A DNA stretch of 57,433 nucleotides from Methanosaeta sp. PtaU1.Bin112 (GTDB lineage Archaea; Halobacteriota; Methanosarcinia; Methanotrichales; Methanotrichaceae). This document shows, piece by piece, positions 1 to 57,433 of this stretch; position 1 is the first letter of the stretch, and each line of letters opens with the position of its first letter. The stretch lies in NCBI GenBank assembly GCA_002067705.1, contig MVRL01000095.1, positions 1 through 57,433 of the forward strand. Direction: 5' to 3'. The notes under the pieces are model-generated. The model was given only the letters and a program-made list of their open reading frames with translations. It had not been told where the DNA came from and ran no database searches. The position numbers were made by a program, and so were the translations under genes.

Positions 1-1
1 G

Positions 2-244
2 GGCGGATACGGAGCGGACAATTTAACGCAGCTAAAAGATCATTATGATGCAATGATCTCTATGCCAGGATCAGATAGCCTAAATGAACGAAATGAGATG
101 ACGCCCGCGAATGGTGAGAATTTCATAGATGAAGATCGGGCAATTACAAGGGGGCTCATGAGACTTTCAGAAAGAAGCCTGGCACGCATTCTTGAAAACG
201 AGCCTGACATTTACACGCTGGAAGATCTTAAGGTTATATTTTAG
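2..244 (+). CDS. C-terminal part of an antitoxin-like protein (5' truncated by window edge)
   Basis: The reading frame is open from base 2, so the gene probably begins outside the window; internal Met codons lie at 53 and 62. The tail (a Leu-Ser-Glu-Arg-Ser-Leu-Ala core followed by an acidic segment ending DLKVIF) resembles the short C-terminal peptide of antitoxins that pair with MazF/PemK toxins. The toxin-like ORF starts five bases after its stop, as in a toxin-antitoxin operon. The N-terminal part visible here is not recognised. The antitoxin role is inferred from tail motif and position only. Confidence 0.45.
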   Translation, partial: GGYGADNLTQLKDHYDAMISMPGSDSLNERNEMTPANGENFIDEDRAITRGLMRLSERSLARILENEPDIYTLEDLKVIF

Positions 245-249
245 GTGGA

Positions 250-345
250 ATGTCGGTCCATAATGTCCCAAAGGGAAGCACTATACTCATTCACTTTCCT
301 TTTACAGATTTGAGTTCTACAAAATTAAGGCCTGCTGTGACCGGC
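250..345 (+). pseudogene. N-terminal fragment of a MazF/PemK-like toxin
   Basis: The first 30 codons match the N-terminal strand of MazF/PemK/Kid endoribonucleases: a KGS-start, then HFPFTDLSSTKLRPAV, the family's typical FPFTD...RPA motif. After about base 340 the similarity stops. The frame runs on to 498, but that part only reads the antisense of a receiver-domain remnant. A full toxin has about 110 residues, so this is a remnant cut by a rearrangement. A GGTGG-like ribosome site precedes the ATG and the antitoxin-like gene ends at 244. Confidence 0.55.
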
Positions 346-533
346 TTTTCCAGGTATGCGTCTGCCCCCAGGTCCAGGCACAAGATGGCATTTCCTCGAA
401 TGGAAAGGCCAGTTATGACGATCTTTTTCATCTCCGGATTAAGCACTCGAAATTCTGAGAGAAGAGCAGTGCCATCCATATCAGGATGGCCAAGGTAAAT
501 TAATGCCAGGTTATAGTAATTGCAGCGCACCAT
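335..533 (-). pseudogene. Response-regulator receiver domain remnant
   Basis: On the minus strand the peptide carries the middle and end of a CheY-like receiver: a strand before GHPDMDGTALL, the IVITGLS strand (conserved Thr), and LGADAYLEKPV (conserved Lys-Pro). The N-terminal acidic pocket is absent and the position of the phospho-accepting Asp reads Tyr (ALIYLGHPDMDG). Similarity ends near 335-340, exactly where the toxin fragment on the other strand stops. A full receiver has about 120 residues; about 65 remain. It is probably non-functional. Confidence 0.6.
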
Positions 534-536
534 TAG

Positions 537-550
537 TAAATAAAAATAAA
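537..550 (-). terminator. T-rich terminator after tRNA-Thr
   Basis: Immediately 3' of the tRNA on the minus strand the sequence is TTTATTTTTATTTA, the T-tract type of archaeal intrinsic terminator. There is no hairpin. It would end the glycosyltransferase/tRNA transcript. Confidence 0.45.
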
Positions 551-624
551 AGCCTCGGACGGGATTCGAACCCGCGACCTCGTCCTTACCAAGGACGCGC
601 TATACCGGGCTAAGCTATCGAGGC
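551..624 (-). tRNA. tRNA-Thr (GGU anticodon)
   Basis: Read on the minus strand it gives acceptor GCCTCGA paired with CCGAGGC, a D-arm, anticodon stem CGTCC/GGACG with loop TTGGTAA (anticodon GGU), and a T-arm with GTTCGAATC. Discriminator base is U, as in archaeal tRNA-Thr. Pair 7-66 is an A-C mismatch. CCA is not encoded and no intron is present. It begins 28 bases after the glycosyltransferase stop on the same strand and may be co-transcribed with it. Confidence 0.95.
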
Positions 625-652
625 GCTAAGAGCCCCTTGTGCTGCTCACCCT

Positions 653-1828
653 TCAAGAACCTTTCGGTTGGCTATGACTCCTTGCCTCTTCATAGACAGC
701 CTCCGTCCTCCTGGCAATATGATCCCAGCTGAATTCAGAATCAATCCGGCTGCATCCTGCCCGGGCCAACTTCGTCATCTCTTCGGGATTGGCCAGCAGG
801 CGATTTATGCACCAAGCGATGGACTCCGGTTGAATATAGGCCAGAAGACCATCCTCGAAATTGTTGATTATGCTCACCGCCTCCGTCGCTACCACCGGCT
901 TGCAGGCGTCCCAGGCTTCCAGGACCACAACGCCAAAAGGCTCGTTCCTGCTGGGAACGCACATCAGGTCGCAGGCGTTTACCAGCTCCTCTTTCTCAGC
1001 ACTGGTGGTGTATCCCAGGAACCGGCAGGCATCAGCTACACCAAGCTCGCGAGCCCTCCTCTCGCAGTCCGGCCTCATGCCGCCTTCACCCATGAAGACG
1101 AAACGGACATCAGACCTGTTTCTCAAGATATGAGGAACAGCTTCCACCAGCAGGTCCGGTCCCTTCTGAATGCTCATCCTGCCGCAGAAGAGCACCAATG
1201 GAGCCATAGGATGGATGCCATACTTCTCCTTGACCCGCCCGGCATCCAGCCCTTTTCTCATCTTTCCCGTAATGATGCCGTTTGGTATGATGCGAATCTT
1301 ATCTTCGGGCAGGCTGTATATCCACATCAACTCGTCCTGCATGCGCCTGGTGGTAACGACCACCCTTGAGGCCTCGTAACAGCCCAGCCACTCCCGATGG
1401 GAGATTTCCTGGGAAATGCCGTAACCGAAGTGATTTCCATTCCGGCCCCATTCCGTACTATGCATTGTCAGCAGAAATGGCAATCCATAGTTGTCCTTTA
1501 TGCGGGTGAGCGCGTTCACCGGATGCCAGTCATGGCCATGAACTATATCGAATTTGCCGAAGAGCTTTTGCACCGCCCCGAAGCGATCGTATAGCGCATC
1601 GCACATTCGGTTCATCTGATCCAGGACATCTCCGCTGCTATCTACATCGACCCTTTGGTAATGGACGCCGTTGATCCGGTCATATGACTCAAAATCACCT
1701 CTACGTGTAAAGATATGTACTTCATGACCCCTTCTGGCCAGCGCCTCAGATATCTCAGAGACATGGGGGGCCACACCGCCGACCTTTATTGAATACAGGC
1801 TCTCCCAGGAGAGCATTCCGATTCGCAT
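653..1828 (-). CDS. GT4-family glycosyltransferase (starch/glycogen synthase-like)
   Basis: This is a retaining GT-B glycosyltransferase of family GT4, 391 residues. Residues 1-30 hold the N-terminal Rossmann strand and a VGGVAPHVSEIS loop typical of starch-synthase-like enzymes. VHGHDWHP lies at 96-103, the donor-site GRMSIQKGPDLL at 216-227, and the E-x7-E motif at E296/E304 (NEPFGVVVLE). It probably transfers a hexose from a nucleotide sugar in the cytoplasm. It is the last protein gene of a minus-strand cluster with another GT4 and a GT3-like synthase, which suggests glycogen or storage-polysaccharide work. The exact donor and acceptor cannot be read from sequence. Confidence 0.85.
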   Translation of the reverse strand: MRIGMLSWESLYSIKVGGVAPHVSEISEALARRGHEVHIFTRRGDFESYDRINGVHYQRVDVDSSGDVLDQMNRMCDALYDRFGAVQKLFGKFDIVHGHDWHPVNALTRIKDNYGLPFLLTMHSTEWGRNGNHFGYGISQEISHREWLGCYEASRVVVTTRRMQDELMWIYSLPEDKIRIIPNGIITGKMRKGLDAGRVKEKYGIHPMAPLVLFCGRMSIQKGPDLLVEAVPHILRNRSDVRFVFMGEGGMRPDCERRARELGVADACRFLGYTTSAEKEELVNACDLMCVPSRNEPFGVVVLEAWDACKPVVATEAVSIINNFEDGLLAYIQPESIAWCINRLLANPEEMTKLARAGCSRIDSEFSWDHIARRTEAVYEEARSHSQPKGS

Positions 1829-2081
1829 CTCTTCTCCGGTTATTCTTGATTTGTAGCTATTGATCTTTCTTCGACACGATACGCTTTAGGAATTGCATTG
1901 GCAATGAAATAGGCAAATTATGGTTTTATGGGATCGGATTATTGATTAACTTTTCGGCGCTCTTCGGTAGCTTTTTGCTGATGCCGAGAGCTTTGCAGCT
2001 GCATTTTCGGCAGCTATCGAGTTGATATAATGTCGCCTCAGCTCCGGCATGGGCCAGGTTCCCTCTTTTGCAGCATCTCGC

Positions 2082-3317
2082 TTATCCTCTTTGCCGAGCC
2101 ACTTCCCTATGGGCCACGACCCCATAGATCTCAAGGGTCCTCTCAGCCGCCTTCTGCCAGGTGAACTCCTCCAGCGCTCTTGCCCTGGCGTTTCTTCCCC
2201 AGGACCCTAGGCGCTCCCCGTCCTCCAGGGCAAGATTGATGCCCCAGGCAATATCATTAGGATCTCGAGCATTGACATGAACGCCCGTGGGCTTCTCAGT
2301 GGCCGGATTCATCACGATCTCCGCCAGACCGGATGTTCCGGCAGCTCCCACCACAGCCGCTTTGCCCATAGCCGCCGCTTCCAGGGCAACTATGCCGAAG
2401 GGCTCATAGATGCTGGGAAATACGCACAGGTCCGCCAGAGCATAGGTGAGCATCTTCTCTTCGGCATCCAGAAAATCAGTGACCAGAGTGACGCAGCCAA
2501 GCCGCTTCGCTTCCGATGCCGCCCAGCCCTCAAGGCTTCCCTTGCCTACTACCAGGAGCTTGACCCTGGGATGCTTTGCCTGGACTTGAGTGATGGCCGA
2601 AAAGAGCTGCACGACCCCTTTCACCGGCTCCAGCCTGCCCATGAAGAGCACGATGATATCTTCCGGCGCAAAGCCGTATCTGCTTTTTAGCTGCTCCAGC
2701 CGCCTGGCATCCGCCCGATCTGGATTGAAAAATACTGTGTCTACGCCGTGATAGCACACGGCAATTTTTTCCTGGGCTACACCCATGCCCACCAGCTGCC
2801 GTTTCATGGCCTCGGAAACGGTGATGACAAGATCTGCCGCCTCGGTGCCCTTCTTTTCCAGAGCCACAATCTGAGGGTTGGGGCGGTCCTCTCGACCGAT
2901 CTCCAGGCCATGCACATGGTAGATCATAGATGTGCCCCCTCTCTTGACTGCCATGCCGGCAAGCAGCCCGAGCCAGTCATGGGCCACGCAGAGATGGAAT
3001 GGTCCGTTCTCCATGACGCTGGCCGCACATAGCTGGTTTAAGCTGATGAGATCCTCAAGAAAACGCAGTCCTTCACCCCAGGAGAGAGTCTGGGCAGAGA
3101 GAAATAGATCAAGCCCATCCCGGAGAGGAGCGGGATACATTCTGAATACCTCAACCCCGTCCATCTCCTGATATTTCTTCAGCTTGCCGTCGCCCAGTGT
3201 AAATACCGAGATGCTCTCACCCAGGCGGACCAATTCTCTTGATATCTCGTCAACGTACACACCAAGGCCGCCGAAGATCCTGGGCGGAAACTCGATGCTA
3301 AGGTAGGCAATTCTCAT
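2082..3317 (-). CDS. GT4-family glycosyltransferase (glycogen synthase-like)
   Basis: A 411-residue GT-B enzyme. The N-terminus reads as a nucleotide-sugar synthase start with FGGLGVYVDEIS at 15-26, AHDWLGLLAG around 112-121, HVHGLEIG at 134-141, the donor-site MGRLEPVKG at 226-234 and E-x7-E at E305/E313 (YEPFGIVALE). It is a paralogue of the GT4 gene downstream. Its ATG overlaps the stop of the GT3-like gene by four bases, so the two are translated together. The overlap and motifs support a storage-glucan role; the substrate is inferred. Confidence 0.85.
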   Translation of the reverse strand: MRIAYLSIEFPPRIFGGLGVYVDEISRELVRLGESISVFTLGDGKLKKYQEMDGVEVFRMYPAPLRDGLDLFLSAQTLSWGEGLRFLEDLISLNQLCAASVMENGPFHLCVAHDWLGLLAGMAVKRGGTSMIYHVHGLEIGREDRPNPQIVALEKKGTEAADLVITVSEAMKRQLVGMGVAQEKIAVCYHGVDTVFFNPDRADARRLEQLKSRYGFAPEDIIVLFMGRLEPVKGVVQLFSAITQVQAKHPRVKLLVVGKGSLEGWAASEAKRLGCVTLVTDFLDAEEKMLTYALADLCVFPSIYEPFGIVALEAAAMGKAAVVGAAGTSGLAEIVMNPATEKPTGVHVNARDPNDIAWGINLALEDGERLGSWGRNARARALEEFTWQKAAERTLEIYGVVAHREVARQRG

Positions 3318-5092
3318 AGATTCCTGTAATACTCCAGCACCGGCTCCGTCCAGGCAAACTGCTTGGCCAGGGAGAACGATTCCTCACAGAGCAGCCGGTA
3401 TTTGACCTCGTCATCCAGATAGGTCCAGGTGAAGTAGTCCAGTGCGAGGGCGTAATCCAGCACTGTCTCCTGACGCTGCGCCTCAATGTTGTCTACAATC
3501 ACCACGCCACCCATGCCAGGAACGCGACGTTTGATCTTCTTGAGAGCATCGCTGTAACCAGCTGATCGGCTGACGATATTAGGTGTGCCCTCTCGGCCCG
3601 CTTCAAGGGCGGTGAGAAGGAACGGCTCATATTGAGAAGGAAATATTCCAGCTACGCATCCGGCCATGATCTCATCCACGCTCATTGCCAGGCCGCCGTC
3701 ATCCGGACCCACCCATTGAGGATAGAGGAGAGCCGCCACCATCCTCTTGCCTGATATCAGCTCCGATTCATCCAGCCCTCGCTCCTTGATCATGTTCTCC
3801 AGGCGAATCTCCTCACCCACCAGAACCTCTGGGGTGAGGTTTATGGGAAAACCGTCGGGCAGCTTCTCCTTATCCTTGGGGCCGTGCGAAGCTATCAGGA
3901 AGCATACCACCCTCGTCTCCTCAGCATGGCGCTGGCCTGCCAGTCTATGCTTGAGCAGGTGGTCTTGAAGCACCAGAGCATCAAGAAGATGAATATATCC
4001 CTTATTCTCGATCTCTATGCGGGAGATGGTAAAGATGGGAATTATATTCTCCGGTTTCACGCATTTGCCGTCGCAATATTTGTAAAGATTATCGGTTAAA
4101 AATTGCTGAATCCGGGCTCTGCAGCTCTCTTTTTTATCCCAGTCGATCTCCTGAATCTGCACATCAATTCCATTCCTGATGACAATGCCCTTCAAACGGT
4201 GAAAGAGCATTGCTTCTTTCATGGTGGAATCGCCAACGAATGTAACGACATCGGCATAACGCGCCAGACCCTCCAGGACGGCAAAGCCGAGGGGCGTCCC
4301 TGGCTCCATCTTTGAGTCGCTCTGGGCAATCTTTTGCAGGGACTTGTATCCAGCCGTTCGACCGGGAACGGTAGCATGCAATGTGCAGACGGTCCTGACA
4401 GGAACACCCAGTTTCTTGAGCCTGGCTGCTGCATAGAAGACTCCGAACTCATGGCAGTGAATGCTGACTCTGACTTTGGGCATTACCGATTTGGCAAATT
4501 CCGAGATTGCCTTGTCGGCGTACTTTTGCGCCATCTCATCCGGAGCCTGAGCCAGACCTCTGACCAGCTCGGATACTGCATAGGAGAGATTCAGGTAGTG
4601 GTTGTACTCCGAGCCGTAATGTGCCCTCTCAAAGTTCATGGAATCAAGTCCCGCCAGATCAAAGGCCTCGGTCTTGATGGCATTGTTCTGCGTCATCTCC
4701 TGACCATTCCAGCGAACCATATGAGACTGATAATAATTGGTATTGAAGAGCACATAGCCGACGGAAACGCCCTCCACCATCCTCTGACCGGTGGCAGTCT
4801 CTATGCCGGAGGCATTCAGCGCTGCCAGAACGCCCTGCAGCTCTGAACGAGCTTGCAGCGGCTCAAATTCGCTGAGATCCGTGACCCGGTTTCTGCCTGT
4901 ATTCCAGTCTGAACCGGAGGTGAGATAATTGGGACCAGCTACCAGGATATGCAGGCCTTCTTCAATATCACCTCGTGCCACCAGCCGGGCTAGGGTTGTA
5001 GCCTCAGCATCCACCACATTCCAGATGCCTCCCATCTTATTCGAGACGGGTCCAGCTTCCTCAGCCGCCAGGACGATCCATCTTTCAATCAT
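3314..5092 (-). CDS. GT3-like glycogen synthase
   Basis: This 592-residue protein starts with the strand-loop motif of eukaryotic-type glycogen synthases (SNKMGGIWNVV at 17-27, compare the KxGGI donor loop) followed by LVAGPNY. HCHEFG and LHATVPGRTAGY mark the middle, and the C-terminal lobe carries E489 and E497 in YEPFLLTALEAG. These fit GT3 glycogen synthases, which are somewhat longer (about 640-700). The likely reaction is elongation of alpha-1,4-glucan from UDP- or ADP-glucose. It overlaps the next GT4 gene and lies 43 bases after the KaiC-like gene. Family membership is fairly clear; the sugar donor is not. Confidence 0.75.
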   Translation of the reverse strand: MIERWIVLAAEEAGPVSNKMGGIWNVVDAEATTLARLVARGDIEEGLHILVAGPNYLTSGSDWNTGRNRVTDLSEFEPLQARSELQGVLAALNASGIETATGQRMVEGVSVGYVLFNTNYYQSHMVRWNGQEMTQNNAIKTEAFDLAGLDSMNFERAHYGSEYNHYLNLSYAVSELVRGLAQAPDEMAQKYADKAISEFAKSVMPKVRVSIHCHEFGVFYAAARLKKLGVPVRTVCTLHATVPGRTAGYKSLQKIAQSDSKMEPGTPLGFAVLEGLARYADVVTFVGDSTMKEAMLFHRLKGIVIRNGIDVQIQEIDWDKKESCRARIQQFLTDNLYKYCDGKCVKPENIIPIFTISRIEIENKGYIHLLDALVLQDHLLKHRLAGQRHAEETRVVCFLIASHGPKDKEKLPDGFPINLTPEVLVGEEIRLENMIKERGLDESELISGKRMVAALLYPQWVGPDDGGLAMSVDEIMAGCVAGIFPSQYEPFLLTALEAGREGTPNIVSRSAGYSDALKKIKRRVPGMGGVVIVDNIEAQRQETVLDYALALDYFTWTYLDDEVKYRLLCEESFSLAKQFAWTEPVLEYYRNL

Positions 5093-5135
5093 TTTTTTAC
5101 CTTCAATGTTTCCCGGTCTTCATTCATTTATCCAA

Positions 5136-5882
5136 TCAGGAATAGGGCGAGAGCGAGGACACGGAGATCCCATCGTCGGTGATGTCCAGGACACGGATGC
5201 TATTGGCGATCTTCGAGCCGCGCATCTTCATGATGTATATCGACCTGATGAGCGTATTGCCGATGCGCTCACGGCTGAGCATGGTGGCCGAATCCGCTCC
5301 ATACTCCAGAAACTGATTGGTTCCAAAAGCCGTGCCGATGGTCACCAGGGATGTGACCCCGCTGGATCGAATAATGCCGAAGAGATCATCGGTCAGAGAG
5401 CGGACCTTGAATGGAGCCTCCACAGCCATGAAGAAGGCGGTAAGGTCGTCGATGAAGAGCCGGTCGGGCTTTACCTCTGCCAGCTTTCTCTCCACCAGCT
5501 TTCTAAAGTTTATGAGGAAGTCCACCGGATCGACATCGATGCTCTTTTGCAGGCGCAAAACCGGATCGGTAACATCGACAATAGCCAGTTTTCCCTCGTC
5601 TTCCAGTTTATCGAAATCCCAGCCAAAGGAGGACATCATCTCTCGCTTCAGGTATTCTGCGCTCTCGGAAGGAGTGATGATCATGCCCTTCTCACCAATC
5701 TTGATGCCATAATTTATGAATTGGCAGGCAAAGACGGTCTTGCCTGTACCGGAAGAACCGGTGACGGTATTTACCGTCCCTTTATGAAAACCGCCATCAA
5801 CCAGTTCATCATACCCAGGTACACCTGACTTGGACCTGGGAAATTTGCTGCTATGTAATGCCAAAACCAACCGCTCCCTCAC
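5136..5882 (-). CDS. KaiC-like single-domain RecA-type ATPase
   Basis: A 248-residue cytoplasmic ATPase of the KaiC/RadA superfamily with one domain. Walker A is GSSGTGKT at 42-49 and Walker B RLFIDDL at 141-147. The SGVPGYDELVDGGFHKG opening is typical of archaeal KaiC-domain proteins. The usual catalytic Glu pair after the second strand reads PSESAEYL, so one Glu is replaced by Ser. The start is GTG at 5882. It is the first gene of the minus-strand glycosyltransferase cluster, so a regulatory role in storage-polysaccharide metabolism is a guess from position. Clock function should not be assumed. Confidence 0.85.
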   Translation of the reverse strand: MRERLVLALHSSKFPRSKSGVPGYDELVDGGFHKGTVNTVTGSSGTGKTVFACQFINYGIKIGEKGMIITPSESAEYLKREMMSSFGWDFDKLEDEGKLAIVDVTDPVLRLQKSIDVDPVDFLINFRKLVERKLAEVKPDRLFIDDLTAFFMAVEAPFKVRSLTDDLFGIIRSSGVTSLVTIGTAFGTNQFLEYGADSATMLSRERIGNTLIRSIYIMKMRGSKIANSIRVLDITDDGISVSSLSPYS

Positions 5883-6009
5883 ACCAAATTGCGCTGCGAT
5901 TTGCAGCTGCAGATGCTACAGATATCAATTAATTGGCTACTAAGGTAATTAGGTCTTTCGGTAAGTCGCCAACAAAGAATTTATCATCTCCTGAGGCCAC
6001 TTCAATCAT

Positions 6010-7536
6010 ATGAGAGGGATCTATGCAGTTATCATTCTCCTGCTTGCTTTAATGATACCGGCACAGCACTTAATGATATCCGCACAGTGTCAGCAGACTG
6101 CCACCGCCTGGACCGTCAGCGGCTTTGATCTTGATAATTCTGCTAAATACAACAAGGCCCTCAACACCGCGCTTGATTTCTATAATCAGCAGAGGTTCGA
6201 TGAGGCCATCAATGCTTACGACACGGCTATCAGGCTGGATCCCAACAGCACCCAGACCTGGCAGGCCTGGAATGGCAAAGGCGATGCGCTCTACGGCCTG
6301 GGCAAATTCGATGATGCTGTCCTCGCTTATGATAAGGCCATAGAGCTGTGGCCAGACAATGCGATTCCCTGGGCTTACAAAAGCGATGCCCTGAAGGCGC
6401 TGGGCAGAATCAATGACTCAGAGGCGGCCTACGCCAGGGCAAAGGAGCTGGGGTTTGGCGGATTCACCTGGAGGCCTTCAACCATCACCCTGAACGGTCG
6501 CCCCATGGCTGAGCCTGATCACAACTTGACCGCAAGCATAAACGAAGGCCTGAAGCTCGACAAACAGGGCAGGCACGAGGAGGCCATCAAAGTTTACAAT
6601 TCTGCGATCAAGATGGACCCCTACAATACCGATATCTGGAAGGCCTGGAGCGGCAAAGCGGATGCTCTGAATGCCCTCGGTCTGACGGAAGAGGCGAAGG
6701 CGGCCTATGCAGCGGCAGAGGAGATGCGCTCACTGGCCAACACGAGCATAAGCGCGACTCCGAATGCCGGACCTCTCAGCCATATTCTCGATCATAGCAT
6801 GGCAAGCGCAGTCGACGAATCAGCCAACATTCCGACTACCCGAGCCTACAAATTCACTAATGCCGATAAAAAGGCCTACAGCTGGTTGAACCTGGCCAAT
6901 GTTGCCGCCGGAAAAGCTCTATGGTATTGGTACTCGCCGGACGGCAACTTATACCACACTGGCTCTTCGGATATCCCGCCAAATCCCGGTGGCGATTATT
7001 GGACCTCGTATAATATCTGGTATTACATTGACATTGCAGATATTCCCGATCAGCCATATATGTCCGGCAAATGGAACGTGAACGTCTATCTGGTTGGGCC
7101 CACATATGTAACTCAGTTGACTGAGCAATTCGACCTCGATAACGGCCTTGTGCCCCAGAAGATCAGCAGCATTCTCGACCACTGCACAGCAAGCAGCATG
7201 GACGAAGCCGCCCGCATTCCTATCGGCAGAACCGACAAATTCTTCCTTGCCACCGATAGCAAGATCTATTCCTGGATTAGCCTCGCCGATGTTGGGCCTG
7301 CTTCATTCTACTGGTACTGGTACTCGCCGGACGGCAGCTCCTACAGAGTAGGCCCCATCGATATACCGCCCAATCCGAGCGGAGGATACTGGCCGACTTA
7401 CAATCTCTGGGCATCCATTGATGCTCGCACTCTGTACGGGGAAACGTGGAACCTGGAGCTGCCCTCGGACGAATTCCATGTGGATGTTATCCGAAACGAT
7501 CGCCAGATCCTGACAGAGTATTTCACTATCGACTAA
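6010..7536 (+). CDS. Secreted TPR protein with duplicated C-terminal beta domain
   Basis: Residues 1-27 form a signal peptide. About 45-148 and 172-242 hold TPR units (for example FDEAINAYDTAIRLDPN and HEEAIKVYNSAIKMDP). The C-terminal half is a direct duplication of about 120 residues (about 256-378 and 386-508). Each copy has an ILDH...DE opening, a WYWYSPDG strand and an IPPNPxGxYW turn, and looks like a beta-sandwich. The WYWYSPDG signature is not tied to a family I can name. Likely an extracellular scaffold. It is divergent from the KaiC-like gene and followed by a T-rich palindromic terminator. Confidence 0.75.
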   Translation: MRGIYAVIILLLALMIPAQHLMISAQCQQTATAWTVSGFDLDNSAKYNKALNTALDFYNQQRFDEAINAYDTAIRLDPNSTQTWQAWNGKGDALYGLGKFDDAVLAYDKAIELWPDNAIPWAYKSDALKALGRINDSEAAYARAKELGFGGFTWRPSTITLNGRPMAEPDHNLTASINEGLKLDKQGRHEEAIKVYNSAIKMDPYNTDIWKAWSGKADALNALGLTEEAKAAYAAAEEMRSLANTSISATPNAGPLSHILDHSMASAVDESANIPTTRAYKFTNADKKAYSWLNLANVAAGKALWYWYSPDGNLYHTGSSDIPPNPGGDYWTSYNIWYYIDIADIPDQPYMSGKWNVNVYLVGPTYVTQLTEQFDLDNGLVPQKISSILDHCTASSMDEAARIPIGRTDKFFLATDSKIYSWISLADVGPASFYWYWYSPDGSSYRVGPIDIPPNPSGGYWPTYNLWASIDARTLYGETWNLELPSDEFHVDVIRNDRQILTEYFTID

Positions 7537-7572
7537 TAGGAGAAGATCTTAACTTGTTGCTGGGAGTTCTCC

Positions 7573-7590
7573 TGCAAAATTTTTTTGCAA
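7573..7590 (+). terminator. Palindromic T-rich terminator
   Basis: TGCAAAA followed by a seven-T run and GCA makes a short stem with a poly-T tract, 37 bases after the stop of the TPR gene. It fits an archaeal intrinsic terminator for that gene. Confidence 0.4.
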
Positions 7591-7808
7591 AATGGGCAGG
7601 CAATTATGGTAGTCTCACTCACTTCATTTTCGCCGATCATCTTTCTGCCAATTGTCCGAAGCCGAAAGAGCAGAGGCCCAGGTCAATGCGACCGGAAAAG
7701 AAGCCGGACGATAGAGGAACATAGCGATAGTCAGCAGACGGCGACTTCGATTGCGGAACGGTGCTGCCTCCATGCAGGAGCAAGAACATCGCATAGAAGA
7801 GAAATAAA

Positions 7809-7896
7809 CGTCCCGACCGGGATTCGAACCCGGGTTGAAGGCTCTCTGCGCTTACTGCTCCGCAGGCCTCCGGGATATCCACTACCCCATCGGGAC
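7809..7896 (-). tRNA. tRNA-Arg (GCG anticodon) with a 16-nt intron
   Basis: On the minus strand: acceptor GTCCCGA/TCGGGAC, D-arm, anticodon stem GAGGC/GCCTT, T-arm CCGGG-TTCGAAT-CCCGG, discriminator G. The anticodon loop is interrupted after position 37. The 16-nt intron lies at 7844-7859, and its removal leaves loop CTGCGGA with anticodon GCG (Arg). The pre-tRNA folds as a bulge-helix-bulge: four-base helix CTGC/GCAG with three-base bulges GGA and AGA. This is the canonical archaeal splicing-endonuclease substrate. It starts 30 bases after the cis-prenyltransferase stop on the same strand. Confidence 0.92.
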
Positions 7897-7926
7897 AAAA
7901 CATCCCTCTTGCAATGCTTCAGGTTA

Positions 7927-8712
7927 TTAAGCTTGTTGGCCAGACCCCCTGGTTTGAGCAGTACGGATGGCGCGTAGAAAGTCAATCTTGCGAAACTCTG
8001 GCCAGTATGGCGCACAGAAGTACGCAGCACACTCATTGCCGTTGGCCTGCCAGGGGAGGAAGTTTGAAGTGCGGCAGTCCCCGCCGGTTCTTATAATCAG
8101 GTCCACCTTGGGAACAGAGACTCCGTCCTGGGGATAGAGATGGGACGCGATCAAATCCTCATCGACGTCTGCAGCCTCGATCATTCCCCGGGAGACCTGT
8201 CGAGCCAGAGACCGCGCGGCATCCACCAGCTCGCGCTGGCCGCCGTAAGCCAAGGCTACATTCAGGTACATGGTCTTATACTCTCGCGTGGCCTGCTCAG
8301 TGCGGTTGATCTGTTCCTGCAGGTCCCGCGGCAGCATCTCTACCCTGCCTATGGCCCTAACCCTGACACCATTGGCATGAACCTTTTTAGATTGACCCAG
8401 CTCCATAAACTTATTTTTTATCAGATCAAATAGGTGGCGTTTCTCTATCTCATCACGGTTGAAGTTTTCAGTAGAAAAAGTATAAAGAGTAAGATGTTTA
8501 ACACCCAGCTCCAGGCACCAATCGGAGACATTCTCTGAGGTATCGGCACCAAGGCTGTGCCCCATGAATCTGGAGATGCCTTTTTCCATGGCATATCTGC
8601 GGTTTCCATCCTGGATAATGGCCACATGCTCCACCGGAACTCCAGCAAGAATGCGTGATTTTAAGAGCCGCTCATAAAAGATATAAGCCGGGTTTCTCAA
8701 GCTGAAACTCAT
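7927..8712 (-). CDS. uppS: cis-prenyltransferase (undecaprenyl/polyprenyl diphosphate synthase family)
   Basis: The 261-residue enzyme has the family's catalytic motif at 31-40 (AIIQDGNRRY, catalytic Asp at 35). It also has the C-terminal LIIRTGGDCRTSNFLPWQ block that binds the homoallylic substrate. It condenses isopentenyl diphosphates in cis to make the long polyprenyl chain that becomes dolichyl phosphate, the archaeal lipid carrier for glycans. A TATA-like box 26-35 bases before the ATG and no Shine-Dalgarno site suggest a leaderless mRNA. tRNA-Arg follows on the same strand. Chain length cannot be told. Confidence 0.92.
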   Translation of the reverse strand: MSFSLRNPAYIFYERLLKSRILAGVPVEHVAIIQDGNRRYAMEKGISRFMGHSLGADTSENVSDWCLELGVKHLTLYTFSTENFNRDEIEKRHLFDLIKNKFMELGQSKKVHANGVRVRAIGRVEMLPRDLQEQINRTEQATREYKTMYLNVALAYGGQRELVDAARSLARQVSRGMIEAADVDEDLIASHLYPQDGVSVPKVDLIIRTGGDCRTSNFLPWQANGNECAAYFCAPYWPEFRKIDFLRAIRTAQTRGSGQQA

Positions 8713-8737
8713 TGGTTTAATTAGCTTCGCGAATTAC

Positions 8738-8747
8738 TATTTAAATA
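8738..8747 (-). promoter_or_regulatory. TATA box of uppS
   Basis: Minus-strand TATTTAAATA-type box centred about 30 bases before the ATG at 8712. Archaeal transcription starts about 25 bases after the box, so the message would begin at or beside the start codon. Confidence 0.5.
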
Positions 8748-8800
8748 ATTGCTTTGCTCCGCAGGAATATGAATTCGCTTCCCTCGTCCCAAGGGCAAGA

Positions 8801-8808
8801 TACAAATA
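8801..8808 (+). promoter_or_regulatory. TATA-like box of tRNA-Val
   Basis: TACAAATA lies 26-33 bases before the 5' end of tRNA-Val, the spacing expected for archaeal TBP-driven tRNA transcription. Confidence 0.4.
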
Positions 8809-8833
8809 GCTGATGACTTACTTGCATACGTCA

Positions 8834-8907
8834 GGGCCTGTGGTCTAGCTGGTTATGACATCGCCTTCACACGGCGGGGATCACGCGTTCGAATCGCGTC
8901 GGGCCCA
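8834..8907 (+). tRNA. tRNA-Val (CAC anticodon)
   Basis: Acceptor GGGCCTG pairs with CGGGCCC (one G-U), discriminator A. The D-arm is normal, anticodon stem TCGCC/GGCGG encloses TTCACAC (anticodon CAC, Val GUG codons), and the T-arm carries GTTCGAATC. There is no intron and no encoded CCA. Confidence 0.95.
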
Positions 8908-9040
8908 TTTGCGTTTTGGCCTACACAAGCTTTAACTATTTAAGCGTAGTTTTTAGCGGAAGGGCGAAAGAGATATCCTTTGGTTACTCGGGCATTCGGC
9001 ATCGAGGATTCCATGAGTCTTAGGTCCATGATTATTATTT

Positions 9041-9048
9041 GAGGTGAT
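9041..9048 (+). promoter_or_regulatory. Shine-Dalgarno site that fixes the aIF1A start
   Basis: GAGGTGAT is a near-perfect complement of the archaeal 16S 3' end. It lies just before a CTG codon at 9052 and overlaps the stop of a four-codon ATG ORF (9028-9042). No ATG, GTG or TTG in the aIF1A frame lies between the in-frame TGA at 9040 and the conserved coding part. Confidence 0.6.
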
Positions 9049-9051
9049 AAG

Positions 9052-9375
9052 CTGTATAATAGAGGCAATGGCAGGGAAGAAGAAGGAGCTATAATTACCA
9101 GAGTTCGTCTCCCCCGCAAACAGGATCGAGAGATATTCGGTCATGTGGAAAGTTTGCTTGGAGCCAATCGCATAAAGGTAAGATGCATCGACGGCGTTAC
9201 CAGGATGGGTCGCATACCCGGCAAGATGAAGAAGAGGATCTGGATAAGGCAGGGTGATGTGGTCATCGTCATTCCCTGGGAGATCGAGAATGACAAGGCC
9301 GATGTCGTCTGGAGATACACCGGACCTCAGGTGGACTGGCTGCAGCGTAAGGGATTCCTGAAAGGAACCTCTTGA
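9052..9375 (+). CDS. eif1A: Translation initiation factor aIF1A (probable CTG start)
   Basis: An OB-fold initiation factor homologous to eukaryotic eIF1A and bacterial IF1; it binds the ribosomal A site and promotes start selection. Conserved blocks are ITRVRLPRK, then [34 protein letters not shown] and VIPWE. The first GTG in frame (9145) would delete the first strand of the OB fold, so the gene must begin upstream. The frame is closed by TGA at 9040, and CTG at 9052 sits just after a strong Shine-Dalgarno site, giving 107 residues, the usual size. It heads the aIF1A-rio1-KH gene run. Start codon is inferred; family is clear. Confidence 0.85.
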
Positions 9376-9400
9376 TGGGAATCTTCTTGAAAGGCACTTT

Positions 9401-10207
9401 ATGAGCAGGCGAACCAAGGACGAAGATTTCGATACTAAAATCGATGTTCTTCGTACCAGGATAAAGAACTCCGATGATCTAAACGTCCAGGACGCCGTAT
9501 TCGATAAGCGCACTCTGATGGACCTTTACAGCCTGGCCAGCAAGGGCGTAATCGATGCCCTGGGCGGATCCGTCTGCACAGGCAAAGAAGCCAACATTTT
9601 TAGGGCCATCGCAGGCGAAAAAAAGCTGGCCCTGAAGATATATCGCATATCTACCAGCAATTTCTGTGTCATGCAGGATTACTTGCATGGCGACCCGCGA
9701 TTTGGAAACGTAAAGGGCACTAAGAGAGCTATCGTCGCTGCATGGACGAAAAAAGAATTCCGAAATCTTACACGCGCCGAAGAAGTAGGCATACCCGTGC
9801 CGCATCCCATCGCCATGAAAGAAAACATTTTGGTTATGAGTCTTATCGGCAACGACGAGTGCATTGCTCCACAGCTAAAAGACGTGGAATTGGAAACGGA
9901 GGACGCGAAACGCATCTTTAAAAAGATAGCGGGCTATATCTCTGTGCTCTACAATCGCGGCAAGCTCGTTCATGCCGACCTGAGCGAGTTCAATATCCTC
10001 TATGACGGGGGTGAACCGGTGATAATAGACATGGGGCAGTCAGTCACTCTGGACCACCCTCAGGCCAGAAGATTCCTGGAGCGCGATATAGCCAACGTAG
10101 CCCATTACTTTAAGAAGAAATACAATGTGGGCTCCCCAGAAGAGATCTGGGAGAAGCTAGAGAGAGACCGAGAAAAGATGGAAGAAAACGAGAAAAGAGA
10201 AGGCTGA
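9401..10207 (+). CDS. rio1: Rio1 atypical serine protein kinase/ATPase
   Basis: A 268-residue RIO kinase of the Rio1 group. The P-loop CTGKEANIF is at 59-67, the phosphate-anchoring Lys in LALKIY (K79), and the catalytic loop LVHADLSEFN (Asp193, Asn198). The metal-binding Asp is D210 in IIDMGQS, where other Rio1 proteins usually have IDVSQS. It acts in late small-subunit ribosome maturation. It sits between aIF1A and a Dim2-like KH protein, a functional grouping conserved in archaea. The C-terminal tail is Lys/Glu rich. Confidence 0.95.
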   Translation: MSRRTKDEDFDTKIDVLRTRIKNSDDLNVQDAVFDKRTLMDLYSLASKGVIDALGGSVCTGKEANIFRAIAGEKKLALKIYRISTSNFCVMQDYLHGDPRFGNVKGTKRAIVAAWTKKEFRNLTRAEEVGIPVPHPIAMKENILVMSLIGNDECIAPQLKDVELETEDAKRIFKKIAGYISVLYNRGKLVHADLSEFNILYDGGEPVIIDMGQSVTLDHPQARRFLERDIANVAHYFKKKYNVGSPEEIWEKLERDREKMEENEKREG

Positions 10208-10211
10208 TAAA

Positions 10212-10754
10212 TTGGATATCAAGATTCCGGAGGAGCGCGTAGGCGTGCTGGTGGGACCGGGCGGGTCCATGAAGAGATTCATCGAAGAGAAGACCAAGAC
10301 GTCCCTTGAGATAGACAGCGAGACCGGCGCAGTCTCTATTGCATCGGCGGAAGACCCATTGCAGGGATTGCGAGTCTTGGACCTGGTAAAAGCCATTGGC
10401 AGGGGTTTCTCCCCGGAGAGAGCCATGGCCCTCCTTGATGACGATATGCTGATGCTCGATGTGCTAGACCTTTCCAAGATGGCAGGCACCAAGAGCGATA
10501 TGGAACGCATCAAAGGCCGCATCATCGGCAAGGACGGCAGGTCGCGCGAGATCATGGAGAGGCTCTCAGGCGCCAGAGTATCGGTTTACGGCAAGACGGT
10601 GGCAATACTGGGCAATCCTGAGCAGCTAAGAGTGGCACGAACGGCTATCGAGATGCTGCTTGATGGTGCTCCGCATGGCAACGTCTATAGCTTCCTGGAG
10701 AAGAAGCACCAGGAGCTGGCTAAGGAAGAGCTGAGGGAGCAAGGCCTACTCTGA
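10212..10754 (+). CDS. KH-domain rRNA-processing protein (Dim2/Pno1-like)
   Basis: The 180-residue protein has two KH domains: GVLVGPGGSMKRFIEE at 11-26 and GRIIGKDGRSREIMERLSG at 102-120. These match archaeal Dim2/Krr1-type proteins, which bind the 3' end of 16S rRNA and work with Rio1 and Nob1. The start is TTG at 10212, four bases after the rio1 stop; its stop overlaps the ATG of the protease gene by one base, so it is part of a tight operon. Confidence 0.88.
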   Translation: MDIKIPEERVGVLVGPGGSMKRFIEEKTKTSLEIDSETGAVSIASAEDPLQGLRVLDLVKAIGRGFSPERAMALLDDDMLMLDVLDLSKMAGTKSDMERIKGRIIGKDGRSREIMERLSGARVSVYGKTVAILGNPEQLRVARTAIEMLLDGAPHGNVYSFLEKKHQELAKEELREQGLL

Positions 10755-12409
10755 TGATTGATTTATTAAACTTGCAGTTTCAGCTGGAATTGGTTGATTG
10801 GCTGCTCATAACTGCAGCGCTTATCGGCCTGTATTCCATCCTGCTCTTGCCGCTGAAGGACAGCCAGGAATGGAAGAGCCGGGGAATTTCAGTGGGATGC
10901 CTGTTCGGCATTCCCCTGGCCATATTTCTTCGCACCACCAGGGGCCTGAATCTCCTGGACTATCTGGCTCGCCCTAAGGGTTTTTGGAGACTGATGGCCT
11001 CCGCAGGCATACCCCTGGTCGTCCTGAGCATGACCTACTTCTTGATGCTGGTTTTGGCCATGACCTATTTCATGATAGAGGAGCCACCCATGCCCAGCAG
11101 CTATAATGCTCCCAGAAATATTCTGCTCATTCCCGGCCTAAATGAGTACATACCATTTGTCTGGGGCTGGATAGCACTCTTTGTGACCATGGTGGTGCAC
11201 GAGTTCGCTCACGGCATACTCAGCCGGGTTGAGGGAGTGCGCGTCAAATCCATGGGAATTGTCGCCGTTTTATTTGCCCCAATAGCTGCTTTTGTGGAGC
11301 CGGATGACGCCGATCTCTTCGGCAGCAAAGATCATCCGGCAATCGTGAGCAAGGGCGCAAGAATCAGGATCCTGTCCGCAGGCGTCATCTCCAATTTCAT
11401 TGTGGCCGCAGTGGCCATGGCCCTCTTCTTCGGGCCGGTTATCGCTGCCATATCGCCCATGGACAGGCTGATCGTAGTAGATGTTCAAGATGGATCAGCT
11501 GCAGACAAGGCCGGCTTTGAGAGAGGCATGGTGCTGCTGGATGTAAATGGCCACAAAGACAGCAATCTCGAGCAGTTGTACAACCACCTGGGCAGCTCTA
11601 CGAACAGCGTGAATGTTTTTTACAATAACAGAGAAGAATTCCTGCCGCTCTCCGGCGAGCCAGCGAGAGGCATCATGGTTGCTTCAACCTTCAAGGGTTC
11701 GTCTGCCGAAGCTGCTGGCCTTCCTCCCAAGAGCCTGATTACGGAAATCGACGGCAAAGAGATCGTAAACCTGGATGGCTTTCGAAAGCTGATGAACACC
11801 ACTCACCCCGGCCAGACAATTGCCATAACCACTGGCCAGGGAAATGCTTACCTTATCAATTTGACAGAGAAAGAGAATGCTGCCCCGGAAGAGAGCGGTG
11901 GATTCATAGGCATTGGAATCTCGGGAAATGCGGTTCTATCAGGGGGAGCCCTCATTCAGGAGGTTCCTTCTCGGCAATTCCTGCAAACCCTCCAGAACAT
12001 TCCCAGCATGGGCATAGCAGGTTTTCACCTGATGCTCAGCCTGCCGTTTTCCGGCATCCCTGGATTCACTCAGAAGGGTTTTCCCGGTTTTAGCGGCTGG
12101 CTGACTGCCGTCTTCAAGCCCAGCGGATGGGCTGAGCCTCTGGGAAGCAGACTATTCTGGATTGCCAATCTCCTGCTCTGGATCGGCTGGATCAACCTTT
12201 ATGCCGGTTTGTTCAACTGCCTTCCCGCAGTGCCACTGGATGGCGGACACATCTTCAGGGATCTGGTGCAGTCAGGCTTTGAGAGGATTGTCCGGCCTGA
12301 AGAGGCGGAACGATTCACCAGGACAACGGTTGCCATTCTTACCTGGCTGGTGCTTACATCCCTGCTCATAACCCTGGTCGCGCCATTTACCAACTGGATG
12401 ACTATTTAA
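10754..12409 (+). CDS. Site-2 protease family membrane metalloprotease with PDZ domains
   Basis: A 551-residue polytopic protein. Several transmembrane segments (about 16-36, 47-62, 84-106, 138-150, 205-225 and two near the C-terminus) surround the zinc motif VVHEFAH (H149, E150, H153) and the third ligand motif VPLDGGH near 493-499. Two PDZ-like segments lie around 230-370. It cleaves substrate helices within the membrane. Coupling to the ribosome-maturation genes (one-base overlap) is positional; substrates are unknown. Confidence 0.88.
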   Translation: MIDLLNLQFQLELVDWLLITAALIGLYSILLLPLKDSQEWKSRGISVGCLFGIPLAIFLRTTRGLNLLDYLARPKGFWRLMASAGIPLVVLSMTYFLMLVLAMTYFMIEEPPMPSSYNAPRNILLIPGLNEYIPFVWGWIALFVTMVVHEFAHGILSRVEGVRVKSMGIVAVLFAPIAAFVEPDDADLFGSKDHPAIVSKGARIRILSAGVISNFIVAAVAMALFFGPVIAAISPMDRLIVVDVQDGSAADKAGFERGMVLLDVNGHKDSNLEQLYNHLGSSTNSVNVFYNNREEFLPLSGEPARGIMVASTFKGSSAEAAGLPPKSLITEIDGKEIVNLDGFRKLMNTTHPGQTIAITTGQGNAYLINLTEKENAAPEESGGFIGIGISGNAVLSGGALIQEVPSRQFLQTLQNIPSMGIAGFHLMLSLPFSGIPGFTQKGFPGFSGWLTAVFKPSGWAEPLGSRLFWIANLLLWIGWINLYAGLFNCLPAVPLDGGHIFRDLVQSGFERIVRPEEAERFTRTTVAILTWLVLTSLLITLVAPFTNWMTI

Positions 12410-12472
12410 TCTCCTTTTTTCAGCGCTTTTCCATACGTTAGTTTTAAGCCTGTTGAGATAAATCAGAGTGAA

Positions 12473-13558
12473 ATGGCAATAATGACAGCTGCCGGCAGGC
12501 AAGGTAAAGGCATGAGAATTAGCACCGTTTGGCATTCGGCGGGCTGGGTGGCCCTGGCGGTCCTACTGATAATGGCGGGCACTGCCCATTCTTCAGAGAT
12601 TGCAGATCTCTACTCCAACATGGAATCGGCGGATGTTGCTATTCAGGGAGACGTGGCGGGCATGACTCTGCGCCTGGATATGATCGATAATGAAAGGCTG
12701 CTTGCGACCCGGAGCATGACCCTGGACGGTCCTGGGACCTGGATAGTCAGCTGGCCGAAGATGGATATCGAGAAGGGCAGCTATGATGTCTGCGCGCATT
12801 TGATCGAGCAGGGCAGAGACGTTTCCAGCAAATGCTATAGCATCTACTATGGCGGAGTGGAGCCCATAAGGTTTGATGTTCGCGATTTCCGTGCCGATTC
12901 CCGGGGCATGCACCTTGCCATCAGTGCCAGTGATCCGACAGTTGTCGATATATATTACATGCTCATCGATGGGAACAAAGCCGCTTATGTCACCAGAGAG
13001 CAGGTGATACCCATATCAGGAAGCTTTGCTATGCCGATCGCCAAGGACTATTCCTGGAAGCAGATCCTGGAAGACGGACATCAGTATGCCGGCAGGGTGA
13101 AGATCGTTGAGCTGAATCATAACCTGACAAGGTCCTTCATGAATTCCTTCGTGGCTTCAGAGGATGCCAAGATCACTGAGACCTACCAGGATGAAACCGG
13201 TGCCAGCGCCACAGTCATGGGCAACTCTCGCGTTCCCTTCAAAGGAACTTTGCGCTTCATTCTATCTCAAAACAGGACTGTTCTCAATATCACAGAGAAG
13301 ACGACGCCAGTCCTTCTCACAGGAGACGATGAGACGGTAGAGATCGCCTGGAATAAAACTCTCGAGCCGGACATTTATCAGCTGCGCACGATATTGCTCG
13401 GCGAGAGCGGCTCTGTAATAGATTTGGAGGAGAATGTGATTGAAGCCAAGCCGCTCTTAAGGAGCAATTCCACAGATACGGAAAAGAAGGCAAGCTTTCC
13501 GGCAGAAGCTAGCGCATTAGCTTTGATCATGACTGTTCTTCTTCGAAGAAGGAGATGA
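12473..13558 (+). CDS. Exported surface protein with C-terminal membrane anchor
   Basis: No known family recognised. A hydrophobic signal sequence follows an inner Met at 12512 (MRISTVWHSAGW...). The outer ATG is 28 bases after a TATA-like element, so the true start is uncertain. The body has beta-rich Ig-like texture with several N-x-S/T sequons (for example NRT, NIT, NKT) typical of glycosylated archaeal surface proteins. The last 20 residues are a Pro-Ala-Glu, a short hydrophobic helix and a terminal RRRR, like an archaeosortase-type sorting tail but without the PGF consensus. Its stop overlaps the next start (ATGA). Confidence 0.6.
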   Translation: MAIMTAAGRQGKGMRISTVWHSAGWVALAVLLIMAGTAHSSEIADLYSNMESADVAIQGDVAGMTLRLDMIDNERLLATRSMTLDGPGTWIVSWPKMDIEKGSYDVCAHLIEQGRDVSSKCYSIYYGGVEPIRFDVRDFRADSRGMHLAISASDPTVVDIYYMLIDGNKAAYVTREQVIPISGSFAMPIAKDYSWKQILEDGHQYAGRVKIVELNHNLTRSFMNSFVASEDAKITETYQDETGASATVMGNSRVPFKGTLRFILSQNRTVLNITEKTTPVLLTGDDETVEIAWNKTLEPDIYQLRTILLGESGSVIDLEENVIEAKPLLRSNSTDTEKKASFPAEASALALIMTVLLRRRR

Positions 13559-14130
13559 ATACTATGCAAAAAAAACTTGTAAGCCTCATCTGCGCACTTG
13601 CGCTTCTGGCATTCATCATGCCAGCTACAGCTGCAGAAGAAAGTCTGAATGCAACCGCGAACACGACCCTGAATGCGACAACAAACATCACGATAAACGA
13701 AACATCTAATCTCACCGCGATCCAGCTGCCGAAAGCAACCACCGATGCAATAGGATCCAATCGTGCAGGCAAGAGCCAGGAAAGCGCACCATATACCGCT
13801 CAACTGGGAAAGGGAAAAGCAGCCTCAGATGGCAAGGTTCTCAGGGCAGGATTCGAGAAAACTAAGCCAGTAAATAATTTAGATGTGTACGGCAACAAAT
13901 CCACATACAGTATACCCTTCAGTACATCCAAAAATGCTGCTTTCGAGGTAAACCAGCGCAGAGGAAATGTATCCCAATTCACATATAACACTAAGTACAA
14001 GCCGCTATACAATATCAGTCAATACTCAAGGAGCAAGCCCACTTATGAAGTACCCAGCTCAGTCTCATCCAAGCCAGTTTACAGCATTACCAGCTATCCC
14101 GAGATCAAGGCGGTAAACAGCATACCTTGA
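13555..14130 (+). CDS. Exported Asn/Thr/Tyr-rich hypothetical protein
   Basis: The 191-residue product has a clear signal peptide (1-27, ending ATAA), then a stretch full of N-x-T sequons (NATANTTLNATTNITINET). The C-terminal half has repeated short units such as YSIPFS, YNISQYS, YEVPSS and YSITSY separated by Lys-Pro. It is not recognised as a family. Translational coupling to the upstream exported protein (ATGA overlap) suggests the two act together at the cell surface. Confidence 0.6.
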   Translation: MNTMQKKLVSLICALALLAFIMPATAAEESLNATANTTLNATTNITINETSNLTAIQLPKATTDAIGSNRAGKSQESAPYTAQLGKGKAASDGKVLRAGFEKTKPVNNLDVYGNKSTYSIPFSTSKNAAFEVNQRRGNVSQFTYNTKYKPLYNISQYSRSKPTYEVPSSVSSKPVYSITSYPEIKAVNSIP

Positions 14131-14166
14131 TGAAAAAAGAAGAAAAATGCAGCAAAGATAACTGAA

Positions 14167-14203
14167 GAGAGGATCCTCGAAAGGATAGCCCTCAGATCCT
14201 CTC
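14167..14203. repeat. Inverted repeat between convergent genes
   Basis: GAGAGGAT and ATCCTCTC form eight-base arms 21 bases apart. They lie between the plus-strand exported protein and the minus-strand thioredoxin and overlap the thioredoxin stop. A bidirectional terminator is possible. Confidence 0.3.
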
Positions 14204-14615
14204 AGAGGAACTTTTGAATTTTTGCCGCCAAAGCGGGCTTGGGATAGGCTCCCACCAGCTTATCGATGAGTTTGCCATTCTTGAAGACCATCAGAGTAGG
14301 AATCGCTGAAATTCGGTACTTGTTGGCGGTTATCATATTCTCATCGACGTTCAGCTTGCCGAAGACTACCTTTCCCTTCATCTCCTTCGCGAGCTGCTCG
14401 ATAATCGGACCGATGGAGCGACAGGGCCCGCACCACTCCGCCCAGCAGTCCAGAATGAAGATCGGATACTGGCTGGCTGCGGCGTCGATAGTGGCATCGG
14501 TGATTTTTACTGGTTTATCCGGAAACTCTACAGCCGGCTTTGCGGGTGCTGCCAAATCTTTTTTCATCTGCTCCATTTTCTTTTGCTTTATCTCTTCCAA
14601 CTCGTCCAAGCTCAA
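14202..14615 (-). CDS. trx: Thioredoxin with N-terminal helical extension
   Basis: The 137-residue protein carries the WCGPC redox site at 61-65 and the cis-Pro loop AIPTLMVFKNG, so it is a thiol-disulfide reductant of the thioredoxin fold. About 40 residues before the fold form a charged helix (LDELEEIKQKKMEQMKKD) plus a Pro-rich linker, which ordinary thioredoxins of about 105 residues lack. There is no signal peptide, so it is cytoplasmic. Its ATG overlaps the stop of the DUF1638-like gene by four bases. Confidence 0.93.
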   Translation of the reverse strand: MSLDELEEIKQKKMEQMKKDLAAPAKPAVEFPDKPVKITDATIDAAASQYPIFILDCWAEWCGPCRSIGPIIEQLAKEMKGKVVFGKLNVDENMITANKYRISAIPTLMVFKNGKLIDKLVGAYPKPALAAKIQKFL

Positions 14616-15196
14616 TCCTCCAGTCTTTCTTTAGCCTTGACAATTAGGGATTTGAAGTAGCCCAGATCCACGGGCATGATCTCGAAGGGCAGAAGGGTGA
14701 AATCGAAGAACTCCAGCAACTCTTCCTCGCGTTCCTGTGAATCTTTCAGGGTATCGAGATAGACGGATCCCCGAAATGAGCCCATATGCATCCTGGCCTC
14801 CTCCCGCCCCCAGTTCAGGCGGCGGAAGACCTCCTTCCAGGCATCCAGCCAGCCAGGGGAGAGGAAGAAGAAGAGCCCTTCCCTGGCCTTCGTCTCCACC
14901 CCCTTGCGGGTGATGAAGGCGTCCACACAGTTCTGGCACTCGATAAGCGATGCATGGTAGGGCCTCAAGATCTCTTCGATCTGAGGATGGCACTGGCCGT
15001 AAACCACTATCATGCCCTCGTTTCCGTTTCGATGGCACTCTTCCAGCTGCCCCGCAAGAGCGCCTTTAAGATCGTCATAGTCCACATGCAGGCCTGCTCC
15101 CAGGTAGCGGGCCGTAAATGGAAATCCGAGCTCTGAGCGCAGCGCTTCGATCTCCTTTTCAAAGATGCCGCAAGCAATGATTGCATACATGAGCAA
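14612..15196 (-). CDS. DUF1638-like protein
   Basis: A 194-residue soluble protein. It has IIACGIFEKEIEAL near the start, YGQCHPQIEEIL in the middle, an ECQNCVDAFI pair and a GLFFFLSPGWLDAW motif. The pattern of conserved Cys in ACG, YGxC and CxxC fits the DUF1638 family, common in methanogens and often near methyltransferase or corrinoid genes. Metal or corrinoid contact is a guess. The inner Met at 15190 could be the start. The gene overlaps thioredoxin, so a redox partnership is possible. Function unknown. Confidence 0.6.
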   Translation of the reverse strand: MLMYAIIACGIFEKEIEALRSELGFPFTARYLGAGLHVDYDDLKGALAGQLEECHRNGNEGMIVVYGQCHPQIEEILRPYHASLIECQNCVDAFITRKGVETKAREGLFFFLSPGWLDAWKEVFRRLNWGREEARMHMGSFRGSVYLDTLKDSQEREEELLEFFDFTLLPFEIMPVDLGYFKSLIVKAKERLED

Positions 15197-15477
15197 AGAG
15201 AGACTATGGCAGCAATAGGATATATCTGTGATCCTCAGAGCGATAATCAGGAGTTGATATGAAATAATAATCAGATTTATCAGACCAATTTAGTGAGAGA
15301 AACAGATAACAGTCGATCGTTATGAATAGTTATGAACTTTTCATAAAAAATCTTAAATAGAAAATGAGCATATTACACATTGGAAATCAAGTTGAAAATC
15401 AAGTCAATAGGTGACATCTACTCTGATGCATCTCATTAGAATCACCAAGCAAAGAGGTAATTTAAGGAGATCAAAAC

Positions 15478-15744
15478 TTGTTTAATACAGAACGCAAGAA
15501 TGAAAAAGGCGAAGTTGAGATAGCGATATGCCCGCTATGTGGCCTGCGCGTAGAATTCATGGGTGCTCCGATGGTCAGGTGCTATTCGACAGGAGAAACA
15601 TACGAACGAACCGAAGTGAGATGGATTGAGAAGTCAAAGATTCCCGAAGAGACCGGCTACGATGTGGAAAATATAAGAGGAAACGATATAGTTCATGATT
15701 ATTTGCCCAATGCATACGAGCAGACCGATGAAATCGAGGCGTGA
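15478..15744 (+). CDS. Small cysteine-containing hypothetical protein
   Basis: An 88-residue acidic protein with CPLCG (C18, C21) and one more Cys (C35), a partial zinc-ribbon pattern. The start is TTG at 15478, chosen because AAGGAGA lies seven bases before it. It stands alone, divergent from the DUF1638-like gene, with an AT-rich upstream region (TTAAATA near 15350). No family recognised. Confidence 0.55.
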   Translation: MFNTERKNEKGEVEIAICPLCGLRVEFMGAPMVRCYSTGETYERTEVRWIEKSKIPEETGYDVENIRGNDIVHDYLPNAYEQTDEIEA

Positions 15745-15872
15745 ACGTGATTTGAGGGAAACAATTTTTATCGACAAGGCCAAACAATAATCATCATAAT
15801 TGCTCGATAATCACTAAATCTTAAAAATATTAAAAAATACGGCAAAAAATATTAGTTCGGCGCGAGGGACAT

Positions 15873-15992
15873 TTATTGGCATGTATCGAGCAGGCCTTTC
15901 TTCTTTCCACCCCTCTTATCGCCGGGCTTGATCGGATCTACCTTCGCTTCAGGCTCTCCTTTCTTCTCTTTCTTTTCTTCGTGGTGTGTCAA
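15873..15992 (-). CDS. Small Lys/Glu-rich protein (39 residues, TTG start)
   Basis: The minus-strand frame gives a highly charged peptide starting MTHHEEKKEKKG and ending KKKGLLDTCQ. GGGGG lies shortly before the TTG, and TTATA-type sequences lie about 25-45 bases upstream. The reading is in good codon usage and the region between 15745 and 16102 has no other gene. The peptide is too short for family assignment. Confidence 0.35.
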   Translation of the reverse strand: MTHHEEKKEKKGEPEAKVDPIKPGDKRGGKKKGLLDTCQ

Positions 15993-16102
15993 TCTACAGC
16001 CCCCATTTGTTATAACAGCTGATCGTAAATATAACTTACGGTTAGATGGAAAAGGTACAAATGCGGCCAATTGTATTGCAGCAAAGAAAAAATGCAGAAG
16101 GA

Positions 16103-17263
16103 TCAGCGACTCTTCTGCTCCAGAATGCAGGTAGGATCCTCTGCCAGCATATCCCCGTGATAGTAGTAGGCCTTCTGGCGGCATCCTCCGCACAGATCCA
16201 GATAATCACAAGCTCCACATGCGCCTTTGAGTTTGGATTTAATATCCCGCAACGCCTGCAACTCAGCGGTCGGATGATCGATCCAGATATCCCGGAAGCT
16301 TCTATCCCGCACGTTGCCCACCACCATCTGAGGCATGAAATGGCAGGGATGGACATCACCCCGGTGATTGATGTTGGCAACCTTCACTCCCGTAGAGCAG
16401 CCACCGGCATTGAGCAGCAGCTTTCTCACGTTCTCCCTCCTGGGATCGCCCTTCAAAAGCTCCAGCAAATAGGCCCCGTCCATCGGCGAGTCGGTGGTCA
16501 GAATCTCGATGTTCTCGCCTTTCAACTCCTCAGCCGCCTCGGCAAGCAGACGAATGACGCTGCGCCTCTGCTCAGGCGTGACATCCCTGTCGGTCATATC
16601 CGCTCCCCGGCCCGTAGGGACGAGGTGATAAAGACAGAACCGTGGAATCTTCTCCTGCAATGCCAGATTGAGAAGAGCGGGAACATCCTGCCAGTTGTCT
16701 GCTGTGAGCGTGATTCTCAGGCCGGTCTTCAGGCCGGCTTGCCGGGCGTTCTTGAGGCCCTGCAGTGCCCGGGCATGCGCTCCCGTCACGCCGCGGAATG
16801 CATCATGAGTCTTCGCAGACGCCGAGTCCAGGCTGACGCCCACGTATCTGATCTTGGCCTCAGCGAGGAGCCTGGCCACTTCAGGGGTGATGAGAGTGCC
16901 ATTGGTGGAGATGACTGTGCGCAGGCCCACCTCGCGGGCATGGAAGGCCAGGGCATAGAAATTGCGGCTGAGCAGCGGCTCTCCGCCGGTGAAAATGAGG
17001 ATGGGCACCCCCATTTCCGCCAGCTCGTCCACCAGATGTATTCCCTCTTCCAGAGACAATTCCTCCCGAGCATCGTGGCCTGCATCCATGTAACAATGCT
17101 GGCAGGCCAGATTGCAATGAGCCGTCAAATTCCACATAACAACTGGCTTCGACTGGGCCGAGAACCTCAGCAGATCCGGGGGCAGATTCTGGCACGACTG
17201 GGAGACACGCAGCGCCTCCCAGACCGTGGCCTGATCTGCCAGAGCTTTAGAGAATATTATCAT
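16103..17263 (-). CDS. Radical SAM/SPASM protein of the alternative heme pathway (AhbD- or AhbC-like)
   Basis: The 386-residue protein has the radical SAM cluster motif CNLACQHC (C50, C54, C57), then FTGGEPLL and STNGTLI. Its C-terminal SPASM-type region has GGCSTGVKVAN, GDVHPCHF, CGACDYLDLCGGCR and a last EDPTC, enough Cys for a second 4Fe-4S cluster. This pattern is closest to AhbD (Fe-coproporphyrin III decarboxylase, making heme b); AhbC/NirJ is the alternative. It starts one base after the cobA/hemD stop in the hemL-hemC-cobA/hemD operon, which supports a tetrapyrrole role. Assignment between AhbC and AhbD needs a tree. Confidence 0.75.
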   Translation of the reverse strand: MIIFSKALADQATVWEALRVSQSCQNLPPDLLRFSAQSKPVVMWNLTAHCNLACQHCYMDAGHDAREELSLEEGIHLVDELAEMGVPILIFTGGEPLLSRNFYALAFHAREVGLRTVISTNGTLITPEVARLLAEAKIRYVGVSLDSASAKTHDAFRGVTGAHARALQGLKNARQAGLKTGLRITLTADNWQDVPALLNLALQEKIPRFCLYHLVPTGRGADMTDRDVTPEQRRSVIRLLAEAAEELKGENIEILTTDSPMDGAYLLELLKGDPRRENVRKLLLNAGGCSTGVKVANINHRGDVHPCHFMPQMVVGNVRDRSFRDIWIDHPTAELQALRDIKSKLKGACGACDYLDLCGGCRQKAYYYHGDMLAEDPTCILEQKSR

Positions 17264-17264
17264 T

Positions 17265-18725
17265 TTATCGGGCCAACTCCCTCAATAAGGCAAGCATCGA
17301 TTCAAATGTGAATACTTCAGGCATTACATCCACGTTCACTCCCAGGCGAGAGAGTTCCTCTCTAGTGGGCTTGCCGATGGCGGCCACCGTGCCGGCAGCG
17401 AGCGCCCGACGAAGCTCCTCTTCCAGGCCCATCGCTGCTGCCCTTTCAATCAGGAAGCGAGCTGTCGACGAGCTGGTGAAGGCAAAGATGTCCACGCTGC
17501 GCGCCCTTTTTATGAGCTCATCCAGCATCGGGTCGCCTGACGGCGCAACCTCGTAGAGGGGTATGTCATCAACAAGAAGCCCCGCTTCTCTCAAGCCTTC
17601 GGATAGATATTTGCTGCCCTGAGAGCTGCGAAGGAAGAGAATGCTCCTGCACCTATTCCGCAGCAATTTCTCCATTCCTTTCGAGCTGTACTCCTCAGGC
17701 ATCATCGACGCCAGGCCCTGAACAGACAGAGCCTGAGCAGTCTTGGGCCCGATGGCCACAAGCATCTTTTCCACTAGCGCCTGACGAATGTCCGGACGTT
17801 TCAGCGCCATATTAACACCATTGGCGCTGGTAAAAGCCACGCATTCTGCCCTGCCGAGCCTCTCCAGCAGATCCTCCGGCAGCGGCTTTTCAGCAAGGAC
17901 AATTGCGGGGGCCGAGATCGGTGAAAAACCATAGCGTTCTGCAAGGGCTGCAGACTCATTTTGCTGAGCAGCAGGACGGAGAATGGCAATCTTCTTCTTT
18001 GCCAATTTTTGGGCAAGTGATACAACCTCGCCCACCACCAGTATGGCCGGAGATTCGATCCCTTCCTCTTTGGCCTTCCTGGCGATATCGCCTAACGTTG
18101 CAGAGATCATCCTCTGCTCAGGCCAGCCGCCCTTCTCCACCATTGCCGCCGGTGTATTGGGCGGTTTTCCGGCATCGATCAGGGCAGATGCATTCTGCTC
18201 CAGGCGGGAGATGCCCATCAGAACAACCAGAGTTCCCCCCAGGGCCGCTATGGCCGACCAGTCCAGAGGAGCCTCCTTTCCCGGCTCCTCGTGACCGGTG
18301 ACAATAGTAAGCGAGGAGGCCATGCCCCGGTGGGTCACGGGAATTCCAGCAAGCGCAGGAGCGGCAATAGAAGAGGTCACACCCGGCACAACCTCAAAGG
18401 GTATGCCCTTCTCCTGCAAGGCCAGCGCTTCCTCTCCGCCTCTGCCAAAGAGGTAGGGATCGCCCCCTTTCAGCCGCACCACAATATATCCCGCCTTCGC
18501 CTTTTCGATGAGAAGCTGATTGATGCCCTCCTGACTCAGCTTATGCCTGCCTGCATTCTTTCCCACATCGATCAATTCCGCTCTGACTCCATCCAGCATC
18601 CTCGGGTCAAGCAGCCGGTCGAACAGGACCACATCTGCTTCGCCCAGCAGCCTCTTGGCCTTCAGGGTCATAAGCTCGGGATCGCCGGGGCCGGCTCCCA
18701 CCAGATAAACCTTACCGCACGCCAA
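17265..18725 (-). CDS. cobA/hemD: Uroporphyrinogen-III C-methyltransferase fused to uroporphyrinogen-III synthase
   Basis: Residues 1 to about 240 are an SAM-dependent uroporphyrinogen methyltransferase ([55 protein letters not shown]), making precorrin-2. Residues about 245-486 are a HemD-type synthase ([18 protein letters not shown] and a C-terminal [11 protein letters not shown] block) that closes and flips hydroxymethylbilane to uroporphyrinogen III. One protein thus carries two successive steps feeding siroheme, F430, cobamide and heme. It overlaps the end of hemC by 14 bases. Confidence 0.93.
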
Positions 18726-19629
18726 ATTCCTTCACCGCCTCGTCTACCAACTCTCTGCCACCCATGTTCATTAGCCTCTGCCCCATGTCATCTGCCCTCG
18801 CTAAGGGATCATCCTGCAAAGAGATCTTTTCATCCAGCCGCACAAACCTCTTGCCATCCAGGGATAGGACCTCGGCCAGGACACGCGCCCATCCGCCAGC
18901 GGCAGACGCATGCACGGCCATGGGCACCACACAGCCGCCGCCAACTGTTTCCAGGATTCTGCGCTCGATCATGGTCTCGGTTCGGGTGGGTGCATCATCC
19001 AGCAATTGAGAATAGCATTCCGCCTTCGAGCCCTTTCTGGCCACAACGATTATGGTTCCCTGGTTGGCAGAGGGAACAAACATCTCATCATCCAGCCGCA
19101 CATAATCCTCTTCTAGCCCCATCCTCTCCAGACCAGCTTTGGCGAGGAGGATGGCATCATAGCTTCCCTCATCCAGCTTTCGCATTCTGGTCTGCAGATT
19201 GCCCCGCAAATTGGAGATCTTCAGATCGGGCCGGGCCCGGCGAAGCTGAGCTGTGCGGCGCATGCTGGAGGTGCCAACGGTTGCTCCTTCTTTCAGCTCC
19301 TCCAGTCTTTTCACCGATCTGTCCCGGCAGAGCATGATATCATAAGGAGAGTCGCGTTTCAGGACGGCAGAGATGACCAGCTCCTCCGGCCTCTTTGTGG
19401 GCAGATCCTTCATGCTGTGCACTGCCAGGTCGATCTCGCCCTTCAGCATCCGCTCGTCTATCTCCGCCACGAAGACGCCAAAACCGGTGAGCTGGTGCAG
19501 AGGCTTGTCCAGGAAGACGTCCCCGCTGGTCTTGACGAGGATTAGCTCCGTTTCGATGCCCAGAGATAATAGGCCCCCCTGAACAATCTCCGTCTGGCGC
19601 AATGCCAGAGGACTGCCCCGGCTGCCCAC
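18712..19629 (-). CDS. hemC: Hydroxymethylbilane synthase (porphobilinogen deaminase)
   Basis: Conserved GSRGSPLAL opening, catalytic Asp in HSMKDLPT (D75), Arg-rich SSMRRTAQLRR, and the dipyrromethane-carrying Cys in GGGCVVPMAVHA (C233). It links four porphobilinogens into the linear tetrapyrrole. Length 305 is normal. The GTG at 19629 drops the usual Lys-Leu-Thr before VGSRGS; the frame is open upstream to a TAG and a CTG at 19635 would restore it, overlapping the hemL stop. Middle gene of the tetrapyrrole operon. Confidence 0.94.
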   Translation of the reverse strand: MGSRGSPLALRQTEIVQGGLLSLGIETELILVKTSGDVFLDKPLHQLTGFGVFVAEIDERMLKGEIDLAVHSMKDLPTKRPEELVISAVLKRDSPYDIMLCRDRSVKRLEELKEGATVGTSSMRRTAQLRRARPDLKISNLRGNLQTRMRKLDEGSYDAILLAKAGLERMGLEEDYVRLDDEMFVPSANQGTIIVVARKGSKAECYSQLLDDAPTRTETMIERRILETVGGGCVVPMAVHASAAGGWARVLAEVLSLDGKRFVRLDEKISLQDDPLARADDMGQRLMNMGGRELVDEAVKEFGVR

Positions 19630-19631
19630 GG

Positions 19632-20900
19632 TCAGTTTTTGAGACAGGATCTAGCCGCCTCCAGGGTTGTTTCTATGACTTGCGAGTTGTGAGCCGCAGA
19701 GATGAAATCAGTCTCATATTGGCTGGGGGTGAGGAAGATGCCTGCTCTGAGCATGCGACGGAAGAAGGCTAGATAGCTGTTCTTGTCACATTTCAGGGCC
19801 TGAGCATAATCCTGAGGCTCATCTCCAAAGAATATCTTGAACATGGAAGCTATTCCAACAACATGGTAGTTGTATCCCAGGTCGGCCACGATCTCCTGCA
19901 AGCCATCCCTCATCTGTTTTCCTGTGAGATTGAGCTTATCGAGCACCTTTTCCTTCTCCAGGATATCAAGAGTGGCCATGCCGCAGGCGAGCGATACTGG
20001 GCTGCCGTTGAATGTTCCCGCCTGATAGATGCCCCCTTCGGGCGCAACCTGCTCCATCAGATCGCGCCTGCCTCCAAAGACTCCCACCGGAAATCCACCG
20101 CCAATGATCTTGCCCAGGGTGGTAAGGTCGGGCTTAACGCCAAAAAGCTCCTGCGCCCCGCCCAGAGAGAGCCGAAAGCCGGTTATGACCTCATCGAAGA
20201 TGAGAAGAACATCATGCTCCTTTGTGAGTCGGCGAACGCCTTCAAGGTAGCCTGGCAATGGCAGCACCGGGCCGATGTTGCCCAGGACAGGTTCCATGAT
20301 CAGACAGGCGATCTGGCCAGGGTAGCTGGAAAGCACCTTCTCCAGGGCATCAAGGTCATTGTAAGGCACCTGCAGAGTGTTCCTGGCAGTGTCTACAGGC
20401 ACTCCCTTTGAATCGGGAATGCTCAGAGTGGTGGCTCCGGAGCCGGCCTTCACCAGCACGCTGTCATGCGCTCCGTGAAAGCCCCCCTCGATCTTGATGA
20501 TCTTATCGCGTCCGGTAGCGCCGCGGGCCACCCGAATAGCCGCCATTGTGGCCTCAGTGCCGGTGCTGACGAAGCGAAGCATCTCCATGCTTGGATAGAG
20601 GCGGCTTATTCTCCTTGCCGCCGCGACCTCCAGCAGGGATGGCGTTCCATAGAGCCAGCCGCGGGACATCTGATCAGCGGCTGCGCTGGCGATTGCCGGA
20701 TGGCAGTGGCCCAGGATCATGGGGCCGTATGCCAGGCAGTAATCGATATACCGATTTCCGTCCGCATCCCAGAGATAGGGGCCTTCTGCCCGGGACGTGT
20801 AGAAGGGGCAGGGGGAGATGGCGCGCACGGGGCTGGATACGCCGCCGGGCATGACCTTTTTGGCGCAATCAAAGAGCCGAATGGAGGAATCAATTTGCAT
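19632..20900 (-). CDS. hemL: Glutamate-1-semialdehyde 2,1-aminomutase
   Basis: A PLP enzyme that converts glutamate 1-semialdehyde to 5-aminolevulinate, the first committed tetrapyrrole precursor in the C5 pathway. Motifs: [21 protein letters not shown], the cofactor Asp motif FDEVITGFR (236-243) and the Schiff-base Lys264 in [14 protein letters not shown]. The family usually starts a few residues before SIRLF, so the ATG at 20900 is preferred to an outer one at 20954. It is the first gene of the operon, with an AT-rich upstream region. hemA and hemB are not in this window. Confidence 0.94.
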
Positions 20901-20957
20901 GAGAAGAGATACCCTGCGGCGCAGATTAATCAAACTTGCGAGCCGGTGAATCAATCA

Positions 20958-20972
20958 TATTCTTTAAAAATC
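20958..20972 (-). promoter_or_regulatory. Possible TATA region of the tetrapyrrole operon
   Basis: Minus-strand TTTTTAAAGAATA lies about 60-70 bases before the preferred hemL start, allowing a leader of about 35 bases. A second AT-rich tract (TATATATAC) lies near 21031-21040. Confidence 0.3.
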
Positions 20973-21166
20973 ATCATATACAGACGCCCATTGAGCCTGC
21001 ACCATGTTGCTACTATTATTATTTGCGAAAAGTATATATAATATCAACTACATCCTTAACTATATTAGTATTATAAGTTTGTAATATGAATTAAAGCGAA
21101 AGAAGAGGCTGGATGGTTGGGCGGCTAAGTAATAATATATGAAATATGTTAAAGGGATGGCACGAA

Positions 21167-22372
21167 TTATAAGGCTGCACCCCTCCACCCCTCCTCTTCG
21201 ACTTTTTTGATAACCATTCTCAAAGGCTGGCCTGTCTCACAGGCAATTTTTCGGCAGTCTTCATACTCAGGCTTGATGCCCAGAAGCTCGCCATCTAGCC
21301 GGCTCTCTTTCACCCGGGCTTTGTAGACTCTGCCGCTGATATCGACCTGAACGTCCCTTTGCTCCCGAGCCGCTACCAGACGGTGAATGCTGGGAAAGAT
21401 GCGCACTCCAAGGGATCCCGTCTCCCGGATCATTACTCTGGAGAGGTGCTGCATATCCTCCGACCGGGAGATCGCCCGGATTACAGATCCCGCCCGGCCC
21501 TTCTTCATCAGGGCAGGCACGACGGATACATCAAGAGCACCAGCCTGCATGAGTTGCTCAATCAAGTGGCCCAGCACCTCTCCGGTCACGTCGTCCACAT
21601 TGGTCTCCAGCTGCACAATCTGGTCGCCATGTGCCCTGTGCATCTCCCCCCCCTGGCAGGCAGGGATGGTCTCCGCGACAATGGACCGCAGGACATTGGG
21701 CAGGACCAGCTCTCTCTTGCCGGCGCCGTATCCTGTTCGCTCAGCCCGCATTAGGGGAAAGTCGGGCACAAACTCGTCGACCAGAACAGCAAGCAAAGCC
21801 GCGCCCGTGGGGGTGAGCAGCTCCTCTTCGACCGGACCGCCCTTCCAGGGCATCTCATGGGAACGCAGTATCTCCATTGCCGCAGGCCCAGGTACAGAGA
21901 GAAGGCCGTGTGCCGATGAGACATAGCCGCCTCCTACGGATACGGGCCGGCAGAGAACGCGCTGCACAGAGATGCTATGCCTCGCCACGCAGGATCCGGC
22001 GATGTCTGCCAGTGCATCGAGAGCGCCGATCTCATGAAAGTGGGCCTGACCCTTGGCCACCCCATGCACCCGGCCCTCAGCCTCGGCCAGGATATCCAGG
22101 GCAGAGAGGGCATCTTTCAGGGCTTTTCCCTGCAAGCTGGAACTATTGAGGATGCTTACGGCTTCGCTCAAAGAATGAAATCTCCGGTCGGAGATGACGC
22201 GCGCCCGGCAGGCCATGATATGGCTCTTCTCCTGAGTGGTGACCTCCAAACGGCAGCCGACGGATTCGACTGCTTCGCAGACGGCTTCCTGATCCGCACC
22301 AAGGTCAATTAGGGATGCCATGATCATATCACCGGAGGCCCCGGCGCCGGGATCGAAGAGAAGAACTTTCAT
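21167..22372 (-). CDS. larC: LarC-type nickel insertion protein (DUF111)
   Basis: A 401-residue protein with the LarC signature: FDPGAGASGDMIMASLIDLG at the N-terminus, HFHEIGALDALADI in the middle, ELLTPTGAALL, QLETNVDDVTGEVLG and the C-terminal ETGSLGVR. LarC is a CTP-dependent nickel insertase that completes the nickel-pincer cofactor. larB and larE are not adjacent. A TATA box about 25 bases before the ATG suggests a leaderless mRNA. Confidence 0.9.
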   Translation of the reverse strand: MKVLLFDPGAGASGDMIMASLIDLGADQEAVCEAVESVGCRLEVTTQEKSHIMACRARVISDRRFHSLSEAVSILNSSSLQGKALKDALSALDILAEAEGRVHGVAKGQAHFHEIGALDALADIAGSCVARHSISVQRVLCRPVSVGGGYVSSAHGLLSVPGPAAMEILRSHEMPWKGGPVEEELLTPTGAALLAVLVDEFVPDFPLMRAERTGYGAGKRELVLPNVLRSIVAETIPACQGGEMHRAHGDQIVQLETNVDDVTGEVLGHLIEQLMQAGALDVSVVPALMKKGRAGSVIRAISRSEDMQHLSRVMIRETGSLGVRIFPSIHRLVAAREQRDVQVDISGRVYKARVKESRLDGELLGIKPEYEDCRKIACETGQPLRMVIKKVEEEGWRGAAL

Positions 22373-22392
22373 GGCTGAATGGCTTGCCTGTG

Positions 22393-22402
22393 ATATTAAA
22401 TA
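22393..22402 (-). promoter_or_regulatory. TATA box of larC
   Basis: Minus-strand TTATTTAATAT centred 25 bases before the larC ATG at 22372, consistent with transcription from the start codon. Confidence 0.5.
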
Positions 22403-22453
22403 AGGATTGGTTTTGGCTGAGGTTGCAGACCATCTTCCAATCAGCTATTGCAG

Positions 22454-22924
22454 CTATTTCTGAACCAGCTCCCCCAGCCTCTTTACCACAGCATCCGCAT
22501 GCCCTTTAACTGAGACCTTCTTCCAGATGTGAGCTATCTTTCCCTCAGGATCGATGAGAAAAGTTGACCTGACAGCGCCGTAGCTCTCTTTGCCGTACAT
22601 CTTCTTAAGGGCCCAGGCCCCATAGGCTTCGGTCACCCTGTGGTCCTGATCACTGGCAAGCGTCACCTTCAAGCTGTGCTTCTCAGCAAACTTCCTGTGG
22701 CTTGCCGGAGAGTCACGACTGACACCCAGGACGGCAGCGCCCAGCTCTTGCAAGCGAGGAAGGGCAGAGGTGAAGTCTACTGCTTCCCTGGTGCAGCCGC
22801 TGGTGTTGTCCCTGGGATAGAAGTAAAGGACCAGCCACCGTCCCTGATAATCCTTCAGACAGATTTCCTTCTCATCTGCGCCGGGCAGGCAGAATTGAGG
22901 AGCTAATTCTCCAATCTCGACCAT
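22454..22924 (-). CDS. Peroxiredoxin, BCP/PrxQ family (1-Cys form)
   Basis: Thioredoxin-fold peroxidase of 156 residues. The peroxidatic Cys is C44 in YPRDNTSGCTREAVDF, with Arg in DFTSALPRLQ and the LIDPEGKI strand later. In most PrxQ proteins a resolving Cys follows five residues after the peroxidatic one (GCTxEAC). Here that residue is Val, so reduction must use another thiol, perhaps a thioredoxin such as the one in this window. It is cytoplasmic. No partner gene is adjacent. Confidence 0.9.
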   Translation of the reverse strand: MVEIGELAPQFCLPGADEKEICLKDYQGRWLVLYFYPRDNTSGCTREAVDFTSALPRLQELGAAVLGVSRDSPASHRKFAEKHSLKVTLASDQDHRVTEAYGAWALKKMYGKESYGAVRSTFLIDPEGKIAHIWKKVSVKGHADAVVKRLGELVQK

Positions 22925-23034
22925 ATCTTGCTCACGAATTTGCTAATTGTCGGACAGAGATAAAATCTCTTCGACGACATGAGAGACCCATTGCATAGCT
23001 TCGCTTCGGAGGTCCCCTTTTCAAACCGCTGAAA

Positions 23035-23709
23035 TCAGGCGATCCTGTAGATCCTCATCTGGCCATTATCGAATTCCTTCGAGAATCCATCTATGCTTTC
23101 GCCATTGACCATCTTGGTATAGATGGTATCCTTTTTCAGGTTAGACTTGATATCGAATCTGCCGGAAGGCCGGTCTTTGGGAATCCTCACATAGTCACTG
23201 AAATGCTCGCCTGCTGCCATCAATACTGGATAATACTTACCCAAATCATCAGACATCACAAGAGAATAAGTTGCTCCATACTTGGCAGCGATTTGTCTGG
23301 CAGATGTCGCATTCTCTGATACGAAGAAATCCGCTACATCCTTGACCTTTTCATCAGACTCATAAGGATACCACAGGGCATATTCTATCTTATGCCAGGG
23401 CTTTGTTGCGTCTACATAGCCAGCAATGGTATTCTTGATTTCTTTGGATGCTTCCTTGATTACAACTCCCCGTTCTCCGATCATCTCAATTCCGTCCGCA
23501 TAATCCCACCAGGCCAGAACAACAGTATTCTTTCCTGTGTTGTTCGCCAGCCATTGATATCCTTCCACTGCTTTGGGGTCTTTCAGCAGCCAATCCATGG
23601 ATTGCATGCTGCTGAACTCCATGTACATTCCAACGAATGCGGCAGCAACTACAATAACCAGTGCCGCTATGCCTTTTGTCCTGCTTCTTATGCCGTCTTG
23701 AGTTTTCAT
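23035..23709 (-). CDS. Membrane-anchored homologue of the AglB/STT3 C-terminal domain
   Basis: The 224-residue product has one N-terminal transmembrane segment (after MKTQDGIRSRTKG) and a soluble domain. WLANNT...VVLAWWDYADGIEMIGERGVVI, DVADFFVSENATSA, AAKYGATYSLVMSDDLGKYYPVL and a DYVRI-type end follow the order of the archaeal oligosaccharyltransferase AglB C-terminal domain, whose WWDYG motif recognises the sequon. Here it reads WWDYA, and the 10-13 catalytic membrane helices are absent, so it is not a complete transferase. The ATG at 23709 is chosen over an outer start because AGGAGGT lies four bases before it. Confidence 0.65.
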   Translation of the reverse strand: MKTQDGIRSRTKGIAALVIVVAAAFVGMYMEFSSMQSMDWLLKDPKAVEGYQWLANNTGKNTVVLAWWDYADGIEMIGERGVVIKEASKEIKNTIAGYVDATKPWHKIEYALWYPYESDEKVKDVADFFVSENATSARQIAAKYGATYSLVMSDDLGKYYPVLMAAGEHFSDYVRIPKDRPSGRFDIKSNLKKDTIYTKMVNGESIDGFSKEFDNGQMRIYRIA

Positions 23710-23713
23710 GGAT

Positions 23714-23720
23714 ACCTCCT
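23714..23720 (-). promoter_or_regulatory. Strong Shine-Dalgarno site fixing the AglB-like start
   Basis: Minus-strand AGGAGGT four bases before the ATG at 23709. It argues against the longer reading beginning at 23811. Confidence 0.6.
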
Positions 23721-23810
23721 GCGATGGAAAATAAGTCCTGGAAGGTCTCTTCATTTCCATTTTCCTTGGGCACCATCCCGTCCAGTGTCTGATGATTTCT
23801 GCAAATTGCA

Positions 23811-24257
23811 TTAGGCCATCTCCTTAACCTTAGCAAATAATTCCTCTGCCAATTTGGTAGGATCAGCAGCTTCGTGAAGTGTGATGCCAATCTCATCTGA
23901 AAAATCCCAGAGCAATTCGACGCACTTTGCATACTCCTCGCATGACTCGCAGTCACCATCATGTTCATACCAGACCTGAAGGCCATGCTTGCCTGATACG
24001 AAGATGATTGCGTCAACACCAAGAGGAACGGAACGACCGAATAAGATGCCCATCTGCGGATTGATCTTTGATATATTGATTCTATTGGCCGCTGCCATCT
24101 CACACAAAGCGGTCTCAACCTTTTTATCTATTGATATAATGGCTTTCGAGACAGCTTGCCTCGATATCCCAAAGTTTGTGGCAATGCTTATATTGGGAAT
24201 CTTGGAGCGCCTCAGCTTCCAGAACTCGAACTGTTTCTCGCTAATGAACAAATTCAT
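23811..24257 (-). CDS. HTH transcriptional regulator with Cys cluster (Tfx-like)
   Basis: A 148-residue protein. Residues about 20-42 form a helix-turn-helix (SIATNFGISRQAVSKAIISI) near the N-terminus, in the manner of Tfx-type archaeal regulators. The C-terminal domain holds C103, C106 and C112 (CESCEEYAKC), a possible metal or redox site. A perfect TGTCAAC-N8-GTTGACA palindrome lies two bases before its ATG, just after a TATA box, so it probably represses itself. It sits 101 bases upstream of the AglB-like gene on the same strand, a likely target. Confidence 0.7.
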   Translation of the reverse strand: MNLFISEKQFEFWKLRRSKIPNISIATNFGISRQAVSKAIISIDKKVETALCEMAAANRINISKINPQMGILFGRSVPLGVDAIIFVSGKHGLQVWYEHDGDCESCEEYAKCVELLWDFSDEIGITLHEAADPTKLAEELFAKVKEMA

Positions 24258-24258
24258 A

Positions 24259-24280
24259 TGTCAACTTTAATTGGTTGACA
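24259..24280. promoter_or_regulatory. Perfect palindromic operator of the HTH gene
   Basis: TGTCAAC, an eight-base AT-rich spacer, then GTTGACA. Both arms match exactly over seven bases with a centre-to-centre spacing of 15. It covers the expected transcription start, between the TATA box (24281-24290) and the start codon, so bound protein would block initiation. Confidence 0.6.
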
Positions 24281-24290
24281 ATAAATAGTT
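24281..24290 (-). promoter_or_regulatory. TATA box of the HTH gene
   Basis: Minus-strand AACTATTTAT directly abuts the palindrome and is centred about 28 bases before the ATG at 24257. Confidence 0.5.
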
Positions 24291-24386
24291 TTCCATTTAG
24301 GAACTAGGCGGGAATAGATTGATGATTGTGATATACTCCCTTGCCCTCCTGAAATAAAAGGAAAAGACCCAGAATGCAGACGTTCC

Positions 24387-25763
24387 TCAGCATTTCTCCC
24401 TCTGGAGATTTCCCCGCGCCAGTGAGAAGAGCGTCCCCATAGCGCACAGGCCGGCAAAGATGCCGAAGGCAACCTTGATGCTGACCATGAGCTCGTCAAG
24501 CTGCTCCGGCGCAATCTCCACATGCCCCATAATAACCGAGAAGATGAGCATGGCTACCCCCAGGCTCATCATCTGGCCAATGAGCCGCATGGTGCTCACC
24601 ATCCCGGAAGCCATGCCATAATCGCTTTCCCCTACCGAACTCATGATGGCATTGGTATTGGGAGAGGAGAATAGCGCAAATCCCAGGCCGAGAAGGACAA
24701 GGCTTTCCAGGATGGTCTCTATCGCGGTCTCTGGCCTGAGAAAGCCAAGGCCAGTGAGACCCACCACGCACAGTCCCATGCCAATTGATGCCACAATCCG
24801 GGGCTCGATTCGGTCCGAGAGCCTCCCGGCGATCGGAGAGAAGACCGCCTGGACTATCGGCTGAGCCATGAGAATCGTTCCGGCAGTCTGGGGATCGTAT
24901 CCCTTCATGTATTGCAGAAAGAGGCTGAGCAAAAATCCCACAGCAAATGTGGCACTGTAGTTGATAAGAGCAGCCAGATTTGAGAATAAAAAGACGGTGT
25001 TATGGCTGAAGACGCTGATCTTTATGACAGGATTAGGGGAACGGGCCTCCCAGCTCAGGAGCGCGGCCAACAGAGCCGCAGCTATTATCAGCAGATATGC
25101 TCCGGACCAATCAGGAATCAGTGATAGGCCGTACATCAGGCAGAACAGCGTCCCGCCATAGAGCGCAGAGCCCAGATAATCGAAGCTTCCCGATTCCCAG
25201 GGACGCCACTCCTCCCTGATAAACCTCTGAGCAAGAACGGAAACCAGGGCTGCGAGGATTGCCACGCCGGCATAGATGAACCTCCATCCGGCATGCTCGG
25301 TGATGATCCCGCCCAGGAATGGACCGGTGCTGGCCCCAAGATACACGATGGCCACATTGATTCCCAGAACGCGGCCCCGTTCATTGGCCGGAAATACCGC
25401 AGTTATGATGGCGATGCCCGTTCCAAAGATCATGGCGCTGCCCAGCCCCTCAACCACGCGAGAGGCAATGAGCATCTGCACCGAGGTAGCTGCGCTGCAT
25501 AACATGGAAGAAACGACGATAATAAGCATGCCAATAACGAATATTTTTTTTCTCCCAACCATATCAGCTATCCGGCCAAATGGCACGACAAAGATGGCTG
25601 CGGATAGTAAAAATCCCGTCACCACCCAGCCGAGGAGCGCCTGGTCCGGAACCGCAAAGTCGGAGTTGATGGTGGGAAGGGCGACGTTTACAGATGATGC
25701 CAGGAACGGAGTGATGAAGGAAGCCAGGCAAATGGTGGCGAGCACAAGCCGATTATCATTCAT
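24387..25763 (-). CDS. MFS transporter, EmrB/QacA-like (DHA2) drug exporter
   Basis: A 458-residue membrane protein with 12-14 hydrophobic helices. The start (LASFITPFLASSVNVALPTI) and the helix 2-3 loop motif GRIADMVGRKKIF are typical of the DHA2 drug:proton antiporters, as is the GPFLGGIITEHAGWRFIY helix. It likely exports amphipathic compounds by proton exchange. It is a single gene with a 129-base gap to the HTH gene. Substrate unknown. Confidence 0.87.
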   Translation of the reverse strand: MNDNRLVLATICLASFITPFLASSVNVALPTINSDFAVPDQALLGWVVTGFLLSAAIFVVPFGRIADMVGRKKIFVIGMLIIVVSSMLCSAATSVQMLIASRVVEGLGSAMIFGTGIAIITAVFPANERGRVLGINVAIVYLGASTGPFLGGIITEHAGWRFIYAGVAILAALVSVLAQRFIREEWRPWESGSFDYLGSALYGGTLFCLMYGLSLIPDWSGAYLLIIAAALLAALLSWEARSPNPVIKISVFSHNTVFLFSNLAALINYSATFAVGFLLSLFLQYMKGYDPQTAGTILMAQPIVQAVFSPIAGRLSDRIEPRIVASIGMGLCVVGLTGLGFLRPETAIETILESLVLLGLGFALFSSPNTNAIMSSVGESDYGMASGMVSTMRLIGQMMSLGVAMLIFSVIMGHVEIAPEQLDELMVSIKVAFGIFAGLCAMGTLFSLARGNLQREKC

Positions 25764-25858
25764 TGCGATTTGAGATAGCGGCCCTCAAGTTCATAAAGCC
25801 ATTTGTGGCGCTAAATTGGGATAGCACGAACCGCAGAAATGCAGACAATGGTGAAAAG

Positions 25859-25958
25859 CGCCGAGGGTGAGATTCGAACTCACGAGACCCTTGCGAGTCA
25901 CCAGCTATCCAGGAGAAAATCACTCCAGGCTGGCGCCCTACCGCTAGACGACCTCGGC
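25859..25958 (-). tRNA. tRNA-Ser (GGA anticodon) with a 16-nt intron
   Basis: Minus-strand acceptor GCCGAGG/CCTCGGC, discriminator G, and a long variable arm (GACTC-GCAA-GGGTC) mark a class II tRNA; G73 fits archaeal Ser rather than Leu. Anticodon stem CCAGC/GCTGG encloses 23 bases, so 16 must be spliced to leave a seven-base loop. A cut after position 37 removes 25907-25922 and leaves CTGGAGA (anticodon GGA). The anticodon bases also pair with CTCC of the intron, and the bulge-helix-bulge is not canonical, so intron ends are uncertain. It follows cbf5 by 18 bases. Confidence 0.88.
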
Positions 25959-25976
25959 ATATTTCAGATTGATCTT

Positions 25977-27164
25977 TCAGCGCCTGGCTGCACCAGATGC
26001 TGCTCGGGAAGCGTCCCTTTCGGCCAGCTTCCACGCCTTGGGATACGTGCCCGGCTCCATTATTACCCTTTCGGTCAGAACGGCAATTCCGCTCTTGCCC
26101 TCAAGCATCTCCCGGCTATTCATATTCGCCCGACCAATGCCTACTGCTTCTCCTTTCAGGGTAAAGAGGGCCACAGTGTCCCCCGGGTTTATTTCCGTCT
26201 CCAGGCGAAGGAGCCCGGGAAGGGCGAGGGGCGCGCCGTGGCAGACGGCATCCACGGCATTATCTGCTATAACCAGCGCGGGCAGATGCCGCAGGGCCGC
26301 CTCAACAGGCAATATGCAGCGCCGCAGTCCGGTCTCATCCCCGGTCTCCTTCCAGGCGGCATAGGCATCAGCCAGCTGGTGCAATGTGACGAGAGTCTCA
26401 TCCTCCCGGAATGGCCCGGCTCGCGTACGGCGCAGCTCCTCCATGTTCGCGCCCGTGCCCAGGGCAAGGCCGATATCAAAGCATAGCTTGCGCATGTAGG
26501 TGCCTGCCTGGCAGCCCACGCGCATGAGAACGCGCTGCTCCTCAATCTCCATCACCTCCAGATAATAGATGGTGCGAATGCGCCGCTCCTTTACAACCGA
26601 GCTTTTTAAGGGGGGCTTTTGGAAGATGGGACCCATGAATTGCTTGCAGACATCGGAAAGAACCTTCCTGGGCTGCGGCTTATGAACGCGCATGAGGCAG
26701 ATGTACTCCTTTCCCGCCAGGAGAAGAGTATCAACAATCCTAGTAGCGTCGCCCAGGAGAACAGGCAGAACGCCCGTCACCTTGGGGTCCAGTGTGCCGC
26801 TATGACCCGCTTTCTCCACATCCAGGATGCGCTTGACCCAGGCGGCGATCTCATGGCTGGTTGGCCCGGAGGTCTTGTCCAGATTGATGACCCCCAGGTT
26901 CAGGTGCATCTTAAGGCTGCGCTTCTCAGGAGACATGCCATAGGCAGGATCGGTCTTGCCGCTTCGCTTTACCAGCACAGATCTAATCCGGTCGGAAGGG
27001 AGAATTTGAGGATAAGTCCCGCTAATCGATGAGGAAAGGGATGAAAATGATTGAGAAGACGATGATGTAGATGAAGAAGTGCCCGCCGAGGAGCTGATAC
27101 CGGTGCGCTCGTCTCTCCGGTCGGACCTCTTCTCAGCCCGATCAGGCCGATGAATCACGGACAC
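25977..27164 (-). CDS. cbf5: tRNA/rRNA pseudouridine synthase Cbf5
   Basis: Catalytic subunit of H/ACA ribonucleoproteins and of guide-free tRNA U55 modification. The TruB catalytic core carries Asp126 in GHSGTLDPKVTGVL, and residues 91-112 hold GVINLDKTSGPTSHE. A PUA domain (DNAVDAVCHGAPLALPGL and following) occupies about 300-385. Residues 1-50 are not usual: they are charged, then a Ser/Thr-rich low-complexity run; the conserved part begins near LPSDRIRSVLV. The start overlaps the end of cmk by ten bases. Last protein gene of the ribosomal operon, followed by tRNA-Ser. Confidence 0.93.
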   Translation of the reverse strand: MSVIHRPDRAEKRSDRRDERTGISSSAGTSSSTSSSSQSFSSLSSSISGTYPQILPSDRIRSVLVKRSGKTDPAYGMSPEKRSLKMHLNLGVINLDKTSGPTSHEIAAWVKRILDVEKAGHSGTLDPKVTGVLPVLLGDATRIVDTLLLAGKEYICLMRVHKPQPRKVLSDVCKQFMGPIFQKPPLKSSVVKERRIRTIYYLEVMEIEEQRVLMRVGCQAGTYMRKLCFDIGLALGTGANMEELRRTRAGPFREDETLVTLHQLADAYAAWKETGDETGLRRCILPVEAALRHLPALVIADNAVDAVCHGAPLALPGLLRLETEINPGDTVALFTLKGEAVGIGRANMNSREMLEGKSGIAVLTERVIMEPGTYPKAWKLAERDASRAASGAARR

Positions 27165-27679
27165 GGGCGAGACCTCACGGCAGCGAGTACAATTGCCAGC
27201 GTGGCCGCTTCATCGAACGTACCGCTATCCACTACAAGGTCATAAGCTGAAAGGTCGCTGATATCAATATTATAATACATTTTATACCGCCGGGATTCAC
27301 TCTCCTCTCGAGCGCGCGTCTCCTGCATGGCATCCTCAATCAGCTTTGCCTCGCGCTTAGCAATTCGCTCCGCCCTAGTGCGCAGATCTGCCTTAAGAAG
27401 AACTTTCAGGTCTGCCGGCAATAGATGCCCTGACAACCGGCCCTCAAAGATTCCTTCCCCATCTCTGGCCAGGACCTTTTGCGCATCATCAATGAGATAA
27501 TCGATCTCAGGGCCTTTCTCGGCCAGGCGGTTCATTTCTCGAACGGTGATACTCTTCTCAGCCGCTATCTTGCGAAAGAGATCGCCGGAATTGATCCAGC
27601 GCAGCTTGAGCTGGGCAGAGAGAGATCGAGCCAGAGTCGAGGTGCCAGTTCCGGGAGCACCGCTGATGGTTATTATCAT
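27155..27679 (-). CDS. cmk: Cytidylate kinase (archaeal type)
   Basis: Phosphorylates CMP/dCMP with ATP. The archaeal short form has the P-loop GAPGTGTSTLA directly at the N-terminus, then WINSGDLFRKIA, EGRLSGHL and the LID-like Arg-rich segment RAEREAK...ETRAREESESRRY. The ATG at 27679 is chosen because family members begin two or three residues before the P-loop strand; an outer reading back to 27865 would put 62 unrelated residues in front and overlap the DUF106 gene. It overlaps cbf5 by ten bases. Confidence 0.93.
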   Translation of the reverse strand: MIITISGAPGTGTSTLARSLSAQLKLRWINSGDLFRKIAAEKSITVREMNRLAEKGPEIDYLIDDAQKVLARDGEGIFEGRLSGHLLPADLKVLLKADLRTRAERIAKREAKLIEDAMQETRAREESESRRYKMYYNIDISDLSAYDLVVDSGTFDEAATLAIVLAAVRSRPCP

Positions 27680-27681
27680 CT

Positions 27682-28290
27682 CTAGCTCATGCTCCCTATG
27701 TCCAGAGCCTTGCGGATAATCTGAGATACAGGCAGTGAACAGACGAAGTACCAGTAGAACCAGTAGAGGATCGGCCCAAGTACAGCAGCGTTGATGGGAT
27801 GCGTGCCCCAGAACGGAAAGGTCATGGTAAGATCCGGGTTGGCTGATATGAAGCTGTAAAGCCACATGAAGAGCGGTATGGAGATGATGCCGATGTAAAG
27901 CATGGGCCGAAACTGCATCTGCATCATCTTGCCCTGCTCTGATACCACCTTCATCTGCTCATTCTGCATGGCTTGAATTTTAGCCTGATCTCCGGAGAGC
28001 TGCGCTTCCTTCATTCTCCTCTGCAGCGACTTCATCTTCTCCTGCTGAACTCTCAGATATTCCCAATCCATTGTGTACTTCTGAATCAGGCTGGCATACA
28101 GACCGGTAATCGCTGCTAAAATGAAGATCACCACATGAAATGGGACGATCTCGGGAAGCCATCCCAGCAGATAGCCGGTGGCCACACCCAGCTCGGTCCT
28201 CAATTCAGTGCTGATCATCACCCCGAAAAAAAAGACAAAGCCCACCGCCATGGCTGCTTTGTCCAGAGATTTGGTCAGCTGGGAATTCAT
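27682..28290 (-). CDS. DUF106 membrane protein (EMC3/TMCO1/YidC superfamily)
   Basis: A 202-residue membrane protein with an N-terminal helix (about 12-30), a second (about 50-68), a charged coiled-coil-like stretch (about 75-118, MDWEYLRVQQEKMKSLQRRM and on), and two C-terminal helices (about 130-148 and 168-190). This layout is that of archaeal DUF106 proteins, relatives of Oxa1/YidC and EMC3 that insert membrane proteins. Its ATG overlaps the secY stop by four bases, a neighbourhood that supports a role beside the translocon. Confidence 0.9.
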   Translation of the reverse strand: MNSQLTKSLDKAAMAVGFVFFFGVMISTELRTELGVATGYLLGWLPEIVPFHVVIFILAAITGLYASLIQKYTMDWEYLRVQQEKMKSLQRRMKEAQLSGDQAKIQAMQNEQMKVVSEQGKMMQMQFRPMLYIGIISIPLFMWLYSFISANPDLTMTFPFWGTHPINAAVLGPILYWFYWYFVCSLPVSQIIRKALDIGSMS

Positions 28291-29897
28291 GCCGTCGCTC
28301 CGAAGAACTTCTGCATCATGGGATACATCTCCTGAATCTGCTCGCTGGCTATCTGCTCATAGAGCCGATAGACGATGCTCACAGCCAGAAGCAATCCGGT
28401 GCCGCCTGCTCCACCCAATGTGCCCAAGAGGCTGGCAATCAAAGTCAAAATGCCTATGATTACGCCGCCAATGACAGTCACCTTGGGGATATACCTCTCC
28501 ATAAGCTTCTCAATGGAGGCAGGATTTCTTCTGTAGCCCGGAACCTGCAGACCTGAGTTGTGAATCTTGGTAGCCACGCTCTTGGGGCCCATTCCAGTGG
28601 TCTCTATCCAGAAGATAGCAAAGATTATGCCGCCAATGATCAGGAAAGAAGCATCCACGATCACATGCAGAAAGATCTGCCATCCGGCAAGAGCGGAAAA
28701 TCCCAATTCAGTCATTCCTGCGTGGGGTTGCACCATTCCCGGCATCCAGTCGCTGGGACCTCGCAGGGCAGAGAGGTAGTACATCAGTCCTGACACCGGC
28801 TGAGGCGATGAGCCGCTGATGGCTGCGCCGGTAGCGGAGTTTACCTTGGCCTCTGAGATGAATGTTCCCAAAATGCTGGAATAGCCAGTATAGGTGGTGA
28901 TCACTCCCTGACCGGTTATCGTCGCCGTGGTTATCGTGCCAAGCTTGGCTGCCAGCAACGCACCGATCATTTCGATGTTGGCTTGAATGGCCCGCACCAG
29001 GATCATGGGAAGAACTGAGGCGTAAACGAGCTTTACGGGAAAGCGTCCCCGTGCTCCCCTCACCCGGCTATGAGCCAATGGTATCTCAATTCTGGTCGAC
29101 TCCACCAGGACGACCAGAAGTATTATCGCTATGGTAGATATTAGGGCCAGAATTCCGCCTGTAACAAGAATGAATCTAAGCCCTTCCGCAGTGAAGAGAG
29201 TATCGAAGCTAATCAGCTGCAGTCGAACGATATCGATCCATTTCGGTATGATTCCTACAGGAAGCCCGGCGTCGCCGCTAGCCGGATTGATGATGCCCGT
29301 TACCAGCTGCTGGCTTATTCCCGCTACGATAAAGAGACCCACACCCGAACCGACGCCCCATTTTGAGACGACCTCATCCATGTAAACGATGAGAGATCCG
29401 CCTATGAAGACCTGAATAAAGATCAATAATGATATTATGCCCAGTGAGGTGCCGAGCGCACTGGCTAAACCTGCATCAGGAAGCAGATAGCCGCCCATTA
29501 CCTGGGGCAGAGCCTCAACCGCTACCATGACAAAAACCAGGGCTTTCTGCGTGCCCTGATAGATGGCCTGATCTCGAGGCTCACTCAGATTGAGCTTGAT
29601 GATCTGAGCACCAACAAGCAGCTGCAAGACGATGGAAGCAGTGACGATTGGACCGATGCCAAGGAGCATCATCGAGCCGAAGGATCCGGCAAAAAAGGCG
29701 CGATAAGCGCTGAATATATCAATGGAAGCCGTGGAAAGACCAAAAAGGGGTATATTTCCCAGGGTAAAGTAGAGCAGCAGTATGGCAAGAGTCCAGCTTA
29801 GCTTTCTCTTAAAATGGACATGCCCAGTGGGCCGCTCCACTGCGGGAAGCCGGCGCACAAAGGGCTCTATCGCATAAAAGAAACTCTGCTGGTTCAT
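28287..29897 (-). CDS. secY: Preprotein translocase subunit SecY
   Basis: The protein-conducting channel (Sec61 alpha homologue), 536 residues with about ten membrane helices. Conserved SecY features include RRLPAVERPTGHV and FKRKLSWTLAILLLYF at the N-terminus, the plug region after helix 1 and the C-terminal GGVIIGILTLIASLLGTLGG helix and YEQI. It is slightly longer than usual (about 480-500). It follows uL15 with a four-base overlap. An adenylate kinase gene, common next to secY in archaea, is missing here. Confidence 0.96.
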   Translation of the reverse strand: MNQQSFFYAIEPFVRRLPAVERPTGHVHFKRKLSWTLAILLLYFTLGNIPLFGLSTASIDIFSAYRAFFAGSFGSMMLLGIGPIVTASIVLQLLVGAQIIKLNLSEPRDQAIYQGTQKALVFVMVAVEALPQVMGGYLLPDAGLASALGTSLGIISLLIFIQVFIGGSLIVYMDEVVSKWGVGSGVGLFIVAGISQQLVTGIINPASGDAGLPVGIIPKWIDIVRLQLISFDTLFTAEGLRFILVTGGILALISTIAIILLVVLVESTRIEIPLAHSRVRGARGRFPVKLVYASVLPMILVRAIQANIEMIGALLAAKLGTITTATITGQGVITTYTGYSSILGTFISEAKVNSATGAAISGSSPQPVSGLMYYLSALRGPSDWMPGMVQPHAGMTELGFSALAGWQIFLHVIVDASFLIIGGIIFAIFWIETTGMGPKSVATKIHNSGLQVPGYRRNPASIEKLMERYIPKVTVIGGVIIGILTLIASLLGTLGGAGGTGLLLAVSIVYRLYEQIASEQIQEMYPMMQKFFGATA

Positions 29898-30271
29898 ACT
29901 ACTACTGCTTGACCACCAGCAGCCTCAATTTTGCTCTTTGCTGTCGCAGTGAATCCAGAAGCGCTAACATTAAGAGCCCTGGATACTTTGCCGCGACCCA
30001 ATACCTTCATCTCGGAAAGCTCAATCTTGCCATCCGGCCCTGCCATCTGATCCAGCACGTCCACGTTGACCACCTCAGGCTTCTCGACCAGAGGCAGCTT
30101 CACAAATCCGTGCTTGCCCATCTCGGTTCCGAGAAGCATAGAGCGCATGAAGTGGTGCTTGCACTTCCCAGAATCTCCACGGCCGCCGCGAGTTCCGCCT
30201 CCGCGCATATTCTTGTGCTTGCCGTGATAGGTTCTATGCCCTCTCCTCTCTTTTGTCTTAGGTCTAACCAT
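29894..30271 (-). CDS. rpl15: Ribosomal protein uL15
   Basis: The 125-residue archaeal uL15 (eukaryotic L27a) has the Gly/Arg/His-rich N-terminus (RRGHRTYHGKHKNMRGGGTR) that threads into 23S rRNA, and a globular C-terminal half (MKVLGRGKVSRALNVSASGFT). It links domains of the large subunit late in assembly. It overlaps secY by four bases. Confidence 0.96.
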   Translation of the reverse strand: MVRPKTKERRGHRTYHGKHKNMRGGGTRGGRGDSGKCKHHFMRSMLLGTEMGKHGFVKLPLVEKPEVVNVDVLDQMAGPDGKIELSEMKVLGRGKVSRALNVSASGFTATAKSKIEAAGGQAVVV

Positions 30272-30277
30272 GGTTTT

Positions 30278-30733
30278 CTACCTCATCCTCTTGATAAGAT
30301 CCGCTAAATCCGTGCGAAAACCGAGATCTCCGCCCTGTTGTGCGGTCTTTTTGATGGTCTTCAAACCCTTTCTGGCAGGGTGCAGCCTGAATATGGGCTT
30401 GATTTGCAGATCTTTCAGGCTTGTCTTGCCAGAAGTGATAGCGCTGGCCAATTCCTTAAAGGAGCCAAAGGAAGTGCTCTCCTTCAGGAACTGCTCTGTC
30501 AGCCGTCGGTTAGCGCTCAATCGTCCTCGCTTCTCGAGCAGCAGAGCCAGAGTGTCATCGTCTATCTTGCCCCAGGCTACATAGTCCTTGACCTTCTGGA
30601 TCATGCCCCGATAATGTTCATCCTCTCTGACGACGACGCAATGATTGACACGATTGATATGCAGCATCGCCAAGGTGGACTTGATCTCCGGCCGAAGGTT
30701 CAGCTCACCTCTCAATCTCACGATGGCAAACAT
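30278..30733 (-). CDS. rpl30: Ribosomal protein uL30
   Basis: 151 residues in the archaeal/eukaryotic (L7-type) length class, with FAIVRLRGELNLRPEIKSTL and the family LHPARKGLKTIKKTA C-terminal motif. A peripheral large-subunit protein near 5S rRNA. Two bases separate it from uS5 and six from uL15. Confidence 0.95.
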   Translation of the reverse strand: MFAIVRLRGELNLRPEIKSTLAMLHINRVNHCVVVREDEHYRGMIQKVKDYVAWGKIDDDTLALLLEKRGRLSANRRLTEQFLKESTSFGSFKELASAITSGKTSLKDLQIKPIFRLHPARKGLKTIKKTAQQGGDLGFRTDLADLIKRMR

Positions 30734-30735
30734 CT

Positions 30736-31359
30736 TCAGGCCCTCACAGTTACGGTATTGATTAGTGCATTGTAGGTAGCCTTGGCGAAGTTGATGGTCG
30801 TCCTGGTAGAGCCTGCCGTTCTTGTCCAGACATCCTTGATGCCTGCCATATCCATGACCTTCTTGGATGTCTCACCGGCTGCTATTCCAAGGCCGCGAGG
30901 CGCTGGAATGAGCACTACTCTCACGCTTCCGGATTCGCCTACTACCTGGTAGGGCACGGTGTGAGCCTGGCCGCAGCCGCATTCCCAGCTGCCGCATCCT
31001 CGGTTTACCTTCATAATATTGCGCTTGGCATTGTCGATGCCCTTCTTGATGGCTTTGCCGACTTGGACATCTTTTCCTTCGCCCAGCCCAATATAGCCGT
31101 CCCTGTTTCCAACAATAACAGTAGTTCTGAATTTGACTCTCCTTCCGGAGTCGGTCATCCTCTGAACCATGTTGATATCCAGAACCTCGTCCTCAAGCCC
31201 GGGTATCAGCACATCTATCAGGCCTGCCTCTTTAATGGGCAGACCTGAGGCCACTGCCTCATCGAAGGAAGTTACCTGGCCCTCATAGACGAGCTTGCCC
31301 AGCCTTGTCCTGGGGACCCACTCTTCCTGGTAAAAATCACGCTTCTTTTTCCGATCCAT
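30736..31359 (-). CDS. rps5: Ribosomal protein uS5
   Basis: 207 residues with the S5 double-stranded RNA-binding fold ([28 protein letters not shown]) and the C-terminal [15 protein letters not shown] block. It shapes the mRNA entry channel and translational accuracy. CGCGQAH is an extra Cys pair, usual in the archaeal protein. Confidence 0.96.
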
Positions 31360-31363
31360 AAGT

Positions 31364-31873
31364 TCACCCCAGTATCTTCTCCCGAACCTGCTCGAATTGG
31401 GCCACGATATCTGCTCCTGTGTAATCCTTTATGTGCTGGCCGGAGATCCTCTCCTCATCTGGCAGGATTTCCTCGCCGTGGGGCACATTTACACCGGCAT
31501 CGACGATGCCTTTTATGGCAGAATAAATTCGGTTGCCCTTAGTGGATGCATGCAGACCGATATCCGCAATTGCTTCATCTATTCCCAGCGCCAGCATCTT
31601 CTTGCCGAAGAGCAGGCCGGTCAGATAAGCGGCAGGCAAATTGCCCTTGCTGAAAGTATACCCATAGCTCTGCAGCTCTCGAGAATTAACCGTCAGAAGC
31701 GTCTTATCGCCTATCTGCTCTGCCACCACTAATTGCAGCATTGTATTGGCATTGCTCTTTCTGATAACAACACGGGGTTTCTTCGATAGTATTAGCTTGT
31801 ATCTTACGTGATAATTGGTCTTGCCCTCTCTTCTTCTTCGGAAGGCGACTCTATATCTAGGTCCTGTGGCCAA
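31364..31873 (-). CDS. rpl18: Ribosomal protein uL18
   Basis: 169 residues, archaeal/eukaryotic (L5) class: [20 protein letters not shown] at the N-terminus, then [14 protein letters not shown] and [13 protein letters not shown]. It binds 5S rRNA with uL5 in the central protuberance. Confidence 0.96.
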
Positions 31874-31875
31874 GT

Positions 31876-32337
31876 CTATTCACCCCTGGCAAGGCCCTTA
31901 GCCTTGATGAATGAGTTCATGTGCGCCAGGCTTCTGTACTCGCCGCCCTTGGATTTGCGATAGAGCAAGCGGTAAGCATGGCGATCTATCTGGCCGCCAA
32001 GACGAAGCTCTCTGAGCCTCTTTCGCAGAGCCCGAATCTTGGTCATCCACTGCTCCTTCCTCGGGGACCGTGCTCCTTTAGGCCCTCTTCTATGGCCTGC
32101 TCCCTTGCAGTGTCCGTAAGCCCGCTTTATTGCCCTGGCCCTGATTCTGCCCCGGCTGTTGCCCTTCTTGGGCTTGGCCTTGATCTTTCCATCCTTTATC
32201 AGGGCGCGAATGTCCTCTCGGGTAATGGCTTCGGAAAGCTCGCTTGCAACCTCGGGATCGGGATTGATCCAGACCCGGCTCTCGCCGATCTTAAGCTCGG
32301 ATGCCGCCAGGCGTCGTTGTGTTGTTAAGCCCGGCAT
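31876..32337 (-). CDS. rpl19e: Ribosomal protein eL19
   Basis: 153 residues, archaeal/eukaryotic-specific large-subunit protein: LTTQRRLAASELKIGESRVW, INPDPEVASELSEAITREDI, then a basic helix rich in RGRIRARAIK. It forms an intersubunit bridge. One copy, two bases from its neighbours. Confidence 0.96.
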   Translation of the reverse strand: MPGLTTQRRLAASELKIGESRVWINPDPEVASELSEAITREDIRALIKDGKIKAKPKKGNSRGRIRARAIKRAYGHCKGAGHRRGPKGARSPRKEQWMTKIRALRKRLRELRLGGQIDRHAYRLLYRKSKGGEYRSLAHMNSFIKAKGLARGE

Positions 32338-32339
32338 AT

Positions 32340-32723
32340 CTAGGCACCCCCCTTGGGATTGAGAATTTTTATTCCCGACGCAGTTGCTTTTGTCTGAATC
32401 TCCAGACGCTTCTTCATGCCAACACCTGACGCTATGCGCACCACAGACCCCTGCGCTCTTTCCAGCTCAGCCACGTTATTGACCAGCACCTCAGGAAGGC
32501 CGCATGGATGAAATCCCCTAACAGCCTTGGGGCTTCCATAGCCCACTCTGACCAGCTTGCCTTTAGCAGCTACCTGCTGCCGGAGCTTATTGTGCAGGCC
32601 GCGAGGCTTTCGCCAGCTGGTGCCAAGCCGCTTCTTTTTATGTGAATCATGAAAGTTGAACTCAGGTTTCTTTGACTTCTGCCTGGTCCTCACTCTCAGC
32701 AACCTCTCTGCCATCCTCGTCAC
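32340..32723 (-). CDS. rpl32e: Ribosomal protein eL32
   Basis: 127 residues with the eL32 signature SWRKPRGLHNKLRQQ, VGYGSPKAVRGFHPCGLPEVLV and the basic C-terminus. It binds domain I/II rRNA of the large subunit. Its ATG overlaps the uL6 stop. Confidence 0.95.
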   Translation of the reverse strand: MTRMAERLLRVRTRQKSKKPEFNFHDSHKKKRLGTSWRKPRGLHNKLRQQVAAKGKLVRVGYGSPKAVRGFHPCGLPEVLVNNVAELERAQGSVVRIASGVGMKKRLEIQTKATASGIKILNPKGGA

Positions 32724-33259
32724 CTCTTGTCCACCAGGTATATTCCGTCCTGGAATATCCTGATATCGAATCCATGCACCCTGGTAGCCTGCTCTATATT
32801 GGCCATCGTCTGGCCAACCTGCTCCTTATCGATGCCTGTTATCGTTACTTGGTCTTTGCCGATCTCGACCTTGGCGCCGGGCAGGATCTTGGCGGATCTA
32901 GCCTTCCTCTCGCCCAGGAAGTTGTTAATAATCAGCTCATCGGAGGCTTGCTTGAGCTGTATGGGAAAGTGAGAGTAAACGACCTTCATCTTGTACTCAA
33001 AACCCTGGCTTACACCAGCAATCATGTTGCTGAGGTGCGCTGCCAGTGTTCCCACCATTGCCCGGTGCTGCTTCCTATCGAGCCTGGAATTCACGATCAT
33101 TCGAGAATCCTCTTTCGTGATATCTATCATGGGATAGCACAGCTGCCTGCTGACCTCGCCTTTTGGTCCTTTAACCGTGACCATGCTACCGTCTACGGTT
33201 ACGGCAACTCCTTCTGGAATCTCTACCTGTCGTGCAATTTCTTTGACCATTGCGACCAC
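32720..33259 (-). CDS. rpl6: Ribosomal protein uL6
   Basis: 179 residues, two S8-like domains, with IPEGVAVTVDGSMVTVKGPKG and the later VTITGIDKEQVGQTMANIEQ motif. It lies near the sarcin-ricin loop where elongation factors bind. It abuts uS8 directly. Confidence 0.96.
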   Translation of the reverse strand: MVAMVKEIARQVEIPEGVAVTVDGSMVTVKGPKGEVSRQLCYPMIDITKEDSRMIVNSRLDRKQHRAMVGTLAAHLSNMIAGVSQGFEYKMKVVYSHFPIQLKQASDELIINNFLGERKARSAKILPGAKVEIGKDQVTITGIDKEQVGQTMANIEQATRVHGFDIRIFQDGIYLVDKR

Positions 33260-33649
33260 CTAATATACGTAAGCCAGGAGCTGGCCGCCCAGCAATTGGG
33301 ACCTGGCGTCGGAATGGGCCATGACTCCCTTACTGGTGCTCAATATCAGAACGCCAAAATTTCTGGCGGGGAGAAATCGCTTCTCCCATTTCTCCATCTC
33401 GGTCACCTTGGTTGAAAACCGGGGCTTAATCACGCCGCATCGGTTGATCCTTCCCAGGAGCTTCACTCGGAACATTCCCGACTTTCCGTCGTCAACAAAT
33501 TCGAACTCGCCTATGTATCCTCTATCTGCCATGACCTTCAAGGCTCTTCCAATGAGCTTGGAGGCGGGATGAATGATACATTCAGGCTTGCCTACGCTCT
33601 CCGCGTTCTTTATTACGGACAGAGCATCGGCCAGTGGATCCAATAACAT
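33260..33649 (-). CDS. rps8: Ribosomal protein uS8
   Basis: 129 residues with [14 protein letters not shown] at the start and the conserved C-terminal [17 protein letters not shown] block that binds helix 21 of 16S rRNA. Early assembler of the platform. Confidence 0.96.
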
Positions 33650-33659
33650 AAGTAGCCAC

Positions 33660-33812
33660 CTATGAATATTTTTCGAAGCCCATCTCAGGGGCGATCTCTC
33701 GGAAGCACTGACGGCAAATGTATATCCCGTACTTTCTTATCAGGCCGTTTCTATTTCCACAGCGCTTGCACGGGTTTGACCCTCTTCCGAAGACCTTCTT
33801 TCCTTTCTTCAT
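33660..33812 (-). CDS. rps14: Ribosomal protein uS14 (zinc-binding form)
   Basis: A 50-residue protein between uL5 and uS8. The translation starts [19 protein letters not shown], continues with [15 protein letters not shown] and ends GFEKYS. Four cysteines (CKRC...CRQC) make the zinc knuckle of the archaeal/eukaryotic S29 type. The ATG overlaps the uL5 stop in an ATGA. It binds the head of the small subunit. Confidence 0.95.
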
Positions 33813-34324
33813 GCTGCCTCCAAGATCTCAATGCCGAACTTCTTTGAGACAAACTCGATTGAGTCGTCCTTATTCAGCCTCTGCCGGCTGGGAAGTTTCT
33901 TTTGGCACACACGCCGCATTGCAATCCGATAGCCTGCCCTCTTCAGAGCAACAGACACATCCATTCCGAATATGCCTATCTCTGGATCGTATCTCATTCC
34001 TGGAAAGTCGGTGTGCTCCTCGATGCCGAAGGAGAAATTGCCCTGATTGTCGAACTGGCTCTTTTTCAGGGTGCTTCCGGCTGCCTTAAGGGCTATGATA
34101 AGGAAATCCTCTGCAGACTTTCCTCTCAAGGTGAGCTTTGCACCGATAGGCTCTCTCTTCTTGATGCCGAAGGTTGGCAGGGTCTTCTTTGCAATAGAAC
34201 GAACGGGTTGCTGTTTGGTAATGGCCTTCATGATGGATTCAGCATTCACCAGCCTCTGGCCGCTCTCTCCTACGCCTATGTGCACGACAACCTTATCGAT
34301 CCGGGGAACTAAATTGGCATTCAT
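33809..34324 (-). CDS. rpl5: Ribosomal protein uL5
   Basis: 171 residues with [42 protein letters not shown] and the C-terminal [20 protein letters not shown]. Binds 5S rRNA and contacts the P-site tRNA. Overlaps eS4 by four bases at its start. Confidence 0.96.
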
Positions 34325-35025
34325 CTAACAGCCCCCAGCTTGATGACAGGCTGATCGGTTCCGATCATGTAAACGTAGTCCTTGATGGTCTCAAACTCTT
34401 CGTCTCCAGAGATAATGATGCGGTTCTGCTGGGAGCCCTTAACGGTTATGATCTCCTTGATCTTACCCGTCTGGCCGGAATGCTTTCCGCCCACAACCAT
34501 TGCCAGATTGCCTATCTTAAAACTGATCAGGTCTTCGATGTTCTTATCGGGCAGTGACAGGACCAGGGAATCGCCGACCTTATAGCTGCCTTCTACCAGC
34601 TTGTTTGAGCCGTCGGAGAGGTTGAGCTGCTGCTTTTTCCCCTTGAGGAAGGTTTTATTCTCAATTCGGGCCAGCTTTCTTACCTTGCCCGCCTCTAGAG
34701 TGCTGAGATAGAACATTCCCTTCTCATCTTTGAGCATTCTAAATTGCTGGTCATTTGAAGGAACAGCTATAACATCGAATATGCCGATAGGAAGCTTGTA
34801 ATCCTTCTGGACCTTCCCGTCAACCAATACCTTGCCCTCATAGAGAATCCTCTTTGCCTCGCGGGCGTTATCTACCAGCTTAAGCATGTCTCGGACTACC
34901 ACCAGGAGCGGTATGCTATTCTCAGAGCAATGAGGACCGGGACTGGACTTGGCTACCCATGCATGGGTCTTCTTTGCAATAGGCCAGCTTACGGGAACCG
35001 TTATTCTCTTTTGATGTCTGCTCAT
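34321..35025 (-). CDS. rps4e: Ribosomal protein eS4
   Basis: 234 residues; archaeal/eukaryotic-specific. Starts with an RHQKRITVPVSWPI basic segment, then an S4-like RNA-binding domain (AREAKRILYEGKVLVDGKVQ) and a KOW domain (GNLAMVVGGKHSGQTGKIKEI). It binds small-subunit rRNA. Confidence 0.96.
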   Translation of the reverse strand: MSRHQKRITVPVSWPIAKKTHAWVAKSSPGPHCSENSIPLLVVVRDMLKLVDNAREAKRILYEGKVLVDGKVQKDYKLPIGIFDVIAVPSNDQQFRMLKDEKGMFYLSTLEAGKVRKLARIENKTFLKGKKQQLNLSDGSNKLVEGSYKVGDSLVLSLPDKNIEDLISFKIGNLAMVVGGKHSGQTGKIKEIITVKGSQQNRIIISGDEEFETIKDYVYMIGTDQPVIKLGAVR

Positions 35026-35027
35026 TA

Positions 35028-35390
35028 CTATCGCCTCGCGAAGATCTTTTCCCTCTCGGAGTCTTCAAGAACGAGCTTGATTATCATGACATTGGAGGGA
35101 TGAATTGTTCGAGGAACTTCAGTTCCGTCAGCCCGATAGTTGCTCACGCCTGCCACTTTGATGGTACACCTCTTGAGATCCACATCCTCGACCTCTCCTT
35201 CAGTGCCGGCGTGATCGCCACGCATTACCTTGACGGTATCGCCTTTGCGAAGCTGAGCATTGCGCTTCTTAAGTTCCTCACGCAGGGCTTTGCTCAAGGG
35301 TGCATGCATGTACTTTTGACGCTTGTGCAGCGGTGCGGTATACCTCGCCTTCCGCTGCTTCCTTGGCTGTTTTGTAATCATAATCATCAC
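35028..35390 (-). CDS. rpl24: Ribosomal protein uL24
   Basis: 120 residues with [20 protein letters not shown], a KOW motif ([20 protein letters not shown]) and SNVMIIKL. Large-subunit assembly initiator near the exit tunnel. GTG, ATG and ATG codons at 35390, 35387 and 35381 are all possible starts; the last gives the usual [10 protein letters not shown]. Confidence 0.94.
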
Positions 35391-35785
35391 ACAATCATGG
35401 ATGCCGCGGAAGCGATCTTGCTGAATCTTTCTGCTACCTCGCGGGCTACGGGTCCCTTGACCTCGGAGCCCTTGGGAACGCCCTCATCATCTACAATTAC
35501 TGCCGCATTATCCTCGAATTTGACCCTGAGTCCATCGGGCCTTCGAAACTCCTTTTTCTGGCGGATGATGACAGCTTTGAAGATCTGCTTTCGCATCTCC
35601 GGACTTCCCTTTTTCACAGATACTATGACCATGTCCCCAATCCCTGCGCAGGGCTGTCTGTTTTTCACGCCTCGATAGTTCTTGACTGAGATGACGTGTA
35701 GCGTCCGCGCACCTGTATTGTCTACACAATCCAGGTATGCGCCAGTGTTGATCGCCCTTGGGATCTTGGCCTTCTGTCCTCTCAT
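35387..35785 (-). CDS. rpl14: Ribosomal protein uL14
   Basis: 132 residues with [31 protein letters not shown] and the [17 protein letters not shown] block. It sits at the intersubunit face beside uL3 and eL19. Overlaps its neighbours by up to four bases. Confidence 0.96.
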
Positions 35786-36102
35786 TTCAGGACCTCCACC
35801 ACTACAAAGGATTTGGTCTTGGAGAGGGGCCTACACTCCGCTATCTTGACACGATCCCCTTCCTTAGCATCGATGCACGGGGGATTGTGCGCATGGATCT
35901 TGGACTGCCTCTTCTCGAATCGTTCATATTTCGTTGCTTTCTTCTCGAACTTACGCATTACTACCACGGTACGGTCCATCTTGTCGCTGACCACGGTGCA
36001 GCTAAATACCTGGCCACGCACAGGCAGGCTACCATGGAAGGGACACTTGGGATCATTGCACTCCTTTTCCGGAGCGCTAACATCCAGTCCGATATCCCTC
36101 AT
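35782..36102 (-). CDS. rps17: Ribosomal protein uS17
   Basis: About 106 residues from the ATG at 36102, which overlaps the rnp1 stop as ATGA; an outer Met at 36111 is possible. DPKCPFHG marks the archaeal N-terminus and [15 protein letters not shown] and [20 protein letters not shown] the OB fold that binds 16S rRNA. Confidence 0.95.
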
Positions 36103-36392
36103 AACTTCCACCTCGTTTTTTGCATTCTCTTGCTTATTCTGTTCTCTGGTTGTGAGATCAGTATTGATCCGAAGACGCTCACACTGTGCCCATCGGGCAA
36201 TGTGAAGACCAGTCTAGTACCCTTCTTGGCAAGGCGCAACACCTTGGATTCCGTCTCCAAAAGGAGGGTATTCCTGGTCTCGTCCACAACCAGGGCCTTA
36301 AGCCCGGTCTGGCCGGGGTTGCTGCTAAAAGCAACTTGTACCTCAAGGCCGATAAGCTCGTGCCTTGCCAGGCTTTCAGGATTCAGGTTCAC
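36099..36392 (-). CDS. rnp1: Ribonuclease P protein component 1 (Rpp29/Pop4)
   Basis: 97 residues of the Sm-like fold of archaeal Rpp29: [45 protein letters not shown], then an SIL(I) strand. With Rpp21 it activates the specificity domain of RNase P RNA. Its position between uL29 and uS17 is conserved in archaea. A SUI1/eIF1-like gene often found before it is not present here. Confidence 0.93.
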
Positions 36393-36619
36393 TCAGTTTC
36401 GCTCCGTTTGGAGCTCATTGAGCCCCTTCGCTCCGTTTGAACGGTTTTGATCCTGGCGAGCGTTCTGCGGAGGTCTCTGATTCTCCCCGGCTTTTCCGGG
36501 GCGCCACCTGCAGTAACGATGCCTCTCTCACGGATGAGCTCGCTTTCAAGCTTTCGCAGCTCCTCAGCAATCTCCTCCGCGTTCATGTTTCTGAGCTCAT
36601 CAATCTTAAAGATCGCCAT
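36389..36619 (-). CDS. rpl29: Ribosomal protein uL29
   Basis: 76 residues, a two-helix protein with LRNMNAEEIAEELRKLESEL and a C-terminal KPGRIRDLRRTLARIKT helix. It is at the exit tunnel beside uL23. The last ten residues (Ser/Lys/Glu rich) extend the family end and overlap rnp1 by four bases. Confidence 0.94.
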   Translation of the reverse strand: MAIFKIDELRNMNAEEIAEELRKLESELIRERGIVTAGGAPEKPGRIRDLRRTLARIKTVQTERRGSMSSKRSETE

Positions 36620-36625
36620 TTCGGA

Positions 36626-37462
36626 TCACTCTACCTTGGCGCAAGGCTCGCTATCTGCCTTCTCTTCCGGGAGAGGGGCATCCTCTGCCACACCCTCGCT
36701 GCTCTTTACGTTTGAGTCATCCAGAGGTGACGGTGCAGCCACGGGCTCAGACTCCAGGAGCTGATCCAAGTCGCTCTTTTTCTCAGGAGCCTGCGCGGCC
36801 GCTGGTGCCGGTGCGGCGGGAGCCTTTGCCGGCTTTGCCTTTGCTTGCTCTACAGGGGCAGGAGCCGGGGGCGCTTGGATCATGAAGTCATCGGGAAGTC
36901 GCACGTCGGGGGAAATTATCCTGACCTGGCATCCAATTACGCCGAGCTTCTTGACGGCTACGGAGTAGCCCTTATCCACGAGCTCTATGGCTGGCTTTCC
37001 AGAGTGTTTGATATATCCGGAGATGAATTTCTCCGTCCGGGAGCGCGGGCCGGTTAGCTTGCCGCTGATGACAATCTCGCAACCCAATGCTCCGGCGTCC
37101 ATCACCCTTCTCATCATGGACTGGCCTGCCTTTCGGAAGTACCAGCCACGCTCGAGGGATGACGCCAGGCGATTGGCTACAACTCTGCCGTTCAGGTCGC
37201 CGTGACCTACGTCCTGCACATCTATCTGGGGATTATCCAAATGGAATTTGCGATCCAGGTCGCGGGTGATCTTGCGGATCAATTTGCCGCCTTTTCCGAT
37301 GACCATTCCCGGCTTTTCCGCATAGACGGTGATCTGAGTGCCCATAGGAGTGCGATTCATGACCATGCCGCCGTATCCTGCGCGTTCCAGCTCATCTGCC
37401 AGATACTCATTGACGAGTGCTTTGGAGAGGCCCTCTGCTACGAACTTCTTCTCGACAGACAT
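36626..37462 (-). CDS. rps3: Ribosomal protein uS3 with long acidic C-terminal tail
   Basis: Residues 1 to about 200 are normal: KH domain with [19 protein letters not shown] and a C-terminal domain with [18 protein letters not shown]. It lines the mRNA entry site and unwinds structured mRNA. The remaining 80 residues are an Ala/Pro-rich linker then an acidic tail (Glu, Asp, Ser). They are low-complexity and beyond the usual length of about 220. The frame is intact and the next gene starts at the stop. Confidence 0.95.
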
Positions 37463-37929
37463 CAGCTCTTCACCTCGGTTAGGACCATCTCAACAGAGAC
37501 CGTCTCAGTGTTCTTGGGAGTTGCTCTTCCCATGGCACGGGGCATCCATCCCTGGATGGTCCTGCCCTTCTTGGTGCCAGCGTGGAAGATCCTCATTTTC
37601 TCGGATTCCATTCCCTTGTACTCGGCATTGGCAAGTGCATTTTCAAGGACGGCCAAGACCGCTTTGGCGGCCTTTTCCGGATATCTGCCGGCATCTGCCC
37701 CAACCAGGCCGTGCCTGTGGGCCACATTTCTTCTGTAGCGCTTGAAGGGAATAGCCCTCTTCAAGGCTATTACATCTTCCAGATAGGCACGGGCGAGGTT
37801 AGCTCTCATGCCTTTTAGAGTCCTGCAGATCTCGTGGGCATGCTTAGGTGAGATGTGAAGCTCCATCCCCATGGCCCTTGAAGAGCGTCCTGCAGGCGTA
37901 AGCGAATAATTCAATCTGCCCAATCTCAC
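37462..37929 (-). CDS. rpl22: Ribosomal protein uL22
   Basis: 155 residues, archaeal class, with [41 protein letters not shown] and the long beta hairpin ([20 protein letters not shown]) that reaches the exit tunnel. Its stop meets the uS3 start. Confidence 0.96.
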
Positions 37930-37932
37930 ACC

Positions 37933-38343
37933 TCACTTCAGCGGCACATACTTGCTTGATCTGGTAGCGCCCACGCCTGCGGCACCGTGCTGCACGCGCG
38001 CTCTTGTGAGCGAGAACTCGCCGAAGAAGTGCCCGATCATCTCGGGCATGACCTCTACCTTTTCAAAGCTCTTGCCGTTATAGATCTCGAGATTTTTGCC
38101 CACCATATCAGGCATTATTATCATATTTCTGATGTGGGTTCGAACCGAGTCTTTGTTCTTCAGGCTTGTCATGAGTTTTTTGTTATCCTTGACAAGGCCT
38201 CTTTTGATCGTCCTGCGTTGCCGCGCTGGTAAGAGCCCGGCAAGCTCCTCTATGCTCAACTTGGCGAGGTCGGAAACCTTCCGGCCCCGATACAAGAATT
38301 CTTCCTTTCTCTTTGGAAGCTTGGATCCTGCTTTCTTAGCCAA
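37933..38343 (-). CDS. rps19: Ribosomal protein uS19
   Basis: 136 residues with EFLYRGRKVSDLAKLSIEEL, VRTHIRNMIIMPDMVGKNLE and the GHFFGEFSLTRARVQHGAAG block near the end. It binds the head of the small subunit and the intersubunit bridge. Confidence 0.96.
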   Translation of the reverse strand: MAKKAGSKLPKRKEEFLYRGRKVSDLAKLSIEELAGLLPARQRRTIKRGLVKDNKKLMTSLKNKDSVRTHIRNMIIMPDMVGKNLEIYNGKSFEKVEVMPEMIGHFFGEFSLTRARVQHGAAGVGATRSSKYVPLK

Positions 38344-38353
38344 AACCTATCAC

Positions 38354-39076
38354 CTAGCGCTTACCGGTCTTCCTTGCTGCAATTGAACCTACCTTTCGGC
38401 CAGGGGGCGTGTTCCTGCTAACAGTCTTGGGCCGACCTGGATGCTGACGGCCGCCGCCTCCGAAGGGGTGGTCTACGGCGTTCATGGCAACACCCCTGAC
38501 TATGGGCCACTTCTTGGCCTTGGACTGGAACTTAAAGAAGCTATTGCCTGCTTTGACCAGGGGTTTGTCCAGACGGCCTCCGCCGGCAACTACTCCAATG
38601 GTTGCCATGCATTTCGGCGAGAGCCACTTCATCTCACCGCTGGGCAGCTGGACGACGGTTTGGCCGGCATCATGAGCTACCAGAATAGCGCAGACTCCGG
38701 AGGCTCTGGCAAACTGGCCGCCGTGTCCTGGCAGGGACTCTACGTTGCAGATTGGTATGCCCTCGGGAATCTCGGCCAGAGGCAGAGTGTTGCCCGGCTC
38801 TATGGGAGCGGATATGCCGCATGAGATCTCCTGGCCCACATATATTCCCTCGGGAACCAGGATGTATCTCATCTCGCCGTTGTTCAGGGCGACAAGAGCA
38901 ACGGGAGCCGACCTTGCCGGGTCTCTCATTATCTCCCTAATCTCGCCGCTTATAGTCTCACCGCTATCTACCTTGATATGTTTGATGTCTGCCCGGTACC
39001 TATGAGAGGGTGCCCTGTAATTCGGACCACCTGCACCTCTATTTTGAGATATGATTCTGTGTCCCATGTTTCCCAC
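38354..39076 (-). CDS. rpl2: Ribosomal protein uL2
   Basis: 240 residues with NRGAGGPNYRAPSHRYRADI, the middle SGVCAILVAHDAGQTVVQLP, and VAMNAVDHPFGGGGRQHPGR, the catalytic-centre loop with the conserved His. It is needed for peptidyl transfer and subunit joining. It is preceded by a ten-base gap, the largest between ribosomal genes here. Confidence 0.97.
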   Translation of the reverse strand: MGNMGHRIISQNRGAGGPNYRAPSHRYRADIKHIKVDSGETISGEIREIMRDPARSAPVALVALNNGEMRYILVPEGIYVGQEISCGISAPIEPGNTLPLAEIPEGIPICNVESLPGHGGQFARASGVCAILVAHDAGQTVVQLPSGEMKWLSPKCMATIGVVAGGGRLDKPLVKAGNSFFKFQSKAKKWPIVRGVAMNAVDHPFGGGGRQHPGRPKTVSRNTPPGRKVGSIAARKTGKR

Positions 39077-39325
39077 CTACAGCAGTCCTAGCCTTGTGGC
39101 AAGCTCGTTCGCGCTACCCTCTTTCGCCAGTTTCACTATGGCCTTCTTCTCTCCCTGGGAGGTTATCATAGTCCTGACTGACAGGACATCGATATCATAA
39201 AGGTCTTCCAGTGCTTTTTTGATCTCCGGCTTTGTGGACCTCATGTTCACCAGAAACTCCAGAGTATCATTGGAGTCGATCATGCCGGTGACCTTCTCTG
39301 TGACGTAGGGACTCTTGATAATCAT
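39077..39325 (-). CDS. rpl23: Ribosomal protein uL23
   Basis: 82 residues with [20 protein letters not shown] and [20 protein letters not shown]; it forms the docking site for SRP and SecY at the tunnel exit. It overlaps uL4 by four bases. Confidence 0.96.
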
Positions 39326-40095
39326 TGTACTGCCTCCGCACCGCTCTTCTTAGCCAGCTTCTCCAGGGAAGACTCGGTCCAGACGGTCAGCCTTCCGGCT
39401 TTGGTCCCGGGCGCAAGCAGCTCGGCGTTGAGCTTCTCTACGGTTACAAAGTCCACGCCGGGCAGATTTCGGGCGGCTTTACCCAGGCCCTTGTCGTCTC
39501 CGGCGACGATGAGCAGGCTCTTTCTGCCTCTATACTTTCTTCCCCGCAGTTTGCCTTTGCCTGCACGGATGTGTCTTCCATCCTTTGCCCTCTGAACATC
39601 GTCCCAAAGGCCGGCGGCCTCCAGGAACTTGATGATCTCGGCGGTCTTGCTGACGGATTCGAGGTCGTTCTTGGCTACAAAGGGCAGCTCTCCTGCGAAC
39701 TTATGGCCTCTTGCCTGCACCAATCCCTGTGATGCGGTAGCGGCGATCGCAGAGCGGATGGCCTTTCGCCTCTCCTTTTTGTTGATCTTTTCGCTGTAGT
39801 CGGCATTGGGCTGAGGGGCGTGTGATCTGCGGCCTCCTACGGCCATCGGGACGCCAGCAGCTTTTCTGCCGTTCTTCAGTCTGAGGACTCTGGAGACGCC
39901 GTGTCCCGGACCCCAGGATTGGGCCGAGGTATTCATGCCCGCATAGAAGTGAGGTCCATAGGCCTGGAGCCTGTTTGCCTGTGCGGACAGAACAGCCCTC
40001 TTGATGATGTCCGGCCGGTATTCCTCCTCGAAGACTGCGGGAAGATCGACCTGGCCGTTTGCTTTTCCTGTTAAATCAATGATGTTTGCTTTCAT
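39322..40095 (-). CDS. rpl4: Ribosomal protein uL4
   Basis: 257 residues of the archaeal/eukaryotic L4 class with [20 protein letters not shown], the tunnel-lining loop ([20 protein letters not shown]) and [20 protein letters not shown]. Early assembler of the large subunit. Confidence 0.96.
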
Positions 40096-40098
40096 CGC

Positions 40099-41103
40099 CT
40101 AGACCCCCTGCTTGGACTCTTGGCTGACATAAAGGAACTCGGGCGCCTTCACGAAGTTGGCTCCTGGCCTTATGGCGTGTCTTATTCTGACCATCCTCTT
40201 GATGGGACCGGGAATGCTTCCCTTGATCAGGATATACTGGTTTCTCACCTGGCCGTAGCCGGGAAATCCGCCCTTCGGGTTAATCTGGGCGCTGTCGTTT
40301 CCGATGAACATCAGTCTCTTGTTGTACTCGGTTCTCTGGTGGTAGCCCATCTGGCCGAGCTGAGGTACGCGCCAGCTGATATGGGATGGGTGCCAGGGAC
40401 CGAGGTTGCCCACGTGTCTCACCTTGCCGGTGCGGGCGTGCTTTCTCTTGGCGATGGCGATTCCCCAGCGCCTTACCGGACCCTGGGTGCCCTTGCCTTT
40501 GGTGACGGCAGATGCGTCCAGAAGGTCTCCGGTCTCAAATACGCTGGTGATCGGCACCTGCTGGCCCAGCAGTTTCTGGGCGAGGGCGAGGCGATCGAGC
40601 ATTGAGCCGCCGTTCACCGGCATCTCCATCAGCTCGGGAGTCTTCTTGGGAACTCCTGTGATGAGCGTGGGATTGGTGTGAACGAGCACTCTGACATCTG
40701 CGATATCGTCGCCCAGCGCCCGCAGCGCATCTATGGAGCTGCCGTGGGTTTTCTTGGGAACGGTGACAGCGCGAGCCAGCTCCGGGCTGAGGTTATCAGA
40801 CCAGGCTTCGCCCGCTGGGCGTAGCCCGCCGTTGTAGTTCTCGTAGGCGCGCACTGCCACGACATTCATGGGGGGCACCTCCAGAACGGTTACGGGCACG
40901 GAGATCTCCACGCCCTCGGTGAGGCTCTTCGGCCTGTCGTCGATCATCATGATGTGGGTCATGCCTGCCTTGTAACCGGCGAAGCCTGCCACTCTGGCCT
41001 TGTCCTCCTCAAGCCAGCTTCGGATTCTTGGGACCTCGCTCTTGGCCCTCTTTCTCGGGCTGTAGGCCAGCGAACCTCTTCTTGGTCGATGTATTGTTGC
41101 CAT
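40099..41103 (-). CDS. rpl3: Ribosomal protein uL3
   Basis: 334 residues, archaeal class, starting HRPRRGSLAYSPRKRAKSEV, with GFAGYKAGMTHIMM and the conserved GTQGPVRRWGIAIAKRKHAR loop that approaches the peptidyl-transferase centre. It is the first ribosomal gene, following the methyltransferase gene without a gap. Confidence 0.97.
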   Translation of the reverse strand: MATIHRPRRGSLAYSPRKRAKSEVPRIRSWLEEDKARVAGFAGYKAGMTHIMMIDDRPKSLTEGVEISVPVTVLEVPPMNVVAVRAYENYNGGLRPAGEAWSDNLSPELARAVTVPKKTHGSSIDALRALGDDIADVRVLVHTNPTLITGVPKKTPELMEMPVNGGSMLDRLALAQKLLGQQVPITSVFETGDLLDASAVTKGKGTQGPVRRWGIAIAKRKHARTGKVRHVGNLGPWHPSHISWRVPQLGQMGYHQRTEYNKRLMFIGNDSAQINPKGGFPGYGQVRNQYILIKGSIPGPIKRMVRIRHAIRPGANFVKAPEFLYVSQESKQGV

Positions 41104-41949
41104 TTAGTCCTCCAAGCGCGCCAGGTTGAGAATGGCCAAGGTGGCAAAGACCGCCTCTTCAACGCGGACCGTCTCTGTTCCCTGGTGCGGGATGGTGTTT
41201 ATCATTTCATATCTGTCCATTGACTGTTCGCTCAGGAATGCATCCACGCCTCGTGCTGGTGAGCCGAAGACCACCGCAAGGTTGCGCTTGCCGCCTGCGA
41301 CATCCATCTGGGAGAGGAGCTCTGGCGTTATGCTTTTGCCCCGCCGCGAAGCGAGAGCTACGCGGCCGCCCCGCTCAGAAAATGAGGCAAGGCTGCCCTC
41401 AAGGCTCTCTGCTATCTCGGTCTCGTATCCCCAGTAAACGGGGATCTCCTTTTGGTCTACAGGCTCAGCGGCGAGCGGCTGCTGCGAAAAGATTCTGACA
41501 TTAAGGCGCTGCCCTACCGAGTACCTGCTTTCGGTGCGAAGGGGTATTGGGCGATTGATTCCGATTTCCACCCAGACGCCGCTATCAGATCCGACGCTTT
41601 CAACGACAACTCCGACGCGAAACTCGCCAATCTTGAGCGATTCTGATTTTGAGTTTGTTGGGTGATGAGCGGTACGAAGCGGCGGCAGCATTCCGACGTG
41701 GCGCAGCTCCTCTCTGCGAGGAATGAGCGCCTTTCGCAGGTACTGCGGCGTTTCCATGTAACGCAGCACCAGGGAGATCAAACGCGAATCATTGTGCTGC
41801 TGATCGCGGTAGATCACGATGCGATTGTACTGGAAGACTGCTGCTGCCCGGGCGATCTGGCCGATCTTGAGCGTGTTTACACGCAAATCCCTGCTCTCCA
41901 TTGTGAGAGAGGACGGGATATAGATGGCTCTCTCGCGCTGTCCGGTCAT
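41104..41949 (-). CDS. SPOUT-type RNA methyltransferase (COG2106, SPOUT1-like)
   Basis: 281 residues with an N-terminal SPOUT part (IYIPSSLTMESRDLRVNTLK, QIARAAAVFQYNRIVIY) and an OB-like insert (GIVVESVGSDSG-type RVGVVVES). The C-terminal knot is LAVVFGSPARGVDAFL then NTIPHQGTETVRVEEAVFAT. The family is predicted to methylate RNA uridines with SAM; the target in archaea is not certain. Its constant position before uL3 suggests rRNA. It is the first gene of the ribosomal operon. Confidence 0.88.
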   Translation of the reverse strand: MTGQRERAIYIPSSLTMESRDLRVNTLKIGQIARAAAVFQYNRIVIYRDQQHNDSRLISLVLRYMETPQYLRKALIPRREELRHVGMLPPLRTAHHPTNSKSESLKIGEFRVGVVVESVGSDSGVWVEIGINRPIPLRTESRYSVGQRLNVRIFSQQPLAAEPVDQKEIPVYWGYETEIAESLEGSLASFSERGGRVALASRRGKSITPELLSQMDVAGGKRNLAVVFGSPARGVDAFLSEQSMDRYEMINTIPHQGTETVRVEEAVFATLAILNLARLED

Positions 41950-41978
41950 CAGGTTTCCTTGATGTGAAGAGAGAGGAG

Positions 41979-41988
41979 ATATAAAAAG
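41979..41988 (-). promoter_or_regulatory. TATA box of the ribosomal operon
   Basis: Minus-strand TTTTTATATC lies 30-39 bases before the ATG at 41949, and AAGGAAAC lies between, acting as a Shine-Dalgarno site. No other promoter-sized gap occurs until after cbf5, about 16 kb on. Confidence 0.5.
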
Positions 41989-42030
41989 GTTTGGAGAGGG
42001 AAGTGGAATATCTCTAATATAGCGGAGCCG

Positions 42031-44589
42031 TCAGGATTTCACTGTATAGAGCTTAAAATCATCTATGTAGATCGGTGTAGAAGGATGCTCATACCAAGAA
42101 GCATCATTAAATGTGATTGCTCTAATTCCTTTGTAGGCCTCGGGATTGACATAACCCATTTCCGAAGGTGTCTTTCCATCGACAAACAGAATATCATTCA
42201 CCCAAATCCAAGTAGCACCAGTGGCTACATCCATTTCTGATCTTACTTGATACCACTGATCGCCGGGTGGCTGAAGCATTTTATATGAATTTGATGTACT
42301 AGATGCAGGAATGGATATATTGCCATTTTCATCAAATCCGATTCCAGCCCACCCCCAACCCCAAGTTGCACCCTCTGGATTAAAGAATTGAGCAGATCCT
42401 TCATCCTTGGAATTTGCTCTTAAGTAAACATCGAACCCAATGCGTCCGCTTTCTGGCATGTTGAAGTAATAATCTATGTTTGCACCCCAGTTAGGTGCAC
42501 CCCATGCCTGCAAAGATTTGGTTCCTGAATGAGCCGCATCCGAGGTTATTGCTTGATATTGATCACCCTTTCCATTATATTTTATCACGAACCCTGGCGG
42601 AAGCGTGCCCACACTGTATTTCTCGAAATCCGTTCGATATATTATAGTTGATGTATCAGGTACGCAATTGCCGTTCTTCCAGTGATAGTCACCAGAACAA
42701 TCTCCGGTCCCGACCTCAACAGACTTGATCATTGAACTATTGGCACCCTTATCATCCTGCACAATCAAAATGACATCGTATCTACCTGCTACACTGTAGG
42801 TGTGCTCGGCTAATGACTTAGTGTACACCTCTGGCATGGCTTTACCAATACCGAAATCCCATAAGTATCTTTCGAGTTTCCCGTCAGGATCAGAGCTTGA
42901 TGAGGCATTGAAGCTTACCTGCTCTCCTTTATTAGGCTCTGCGGGAACAATTGAAAAACTCGCTATTGGCGGCCGATTGATAAAGATCTCCTGTGAAATG
43001 ATAGATCTTGCACCATCATTATCCCCTACAGATAACCTAATAATTTTATTTCCGCCCTCAGCATAGCCATGCATGGCGGTCTTATTGTTATCAACTGAGG
43101 AATTATCACCAAAGTCCCATGTATAGTCAACAATTTCGCCATCTTTATCCTCACTGAGCGCAGCCGTAAAGTTAACCAGCCTCCCCAGGCTCAAGTTGGC
43201 GCTATCAATGCCGATGCGAGCAATTGGGGGCTGGTTAATCTTTAGGAGATAATTCTTATGGCCCACGGCTCCATTCGTATCTGAAACTGTAAGGTTCACC
43301 CAGTACATACCCGCTTCATCATACACCTGCTTGGGAGGACTTACCAGATTAAATATCGCAGAATTGTTGTTAATTTCCCAATGGTATGCCAGATTCTTGC
43401 CATCTTCTTCATCCCAACTACCCGATGCATCAAATCTCACTTGAGAGCCCACCACGGGTATCTGCGGCGTGATGGTGAAGTTGGCCTGAGGCAGGCTATT
43501 TATTGTTATATTCCTGGAGCTGGTGCTAGCGGTATCCTCATTATCTTGAACCGTCAGGGATACTGTATAGAAACCACCTCGTGCATATGAATGTAATATT
43601 TCTGGAGTGCTTAGACTATCGGTCCTATTGCCATCCCCGAAATCCCATTTATAGGCAACAATTTTGCCTCCAATATCCTTGCTCTTTGAGGCGTTAAAAG
43701 TTATATTCTCCCTTTCAGCAGGCACGTCCAAAGACACAGAAAATTGCGCTGCAGGAGGATCATTCAAAGGCGTTAGAGGGACCTTTGGATAGCCTTCTTT
43801 GATAGAGATTGGCGTATTGTTTGTTGACCTGAATAAGGGCCCTCCGGGATGTTTTGCGAGTTCTGCACCGGTATTGGGGTCCCTCCACCAGTCCAGATTA
43901 AGCCATACATCGCCTGTGTCCAGATCGGTATGATAATTAATTTCTTGGACATTGTATTTCTTCTTGAGCCACCTTAGCATCCGCTCAACATCGCATTCTG
44001 AGCCGCTGAACGCACCTAAATAAACCTCGGTGTAAGCATGTCCACCATAAGGCCCGTATGCTAGAATGATCCTGGATGTGCCGCCAATTGACTCGATCAA
44101 TGAAGCAAGCAGAATGGCAAAATCGTCGCAATCGCCCTGGCCAGAATACCTGCCTTCACCCTTCTCCAGACTCTTGTTGGAATATTGGAGAACTTCTATC
44201 CCCCTTTGGTCGCGCTTATAGCTCCAATTGCCAACCATGTATTCATAAATAGAACAGATCTGGTTAATGGTTCCATCGCCCGGATAATCCAGGATCAAAC
44301 TGCTGCCTTTATCCTCGACAGCGGGATTGTCGACATTGAGTTTGATGTTAATCTCTTCCTTCATCTCATCGACGGTCTTTGTAGACATCTGCTTAGGTGG
44401 TTTGCTATTAGCACCTGCGCTGGCAACTACAGAGGTGACCATATCTTTGCCGTTGTATTCCGTGATATTTCCGCTCACCAGGGGCCGGCTCCCAAAATCG
44501 CCATAGGCATAAGCAACCTCCTTGGCTGATGCCGTAAAAGAGATAACGGCAATAACAACAGCAAGTATCAGGGGGCGAATTGCAGTCAT
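42031..44589 (-). CDS. Secreted transglutaminase-like/PKD surface protein with jelly-roll C-terminus
   Basis: 852 residues. A signal peptide (1-22) precedes a transglutaminase-like cysteine domain with the catalytic triad C154 (GQGDCDDFAILLASL), H184 (GHAYTEVY) and D233 (WLNLDWW). Four PKD domains follow (about 285-370, 370-455, 455-540, 545-630), each with a WDFGD-type motif. The last 200 residues form a LamG-like jelly roll beginning TDFEKYSVGTLPPGF and ending YIDDFKLYTV. It is extracellular and many N-x-S/T sites suggest glycosylation. Paralogue of the gene at 46356-49745. Role probably in the cell envelope: peptidase or cross-linker; not proven. Confidence 0.85.
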   Translation of the reverse strand: MTAIRPLILAVVIAVISFTASAKEVAYAYGDFGSRPLVSGNITEYNGKDMVTSVVASAGANSKPPKQMSTKTVDEMKEEINIKLNVDNPAVEDKGSSLILDYPGDGTINQICSIYEYMVGNWSYKRDQRGIEVLQYSNKSLEKGEGRYSGQGDCDDFAILLASLIESIGGTSRIILAYGPYGGHAYTEVYLGAFSGSECDVERMLRWLKKKYNVQEINYHTDLDTGDVWLNLDWWRDPNTGAELAKHPGGPLFRSTNNTPISIKEGYPKVPLTPLNDPPAAQFSVSLDVPAERENITFNASKSKDIGGKIVAYKWDFGDGNRTDSLSTPEILHSYARGGFYTVSLTVQDNEDTASTSSRNITINSLPQANFTITPQIPVVGSQVRFDASGSWDEEDGKNLAYHWEINNNSAIFNLVSPPKQVYDEAGMYWVNLTVSDTNGAVGHKNYLLKINQPPIARIGIDSANLSLGRLVNFTAALSEDKDGEIVDYTWDFGDNSSVDNNKTAMHGYAEGGNKIIRLSVGDNDGARSIISQEIFINRPPIASFSIVPAEPNKGEQVSFNASSSSDPDGKLERYLWDFGIGKAMPEVYTKSLAEHTYSVAGRYDVILIVQDDKGANSSMIKSVEVGTGDCSGDYHWKNGNCVPDTSTIIYRTDFEKYSVGTLPPGFVIKYNGKGDQYQAITSDAAHSGTKSLQAWGAPNWGANIDYYFNMPESGRIGFDVYLRANSKDEGSAQFFNPEGATWGWGWAGIGFDENGNISIPASSTSNSYKMLQPPGDQWYQVRSEMDVATGATWIWVNDILFVDGKTPSEMGYVNPEAYKGIRAITFNDASWYEHPSTPIYIDDFKLYTVKS

Positions 44590-44612
44590 TAAGTCTGAGA
44601 TGGGTTTTCGAA

Positions 44613-44622
44613 CATAAATTAG
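44613..44622 (-). promoter_or_regulatory. TATA-like box of the first transglutaminase/PKD gene
   Basis: Minus-strand CTAATTTATG centred about 29 bases before the ATG at 44589, and no Shine-Dalgarno site; leaderless transcription is likely. Confidence 0.35.
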
Positions 44623-44825
44623 TTTTGCATTGCGAGTGTTACAGCAATGAATTACATAAGCATCAAATCAAGTAAGTTCTATTGCGATCAATTCCCATTA
44701 GCTTTCCTCTATATAAAATTTATTCATATAAGTTTTCTTTAACATGGTAAGCCTGATCGTACAAAACTATTTTTAGATGGTGACACCTATGAAGCCATGC
44801 ACTTGAATATGAGGCAAGATTGATA

Positions 44826-45692
44826 ATGAAGAGAATAATCTTATCGGCAATTGCGTTTGCTCTCTTTCTGGCTATTGTTGGCGGATGCGCCGCTCAGGAC
44901 GAAAACAGCACGCTGCTTGAGGAACCATCGATAAACAGAGAGGTGGCGTTTCCGGAGGGAGAGGCAGGGCTTGCAGCCTACATCCTTACCGAACAGGCAA
45001 TCGACCTTGAGAAGTTGAAGACGATCTTTTCCACAGTGAATGAGGTGGGCGACAACTACATAATGGGAGTTGTCCAGATTCCCGATTGGGGCGGAAACAT
45101 CGCCGTTCATCTCTATGCCGACACGGACGGATGGATAGTCGCTTACCTCAAGAAGGACGAGCCGGTCTCCATGGTTATGCAGTGGGGCACCAGCGATGCT
45201 GATAATCCGACCATAGGAGTCATCAAATCGACCACCCTCGAGGACGCCCTGTACAAAGCAGGCGATGCTTCAGGTGTAGGCATTGTCTCCAACGCCATTA
45301 AGTACTACCATTTTGGATTTCCCAATGCCAATCGCATGATGATCATTGTAAAAGTGCAGGCTACAAAGGGATCGAGCATACATCAGATAGAGATTCCGGC
45401 GAACTATATGCTATTTGATTCGGCATACTACCATTATGAGTATTTTTATAGCTGGAGTAATAGTGAAAACTGGGGATATACAGGATCAACGCTCAAGATA
45501 GATGGATCAACCATTAGCGAAGCTTCCACAAAACTATTAGATAAAACTGGTTACGGCTGGTGGAGAGGGATGGACAGGTATAAGAGCGCAATGAATCCAG
45601 GAACACTCCATACAATACAGCTCGAACACCTAATTGCTGATCAAGGCTCAGCCGGTGTGGCCACAGTGCTGATCTACAGGGCCTACAAGTGA
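44826..45692 (+). CDS. Exported lipoprotein-like hypothetical protein
   Basis: About 288 residues. The ATG at 44826 is preferred to a TTG at 44820 because GAGGC lies about ten bases before it. A signal sequence ends in VGGC-A, a lipobox-like site. The body alternates strands (VVQIPDWGGNIAVHLYADTD, MQWGTSDADNP, LIADQGSAGVATVLIY) without a family I recognise. It lies divergently between the two large PKD genes, with a second exported gene just downstream, so they may serve one envelope function. Confidence 0.6.
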   Translation: MKRIILSAIAFALFLAIVGGCAAQDENSTLLEEPSINREVAFPEGEAGLAAYILTEQAIDLEKLKTIFSTVNEVGDNYIMGVVQIPDWGGNIAVHLYADTDGWIVAYLKKDEPVSMVMQWGTSDADNPTIGVIKSTTLEDALYKAGDASGVGIVSNAIKYYHFGFPNANRMMIIVKVQATKGSSIHQIEIPANYMLFDSAYYHYEYFYSWSNSENWGYTGSTLKIDGSTISEASTKLLDKTGYGWWRGMDRYKSAMNPGTLHTIQLEHLIADQGSAGVATVLIYRAYK

Positions 45693-45698
45693 TGGCGG

Positions 45699-46367
45699 AT
45701 GAAGGCAGTTCTCCTCCTTTTTCTCTTGCTATCCACAATTATGGGCATTGCATCATCTGAGATCAATGTGAGCGGGGCGGATATGACCTACAATTCGACG
45801 CTGAATGAAGCTGACATTCAAACGCCGCTTCAGCCGGTTTCAGTCATCTTCATATACAATGATATCGGCAACGGCAACTATTCCCTGGAGCCGATACAGA
45901 TCCCGACCGTCCCCATAGCTCTCAGTCGCATCTTTTCCTGGAATGAGGCATCAAAAAACACCAAGGCGCTTGAGAAGGGCAGCATTCCCACAGAAAAGAA
46001 GCTCTTGAGACGCATCTTCATTTTGCACGAGTTTGCCGGGTACCAGGAAGACCTGGCCTACCCAAAGGCTCTTTTCAATGATGTAATCCCGCCAGAGATC
46101 TCTGATGTAGAGGTTTACGACATATCATCAAGGGGGGCCAGAGTCAATTGGACCACAGATGAGTATGCCACAAGCTTGGTCAAGTACGGAAATAATCCCA
46201 ACGCCTTTGAGTCAGAGAAAAGAGCGAGGATTCTTGCAGAAAACCACTCCATATTGCTGGACAGGCTCGAGCCGGTAACGAAATACTACTTCGCAGTAAA
46301 CAGCATAGACAGAAGCGGGAACTCGGCCGAGAGCCAGGCCCTGGAGTTTGAGACTTCAGGGCCCTGA
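45699..46367 (+). CDS. Exported protein with fibronectin type III domain
   Basis: 222 residues. A signal peptide (1-20) and a middle of unknown fold lead to a C-terminal fn3 domain (about 127-220: PPEISDVEVYDISSRGARVN, WTTDEYATSLVKYG, LEPVTKYYFAVNSIDRSGN). It starts six bases after the upstream lipoprotein-like gene, so it is part of that operon. Its 3' end overlaps the convergent PKD gene by 12 bases. Confidence 0.7.
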   Translation: MKAVLLLFLLLSTIMGIASSEINVSGADMTYNSTLNEADIQTPLQPVSVIFIYNDIGNGNYSLEPIQIPTVPIALSRIFSWNEASKNTKALEKGSIPTEKKLLRRIFILHEFAGYQEDLAYPKALFNDVIPPEISDVEVYDISSRGARVNWTTDEYATSLVKYGNNPNAFESEKRARILAENHSILLDRLEPVTKYYFAVNSIDRSGNSAESQALEFETSGP

Positions 46368-49300
46368 TACGGCTACATCCGTGCTGTAAGTGACAGCTCC
46401 GGCACAAGATTGAACAACATCCTCCAACTCCGGATGACTGGTGGGATCCAGGTCTTCGGCCTTATCGAAAGCTGCATCTGCCTCGATATCGCGGCCAAGC
46501 TTCCTCAGGGCATTGCCTCTGTAAATCCATATATCAGCATAGGCGGAATTAGATAATTTATATTGAGGAGATAATTCAATGGCTGCCGTGAGCCAGATAA
46601 GCGCCTCCTCATATTCGCCTTTCGCAAAGAAGGACCTTCCTTTGCCAAATAGAGGTTTTGCATTCTTCCGATCTAGTAGGTAGCTCTTGTTGTAGGCCCC
46701 AATGGCCTCATCGCATCTGCCCAGATTGAAAAGCTCATCGCCCCTCTTTAGCCAAAATGTGCTATCATTACTGCTATTCACTGCTTCAGGTCCGGTTTCA
46801 TAGGTATTGCCGCACGACATACATGGCGATGGAGAATCATATGTTAAGCTGCCACCTGCAAGAGCAGTCGTCTTATCATTAGCGAACTGTGCTGTGCCGA
46901 TGGTCGAGCGAGAAGCACTCCCGCTGGATCCGCTGTAAGATCCTGTAAGAGAGGTATCGGATAATTCAGAAGTTGGAGTATTGTTGAAGGAAGTAGTGCT
47001 GATGATCGAGTGAGAAGCACTCTGGCTGGATCCACTGTAAGATCCTGTAAGAGAGGTATCGGATAATTCAGAAGTTGGAGTGGCGCTGAAGGAAGCAGTG
47101 CTGATGATCGAGTGCGGAGCACTCTGGCTGGATCCAGTATAAACTGCATCTGCAGTTGATCCAGTATAAGAATAGCCAGAATTTGCGGATAGGTCAACTG
47201 AATCTGGTTCAATAACGGAAAAATTCAAAGACATACTATCGTCTGAGCCATCTGAACCTGCATGATTGCCGTCTCTGACCTTGGACTCGATAATATGATT
47301 TCCTGCCTGATTTTTAGTTGGAGTCCAGTTCCAGAAAATGCTATTTGACCAGTCTTGCATTACCTGTCCGTCCAGAGAGAACTGGAATTGCAGCGGATCC
47401 TCCTCCGGATCAGATGCTTCTGCAGCCCATATTACTGGATTTTCTGCAACAAGAGGTCTTCCTAATATGGCATCTAAAGGATCAGCTCCTGCAATGATTA
47501 AAGCAAATAGGGCTGTCAGAACAGGAGGCTCGTTGGGAGTCAATCTGCCAGTTGCGATTCCTTCCAGGGTCAAGGGAATGACTTCAAAATCAACTGCCTT
47601 CGAGCTATCACCTTCAGAATCATGCTTTCCATCTCTAACTGAAGCTTCGATTCTATGCAAACCGACCTGCTCATTGGTTATCACCCACCTCCAGACAGAA
47701 CTCTCTGACCAGTTCTGCATTATTTGCTCATCCAAGAGGAACAGAAATTGCAGAGGATCGCTTTCCTCATCAGATGCTCGCACAGTCCATGTTATAGTTG
47801 AGCCGGCCGTCTGAGGGCTTTTCCTATCCGGTTGAAGGATATCTACAATCGGTTTATTGTTGACGTCTTTCACTTCGATCATTTTGCTGAGCGAACCTGT
47901 GGCACCCTTATCATCCAAAACAGTGAGCGTAATATTATATTTATTATGTCTATGATATGTGTTCTCTGCAAATTCAGAATAATAAACCTCAGGTTCGGCT
48001 TTGCCAACACCGAAGTCCCACAAATATCTAAGGATCTTTCCGTCTGGATCATAGCTTTCTCTCGCATCGAAACTAACCGGCTCTCCTTTTTCAGGCTCCA
48101 GAGGAGCTAAGGAAAATTTCGCTATCGGAGGATGGTTTATGACAATAGACTGGGAAGTGTTGGATATGGCGCCATCGTTATCCTTTACAGATAACCTGAC
48201 AGTCTTCTCTCCGCCCTCATGATATCTGTGAAAGGCGGTCTTATTGTGGTCAATTGTGCTATTATCGCCAAAATCCCAGGAATAGCCAATGATTTCGCCA
48301 TCTAGATCTCCACTCATCCCCGCGGTAAAGTTTATCATCCTCCCCAGGCTCAGGTTGGCGCTATCAAGAGCAATGCGAGCAATGGGCAGCCGGTTTATCT
48401 TCATGAGATAATTTTTATGTCCCACAGCCCCATTTGTATCCGATACCGTGAGGTTGATCCAGTACAATCCCGCCTCATCATAAACCTGCCTGGCAGGGCA
48501 GGCCTGGGAAAATGTAGCGGAATTGTTGTTCATCTCCCAATGGTATGCCAGGTGCGTGCCGTCTTCCGCATCCAAGCTGGATGAAGCATCAAATCTCACC
48601 AGATCACCCACTTTGGGTCTCTGTGGCTCGATGGTGAAGTTGGCCTGAGGCGGATTATTTATCATTATTTTCTGAGAGCTGATGTTGACAGCACCCTCAT
48701 CATCCCAGACGGTGAGGTTAACCATACATAAACCGCCTTTGGAGTAGATGTGAATGGCAGCAGGCTCGCTTATTTTCTCAGTTTTATTTCCATCTCCAAA
48801 ATCCCACAAGTATGATTCAACCCTTCCTCCAATGTCCCAGCTACTCGATGCATTGAATGATGTGTTTTCACCGACAACTGGAGGCAATGGCGAAACGGAA
48901 AATTCAGCGATAGGCAGCTCATTCATGGGCTTTAAAGGAATCCAGGGAATGTCTTCTCTTATCCAGATTGGCACTTGCTCGGTCGCCCAAAAGAAAGGAC
49001 CTCCCGGATGCTTTGTTAGGTCTTTCCCGGTATTGGGATCCTTCCACCAATCCAGGTTTAGCCAGACATCACCGTTTTGCAGGCTAGTATGGACGTTGAT
49101 CTCTTTGACACCGTATTTTTTCTTGAGCCAGGTGATCATACGCCCTACATCGCTCTCCGGGCTGCCAGCTTTTCCCAGATAGACCTCAGCATAGGCATGA
49201 CCGCCGCCCGGGCCATAAGCTAGAATTATCCGGGATGTACACCCGATCGACTCGACGAGCGAAGCCAGAAGTATGGAGAAATCATCGCAATCGCCCTGGC

Positions 49301-49745
49301 CTGAGTATTTCCCGTTGCCGTACTCCAGGCTCTGGTTGGAGTACTGGAAGACCTCAATTCCCCTGGGATCGCGCTTATAGCTCCAGTTGCCGACCATATA
49401 TTCATAGATGGAGCATATTTGGCTGATTGTCCCATCGCCGGGATAGTCCAGAACCAAGCTGCAACCTCGATCAATAACAGCTGGATTGCGCACGTTGAGC
49501 TTGAGGTTGATCTCTGTCTTCATATTTTCTGCTCGTGTTAATGTCCTCTGCCAAGCCGCTCCGCCATCGTAGGAAGCGCTGGATATGTAAGAGGTGACAA
49601 CATCAGTGCCATTGTACTCGGAGAGATTGCCGATCTCCAGGGGACGCCCTCCAAGATCGCCATAGGCATAGGCTGCCTCCTGGGCGCAAGCTAAAAGAGA
49701 ATTGACCGCAAAAACAATAACGATCAAAGGAAGAACTGAGGACAC
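46356..49745 (-). CDS. Large secreted transglutaminase-like/PKD protein with repeats and TPR tail
   Basis: 1129 residues from a GTG start. Signal peptide (1-21), transglutaminase-like domain with C153 (GQGDCDDFSILLASL), H183 (GHAYAEVY) and D232 (WLNLDWW), then four PKD domains like its paralogue. Two Ig-like domains follow, each with a DPLQF(L/Q)F strand and a VRDG(K/N)H motif. Next are three approximate 34-residue Ser/Thr-rich repeats (SDTSLTGSYSGSS core) and a C-terminal TPR region (LGRCDEAIGAYNKSY, KGEYEEALIWLTAAIEL, DAAFDKAEDLDP). The order suggests a surface enzyme on a long flexible stalk. A TATA box 27 bases before the start suggests a leaderless mRNA. Confidence 0.85.
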   Translation of the reverse strand: MSSVLPLIVIVFAVNSLLACAQEAAYAYGDLGGRPLEIGNLSEYNGTDVVTSYISSASYDGGAAWQRTLTRAENMKTEINLKLNVRNPAVIDRGCSLVLDYPGDGTISQICSIYEYMVGNWSYKRDPRGIEVFQYSNQSLEYGNGKYSGQGDCDDFSILLASLVESIGCTSRIILAYGPGGGHAYAEVYLGKAGSPESDVGRMITWLKKKYGVKEINVHTSLQNGDVWLNLDWWKDPNTGKDLTKHPGGPFFWATEQVPIWIREDIPWIPLKPMNELPIAEFSVSPLPPVVGENTSFNASSSWDIGGRVESYLWDFGDGNKTEKISEPAAIHIYSKGGLCMVNLTVWDDEGAVNISSQKIMINNPPQANFTIEPQRPKVGDLVRFDASSSLDAEDGTHLAYHWEMNNNSATFSQACPARQVYDEAGLYWINLTVSDTNGAVGHKNYLMKINRLPIARIALDSANLSLGRMINFTAGMSGDLDGEIIGYSWDFGDNSTIDHNKTAFHRYHEGGEKTVRLSVKDNDGAISNTSQSIVINHPPIAKFSLAPLEPEKGEPVSFDARESYDPDGKILRYLWDFGVGKAEPEVYYSEFAENTYHRHNKYNITLTVLDDKGATGSLSKMIEVKDVNNKPIVDILQPDRKSPQTAGSTITWTVRASDEESDPLQFLFLLDEQIMQNWSESSVWRWVITNEQVGLHRIEASVRDGKHDSEGDSSKAVDFEVIPLTLEGIATGRLTPNEPPVLTALFALIIAGADPLDAILGRPLVAENPVIWAAEASDPEEDPLQFQFSLDGQVMQDWSNSIFWNWTPTKNQAGNHIIESKVRDGNHAGSDGSDDSMSLNFSVIEPDSVDLSANSGYSYTGSTADAVYTGSSQSAPHSIISTASFSATPTSELSDTSLTGSYSGSSQSASHSIISTTSFNNTPTSELSDTSLTGSYSGSSGSASRSTIGTAQFANDKTTALAGGSLTYDSPSPCMSCGNTYETGPEAVNSSNDSTFWLKRGDELFNLGRCDEAIGAYNKSYLLDRKNAKPLFGKGRSFFAKGEYEEALIWLTAAIELSPQYKLSNSAYADIWIYRGNALRKLGRDIEADAAFDKAEDLDPTSHPELEDVVQSCAGAVTYSTDVAVSGP
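46890..47155. repeat. Tandem 102-base repeats within the PKD gene
   Basis: The motif TCGAG(T/C)G...GAAGCACTC...GGATCC recurs at 46904, 47006 and 47108, exactly 102 bases apart. That gives two full units and one partial unit of a 34-residue Ser/Thr-rich repeat. Units differ at a few bases only, so the expansion is recent. Confidence 0.85.
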
Positions 49746-49767
49746 GAATAGCTAATGGATTTGCAGA

Positions 49768-49775
49768 GATAAATC
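49768..49775 (-). promoter_or_regulatory. TATA-like box of the second transglutaminase/PKD gene
   Basis: Minus-strand GATTTATC is centred about 27 bases before the GTG at 49745. Confidence 0.35.
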
Positions 49776-49820
49776 ATTTTTGCAGCAAGAACTCGTCAAA
49801 TAAATAATATTAAAAATTTA

Positions 49821-50318
49821 TTAGGTTATCACCTTTGCGCTCTCGATCTTCACCTCTTTTGCCGGCCGGTCATTGGCTCCCGTCCTCACCTTGCCGATGC
49901 CGTCCACCACATCCATGCCCTCGATCACCTTTCCGAAGGCAGGATGCCTGGTGTCCAGGAAGTTGTTGTCCACCAGGTTGATGAAGAACTGGCTGCCGCC
50001 AGTGTTCGGCCCGGCATTGGCCATGCTGATGGTTCCCCGGTCGTTTCTGTTCTTGCGGCTGATCTCATCCTTGATGGCATAACCAGGTCCGCCCCGACCA
50101 GTGCCGGTGGGGTCTCCGCCCTGAATCATGAAGCCGTCTATGACCCGGTGGAAGATCACTCCGTCATAGAATCCCTTTTCCACAAGCTTCTGAAAGTTTC
50201 CAGATGTGATGGGCGTCTCTGCATAGAGCTGCAATGTGATGTCGCCCATATTGGTCTTGAGCAGTACCTTAACTCCTTCTGCGCTTGATGTTCCTTCTGC
50301 CATATCTATCAGTCCCAT
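49821..50318 (-). CDS. Peptidyl-prolyl cis-trans isomerase, cyclophilin type (cytoplasmic)
   Basis: 165 residues of the minimal cyclophilin fold: GNFQKLVEKGFYDGVIFHRV, then GFMIQGGDPTGTGRGGPGY and SMANAGPNTGGSQFFI with the catalytic-site Arg, Phe and Gln. There is no signal peptide. An inner Met at 50303 (MAEGTSSAEG) may be the true start. It catalyses proline isomerisation during folding. It lies next to an exported paralogue. Confidence 0.93.
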   Translation of the reverse strand: MGLIDMAEGTSSAEGVKVLLKTNMGDITLQLYAETPITSGNFQKLVEKGFYDGVIFHRVIDGFMIQGGDPTGTGRGGPGYAIKDEISRKNRNDRGTISMANAGPNTGGSQFFINLVDNNFLDTRHPAFGKVIEGMDVVDGIGKVRTGANDRPAKEVKIESAKVIT

Positions 50319-50393
50319 TTGCTTATCAGCTTATTGAATTTGTCCACTTGCGAATCTGTCCATTTGCAGAGTAATAAAATGAAAATGAAATCT

Positions 50394-50927
50394 TTAGGAG
50401 ACCATCTTGGCCTCGATTATCTTGACCTCTTGAAGCGGCCGGTCGCTGGCATCGGTCTGCACCTTGCCAATGGCGTCAACAACATCCATGCCCGAGATCA
50501 CCTTTCCGAAGACAGGATGCTTGCCGTCCAGGAAGCTGTTGTCCACCAGGTTTATAAAGAACTGGCTGCCGCCAGTGTTCGGTCCTGCATTGGCCATGCT
50601 GATGGTTCCCCGGTCGTTGCGATTGTGATTGGTAAACTCATCCTTGATGGTGTATCCCGGTCCGCCCATGCCCGTACCGGTGGGATCTCCGCCCTGAATC
50701 ATGAAGCCGTTTATGACCCGGTGGAAGATAACTCCATTGTAGAAGCCCTTTTCCACCAGGCTCTTGAAATTTCCTGTGGTAATCGGCATGTCGTCGTAAA
50801 GCTGAATGGTGATATCTCCCATGCTGGTCTTCAAGAGAACTTTATTCGCCTTTTCTTCCGTAGGAGCCATGCATCCCGATAGAATTAACACCAGGATGAT
50901 GAGAGGTAAAAGGAAAATGGTCTTCAT
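50394..50927 (-). CDS. Peptidyl-prolyl cis-trans isomerase, exported lipoprotein form
   Basis: 177 residues. The N-terminus is a signal sequence with a lipobox-like LILSGC, so the mature protein is probably lipid-anchored outside the membrane. The rest is a cyclophilin nearly identical to the neighbour (GNFKSLVEKGFYNGVIFHRV, GFMIQGGDPTGTGMGGPGY). The pair likely arose by tandem duplication, one copy gaining a signal. A TATA box 24-34 bases before the ATG suggests its own leaderless promoter. Confidence 0.92.
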   Translation of the reverse strand: MKTIFLLPLIILVLILSGCMAPTEEKANKVLLKTSMGDITIQLYDDMPITTGNFKSLVEKGFYNGVIFHRVINGFMIQGGDPTGTGMGGPGYTIKDEFTNHNRNDRGTISMANAGPNTGGSQFFINLVDNSFLDGKHPVFGKVISGMDVVDAIGKVQTDASDRPLQEVKIIEAKMVS

Positions 50928-50950
50928 CGAACGGACCAGTTGTAACCGGA

Positions 50951-50961
50951 ATAAATTAAAA
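50951..50961 (-). promoter_or_regulatory. TATA box of the exported cyclophilin gene
   Basis: Minus-strand TTTAATTTAT centred about 29 bases before the ATG at 50927. Confidence 0.45.
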
Positions 50962-50981
50962 CCTTTCTCACTTCTTCGCCC

Positions 50982-51236
50982 TCAAGTCTTCATCGCCCGG
51001 CTCTCATCGATCACAATGTAGTCCTTGATGGCCACCACAGAGGCGAAAGGAATGAGCACATACTTTCCGTCCTCACGGTACTTGGAGCGGTTCAGCTCCC
51101 GGGCAGGCTTGACCAGCAGGTCCACAAGCCCACCCGTCTGCACCTCAAAGACCACATCTTCAAGATGGCCCAATACCATGCCATCGATGTTTACAACCTC
51201 TTTTCCGGCAATGCTTGCCGAGAATACCTTTCCCAT
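50982..51236 (-). CDS. PRC-barrel domain protein
   Basis: About 84 residues with the PRC-barrel pattern: a strand-turn VFSASIAGKEVVNIDGMVLG, DVVFEVQTGGLVDLLVKP and YVLIPFASVVAIKDYIVID. PRC-barrels in archaea often bind RNA or partner with cell-division or ribosome factors. The ATG at 51236 is preferred because the CDC48 stop region supplies GGTGA nine bases before it; an outer GTG is at 51245. It is translationally coupled to cdc48. Confidence 0.8.
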   Translation of the reverse strand: MGKVFSASIAGKEVVNIDGMVLGHLEDVVFEVQTGGLVDLLVKPARELNRSKYREDGKYVLIPFASVVAIKDYIVIDESRAMKT

Positions 51237-51241
51237 TCCCT

Positions 51242-53491
<2,250 letters not shown>

Positions 53492-53589
53492 TTATCCGAC
53501 CTCGAAGCTAATTTTATATATTATCAAGCATCGCTCGCGGTTTAGGCATCATTTTTTCAGGCCGGATGACGTGCCGGCAATTGGGCAAC

Positions 53590-53597
53590 CTAAATAA
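53590..53597 (+). promoter_or_regulatory. TATA-like box of adenine deaminase
   Basis: CTAAATAA is centred about 28 bases before the ATG at 53622. A second AT-rich stretch (TTTATATATTA) lies near 53512-53522. Confidence 0.4.
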
Positions 53598-53621
53598 GGC
53601 TTGAAGAGATAGGAATGCTTC

Positions 53622-55343
53622 ATGAATGCTGCTCTCATGCAAGAACTGATAGCCGCCGCGCGCGGCGAAATAGAGGTTGATCTCCTCCTGGCGGGCGGCT
53701 CTATTGCCAATGTTCTCTCCGGCGAGATTTGCCGGTCGGATGTAGCGATCTTCAAGGGCCGGATTGCCGGCTTTGACTGCTGCAGCGCCGCCCAAGTTCT
53801 GGACATGAGCGGCAAGACCCTCGCTCCGGGATTTATCGACGGCCATGTTCACATTGAGAGCAGCATGGTCACAGTACCTGAGTTTGCCAGGGCGGTCGTT
53901 CCCAGGGGAACAACCACGGTGGTAGCCGACCCTCATGAGATCGCCAATGTCTGGGGGGAGGCGGGCATCAGATACATGCTCCGGTCGTCCAGGAATCTGC
54001 CCCTGAATGTCTTTGTCATGCTGCCCACCTGCGTTCCCGCCACCAATCTGGAGACTGCGGGGGCTAGCTTGGGCGCGGATGAGCTGGCCGGGATGATGCA
54101 GGATGAGGGAGTTCTCGGCCTGGCCGAGGTGATGAATTACCCTGGTGTGGTCTTCCGCGATCCCGAGGTCATGAAGAAGCTCTCTCTGGCAGGAGGAAGG
54201 CCGGTGGACGGGCATTGCCCAGGCCTCTCGGGCCGGGATCTATCCGCCTATGTCTCCGCAGGCATCCGGTCCGATCACGAGTGCACGTCAATAGATGAGG
54301 CCCGTGAGAAGCTGCGCTCCGGGATGTACATCATGCTCCGGGAGGGCAGCGCCGCCAAGAATCTGCTCGATCTGCTGCCGCTGGTCAGCAGCAAAAACGC
54401 CCGCCAATTCCTCTTCGTCTCGGACGACCGGCATCCGGCGGACATCCTGAGCGAGGGGCATATCGACTTCATGGTGAAGACGGCTATCGAGCAGGGCATG
54501 GACCCCATCATCGCCCTGCAGATTGCCAGCCTCAATGCCGCCCAGTGCTTCGGGCTGCGGGATCTGGGGGCAATTGCACCCGGCTACAGGGCTGACATTG
54601 CCATTCTGGATGAGCTCGAGCATCCCCGTGTGGTCAAGGTGATCAAAGATGGGAGAGTGGTGGCTGAGGATGGTGACCTGATCGCCAGGCTCTCCGCGCC
54701 AGCCAAGCCTGAGCACGAATCGATGCACATCAGCCCGCTGAGCCCGCAGTCATTCGAGATCCCAGCAGAAGAGGGGCCTGCCAGGGTTATCGGCATCGTT
54801 GCCCATCAGATCATCACCCGGTCGCTCCGGCTCCTGCCCAAAATTGTGCAGGGAAAGGTCGTCTCCGATCCAGACCGGGATATCCTGAAGATGGCAGTGA
54901 TTGAGAGGCACAGGGCCACGGGAAATGTGGGCCTGGGACTGGTTCAGGGAACGGGCCTTATCAGAGGCGCCATCGCCACCTCGGTGGCTCATGATTCGCA
55001 CAACGTCGCCGCCGTCGGAGTCTCGGATGAGGAGATGCTGGCCGCGGTCCAGGCCATTGAGCAGATGGGCGGCGGACTGGTGGCAGTGGCTGAAGGCAAG
55101 ACTCTGGCGAGCCTGCCCCTGCCTGTGGCCGGGCTGCTCTCGGAGGGATACATGCGGGATGTGGCTGAGGAGATAGCAGAGTGCATCGATGCCGCTCACG
55201 ATCTGGGAAGCAAGCTGGAGGATCCGTTCATGACCCTCTCATTTCTCTCTCTGCCGGTGATCCCGGAGCTGAAGCTGACGGATAGAGGGCTGGTGGACGT
55301 GGGGGAGTTTCGGCTGGTGGGGATGTTTGGGGAAGAAGGATAA
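53622..55343 (+). CDS. ade: Adenine deaminase
   Basis: 573 residues of the amidohydrolase family that converts adenine to hypoxanthine for purine salvage. FIDGHVHIESSM (H75, H77) and TTTVVADPHEIANV form the metal site, with GHCPGLSGRDLSAY and SDDRHPADIL further ligands. The C-terminal domain with SVAHDSHNVAAVG matches bacterial and archaeal ade proteins. Length matches the family. It stands alone, divergent from cdc48. Confidence 0.95.
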   Translation: MNAALMQELIAAARGEIEVDLLLAGGSIANVLSGEICRSDVAIFKGRIAGFDCCSAAQVLDMSGKTLAPGFIDGHVHIESSMVTVPEFARAVVPRGTTTVVADPHEIANVWGEAGIRYMLRSSRNLPLNVFVMLPTCVPATNLETAGASLGADELAGMMQDEGVLGLAEVMNYPGVVFRDPEVMKKLSLAGGRPVDGHCPGLSGRDLSAYVSAGIRSDHECTSIDEAREKLRSGMYIMLREGSAAKNLLDLLPLVSSKNARQFLFVSDDRHPADILSEGHIDFMVKTAIEQGMDPIIALQIASLNAAQCFGLRDLGAIAPGYRADIAILDELEHPRVVKVIKDGRVVAEDGDLIARLSAPAKPEHESMHISPLSPQSFEIPAEEGPARVIGIVAHQIITRSLRLLPKIVQGKVVSDPDRDILKMAVIERHRATGNVGLGLVQGTGLIRGAIATSVAHDSHNVAAVGVSDEEMLAAVQAIEQMGGGLVAVAEGKTLASLPLPVAGLLSEGYMRDVAEEIAECIDAAHDLGSKLEDPFMTLSFLSLPVIPELKLTDRGLVDVGEFRLVGMFGEEG

Positions 55344-55603
55344 AAGACATCGACGGTTTGACCTGTTGTGAGCGGCAATCCTTCTGAAAAACTCATTCCC
55401 AAGGCGAACGTACCGAGAAACTGGCCGAAACATCGATGACCGATTAGCGAACATCAGTAACACAGCGCTTCTGCCTGCCCAAGACCTAGCCACAGAGAGC
55501 GGAGATAAAGACCGGAGTTCATTTTGATCTGCGATGGATAGCAGCAAAGAAGCTATCTAGCCTCAGTTCATAGTTGATACTTTGATGCGCAGAATAGGCG
55601 GTA

Positions 55604-55771
55604 TTATGCCAATAAATTCCTAATTTTCTCTAGCGATCTATTTGCCATATCTATCCCCAATGCTTCAGGATCCGTGATCTCCTCACGTTTTTGTTCCTCA
55701 TATCGTTTCGGAAAATAGAGTTTTTCAAATTCATCCCTAGATCGGATCATTGATCTATTGGATTTCTTCAT
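55604..55771 (-). CDS. Small helical partner of the Ntn-hydrolase homologue
   Basis: 55 residues, charged and mostly helical (RDEFEKLYFPKRYEEQKREE, then DMANRSLEKIRNLL). The ATG at 55771 is chosen because GGGAGGTG (55780-55787) lies eight bases before it, inside the 3' end of the upstream gene; an outer Met at 55789 is less likely. It overlaps the hydrolase gene by 17 bases, so it is translated with it. No family recognised; adaptor, inhibitor or regulator are guesses. Confidence 0.6.
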   Translation of the reverse strand: MKKSNRSMIRSRDEFEKLYFPKRYEEQKREEITDPEALGIDMANRSLEKIRNLLA

Positions 55772-57074
55772 CGTCCTTGCACCTCCCATAGTAGTTCTCT
55801 CTGAATTGTGGATTTAATTCTCCTTCGAAATAGTGCTTTCTCTTAACCCATATAAATCCATCTCCCTTGGAAATTATGGCAACATCTATTGGTCCACCTA
55901 CGGTTTCACTCACTGGACTTACCCGTCTCTTGAAAGAGGTCAAATTTACAAGAGATTCGGCCATTTTCGCCAATTCATCTTTCGGCAATCCGGATACCAC
56001 ATTTATAACAGAATTAGTATAATTATTTCTCCTATATTCATCTAATCTATTTGAAAGGTCATTAAGCAATGAGGCGCTTGCATCTCTAAGCTTCATTTCA
56101 AGCTGTTGTTTTTCTTGCTCAGAATATCCTTCGATGTTGTCAACAATTATTGAGGGGTATTTATCAAATATTTTAGAAATAAGACTATCTTTTACCGATT
56201 TGTATTTAGGATCAACTCCTTCCATAAACGCCATTACCATCTCGCTTTGAGCAAAAGGAATGATCGAAGCACCCATTTGGTAAGAAATCTTATTATTATG
56301 AATTATTTTGTATTTAACCTTATTATTAATAATCAATTCCAATCGATACGACATCAAAACGGGAAAAATATCATTATCACCGAAACCAGCAATAACAATC
56401 CCAGTATTTGTCGGCCCCTCCAACTCTCTAGAAAATTTTGATAAACACGAACATGCCATGTATTTCAGTTGATCTCTATGTTTTTTAGATAAAGGCAATT
56501 TCTCAAAAATAACACCAATTAGTTCATCAAAAACAGAACTATATTTTTCCAATACCTCATTTTCAAAATCATCTGGGATATCAGGAATCATTTCAGCTTT
56601 TTCCCAAATTGATCGTTGCTGTTTAAATATTTCAGTAATTATTTGATTAATACCACGTTTATTTAATTTCCCAAATTCTTTTATTTTAGACTCGACTTCA
56701 TCTAAAAGTTTATTGTTAACATATATAAAATAACTAGCAAGCCACTCTTTCATGAAGGATTCCTGCATAGATTCGGGAAAAAGATTATCACCATTATCTA
56801 TAAAATTCATAAAATCTCTGGCATAGTCCCCCAATTCAGGAAAAGAAGTTCTACATAGTTTGCTCCGATAAATTTTTATTATTGTTTCCCAAGGTACGCC
56901 CATAAAAGAAGCGGCTCCATAAATCATTATCCCAACAGGGTGGTATTTAGATAAGGTAAATATTTTATTTGCCGACGGAAAAATCTTAGGTATGCTCCCT
57001 GTTGTCATCGTGACAGCACTATCTGCGGCAAGTGCAATAGCTTCCTTGTTCATTAATGCTATTTCTGCAGTCAT
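55755..57074 (-). CDS. Proteasome-like Ntn-hydrolase homologue (AT-rich gene)
   Basis: 439 residues. The N-terminus starts MTAEIALMNKEAIALAADSA, then KIFPSANKIFTLS and VGIMIYGAASFMG. This is the order of strands S1-S2, the Lys33-like loop and helix entry in proteasome beta/HslV. Thr2 would be the nucleophile after Met removal and Asp18 the Asp17-like residue. A helical insert (about 75-220) separates the second half (TGIVIAGFGDND, SYQMGASI) and a C-terminal VGGPIDVAIISKGDGF. Proteasome beta subunits have about 200 residues, so this is an unusual long form. AT-rich codons set it apart from its neighbours, so transfer is likely. No ATPase is adjacent. Confidence 0.6.
   Translation of the reverse strand: MTAEIALMNKEAIALAADSAVTMTTGSIPKIFPSANKIFTLSKYHPVGIMIYGAASFMGVPWETIIKIYRSKLCRTSFPELGDYARDFMNFIDNGDNLFPESMQESFMKEWLASYFIYVNNKLLDEVESKIKEFGKLNKRGINQIITEIFKQQRSIWEKAEMIPDIPDDFENEVLEKYSSVFDELIGVIFEKLPLSKKHRDQLKYMACSCLSKFSRELEGPTNTGIVIAGFGDNDIFPVLMSYRLELIINNKVKYKIIHNNKISYQMGASIIPFAQSEMVMAFMEGVDPKYKSVKDSLISKIFDKYPSIIVDNIEGYSEQEKQQLEMKLRDASASLLNDLSNRLDEYRRNNYTNSVINVVSGLPKDELAKMAESLVNLTSFKRRVSPVSETVGGPIDVAIISKGDGFIWVKRKHYFEGELNPQFRENYYGRCKDDEEIQ
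55780..55787 (-). promoter_or_regulatory. Shine-Dalgarno site of the small partner gene
   Basis: Minus-strand GGGAGGTG within the last codons of the hydrolase, eight bases before the ATG at 55771. Confidence 0.6.
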
Positions 57075-57094
57075 TGCTTTCCGCCTTTTTATTT

Positions 57095-57103
57095 TTTATA
57101 TAT
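57095..57103 (-). promoter_or_regulatory. TATA box of the Ntn-hydrolase gene
   Basis: Minus-strand ATATATAAA is centred about 25 bases before the ATG at 57074, so the mRNA is probably leaderless. Confidence 0.5.
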
Positions 57104-57370
57104 TTGCATGACTCACTTGTTGAAAAAGCTTTCGGGATAATGAGCTTTGGACGAAAAGTCCATTTTGCAGAGGACTTTAAATGTATCTCGGTCTTTAAGC
57201 GCAATGCCTTTAACAGGCAAAGCTTTTTACTGAATCGTGCAGGGTCACCCTAACGCTCACCTGCAATCCCGATCGACCGCACCACAGTCGCCCAACCAGT
57301 CCTTATCCCTCTTAGCATGCAGGCGCTCCGGCAATCTTGTCCGACTAAATGCATGCAGCTAGTGCCATTT

Positions 57371-57397
57371 CATAGAAAGTTCACCTGATTTTCTATG
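57371..57397. repeat. Short inverted repeat near the window end
   Basis: CATAGAAA and TTTCTATG make exact eight-base arms 11 bases apart. It may be a terminator, an operator or the end of a mobile element; the adjoining gene is not visible. Confidence 0.35.
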
Positions 57398-57433
57398 GAC
57401 TTCACAATTTTATGTCCACGATTTATATTTCTC

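What the first reader, a model, noticed from the sequence alone, without database searches (positions are those of the whole stretch)
55604..57074. Proteasome-like Ntn-hydrolase with a coupled 55-residue partner: candidate undescribed system
The 439-residue product shows proteasome beta/HslV-type order at its N-terminus (Thr right after Met, AADS at the Asp17 position, a Lys-rich loop, then VGIMIYGAASFMG). A long helical insert interrupts the fold before GFGDND and a terminal VGGPID. The gene is AT-rich unlike its neighbours, has its own TATA box, and is followed by a small gene whose Shine-Dalgarno site lies inside it. No ATPase or proteasome gene is adjacent. It could be a self-contained protease or amidase system with a dedicated regulator. 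The nucleophile and function are inferred.
Basis: partly seen in the sequence, partly recalled or inferred. Interest (0 to 1): 0.78.

Follow-up and report, generated by a model that had tools for sequence, protein, structure and literature searches.

The report
Proteasome-like enzyme with small partner
An archaeal genome carries a horizontally acquired two-gene cassette, a proteasome-fold enzyme from an already catalogued but uncharacterised family (PMI-4) plus a fast-evolving ~55-residue partner; the partner appears undescribed, travels with the enzyme across bacteria, archaea, prophages and phage satellites, and points to a mobile effector/regulator pair of still unknown function.

Summary
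A 439-aa gene (57074-55755) has the proteasome fold (AlphaFold pLDDT 90; best solved-structure matches are proteasome subunits, then Anbu). Thr2, Asp18 and Lys37, at the places of Thr1/Asp17/Lys33, are invariant in 65 sequences. It is not an undescribed protein: it fits PMI-4 of Fuchs, Alva and Lupas 2021 (PMC8665760) and is phrog_5990.

What appears undescribed is the partner. A 35-130 aa ORF starts near the enzyme's stop codon in 124 of 126 relatives, is under purifying selection, often ends at a terminator, and three searches with partner sequences alone hit 23 viral loci, all with the enzyme just upstream. Fuchs et al. reported no gene context.

The pair travels as mobile cargo: 179 IMG/VR contigs, lambdoid E. 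coli prophages (opposite strand, beside the Q antiterminator), Streptococcus satellites and plasmids; patchy and often broken in archaea; 34% G+C here beside a ~60% G+C gene.

Best guess: a mobile effector-regulator pair, perhaps superinfection exclusion or anti-phage defence, the partner restraining or aiming the protease. The pairing is shown; catalysis and function are inferred. No partner docking could be predicted.

The parts
55755..57074 (-). PMI-4 type proteasome-like gene, 439 aa, Thr2 directly after the start Met
   Evidence: ORF; phrog_5990 E 6.9e-123; AlphaFold model and Foldseek matches to proteasome subunits and Anbu; invariant T2, D18, K37
55604..55771 (-). partner gene, 55 aa, overlapping the end of the large gene by 17 nt (in-frame ATG at 55789 would give 61 aa)
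   Evidence: ORF; homologues directly downstream of the enzyme in archaea and bacteria
55780..55786 (-). Shine-Dalgarno site GGAGGTG of the partner gene, inside the large gene
   Evidence: sequence read directly
57095..57102 (-). TATA-box-like TATATAAA upstream of the large gene
   Evidence: sequence read directly; not tested for function
55378..55603 (.). left edge of the cassette: homology to congeneric genomes stops at about 55377, just after the adenine deaminase gene
   Evidence: blastn against relatives
57359..57433 (.). repeat at the contig end, with three other copies in the genome; probably an insertion-sequence end where the assembly broke

Best explanation
A mobile two-gene cassette. 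Gene 1 is a PMI-4 type proteasome-like threonine hydrolase without propeptide: the start codon directly precedes the catalytic Thr, so methionine aminopeptidase would expose the nucleophile (inferred). Two helical inserts sit where they would hinder proteasome-like rings (argued by Fuchs et al.), so it probably acts on selected proteins as a small assembly, not as a barrel. Gene 2 encodes a dedicated, fast-evolving ~55-aa protein, translated from an overlapping or adjacent start, which probably binds the enzyme and restrains, assembles or aims it. Prophages, phage satellites, plasmids and chromosomal islands carry the pair as accessory cargo; most likely it protects the carrier, for example by cleaving a host or phage protein on infection. 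Shown: fold, conserved triad, pairing, partner as a real gene, mobile and patchy distribution. Inferred: catalysis, restraint or aiming by the partner, anti-phage role. The confidence below is for the whole reading; the pairing itself I hold at about 0.95 and hydrolase activity at about 0.75.
For: Fold and triad. Pairing: small ORF in 124/126 relatives; stricter limits 117/126 against 157/612 control genes; pN below pS in all 98 pairs; terminator-like hairpin after it in 59/122 against 26/610 random segments; reverse searches with three partners gave 23 viral loci, all with the enzyme upstream. Mobile cargo: 179 IMG/VR contigs, 13 phage or satellite records, 10 plasmids; opposite strand beside antiterminator Q in lambdoid E. 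coli prophages, between a methylase and the holin in a Providencia phage, distal end of Streptococcus satellites. Patchy and decaying: 20/192 genomes of the archaeal class, many copies broken. Foreign composition here.
Against: No activity, binding or phage phenotype is known. PADLOC has no model that matches, and the excess of defence genes nearby comes mostly from one restriction locus. The position of proteasome Ser169 is an invariant Val, and the likely oxyanion Gly47 position is Asn in 20 of 55, so catalysis may differ. A read-through model of enzyme plus partner showed no confident partner fold beyond a C-terminal helix. In the Porphyromonas phage the pair lies among structural genes, which also allows a phage-serving role.
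Confidence: 0.42

Rival explanations
1. Enzyme and dedicated substrate: the PMI-4 protein processes or ligates its own small partner, as connectase acts as a specific protein ligase, releasing or attaching a peptide. The partner is a substrate, not a regulator.
For: Tight one-to-one linkage. Connectase is a proteasome homologue that is a specific ligase (PMC8665760). The N-terminal part of the partner is predicted without stable structure in the one case modelled.
Against: No conserved cleavage-like site could be seen across partners; most partners cannot be aligned with each other. Connectase has its insert at another site (S3/S4) than PMI-4 (PMC8665760).
Confidence: 0.2
2. Addiction pair: the enzyme is a toxic protease and the partner its antidote, kept because loss of the element harms the cell; no direct role against phages.
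For: Two overlapping genes, small fast-evolving second gene, carriage on plasmids, prophages and satellites; several broken enzyme genes sit beside an intact partner ORF, and a lone partner exists in G181.
Against: Toxicity is untested. The partner is about eight times shorter, so its survival beside broken enzymes is weak evidence. In E. coli the pair is rare (9 of 5,426 genomes) and confined to one prophage position.
Confidence: 0.15
3. Protein quality control: a general, ATP-independent clearance protease with the partner as assembly factor or adaptor, spread by transfer but serving the host.
For: Fuchs et al. suggest such roles for proteasome homologues without an unfoldase (PMC8665760). 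Many carriers have the pair alone among chromosomal genes, e.g. L204.
Against: Patchy presence (20/192, 7/348 and 9/5,426 genomes), frequent decay and prophage-cargo placement do not fit a housekeeping role.
Confidence: 0.13

Closest known systems
PMI-4 (proteasome homolog with multiple insertions 4), Fuchs, Alva and Lupas 2021, PMC8665760; phrog_5990
   Same: Proteasome fold, Thr1/Asp17/Lys33 equivalents, no propeptide, helical inserts after H1/H2 and between H3/H4, spread over many bacterial phyla, Euryarchaeota and phages
   Different: The paper reports no gene context; here a dedicated downstream partner gene and a cargo setting are found. Sequence clustering with the published set could not be run
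Anbu
   Same: Proteasome-like subunit without propeptide that does not form a closed barrel; among the best structural matches
   Different: No long inserts at the two PMI-4 sites; not described as prophage cargo with a small partner gene
Proteasome beta subunit and HslV
   Same: Fold and catalytic residues
   Different: Barrels that work with ATPases; this gene has no general ATPase neighbour, has large inserts, and Val in place of Ser169
Connectase
   Same: Proteasome-fold enzyme outside the barrel proteases, found in methanogenic archaea (PMC8665760)
   Different: Insert at S3/S4 and no H1/H2; no small downstream partner gene is mentioned in that paper

Membership tests
PMI-4 (Fuchs et al. 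2021) | Proteasome-like fold | tested here: met
   AlphaFold pLDDT 89.7, pTM 0.86; best Foldseek matches in PDB are proteasome subunits (E 3.4e-5) and Anbu
PMI-4 (Fuchs et al. 2021) | Catalytic Thr1/Ser1, Asp17, Lys33 | tested here: met
   Thr2, Asp18 and Lys37 invariant in 65 sequences; aligned with 3c91
PMI-4 (Fuchs et al. 2021) | Oxyanion-hole Gly47 | tested here: inconclusive
   Likely equivalent residue 53 is Gly in 33, Asn in 20, Asp or Ser in 2 of 55
PMI-4 (Fuchs et al. 2021) | Long insertion after helices H1/H2 | tested here: met
   Helices between about 101 and 212, after H62-73 and H81-93
PMI-4 (Fuchs et al. 2021) | Insertion between H3 and H4 | tested here: met
   Helices 289-312 and 319-361 between H278-285 and H365-385
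PMI-4 (Fuchs et al. 2021) | Found in many bacterial phyla, Euryarchaeota and phages (unlike PMI-3) | tested here: met
PMI-4 (Fuchs et al. 2021) | Clusters with the published PMI-4 sequences | not testable with these tools
   Representative HDY66466.1 and the Mendeley alignments are not held
Proteasome subunit / HslV (Pfam PF00227) | Reaches the curated Pfam cut-off | tested here: not met
   No PF00227 match for the window protein; 6 of 55 members match, best E 0.0012. The proteasome subunits of this genome are elsewhere
Proteasome subunit / HslV | Dedicated ATPase partner | tested here: not met
   Cdc48 neighbour is ancestral here; among all loci only L058/L204 has another one
Toxin-antitoxin module | Two linked genes, one small | tested here: met
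Toxin-antitoxin module | Toxicity neutralised by the partner | not testable with these tools
   Needs expression experiments
Anti-phage defence system | Protection against phage | not testable with these tools
   Needs plaque assays
Anti-phage defence system | Neighbours enriched in defence genes | tested here: inconclusive
   Neighbours include Avs1a, LmuA, NsnA, SoFic and type I RM models, but the 201 against 5 matched models is inflated by one RM locus, L066

The most novel reading that the evidence does not exclude
A new kind of mobile immunity or superinfection-exclusion module in which a proteasome-fold threonine protease, working without an ATPase or barrel, is switched by a dedicated, rapidly diversifying small protein; one design shared by archaea, many bacterial phyla, prophages and phage satellites.
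Probability: 0.33. Interest if true: 0.82.

Novelty: new variant of a known kind. Interest (0 to 1): 0.57.

Why it matters
PMI-4 is the most numerous of the 22 new proteasome homologues listed in 2021, and its authors found no context that hinted at a function. A near-universal partner gene and repeated placement as prophage and satellite cargo give a first handle: what to co-express, what to co-purify, and which phenotype to test first. The partner is not always annotated (it is missing in the E. coli prophages), which may explain why it was overlooked. If the protection reading is right, proteasome-fold proteases would join the effectors of conflicts between mobile elements.

Tried and rejected
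Association with ATPases: a Cdc48-like gene is near PMI-4 here (ancestral) and, as a divergent paralogue, in the one genome seen as L058/L204; rejected. Association with ubiquitin-like operons: adjacent in several rhizobial plasmids and in L060, but in 348 genomes of the family of G217 the enzyme occurs in 7 and the E1 protein in 16, with no genome in common, and five further loci show no E1; kept only as a lead. Enrichment of defence genes: at first impressive (201 matched models against 5), then traced largely to one restriction locus; not claimed. Complex prediction: frame-shift fusions of the window pair are not accepted by the structure tool (not pursued further); a stop-read-through reading of L017 was accepted and left most of the partner without confident structure. 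Natural fusions: none found; tails after the conserved motif are at most 54 residues. Pseudogene asymmetry (partner kept, enzyme broken): seen, but the length difference explains much of it. Literature searches found no paper linking PMI-type homologues to phage defence. Hits of the window partner inside ~170-aa proteins at E 0.002-0.009 lie in rubrerythrin-like genes (by eye) and look like chance.

Full report
1. Observation. Both genes lie on the minus strand of the window, which is the full contig C95 (57,433 bases) of a 3.4-Mb, 200-contig genome; the closest relatives of the protein are archaeal, Methanosarcinales and the like. The large ORF runs 57074-55755 (439 aa), the small one 55771-55604 (55 aa), overlapping by 17 nt, with a GGAGGTG site eight bases before the small ATG. 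Their G+C is 34-36%, against about 60% in the adenine deaminase gene next door. Homology to congeneric genomes runs up to about 55377 and stops; in G019 the same place holds an ATPase gene and in G020 a TPR-type gene, both named by eye. The contig ends in a 75-base repeat with three other copies in the genome, probably an insertion-sequence end. The cassette therefore looks acquired, at a variable site.

2. What the large protein is. Pfam, NCBIfam and PADLOC give no significant match; PHROGs gives phrog_5990, unknown function, over the whole length. One scan of genome contigs kept 80 relatives in archaea and many bacterial phyla. In 65 aligned sequences Thr2, Asp18, Ser19, Lys37, Phe39 and a C-terminal W.KRK.YF pattern stand out, with Thr2, Asp18 and Lys37 in all. 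The start codon directly precedes Thr2. A profile of 55 members aligns its start and its VGGPIDVAVI stretch with archaeal proteasome beta (3c91), putting Thr2, Asp18 and Lys37 on Thr1, residue 17 and Lys33; the match is weak by sequence (E 0.01). The AlphaFold model (pLDDT 89.7, pTM 0.86) matches proteasome subunits best (E 3.4e-5), then Anbu. Helices from 101 to 212 follow H1/H2, and helices from 289 to 361 lie between H3 and H4. Two departures from the proteasome: Val392, invariant, where 3c91 has Ser169, and Gly or Asn at the likely Gly47 position.

3. Comparison with the literature. Fuchs, Alva and Lupas (PMC8665760) described 22 new proteasome homologues. Among their PMI types, long inserts at both these sites are given for PMI-3 and PMI-4; only PMI-4 is widespread and found in phages (501 sequences at 90% identity). 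The testable features fit PMI-4; direct clustering with their sequences could not be done here. They state that they found no genomic contexts or co-occurrence suggesting a function. No later paper found in the held library ties the family to prophages or defence. That search is limited, since most subscription papers and bioRxiv are missing.

4. The partner gene. Among 126 distinct relatives with enough downstream sequence, 124 have a 35-130 aa ORF starting within 80 nt of the enzyme's stop. Other genes in the same loci show this in 335 of 612; with stricter limits the figures are 117/126 against 157/612. It is a real gene: in all 98 pairs compared, non-synonymous change is below synonymous (median pN/pS 0.41; enzyme 0.28), and partner identity tracks enzyme identity (rho 0.82; pairs are not independent). 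A terminator-like hairpin follows it in 59/122 cases against 26/610 random segments. In E. coli strain H3 the 49-aa partner has a ribosome-binding site, is not annotated, and is followed at once by a hairpin and T-run. An HMM search joins 25 partners from archaea, Planctomycetes, Elusimicrobia, gammaproteobacteria and others, with a motif F.S..EF...YFPK and a C-terminal A..SL.KI stretch; the rest are too diverged to be joined by sequence. Searching the other way, three viral-type partners found 14, 5 and 4 viral loci, and all 23 have the enzyme upstream. In the archaeal class the stronger hits of the window's partner are mostly beside enzyme genes or their remains; lone or remnant copies occur in G181 and G158.

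5. Mobility. Relatives lie in 179 IMG/VR contigs, 13 phage or satellite records and 10 plasmids. In nine E. coli genomes of 5,426, with (nearly) identical sequence, the pair lies beside the Q antiterminator; in the two records read it is in a lambdoid prophage on the strand opposite to its neighbours. Providencia phage PSTRCR_117lys has it between a DNA methylase and the holin; a Stenotrophomonas phage has it opposite to the lysis genes; Streptococcus satellites carry it towards the distal end. This is the pattern of cargo ('moron') genes. In the archaeal class 20 of 192 genomes have a match, and many copies are broken by stops, frameshifts or deletion. In the family of G217 it is 7 of 348.

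6. How it may work. Shown: fold, conserved triad, dedicated partner, mobile carriage. Inferred: the initiator Met is removed, exposing Thr; the inserts keep the protein out of a sealed barrel, as the 2021 authors argued; the partner binds the enzyme and restrains, assembles or aims it; the pair protects its carrier. A fast-changing small protein beside a conserved enzyme, on prophages, fits an effector with a co-adapted regulator. An enzyme with its own substrate, an addiction pair and a quality-control protease remain open. The AlphaFold run on a read-through of enzyme plus partner from L017 gave only a C-terminal helix with fair confidence; no interface could be read from it.

7. Checks that lowered the claim. 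The apparent excess of defence genes around the pair came mostly from one restriction locus. Adjacency to ubiquitin-like operons in rhizobia is striking in single records, but the two do not co-occur across 348 genomes. The nearby Cdc48 gene is ancestral.

8. Verdict. The large protein is a member of a catalogued but uncharacterised family; the two-gene module and its cargo setting are, as far as I could search, new. Function stays open and is directly testable.

Noticed in passing
L264, L266, L267, L268 (rhizobial plasmids); L060:8514-11434: The enzyme lies next to a bacterial ubiquitin-like operon (multiubiquitin protein, ThiF/E1, DUF6527, in some a ClpP-like protein). No co-occurrence across 348 genomes of one family, so perhaps only shared islands.
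   Followed up: partly
L240:10310-10459 (E. coli strain H3): The 49-aa partner gene is not annotated in RefSeq although it has a ribosome-binding site and a terminator directly after it.
   Followed up: yes
L303:5495-5686 (G181): A lone partner gene without the enzyme, between a MazF/PemK-like gene pair and a SEC-C-like protein (named by eye).
   Followed up: partly
L078, L079, L080: Shorter relatives (about 270-290 aa, without the first long insert) share Thr2/Asp18/Lys37 and the C-terminal motif and also have a small ORF at their end; perhaps other PMI types.
   Followed up: partly
L031 (JAHREI010000004.1): Record titled Bacillus subtilis SK6B4, but its genome (G209) is drawn as a member of the same family as a Mesorhizobium genome (G217); the title looks wrong.
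   Followed up: no
L204:1547-3736 (G036): A second, divergent Cdc48-like ATPase (54% identity) with an HTH gene lies just downstream of the enzyme-partner pair in one Methanothrix genome only.
   Followed up: partly
window 55344-55603 and the same place in L197 and L199: The site downstream of the adenine deaminase gene holds different accessory genes in different genomes of the genus, suggesting an integration hotspot.
   Followed up: partly
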